Source: Selenomonas sp.
GTDB taxonomy: Bacteria > Bacillota_C > Negativicutes > Selenomonadales > Selenomonadaceae
NCBI RefSeq assembly: GCF_024693525.1
Contig: NZ_JAILKR010000035.1
Coordinates: forward strand, 1 to 10,561
Direction of reading: 5' to 3'
DNA: 10,561 nucleotides
A program made the translations under genes and the position numbers. This document shows positions 1-10,561 of this stretch, piece by piece; the first letter of the stretch is position 1, and the number at the start of each line of letters is the position of its first letter. Below the pieces are notes generated by a model, which ran no database searches, was not told where the DNA came from, and saw nothing but the letters and a program-made list of their open reading frames with translations.

Positions 1-464
1 GCCCCATCGACGGCCATCTGCTTGATCTCCTCCTTCGACTTGCGGAAGACCTGCTGGCGCTGAGCGACCGACGTCGAGTTGTAGACATGGACAATGGCAT
101 TCTTGACGCCCTTGAGCGCCTCGAAGGTCTTGCGGATGATATGCTCACGGGCCTGCGTGAGTACCTGGATCGTCACATCATCGGGAATCAGGTCATCCTC
201 GACCAAGCGGCGCAAGAACTCATACTCAGTCTCCGACGCCGCCGGGAAACCGACCTCGATCTCCTTGAATCCGACTTTGATGAGCATCTTATAGAATTCC
301 AGCTTTTCTTCGAGGTTCATCGGTGTGATGAGCGCCTGATTGCCATCGCGCATATCCACACTGCACCAGATAGGCGCATGGTCTGGCGCGTCTTTCTTCG
401 CCCATTCGAGGTCGATCTCTGGCGGCATGAAATAACCCTTGCTGTACTTCTGATAATTCATCAT
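1..464 (-). CDS. leuA: 2-isopropylmalate synthase, long (type 2) form, N-terminal part only
   Basis: The product condenses acetyl-CoA with 2-oxoisovalerate, the first committed step of leucine synthesis in the cytoplasm. Only the first 154 codons are present; the gene runs off the left edge, so most of the barrel and the leucine-binding regulatory domain are not seen. Visible is the start of the DRE-TIM/HMGL-like barrel: [11 protein letters not shown] at residues 36-46 (metal- and substrate-binding Asp37, Arg39, Asp40, Gln43), then [23 protein letters not shown] and IVHVYNSTS. These match the long actinobacterial-type LeuA (Mycobacterium-like [14 protein letters not shown]) rather than the short E. 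coli form. The first of two adjacent ATG codons is taken as start because AGGAGGG (473-479) sits 9 bases upstream of it. A leucine-specific T-box leader lies directly upstream, which fits the assignment independently. Confidence 0.93.
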
Positions 465-480
465 CTGCGAATCCCTCCTA

Positions 481-517
481 AAAATAAAAGCCTTTCATCT
501 CCAAGAGACGAAAGGCT
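481..517 (-). terminator. Regulated intrinsic terminator of the leuA T-box
   Basis: On the minus strand AGCCTTTC (510-517) pairs with GAAAGGCT (489-496), the stem continuing inside with TCTC/GAGA around a TTG loop, and is followed by TTTTATTTT. It lies just 5' of the leuA ribosome binding site and is mutually exclusive with the antiterminator that contains the TGG bulge. Confidence 0.9.
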
Positions 518-748
518 AGCTTACGTGTTACCACTCCAATTCGTGCCTGCCGGCACCTCATACAGACTCCATCAAGTCCTCCTGCGCTAACGGTCAGGCT
601 CCGTCCCGGTTTACTTGCCCTCAGGCGTTCAGCGGGCTGCTTCAAGGTGAGTTCCGCATCCTGCCACTATTGTCTTGCACCAACCGACAACTCGCTGGAA
701 GTTTTCCGATACGTACTATTCCTCTGCTATGCATTTCCCTGTGTTGCA
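481..748 (-). promoter_or_regulatory. T-box riboswitch leader of leuA, leucine specifier CUC
   Basis: This leader senses uncharged tRNA-Leu and lets transcription continue into leuA when leucine is scarce. Seen on the minus strand: a Stem I region with the AGCGAG / GGTTGGTG distal elements (about 695-675), a specifier segment GGAACTCACC in which CTC (649-651) followed by A is the leucine codon, a T-box antiterminator element GGAGTGGTAACACG (524-537) whose bulge TGGT (530-533) complements the acceptor end ACCA, and a terminator hairpin (481-517). The leader is about 265 nt, normal for the class. The left end is set by the terminator and the right end by the predicted promoter, so the transcription start is approximate. 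Specifier and downstream gene agree, which makes the call strong. Confidence 0.92.
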
Positions 749-754
749 TACTAC

Positions 755-781
755 ATTATCACATGAAAAAACATTTTGCAA
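755..781 (-). promoter_or_regulatory. Predicted promoter of the leuA leader
   Basis: On the minus strand TTGCAA (776-781) and an extended -10 TGTGATAAT (hexamer 755-760) are separated by 15 bases, a little short, with TG one base before the -10 compensating. The position fits the start of T-box Stem I. There is no obvious terminator between the upstream thioesterase gene and this point, so read-through from that gene is possible. Confidence 0.5.
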
Positions 782-810
782 GCTTTTATCTGTAAAACTG
801 TAAACTATTT

Positions 811-1341
811 TTATTTTTTGCGCGGATTTTCTTCCGGCTCTCTCGGTGACTTCTTCGCCGCCAAACGGGCTTTTTCCTTCTCGCGCTGGATTCTTTTCCG
901 CTCTTTATGCGCCTCATAGCGCTCGCGGCCCTCTTCAAAGGCCCGCTTGGCCTCCTCCGTATCGAGGATGAGCGGCGGTACCGGTTTAGGACGCGAATTG
1001 CGGTCTAACGCCACCATCGTGAAATAAGCCGTAAGCGCACGCTGCGGCTTGCCCTCCTGGTCGAGATCCTCGACATCGACATTTACCGCTACTTCCATGG
1101 AACTATGCCCCACAAACACAATCTCAGCCGTGCAAGTCACAAGATCGCCAATCAGAATGGGCAGATGGAACTCCAGCTCATCGACACGGGCCGTGACCAC
1201 ATTGGAACGGGCATACCGGCGCGCAGCAGCATAGGCGGTCGAGTCCATCATCTTCATGATTTCGCCGCCATGAACATTGCCATTGGGATTTGTCTGGCTC
1301 GGCATCATGACCTGACTGATTACGATTCTATTCTGCGCCAT
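811..1341 (-). CDS. Acyl-CoA thioesterase, hotdog fold (YciA/BFIT-like)
   Basis: This is a single-domain hotdog protein of 176 residues expected to hydrolyse acyl-CoA thioesters in the cytoplasm; the physiological substrate cannot be told from sequence. The family signature is clear: QTNPNGNVHGGEIMKMMDSTAY at residues 16-37, with the helix-borne catalytic Asp33 after HGG, then the strand segment VDELEFHLPILIGDLV and the later GxxxxALTAYFTMVALD. Residues from about 125 to the end form a highly charged Lys/Arg/Glu tail beyond the hotdog core. The start is the ATG at 1341, preceded by AGGAGG (1350-1355) at 8 bases; a longer reading that begins 10 codons upstream would place this ribosome binding site inside the coding region. 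It appears to be transcribed alone. Confidence 0.9.
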   Translation of the reverse strand: MAQNRIVISQVMMPSQTNPNGNVHGGEIMKMMDSTAYAAARRYARSNVVTARVDELEFHLPILIGDLVTCTAEIVFVGHSSMEVAVNVDVEDLDQEGKPQRALTAYFTMVALDRNSRPKPVPPLILDTEEAKRAFEEGRERYEAHKERKRIQREKEKARLAAKKSPREPEENPRKK

Positions 1342-1385
1342 ATCAATAACCTCCTGCGGATAACGTATCATACCGTCTCACTATA

Positions 1386-1415
1386 ATTCTAACATTATTT
1401 ACAGCATAAATACAA
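1386..1415 (-). promoter_or_regulatory. Possible promoter of the thioesterase gene
   Basis: On the minus strand TTGTAT (1410-1415) and TAGAAT (1386-1391) are 18 bases apart, about 45 bases upstream of the start codon. An inverted pair of the heptamer TTTACAG / CTGTAAA (1398-1404 and 1424-1430) brackets the -35 region and could be an operator. Both boxes are imperfect and the stretch is AT-rich. Confidence 0.4.
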
Positions 1416-1496
1416 TTGTTTTCCTGTAAAATCAACAAGCATTAGGATAACGGATTTCCCCAAGATTTACCGTAACATGTGTCACAGAAATCGTGC

Positions 1497-1536
1497 CAAA
1501 ACAAAAAGTCTCCTCCATTAATTGAAGAAGACTTTT
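1497..1536 (-). terminator. Intrinsic terminator after the csoR-like/hpt unit
   Basis: On the minus strand AAAAGTCTTCTTC (1524-1536) pairs with GGAGGAGACTTTT (1504-1516) over 13 pairs including two G-U wobbles, with a 7-base loop, followed by a T-rich tail ending in GTTTT. It starts 8 bases after the hpt stop codon and separates that unit from the thioesterase gene. Confidence 0.88.
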
Positions 1537-1544
1537 CTGCATGA

Positions 1545-1913
1545 TCATTCATTGATGCTTTGGCGGATGGCCTGACAGGTTTCCTCATAACACATGCCAA
1601 CCTCTTTCGCCAGCCGTCCAATCTCTTCGCTGCTCTGCCCAGTCCGTATCGCCTGGACGGCTGCGTCAGCCGCTTCAAATAACCGCATAAGGCTCAAGTT
1701 GCCCGACGTTCCCTTGAGTGTATGGACGCTCCTCTCAGCCAGCGCGAGATCCCCTGCTGCCAGTTTCTGGACAAAATCCGCATATGAGCCATCGACAAGG
1801 AATTTAAGCAGGAATTTATGATAAAGCGCCACATTGCCCATAAAACGCTCTAAGCCTTTATCGTAATCCACCCCTGCCTGTTCCAGTGTTGCCTTTATCT
1901 GCATCTGTTCCAT
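1545..1913 (-). CDS. Free-standing histidine phosphotransfer (Hpt) domain protein
   Basis: This 122-residue protein consists of a single Hpt domain, the four-helix module that carries a phosphoryl group between receiver domains in multistep phosphorelays. The phospho-acceptor motif is intact: HTLKGTSGNL starting at residue 63-64, with His64, Lys67, Gly68 and Asn72 as in active Hpt domains. A helix with FMGNVALYHKFLLKFL precedes it and two amphipathic helices follow. There is no kinase, receiver or output domain in the protein and no two-component gene in the window, so its partners are elsewhere. The start is ATG with GGGAGG 9 bases upstream. It begins 25 bp after the stop of the metal-sensor gene and shares its downstream terminator, so the two are very probably cotranscribed, an unusual pairing. 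Confidence 0.9.
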   Translation of the reverse strand: MEQMQIKATLEQAGVDYDKGLERFMGNVALYHKFLLKFLVDGSYADFVQKLAAGDLALAERSVHTLKGTSGNLSLMRLFEAADAAVQAIRTGQSSEEIGRLAKEVGMCYEETCQAIRQSINE

Positions 1914-1938
1914 GAGATTCGCCTCCCAGCCCTTTGCA

Positions 1939-2325
1939 CTATTTCATGAATTGATCGATTGCCTTATTGAGCTGCGCAATCGCCTCTTTGTCATTCTCCT
2001 TGACCGCATCGACAACGCAATGCTCCAGATGGTCCTTGAGGATAATCTTGCTAACTCCATTTATCGCGCTGCGTACCGCTGAAAGCTGCACGAGCACCTC
2101 GCTGCAATCACGCCCCTCCTCCACCATGCGCTTGATGGCTTCAAGATGGCCGATAAGCCGTGACATACGGTTGAGGACAGCCTTTGTCTGCGTATGGCTG
2201 TGCTGATGCCCATGACTGCCAGGCATATGCGTGTGCTGGATTGTCGTACCATCCGCTAAAACATGCGTATGGACATGTCCCTGTTCCTGTGCGCTGGCAA
2301 TGTCGTCTATTTTGTCTTCTGCCAC
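1939..2325 (-). CDS. CsoR/RcnR/InrS-family metal-sensing repressor with His-rich N-terminus
   Basis: A 128-residue all-helical DNA-binding repressor of the DUF156 family; members release DNA on binding Cu(I), Ni(II)/Co(II) or on thiol/formaldehyde modification. Residues 49-128 carry the conserved core (NRMSRLIGHLEAIKRMVEEG, then RDCSEVLVQLSAVRSAING and KDHLEHCV). Ligand candidates are Cys74, His99 and Cys103; spacing also places His42 exactly where RcnR has His3 and InrS His21, giving an H-C-H-C set like the nickel sensor InrS rather than plain CsoR. Residues 17-44 hold nine histidines (HVHTH ... HTH ... HGHQHSH), probably a metal-binding leader. The start is GTG with AAGGAGG 7 bases upstream. 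No transporter or metallochaperone gene lies nearby; the only companion is the Hpt gene. The metal assignment is inference. Confidence 0.88.
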   Translation of the reverse strand: MAEDKIDDIASAQEQGHVHTHVLADGTTIQHTHMPGSHGHQHSHTQTKAVLNRMSRLIGHLEAIKRMVEEGRDCSEVLVQLSAVRSAINGVSKIILKDHLEHCVVDAVKENDKEAIAQLNKAIDQFMK

Positions 2326-2409
2326 GAATGAGCCTCCTTAGGTACTAGCTTTTCTCTATATCTGTTCTTGATTACCGCATGCTTTTCCTGCCAGCAGTAA
2401 AAAGTTTTC

Positions 2410-2439
2410 AAGAAGAAGGCCTTCCCTGCCGGGAAGGCC
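2410..2439 (-). terminator. Intrinsic terminator of ileS
   Basis: GGCCTTCCC and GGGAAGGCC (2418-2426 and 2431-2439) form a perfect 9-bp stem with a 4-base loop, followed on the minus strand by TTCTTCTT. It lies about 20 bases after the ileS stop codon. The T tract is interrupted by C, so termination may be incomplete. Between it and the metal-sensor gene (2326-2409) I see no convincing promoter. Confidence 0.82.
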
Positions 2440-2457
2440 CAAAACAGCAAGCAATAC

Positions 2458-5400
2458 TTACTTCACAGCAAGCGTCAGCATTTCGCCATTGATATTCCAT
2501 TCTTTGGCCTGACCAGCGAGACTATCATAGACCACTGTATCAGCCAGCGTGATTTCCTTGAGATATGCTTCGTTCTTCTTGACGATGCTTGCAAGTTTTT
2601 CATTGCCACTGAGGCTGACCGTGATATGGTCGGTGACCTCAAAGCCGTTTTCCTTGCGCATGGTCTGGACCTTGCTGATGATCTCACGGACGAACCCTTC
2701 CTCAAGCAGCTCTTCGGTAAGCGTCGTATCGAGCGCAATCGTCACCCCATTGTAACGCTGGCAGTTGAAGCCTTCTTTCTGTGCCATCGAGACTTCGACA
2801 TCCTCCGGCGTCAGCGTGACCTCGCCGCTAGCCAGCGACAGTTTGAGCGTCCCCGTGCTGTCAAGCTCGGCCTTAGCCTTGGAACCATTGAGTTTGCCAA
2901 GGGCTGCCTTGATTTCGCCGATCTGCTTGCCGACTTTCGGCCCCAGCACACGGAACTGCGGCTTGAAGCTGTAGGTGAGATATTCTTCCATATCGTCTTT
3001 GAAGGTCACAGCCTTGACATTGAGCTCATCTTCGACAATTTTCTGGAAGAACTCCGGCAGCTCACGGCCAGCATGGACAAACATATTGGCAACCGGCTGG
3101 CGGTTCTTGATGTTCGTCTCATTGCGCGATGCGCGGCCGAGCACGACGATTTCGAGTACAAGCTCCATGTTGGCCTCGAGTTCTTCATCGATCCAGGCCT
3201 CGTTGACTGCCGGGAAATCAGCCAGATGTACGGACTCCGGTGCCTCTTTATCGATGCTGCAAACGAGGTTGCGATAGATGGACTCCGTGATGAACGGAAC
3301 CATCGGTGCCGCCGTCTTGGCCGTCGTGACCAGCGCCGTCCAGAGCGTCATATAGGCATTGATCTTATCCTGCTCCATGCCCTTCGCCCAGAAACGGCTG
3401 CGGCTGCCACGCACATACCAGTTGGAAAGCTCGTCGACGAAAGCCTGCAGAGCTTTCGCAGCCTCGGTTACGCGATAGTTCGAAAGGTCATTATCGACTT
3501 CTTTGACCATCGTATTGAGACGCGACAGTACCCATTTATCCATGACGCCGAGCTTATCATAGTCCAGCGTGTATTTCGTTGCATCGAACTGGTCGATATT
3601 CGCATAGAGCACGAAGAACGCATAGGTATTCCAAAGCGTACCCATGAATTTGCGCTGGCCTTCCTGCACCGCATCGTCATGGAAGCGGTTCGGCAGCCAC
3701 GGGGCACTGTTCTCATAGAAATACCAGCGGATGGCATCGGCACCATGCTGGCGCAGTGCATCCATCGGATCGACGGCATTGCCCTTCGACTTGCTCATCT
3801 TGCGGCCATCCTTATCCTGGACATGACCGAGAACGATGACATTCTTGTACGGCGCCTTGTGAAACAGCAGCGTCGAGATGGCCATGAGCGAGTAGAACCA
3901 GCCACGCGTCTGATCGACAGCCTCGGAAATGAAATCCGCGGGGAAACGCTTCTCGAAGATGTCCTTGTTTTCGAACGGATAATGCCACTGCGCAAACGGC
4001 ATCGAACCAGAATCGAACCAGCAATCGATGACCTCGGATACGCGATGCATCTCCTTGCCGCACTGCGGGCATTTGATGGTTACCTTATCGATGAACGGAC
4101 GATGCAGCTCGATTTCCTCGGGGCAGTTATCCGACATGGACTTGAGCTCCTCGATGGAGCCAATAGCATGCTGATGCCCGCACTCACACTCCCAGACCGG
4201 CAGCGGCGTGCCCCAGTAGCGGTTACGCGAAAGGCCCCAATCCTGCACATGCTCGAGCCAGTCACCAAAGCGGCCCTTGCCGATGGATTTCGGAATCCAG
4301 TTGACCGTGTTGTTATTGGCTACGAGTTCCTCCTTGACATCGGTCATCTTGATGAACCAGGTCGAACGCGCATAGTAGAGCAGCGGCGTATCGCAGCGCC
4401 AGCAGTGCGGATAGCTGTGCGTGAATTCCGGTGCCTTGAAGAGCAGGCCTTTATTCTTAAGATCTTCCAGAATCATCGGGTCAGCCTTCTTGACGAATAC
4501 ACCGGCCCAGTCTGTCTCCTCGGTGAGTTCGCCCTTGCCATTGACGAGATTGACAAACGCGATGTTGTACTTCTGGCAGACGCGGTTATCGTCTTCACCG
4601 AAAGCCGGGGCTAAATGGACGATACCCGTACCATCTTCAGTCGTGACATAACCATCGCAAGTTACAATATGCGCCTTCTTTCCCGGCTGTTTGGCAATGG
4701 CCTCACTAGCAAACGGATAGAGCGGCTCATAAGCACGTCCCTCGAGTGCCTGTCCTTTGAACTTCTCGAGGACCTCACGCTCGCCCTCAACGCCTTCGAA
4801 TACTTTTTCCACCAAAGCTTCGGCAAGGATGTAATCTTTGCCATTGTCCCGGAGTTTTACATAATCGACATCCGGATTGACGCAAAGAGCAAGGTTCGAC
4901 GGCAGCGTCCACGGCGTCGTTGTCCAAGCCAGGAAGTACGTGTTCTCCTCATCCTTGACCTTGAACGTGACCATCGCCGAACGCTCGGTAACATCCTTAT
5001 AGCCCTGCGCAACCTCATGGCTCGAAAGCGGCGTGCCGCAGCGCGGGCAATACGGAACAACCTTGTACCCTTTATACAGGAGGCCCTTGTTCCAGATTTC
5101 CTTGAGTGCCCACCACTCGGACTCAATGAAGTTGTTCTCGTAGGTGATATACGGATTGTCCATATCCGCCCAGAAGCCGACGACATCGGAGAATTCTTCC
5201 CACATGCCCTTGTACTTCCACACCGATTCACGGCACTTCTTGATAAAAGGCTCGATGCCGTACTCCTCGATCTGCTCTTTGCCGTTGATGCCAACAGCCT
5301 TTTCGACCTCGAGCTCAACCGGCAGGCCATGGGTATCCCAGCCCGCTTTGCGCAGAACTTTCTTGCCCTTCATGGACTGGAAACGTGGCAGCATATCCTT

Positions 5401-5592
5401 GATGACGCGCGTGAGCACATGGCCGATATGCGGCTTGCCGTTAGCCGTCGGCGGACCATCATAGAACGTGAACGTATCGCAGCCCTCACGCTGGTCGATA
5501 GCTTTCTGGGCGATGTTGTTGTCTTTCCAGAACTTCAGGACTTCCTGCTCGCGTTCCACGAAGTTCAGGTTGGTGTCTACCTTACTGTACAA
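2458..5592 (-). CDS. ileS: Isoleucyl-tRNA synthetase, type 2
   Basis: Charges tRNA-Ile with isoleucine in the cytoplasm and edits mischarged valine. At 1044 residues it has the full length of the type 2 (eukaryote-like) branch. The catalytic HIGH motif is at residues 55-58 in GPPTANGKPHIGH, GWDTHGLPVE at 84-93, and KMSKS at 598-602. A CPRCG zinc knuckle is at 182-186, with further Cys pairs in HCWRC, ECECG and KCPQCG. The CP1 editing domain shows WTTTPWTLPSN (223-233) and GTGIVHLAPAFGEDD. IDCWFDSGSMPF and the anticodon-binding C-terminal region follow. The start is TTG at 5592: TAGGAGGAGG (5601-5610) is 8 bases upstream, and the protein then begins MYSKVDTNLNFVERE as usual for this family. 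Expression is under an isoleucine T-box. Type 2 enzymes are typically less sensitive to mupirocin; the HIGH motif here is canonical. Confidence 0.97.
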   Translation of the reverse strand: MYSKVDTNLNFVEREQEVLKFWKDNNIAQKAIDQREGCDTFTFYDGPPTANGKPHIGHVLTRVIKDMLPRFQSMKGKKVLRKAGWDTHGLPVELEVEKAVGINGKEQIEEYGIEPFIKKCRESVWKYKGMWEEFSDVVGFWADMDNPYITYENNFIESEWWALKEIWNKGLLYKGYKVVPYCPRCGTPLSSHEVAQGYKDVTERSAMVTFKVKDEENTYFLAWTTTPWTLPSNLALCVNPDVDYVKLRDNGKDYILAEALVEKVFEGVEGEREVLEKFKGQALEGRAYEPLYPFASEAIAKQPGKKAHIVTCDGYVTTEDGTGIVHLAPAFGEDDNRVCQKYNIAFVNLVNGKGELTEETDWAGVFVKKADPMILEDLKNKGLLFKAPEFTHSYPHCWRCDTPLLYYARSTWFIKMTDVKEELVANNNTVNWIPKSIGKGRFGDWLEHVQDWGLSRNRYWGTPLPVWECECGHQHAIGSIEELKSMSDNCPEEIELHRPFIDKVTIKCPQCGKEMHRVSEVIDCWFDSGSMPFAQWHYPFENKDIFEKRFPADFISEAVDQTRGWFYSLMAISTLLFHKAPYKNVIVLGHVQDKDGRKMSKSKGNAVDPMDALRQHGADAIRWYFYENSAPWLPNRFHDDAVQEGQRKFMGTLWNTYAFFVLYANIDQFDATKYTLDYDKLGVMDKWVLSRLNTMVKEVDNDLSNYRVTEAAKALQAFVDELSNWYVRGSRSRFWAKGMEQDKINAYMTLWTALVTTAKTAAPMVPFITESIYRNLVCSIDKEAPESVHLADFPAVNEAWIDEELEANMELVLEIVVLGRASRNETNIKNRQPVANMFVHAGRELPEFFQKIVEDELNVKAVTFKDDMEEYLTYSFKPQFRVLGPKVGKQIGEIKAALGKLNGSKAKAELDSTGTLKLSLASGEVTLTPEDVEVSMAQKEGFNCQRYNGVTIALDTTLTEELLEEGFVREIISKVQTMRKENGFEVTDHITVSLSGNEKLASIVKKNEAYLKEITLADTVVYDSLAGQAKEWNINGEMLTLAVK

Positions 5593-5600
5593 AGCGGATT

Positions 5601-5610
5601 CCTCCTCCTA
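5601..5610 (-). promoter_or_regulatory. Strong ribosome binding site setting the ileS TTG start
   Basis: TAGGAGGAGG on the minus strand, 8 bases before TTG TAC AGT AAG. No ATG or GTG in frame lies at a suitable distance, and the family N-terminus begins at this codon, so the rare start is well supported. Confidence 0.85.
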
Positions 5611-5613
5611 ATA

Positions 5614-5647
5614 GAAAAAGCCTGCATCCCAAAACAGGATGCAGGCT
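5614..5647 (-). terminator. Regulated intrinsic terminator of the ileS T-box
   Basis: On the minus strand AGCCTGCATCC (5637-5647) pairs with GGATGCAGGCT (5619-5629), an 11-bp perfect stem with a short T-rich loop, followed by TTTTC. It ends only a few bases before the ileS ribosome binding site. Confidence 0.9.
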
Positions 5648-5860
5648 ATATTACCTACACTAAAACCACCTATTTTTCACGTACCATCATACGCTATTCC
5701 GTAACGGGGAATACCGGCCCGGCTTACTTGCATCCTTTCAGCCTGCTGCTCCGAAGTGATTTTCTGTCCCCGCTACTCGCTACCGGCTCACACCTGCCCC
5801 GGTTCGCTTGAACTTTCGCTGAAGACATACTCTCTTCATCCACGCATTTACATGTTAACA
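5614..5860 (-). promoter_or_regulatory. T-box riboswitch leader of ileS, isoleucine specifier AUC
   Basis: A transcriptional T-box that reads uncharged tRNA-Ile. On the minus strand one sees GATGAAGAGAGTA at the base of Stem I, the distal elements AGCGA and GGTGTGAGCC, the specifier segment GAAAATCACTT with ATC (5758-5760) followed by A, a T-box element AGGTGGTTTTAG with its TGGT bulge (5665-5668) complementary to ACCA, and the terminator hairpin (5614-5647). The antiterminator sequence departs from the usual AGGGTGGNACCGCG after the bulge. The start is set from the predicted promoter and is approximate. Confidence 0.93.
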
Positions 5861-5866
5861 GCATTT

Positions 5867-5895
5867 ATTGTACCATACGGAAAGACAGAATTCAA
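5867..5895 (-). promoter_or_regulatory. Promoter of the ileS leader
   Basis: On the minus strand TTGAAT (5890-5895) and TACAAT (5867-5872) are separated by exactly 17 bases, close to the vegetative sigma consensus. The predicted start near 5860 precedes T-box Stem I. It is divergent from the lgt promoter, with 22 bases between the two -35 boxes. Confidence 0.75.
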
Positions 5896-5917
5896 TTCTT
5901 TTTTCAAAAACCTTTCC

Positions 5918-5946
5918 TTCAAATTTAAGTGCACCTAAGCTATAAT
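5918..5946 (+). promoter_or_regulatory. Promoter of lgt
   Basis: A perfect -10 TATAAT (5941-5946) with a weak -35 TTCAAA (5918-5923) at 17 bases. It gives a 5' untranslated region of roughly 55 bases that contains the hairpin at 5972-5988. Confidence 0.6.
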
Positions 5947-5971
5947 TAACAGTGTTTCGACATCAAATATC

Positions 5972-5988
5972 CAGCTGCCTGGCAGCTG
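5972..5988 (+). other. Short perfect hairpin in the lgt 5' untranslated region
   Basis: CAGCTGC (5972-5978) and GCAGCTG (5982-5988) can pair over 7 bp around a 3-base loop, ending 8 bases before the GGGAGG ribosome binding site. There is no T tract, so it is not a terminator. It may stabilise the 5' end or modulate initiation; function unknown. Confidence 0.5.
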
Positions 5989-6007
5989 CTATCCTTGGGA
6001 GGCTATT

Positions 6008-6790
6008 ATGCATCAATATCTTTTCTTTATTGGCGATTTTCCGGTCCGCGCCTACGGACTTGTCTTGTCGCTCTCCATCATCCTGGCAACTGGCGTCGGC
6101 TACTTCCTGGCCAAACAGGAACGTTGCGGCTATGAAAAACACATCGTCGACATGGGCATATATTGCGGCATTGCCGGCTTGCTTGGCGCCCGTCTCTGGG
6201 ATGTTTTCTTCTTTGACTGGAATTACTATAGCCAGCATCTGACCGAACTATTCAACGTTTGGCAAGGCGGTATGGCTATCCAGGGCGGCGTAATCCTCGG
6301 TGTGATTACCGGTATCCTCTACTGTCGTCATCATAAGCTCGATTCCCTTCGTCTCATGGACATATTAGCCCCAGCCATCATCCTCGGACAGTCTCTTGGC
6401 CGCTGTGCCAATCTGCTCAATGGGGATGCTTTTGGCGCACCGACTGGCAATTCCTTTGGCATCATCTATCCTGCCACGACACTGGCAGCTCATACCTACG
6501 GCACACAACCACTCTGGCCGGCTGAAATCTGGGAAGGACAACTCGACGTTGTCATCTTCGCCCTGCTGCTCATGTATCGTTGTACCAAACATGCGAAGGG
6601 CCAATGCTTTGCCCTCTATGTCATGCTCTACAGTGCAGCCCGCTTCGGTCTTGAGTTTCTCCGCGGGGATTATGCCGAAAAAACATGGGCCTTTATGACC
6701 AGTGCACAAACTACCAGCTTCTTTACCTTCACGCTTGCCTGTCTATGTTTTGTTGTTCTAGCCTGGAAAGCACGCAAACAAACCATTTAG
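6008..6790 (+). CDS. lgt: Prolipoprotein diacylglyceryl transferase
   Basis: This integral membrane enzyme transfers diacylglycerol from phosphatidylglycerol to the lipobox cysteine of prelipoproteins, the first step of lipoprotein maturation. The 260-residue protein has about seven hydrophobic segments and the family landmarks: RAYGL near residue 14 (Tyr16), GGMAIQGGVILG (about 87-98), LGRCANLLNGDAFG with the conserved Arg132 (lipid head-group region), and RFGLEFLRGD near the C-terminus. At the position of the E. coli catalytic-loop His103 this protein has Gln92. The start is ATG with GGGAGG 5 bases upstream. The length is within the family range. No clear terminator follows, so transcripts may continue into the acyltransferase gene 125 bp downstream. 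Confidence 0.96.
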   Translation: MHQYLFFIGDFPVRAYGLVLSLSIILATGVGYFLAKQERCGYEKHIVDMGIYCGIAGLLGARLWDVFFFDWNYYSQHLTELFNVWQGGMAIQGGVILGVITGILYCRHHKLDSLRLMDILAPAIILGQSLGRCANLLNGDAFGAPTGNSFGIIYPATTLAAHTYGTQPLWPAEIWEGQLDVVIFALLLMYRCTKHAKGQCFALYVMLYSAARFGLEFLRGDYAEKTWAFMTSAQTTSFFTFTLACLCFVVLAWKARKQTI

Positions 6791-6902
6791 TATCAGATAC
6801 AAGCATAAAACAAAAGGAGATCCCACTTACAAAACCAGAGCAGGATTTTCTCCATTTGGATAGAATATGAACATTAGTTATTCATTACAGCGCAATGTTC
6901 GA

Positions 6903-6908
6903 GGGAGG
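6903..6908 (+). promoter_or_regulatory. Ribosome binding site that fixes the MBOAT start
   Basis: GGGAGG is 7 bases before the GTG at 6916. It supports a start 7 codons downstream of the first in-frame ATG. Confidence 0.75.
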
Positions 6909-6915
6909 AAGCGCC

Positions 6916-8310
6916 GTGGTTTTTTCTTCTAATATATTTTTGTTTGTGTTTCTACCAATGGTACTCCTGCTTTACTACAATCCATTTAGCAAAAGCCGGA
7001 AATTCCGCAACGTATTATTGCTCATCGCCAGCCTTTTTTTTTACGGTTGGGGTGAGCCTTTCTTTATCTGGTTGATGATTCTTTCCATCATCACCGGCTG
7101 GCAGATTGGCCTCCGGATAACAGCTGCAACTACACCGCAAAAACGCAAGCTATGGCTTTCTCTCGGAGCAGCCTTTCATTTGGGTATGCTGTTCGTCTTT
7201 AAGTATCTTACTTTTACGGCCAATCAGCTTGGGCTTTTACTGCAAAAAGATTTTTCTGCACTCCAGCTGGCCCTGCCCATCGGGATTTCTTTCTTTACCT
7301 TCCAGCTGCTTTCCTACCTTCTCGATATCTATTATGGAAAAGCGCCAGCCCAGCGAAACGTACTGCATGTCGGCCTCTACATTGCTTTGTTTCCTCAGCT
7401 CATTGCCGGCCCCATTGTGCGTTATGCTGATATCGAGCGGGAAATCCTTCACCGTCAAGAAACCCGGCAGGATTTCACCGCTGGCATGATACGCTTCAGT
7501 TACGGCTTGGCCAAAAAAGTACTATTGGCCAATTACCTGGCGGTCATTGCTATGAACAGTCAATTTCTAGCCGGCCAAGAGCCCCTTTCTGTTGCAGCAG
7601 CTTGGCTGGGGGCTATCGCTTATACGCTTCAGATTTATTTTGACTTCTCCGGCTACTCGGACATGGCCATTGGATTGGGGCAAATGTTTGGATTCCATTT
7701 CCGGGAAAATTTCAACTACCCCTATATTTCCCGCAGTGTAACGGAATTTTGGCGTCGCTGGCATATCTCACTATCCTCTTGGTTCCGGGATTATGTCTAT
7801 ATTCCTCTCGGAGGCAACAGGTGTAGCCGTAGCCGTATGGCCTTAAACCTCTTGATCGTTTGGTCACTGACAGGCTTCTGGCATGGCGCCAACTGGACAT
7901 TTTTGCTTTGGGGACTGATTTATTTTCTATTGCTGATCCTGGAAAAGTTTACCAACTTTATTGACCATCTTGGTATTTTCAGTCACCTTTACACCTTGCT
8001 GGCTGTCATTACAGCCTGGGTAGTGTTCCAGTTTCCTGATCTCGAACAAAGTCTATCTTATCTTAGCATGATGTGGGGACAAGCTGGTAATCCGCTCTTT
8101 GATGAACTGGCAGCGCATTTCCTCACCAGCGGCTGGCTGATTTGGCTTATGGGGTTGGCTTTTTCTCTCCCCCTCTATCCATGGATTGCTGCGCACTGGC
8201 GTTGTTGGCACTCAGTTGCTGAGCCTTGTCTGGCAGCGATTTTGTTCGTACTTTCCCTTATTGCTACTGTAGCAGGGAATTATAATCCCTTTATCTATTT
8301 TAACTTTTGA
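6916..8310 (+). CDS. Membrane-bound O-acyltransferase (MBOAT, AlgI/DltB-like)
   Basis: A 464-residue polytopic membrane protein of the MBOAT family, which moves acyl (usually acetyl) groups across or at the membrane onto extracytoplasmic polysaccharides or teichoic acids. The N-terminus MVFSSNIFLFVFLPMVLLLYY is typical of AlgI-like members. The core shows FDFSGYSDMAIGLG, NYPYISRSVTEFWRRWHISLSSW with His283, YIPLGGNR, and LTGFWHGANWTFLLWG with the invariant catalytic His323. I chose the GTG at 6916 because GGGAGG (6903-6908) is 7 bases upstream; the longer reading from ATG at 6895 would translate through this ribosome binding site. It is 9 bp from the DHHW gene, which is its probable partner. 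The acceptor glycan is unknown. Base composition appears more AT-rich than in ileS, by eye only. Confidence 0.93.
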   Translation: MVFSSNIFLFVFLPMVLLLYYNPFSKSRKFRNVLLLIASLFFYGWGEPFFIWLMILSIITGWQIGLRITAATTPQKRKLWLSLGAAFHLGMLFVFKYLTFTANQLGLLLQKDFSALQLALPIGISFFTFQLLSYLLDIYYGKAPAQRNVLHVGLYIALFPQLIAGPIVRYADIEREILHRQETRQDFTAGMIRFSYGLAKKVLLANYLAVIAMNSQFLAGQEPLSVAAAWLGAIAYTLQIYFDFSGYSDMAIGLGQMFGFHFRENFNYPYISRSVTEFWRRWHISLSSWFRDYVYIPLGGNRCSRSRMALNLLIVWSLTGFWHGANWTFLLWGLIYFLLLILEKFTNFIDHLGIFSHLYTLLAVITAWVVFQFPDLEQSLSYLSMMWGQAGNPLFDELAAHFLTSGWLIWLMGLAFSLPLYPWIAAHWRCWHSVAEPCLAAILFVLSLIATVAGNYNPFIYFNF

Positions 8311-8319
8311 GGTACAGCT

Positions 8320-9657
8320 ATGAGCATTCGTGACTATATAATGCGGTTTTGCGCCGGACTTTTGGTGCTGGCTTTTTTCCTGATATTTATCCGCTGGTTT
8401 ACCGTGGTGATTCTGATTGACAACTGTAAATGGGACAATACGCTGACCCGGTTGGTACTTTGGGATAATTGGCGTCTTCCCGAGCGTATCCATCCTCGGG
8501 AAAAAGATATTGACTGGGCTAGTCTCTATCCTTTTCCCGAACCGCAGCCGGAACGTTCCTTATTGGCAGAAGTGCGTCAACAAGAAAACAAACTGCGTGA
8601 AGAACAGGAGCGTATCGCCAACTGGAGCGAAACGTATTTCCCCGGTTACACGAACATCGTGGAGACTGGCCGGCGCTATGACCAGTTCATTGGCTGGAAT
8701 ATCCGCCCCTTAACCATCGGTAGTGTCCAGGTATTGTCAGATGGCTGGCTCTTTTTCCCCACCCTGCCCTTCGACCTTCAGGAATACATAGACGAAACGG
8801 CTTCCCTGGCTGAATTTTGCCAGCAGCAAGGCACAAAATTCCTATTCGTCCCTAATCCGCCCGCCCTCGATCCAACCACAGATAGCGCATTCACCGGCCG
8901 GCTGGATTTCGGTCTACAAAAAAAAGATGCCATGCTGCAGGGATTGCAGGCGTGCGGGATCGCCACCCTCGACCTGTATCCGTACATGCACAGAGATTTT
9001 CCTGACACACCCTACCATCAGTTATTCTTCCGGTCAGACCATCATTGGCTGCCCACCACCGGGTTCTGGGCAGCTACACATATTGCCCAATGGCTGGAAG
9101 ATGCAGGTGATATCTCTTTGCCCAAAGATTGCCTGCGTTTGACAAACTACCGGCAAGAACACTATCCAGCTTATTTCCTGGGCAGTCAAGGCAAACGAAT
9201 GACCACTGTTCTGACTCAACCTGACAATTTTATGCTTCTTTATCCCGAGTTCCCCACCTGCCTGCATTATGAAATTCCCGGACTGGGCATTGATACTTAT
9301 GGAGATTTTTCTATTACCTACGACATGCACGAGCTGGAGCGAAAAGATTTTTACGGTTCCAATCCCTATGCAGCTTACAACCATGCAGATTGCTCCCTGA
9401 TTCGTATAGAAAACTTTGCCCCTGAAGCTGCCAATATAAAACTTCTTGTAATCAAGGACTCCTTTGCCAACAGTGTAGCTCCCTTTCTAGCTCTCTGCGT
9501 AAAGCAGATGGATATTATCGATCCCCGCTGGTTCAAAGGCAGCATCCACAGTTATATCCATAAAACTCAGCCTGACTTCGTATTGGTTCTTCACACCATC
9601 GATTTGGATTATCCACTGGAGCGCGATTCCCATCAGGACAACTATGATTTTCGTTGA
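8320..9657 (+). CDS. DHHW-family (AlgX/AlgJ-like SGNH) protein, partner of the MBOAT
   Basis: A 445-residue membrane-anchored protein: one transmembrane segment at about residues 9-33, a Glu/Arg/Gln-rich, probably coiled-coil stretch near 81-104, then an extracytoplasmic SGNH-like domain. Landmarks are SDGWLFF (140-146), the signature DHHW at 240-243 (Asp240 and His242 as the D-x-H of the catalytic triad), and VIKDSFANS with candidate nucleophile Ser381, written KDS instead of GDS as in many DHHW proteins. By analogy to AlgJ/AlgX and PatB, it would receive acyl groups exported by the MBOAT and place them on a glycan. The start is ATG with GAGG 7 bases upstream, 9 bp after the MBOAT stop, so translation is probably coupled. 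The substrate is not predictable from sequence. Confidence 0.88.
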   Translation: MSIRDYIMRFCAGLLVLAFFLIFIRWFTVVILIDNCKWDNTLTRLVLWDNWRLPERIHPREKDIDWASLYPFPEPQPERSLLAEVRQQENKLREEQERIANWSETYFPGYTNIVETGRRYDQFIGWNIRPLTIGSVQVLSDGWLFFPTLPFDLQEYIDETASLAEFCQQQGTKFLFVPNPPALDPTTDSAFTGRLDFGLQKKDAMLQGLQACGIATLDLYPYMHRDFPDTPYHQLFFRSDHHWLPTTGFWAATHIAQWLEDAGDISLPKDCLRLTNYRQEHYPAYFLGSQGKRMTTVLTQPDNFMLLYPEFPTCLHYEIPGLGIDTYGDFSITYDMHELERKDFYGSNPYAAYNHADCSLIRIENFAPEAANIKLLVIKDSFANSVAPFLALCVKQMDIIDPRWFKGSIHSYIHKTQPDFVLVLHTIDLDYPLERDSHQDNYDFR

Positions 9658-9678
9658 AGCAGATATACAAGCGCCCTC

Positions 9679-9708
9679 TTGACGCCTTCCCCCGCCATCT
9701 ACTATAAT
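9679..9708 (+). promoter_or_regulatory. Strong promoter of the SpeD-like gene
   Basis: TTGACG (9679-9684) and a perfect TATAAT (9703-9708) lie 18 bases apart. The predicted transcript starts near 9715 and has a leader of about 50 bases, in which TAGGAT (9710-9715) and ATCCTA (9731-9736) could form a weak 6-bp stem. The gene is thus separately transcribed from the acylation genes. Confidence 0.75.
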
Positions 9709-9762
9709 ATAGGATATGTGTTTTATCGTCATCCTAGCATATAAAAAGGAGCATAAAAAATA

Positions 9763-10221
9763 GTGAAAATATTAGCCCGTCATTTAACGGCCGATTTATT
9801 CAACTGCAAAAACAATAAACTCACTGACATAGAACTTATCCAGGAGAATATGAAAGCTGCACTTGAACGCATCGGACACCAGCTTGTCAAGTTGGATGTC
9901 CAGCAGCTTGCCGATGATCATTATGTCATCTTTGCCTTACTGGCCGACGGCCATCTTTCCCTTCACATCTATATGGATCTGAAGTACGTTGCCCTCGATG
10001 TGTTCCTCTGTCACGAGGATGCTGAGCCGGATATGGTAGCTCAAGAGATCCGCAACTTCTTCAAGCCGGACAAGACCAAGACGACAGTCCTCAAGCGCGG
10101 CAACTTCGGCGTCGCTAAGGAAATCAAACCGAAAGTCACGACGAAGGTTGCACCACTGCGCAAGATCCACAATACTGGCGCGAAAGTCATCCGTGCCTTG
10201 GCACGTCGCAATCATCAGTAA
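9763..10221 (+). CDS. SpeD-like protein (S-adenosylmethionine decarboxylase homologue) lacking the pyruvoyl serine
   Basis: A 152-residue protein whose first about 105 residues align with the small bacterial AdoMet decarboxylase proenzyme: ARHLTADLFNC (5-15), DGHLSLH (62-68), YVALDVFLC (75-83). SpeD normally cleaves itself between Glu62 and Ser63 of ESH (Thermotoga numbering), and Ser63 becomes the catalytic pyruvoyl group. Here the sequence is Asp62-Gly63-His64, the codon being GGC, and the Ser55 position is Val. His68 and Cys83 are kept. The protein therefore cannot form a pyruvoyl cofactor and should not be annotated as an active decarboxylase. Residues 107-152 form a Lys/Arg-rich tail absent from normal SpeD. 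The start is GTG, with AAGGAG about 11 bases upstream, a somewhat long spacing. It has its own promoter and terminator and no spermidine synthase gene beside it. The true role is unknown. Confidence 0.82.
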   Translation: MKILARHLTADLFNCKNNKLTDIELIQENMKAALERIGHQLVKLDVQQLADDHYVIFALLADGHLSLHIYMDLKYVALDVFLCHEDAEPDMVAQEIRNFFKPDKTKTTVLKRGNFGVAKEIKPKVTTKVAPLRKIHNTGAKVIRALARRNHQ

Positions 10222-10224
10222 TGA

Positions 10225-10254
10225 AAAAAAGCTCTCCTGCGGGAGGGCTTTTTT
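10225..10254 (+). terminator. Intrinsic terminator of the SpeD-like gene
   Basis: GCTCTCC (10231-10237) pairs with GGAGGGC (10242-10248) around a TGCG loop, flanked by AAAAAA on the left and TTTTTT on the right, so it can work in both directions. It begins 3 bases after the stop codon. Confidence 0.92.
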
Positions 10255-10273
10255 CATAGGCAAAATACTCCGA

Positions 10274-10304
10274 AACAAAAAAAGCGAGCCGACTGGCTCG
10301 CTTT
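10274..10304 (-). terminator. Intrinsic terminator of the rRNA operon
   Basis: On the minus strand AAAGCGAGCC (10295-10304) pairs perfectly with GGCTCGCTTT (10281-10290) around a 4-base loop, followed by TTTTGTTT. It faces the terminator of the SpeD-like gene, isolating the two convergent units. Confidence 0.9.
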
Positions 10305-10362
10305 AGCGATGTATACTCAAAACTATACAGAAGAATGTCGAACATTTCAGTTCGTAGCGGTC

Positions 10363-10410
10363 AACGTCAGCCAATCATCTGCGCCTTGCAGGCTTGATTC
10401 TTGGGACGTT
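10363..10410 (-). repeat. Post-23S hairpin B of a structurally repeated pair
   Basis: On the minus strand AACGTC pairs with GACGTT (10405-10410 with 10363-10368). Inside lie CCAA/TTGG (10401-10404 with 10371-10374), a symmetric GA/GA internal loop that would form tandem sheared G-A pairs, ATC/GAT, and GCC/GGC closing a small loop. Two extra bases (CT) bulge on the 3' side between the outer stem and TTGG. Confidence 0.7.
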
Positions 10411-10419
10411 TTCGCATAC

Positions 10420-10469
10420 GGCCTGTTATCCAATCATTTTTCGCTTACGCTCGAATTCTTGGACAGGCC
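10420..10469 (-). repeat. Post-23S hairpin A of a structurally repeated pair
   Basis: On the minus strand GGCCTGT pairs with ACAGGCC (10463-10469 with 10420-10426). It is followed inside by CCAA/TTGG (10459-10462 with 10430-10433), the same symmetric GA/GA loop, an ATT/AAT stem, and GC-GTAA-GC, a GNRA tetraloop. A short 3'-side bulge (ATA) is present. It shares CCAAGAAT and ATGATTGG with hairpin B while the outer stems differ in sequence, as expected for conserved structure. It starts about 5 bases after the 23S 3' end. Confidence 0.7.
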
Positions 10470-10474
10470 AGTAA

Positions 10475-10561
10475 AGTTAAGCCCTCGACTTATTAGTATT
10501 GGTCCGCTCCATGCCTTACGGCACTTCCACTCCCAACCTATCTACCTTGTCTTCTTCAAGG
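10475..10561 (-). rRNA. 23S ribosomal RNA, 3' end (partial)
   Basis: On the minus strand the sequence GGTAGATAGGTTGGGAGTGG, then GCCGTAAGGC, ACTAATAAGTCGAGGGCTTAAC is the conserved 3' terminus of bacterial 23S rRNA. The rest of the gene lies beyond the right edge. The 3' end is placed near 10475 from the CTTAAC that pairs with the 5' GGTTAAG of the mature molecule; a few bases either way are possible. Confidence 0.93.

Follow-up and report, generated by a model that had tools for sequence, protein, structure and literature searches.

A SpeD-fold protein of Selenomonas without its pyruvoyl-forming serine belongs to a basic-tailed family spread through the Negativicutes

The window, which is the whole 10,561-nucleotide stretch of DNA analysed here, from a Selenomonas ruminantium-like genome, carries near its right end a short gene whose product has the fold of the AdoMet decarboxylase SpeD. 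The gene and the elements recognised around and within it are as follows.

9679 to 9708, + strand: sigma-70-type promoter, TTGACG-18-TATAAT (consensus match at 11 of 12 positions)
9746 to 9751, + strand: ribosome-binding site AAGGAG, read in the sequence
9763 to 10221, + strand: coding sequence of 152 residues with a GTG start and an intact frame, for a predicted SpeD-fold pseudoenzyme with a basic C-terminal extension
9763 to 10104, + strand: SpeD core domain, residues 1–114
9946 to 9951, + strand: codons of Asp62-Gly63, where the Glu62-Ser63 self-cleavage dyad would be, placed by alignment
10066 to 10218, + strand: basic C-terminal stretch, residues 102–152 (14 K/R, 2 D/E), from conservation and net charge
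10132 to 10155, + strand: predicted extra beta strand, residues 124–131 (AlphaFold2 model)
10174 to 10212, + strand: predicted basic helix, residues 138–150 (AlphaFold2 model of low confidence here, block pLDDT 64–69)
10232 to 10245, + strand: terminator-like hairpin followed by a T tract, from a pattern scan

The intact frame, near-consensus promoter and terminator named in the first-pass annotation are all present at the locus, promoter and terminator being consensus matches only. Across the class, tailed SpeD genes have a promoter of their own more often than chance: of 41 family loci, 30 have an exact TATAAT within 110 bp upstream, where shuffled sequence gives 6.3 on average, and 21 have TATAAT plus a −35 element within the same distance, against 0.9. 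Three relatives from S. ruminantium (L142, L143 and L144) share with the window (9700 to 9800) an almost identical promoter-to-start leader and first 38 coding bases, although three of the pairs are strongly diverged at synonymous sites over the gene. Either recent exchange or conservation of the leader may account for this; as the preceding gene's end is similarly close, the identity is taken as shared history and not as a proven element.

Upstream on the same strand lie two open frames (6895 to 8310 and 8320 to 9657), which we take to encode an MBOAT acyltransferase-like protein and an AlgX/AlgJ-like partner of polysaccharide O-acetylation. No speE or other polyamine gene was recognised by eye beside the gene within the window. 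On the − strand, a T-box leader (501 to 738; RF00230, 106.6 bits) would control a gene at or past the left end of the window, and the 3' end of a 23S rRNA gene (10473 to 10561) faces the open frame. In several Selenomonas and Mitsuokella assemblies the contigs stop about 190–615 bp past the gene, as would be expected if an rRNA operon follows.

The protein matches Pfam PF02675 (AdoMet_dc) over the whole profile with 83.9 bits (E 1.2e-23), and aligns without gaps to T. maritima SpeD (1tlu/1tmi/1vr7) over residues 1–115 (E about 2e-12), with 30 of 115 residues identical; structure comparison of the model finds the SpeD fold unchanged. The residue-for-residue match to the Thermotoga-type enzyme at the active site, as first described, therefore holds. 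In this register the changes from T. maritima to the window protein are S55 to V, S61 to A, E62 to D, S63 to G and W70 to Y, with H64, H68 and C83 retained, which bears out the earlier reading of Asp62-Gly63, Val55, His68 and Cys83. Thus, the domain, the fold, His68 and Cys83 of a SpeD are all present, and the Ser or Cys at position 63 is not. The protein scores 74.4 bits against the NCBI SpeD model TIGR03330, just below its cut-off of 75.65. Because position 63 holds neither Ser nor Cys, the chain should not cut itself and should stay whole, no pyruvoyl cofactor should arise, and no decarboxylation should follow; on the strength of the sequence and the known chemistry, the protein is predicted to be incapable of forming pyruvoyl or of decarboxylating. 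The non-processing S63A mutant of T. maritima SpeD (PDB 1tmi) is a laboratory change at the same position; that of the window protein is natural, fixed and accompanied by a tail.

A search over 5.8 billion proteins returned 201 homologues, of which the 120 nearest were listed. Together with the window protein, all 121 of these sequences carry Gly63, and none of the 120 has Ser63, the finding that would have spoken for an error or a recent mutation. Within the same set His64 is kept in 118, Tyr70 in 121 and Cys83 in 120. Whole-gene dN/dS in seven pairs of near relatives, which are not mutually independent, is 0.05–0.13; it is 0.08–0.17 over residues 2–95 and 0–0.04 over residues 96–152 in the five of seven pairs where it could be computed. 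A sequencing error or a decaying gene is refuted for the window by the constancy of Gly63 and these low ratios, and we give it virtually no credence: nothing at the locus favours it. Elsewhere in the Selenomonadaceae, two genomes (G029 and G098) each hold two weaker matches to the window protein, possibly split or frameshifted copies. With Gly63 throughout the nearest relatives and low dN/dS, the first-pass suggestion of a pseudoenzyme under selection for a non-decarboxylase role gains support, and we regard a selected, non-catalytic role as close to certain. This pseudoenzyme step is well supported; it is the step to binding, taken up below, that we infer.

Pseudoenzymes of this fold could serve a catalytic paralogue, and the number of SpeD genes per genome bears on this. 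Counts for the genus come from 22 genomes other than the window's own assembly, 15 of them at least 90% complete. Each of the 22 has a single PF02675 match, so that neither the second, Ser63-containing speD nor the true SpeD partner for a heteromer that had been proposed was found there. Among 167 genomes of Selenomonadaceae outside the genus, 92 have at least two matches, 71 have one and 4 have none, many single-match genomes being incomplete; more than one match occurs in 18 of 20 hand-picked genomes, and a single one in 43 of the 49 f2 genomes having any. All ten second genes read encode a SpeD of the E. coli type whose HLDKSH dyad is intact, and six of them adjoin an open frame that we take to be arginine decarboxylase-like. 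A prozyme-like role for the window protein, beside an active SpeD of its own cell, could draw on the genomes with two genes, and is very improbable given the single matches in all 22 genus genomes, in the 71 and in the f2 set; for the window's genus those 22 refute it, barring an unrecognised AdoMet decarboxylase. A search with PF01536, the eukaryotic-type enzyme, matched 0 of 22 genus genomes, its control having matched nowhere either.

Spermidine synthase gave a similar picture at the level of the class. Among 60 chosen class genomes, 21 have no SpeE match, and all 21 keep a relative of the window protein and one PF02675 match; residue 63 is Gly in all eight that were read. The tailed family thus persists without a visible second AdoMet decarboxylase or spermidine synthase, which argues against a role tied to either, and its function is very probably independent of SpeD/SpeE polyamine synthesis. 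Yet speE is present in the window's own genus, above cut-off in 19 of 22 genomes (nspC in 20 of 22), and a link with an aminopropyltransferase could hold for the genus alone. The nearest genome has speE and nspC in one cluster, on another contig than the tailed protein and with no SpeD there (L260, G001:C30:47500-56500, where the two stand side by side); the remaining open frames of the cluster presumably encode arginine decarboxylase, a carboxyspermidine-dehydrogenase-like protein, agmatine deiminase and carbamoylputrescine amidohydrolase. As judged from these genes, spermidine may be made without AdoMet decarboxylase in the genus. Dehydrogenase/decarboxylase routes to spermidine have been described (PMC11999265). 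The retention of speE in 19 of 22 genomes whose only AdoMet decarboxylase-family gene found is the dead one makes the source of decarboxylated AdoMet, or the substrate of SpeE, puzzling.

Relatives of the window protein occur at E ≤ 0.001 in 358 of 380 Negativicutes genomes, where a weak match need not be a tailed one. Of 66 loci read, most of them outside the Selenomonadaceae, 65 encode tailed proteins and one an ordinary SpeD, and in the deep branches sampled the SpeD core is followed by the same appendage, a RGDFG..DMKP-type stretch and then a basic tail. A profile of 29 members matched 3732 proteins; the 120 listed are Sporomusa-like where named, 95 with Ser63 and 25 with Gly63. Two long open frames (835 and 843 residues) in two genomes, considered as fusions with partner domains, proved to be plain genes of about 150 residues.

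The history of position 63 was traced on an 84-row tree that was rooted on two true SpeDs and from which column 63 and the adjoining columns had been left out. Ser63 is found in the outgroup and most Sporomusa-like rows; Gly63 in the Selenomonadaceae and their nearest relatives (f10, f11 and f16), in f8, in f2, f3 and f5 with f4, and in one f30 row; and Ala, Cys, Thr, Phe or His in rows of f32, f33, f35, f18 and f20. Parsimony counts nine changes with three states, or seven when Ser is set against the rest, at least five of them forced by starred branches, the exact number of losses being uncertain because the tree is a quick one built on few columns. It looks as if the ancestor had Ser63 and the residue disappeared several times over, the tail staying in place. 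In f35 (L126, L131, L132, L139 and L140) Phe, Cys or Thr stands at position 63 and Cys83 is missing; the members with Cys63 might in principle still process. Four 16-kb regions from this group have 36–38% GC.

Around the former active site, conservation is uneven over the 82 family rows. Trp at position 70 occurs in none of them and Tyr or Phe in 80, including all 24 Ser63 rows, and of 47 Gly63 rows only 6 retain F49; both residues presumably stack on AdoMet in SpeD. Cys83 is kept in 15 of 24 Ser63 rows, in 40 of 47 Gly63 rows and in none of the 11 others, nine of which have Phe, and His7 is lost in 27 of 82. By contrast, H64, H68, D79, D11 and C15 are conserved at 96–100% over the 82 rows, a pattern that hints that the old active-site side may still do something. 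Mainly because of these five residues, two further readings stay in play. The core could bind, and leave undecarboxylated, AdoMet, a polyamine or some other small amine, the tail relaying the event by binding nucleic acid or protein. Such a ligand sensor, which we rate as unlikely but worth serious attention, would account for the retention of the five residues through frequent loss of Ser63 and for the unchanged fold, and would suit a class rich in polyamine chemistry, including polyaminated peptidoglycan (PMC10628300). The absence of W70 and the rarity of F49 speak against it, as does the persistence of the family in the 21 genomes with no SpeE match and one SpeD-family match, and the AdoMet or polyamine sensor of the first-pass annotation is weakened to that extent. 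Alternatively, His64, His68, Cys15 and the Asp residues could run a different, pyruvoyl-free reaction, for example a transfer step decorating peptidoglycan with polyamine. The same five residues and the confinement of the family, as far as seen, to a class having members with polyaminated peptidoglycan (PMC10628300) favour this, but the constant set stops at those five, Cys83 and His7 being lost as often as given above. A strongly basic tail would moreover be odd for such an enzyme, and the peptidoglycan link is one of co-distribution only; a new enzymatic activity is therefore improbable.

The most constant part of the protein is its tail. Residues ~116–152 reach past the end of an ordinary SpeD by about 37 residues, and mean column conservation, computed on 40 representatives at 85% identity of the 121 nearest listed sequences, is 0.85 over residues 96–152 against 0.62 over residues 1–95. 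The net charge of the tail ranges from +5 to +17 with a median of +12, and the tail is basic in all 82 rows across the class. It follows a hinge that is typically RGDFG..DMKP and in the window RGNFG..KEIKP, so that the window protein fits the family pattern of SpeD core, hinge and basic tail; R112, G113, D114, F115, D120, M121 and P123 are invariant in all 120 listed of the 3732 profile matches. The modelled extension of a Ser63 relative has the same extra strand, with a helix at 137–148. Conservation and modelling together show that selection holds the folded core and a class-specific basic extension made of hinge, strand and helix. Searched alone, the tail had no match among PDB sequences at E values to 10 and no significant one in Pfam, where the tail of a relative gave Phage_Hfq at E 0.18, a chance-level score. 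A likeness to ribosomal proteins returned by Foldseek (TM 0.24–0.26 to the model, rmsd 15–18 Å) was discarded as evidence; in VIA-align, structural comparison barely probes the part beyond residue 134.

To place the tail more widely, 398 genomes from the phylum, including 14 Negativicutes, were compared. The matches listed from outside the class end at model position 113–126, about the end of an ordinary SpeD, and four further ones reach 128 or 140, only across an in-frame stop; a basic tail was found in none of the matches listed outside the class. Since these stop where an ordinary SpeD does, the tail looks like a mark of the Negativicutes.

Forty-one neighbourhoods across the class were viewed, with gene names assigned from sequence. 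A divergent ctsR, in most cases accompanied by mcsA, mcsB and clpC, adjoins the gene at eight of ten Sporomusa-like and four of six f34/f35 loci; the gene lies beside recD2 and comF at all six f2 loci; and a 23S gene stands downstream, facing it, in the window, at seven Sporomusa-like loci and at one f33 locus. These shared positions support the orthology of Ser63 and non-Ser63 members. The flanking genes vary among most genera in the 10 Selenomonadaceae loci viewed, where no operon partner was found. The ctsR-divergent position is one argument for a protein partner or adaptor, in which the tail would dock on a protein, such as a protease adaptor close to ClpC or an allosteric subunit of a PLP-dependent lysine/ornithine decarboxylase; another is the precedent of dead AdoMet decarboxylase domains that act as partners (the prozyme of T. 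brucei, PMC5201418; human spermine synthase, PMC11203672). CtsR control, suggested by the synteny, was rejected, no full CtsR box being present at any of the 47 loci, out of 49, for which the start was located, and single half sites at 4. Because neighbours differ in most Selenomonadaceae genera viewed, the ctsR–clpC synteny may be only an ancestral position. With both points against it, we consider a protein-docking tail distinctly unlikely.

Based on these data, a simple model would suggest that a dead scaffold displays a binding appendage. A protein kept under strong selection without its catalytic residue and with a positive tail probably has a different job, and it is best read as a dead SpeD scaffold showing basic arms, perhaps a nucleic-acid binder. 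SpeD is dimeric, and the core of the tailed protein would form a rigid, probably dimeric scaffold displaying two basic arms. The arms would bind a polyanion, nucleic acid being the simplest candidate. Membranes, acidic proteins and polyphosphate are also ligands of basic helices. The nucleic-acid binder that the first-pass annotation derived from the basic tail is the favoured reading, with the tail basic in every row across the class, and it falls short in that the tail matches no known binding family; binding of nucleic acid through the tail has, in our estimate, a little under an even chance. RNA or a ribosome-related target would be likelier than DNA, a refinement that we put forward as doubtful. 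The tailed protein would be a steadily made housekeeping factor. That a SpeD fold characteristic of the Negativicutes has been turned into a stand-alone RNA/DNA-binding housekeeping factor, with the serine lost independently and the tail constant, is a tentative reading of the whole, and we know of no SpeD-fold protein with such a role. If the tail does bind RNA or DNA, the SpeD fold would have been put to a new use.

The comparison with described systems sets the family apart. Class 1B AdoMet decarboxylase (SpeD/SpeH, T. maritima TM0655; PF02675, TIGR03330) shares the fold with the window protein and differs from it in the latter's Gly63, Tyr70, basic tail of ~37 residues and lack of an adjoining polyamine gene. 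SpeD homologues that abandoned AdoMet decarboxylation are described in PMC10407285 as pyruvoyl ornithine/arginine decarboxylases; these keep the pyruvoyl cofactor, unlike a protein without Ser63, the residue to which PMC10407285 ascribes pyruvoyl formation. The same source names fusions with a degraded second domain, and its main text contains no word starting with Selenomon, Negativicutes, Sporomus, Bacillota or Veillonell. The T. brucei prozyme, as portrayed in PMC5201418, is likewise a catalytically dead AdoMet decarboxylase-family protein kept for a non-catalytic role, but it activates an active paralogue, which the single matches in 22 of 22 genomes leave unseen in the window's genus. In human spermine synthase the N-terminal domain, AdoMet decarboxylase-like by structure comparison (3c6k, 3c6m), is described as a dimerisation domain (PMC11203672) and is fused to an aminopropyltransferase, whereas the window protein stands alone and relatives of it occur in the 21 of 60 chosen genomes that lack a SpeE match. 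Known dead relatives of AdoMet decarboxylase act in or beside an active enzyme, and the tailed family differs in this.

For annotation, the consequences are direct. Several of the Gly63 homologues listed carry the name adenosylmethionine decarboxylase, and of three Gly63 relatives scored with TIGR03330 two pass the cut-off (L082, 105.6; L012, 79.8) and one fails (L112, 55.6). The label is wrong where Ser63 has been lost, and with most genomes of the class carrying the gene it misleads models of polyamine metabolism; Negativicutes are common in the rumen, mouth and gut. Repeated loss of a catalytic residue with retention of a new appendage also makes the family a natural series, on which the emergence of a new function can be tested directly. 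Neither a report of the tailed family nor a transposon study of V. parvula was found in a search of mostly open-access literature. In V. parvula, Vpar_0438, named s-adenosylmethionine decarboxylase proenzyme, which may be the orthologue, is reported to be 18-fold down in coaggregates with S. gordonii (PMC6529473).
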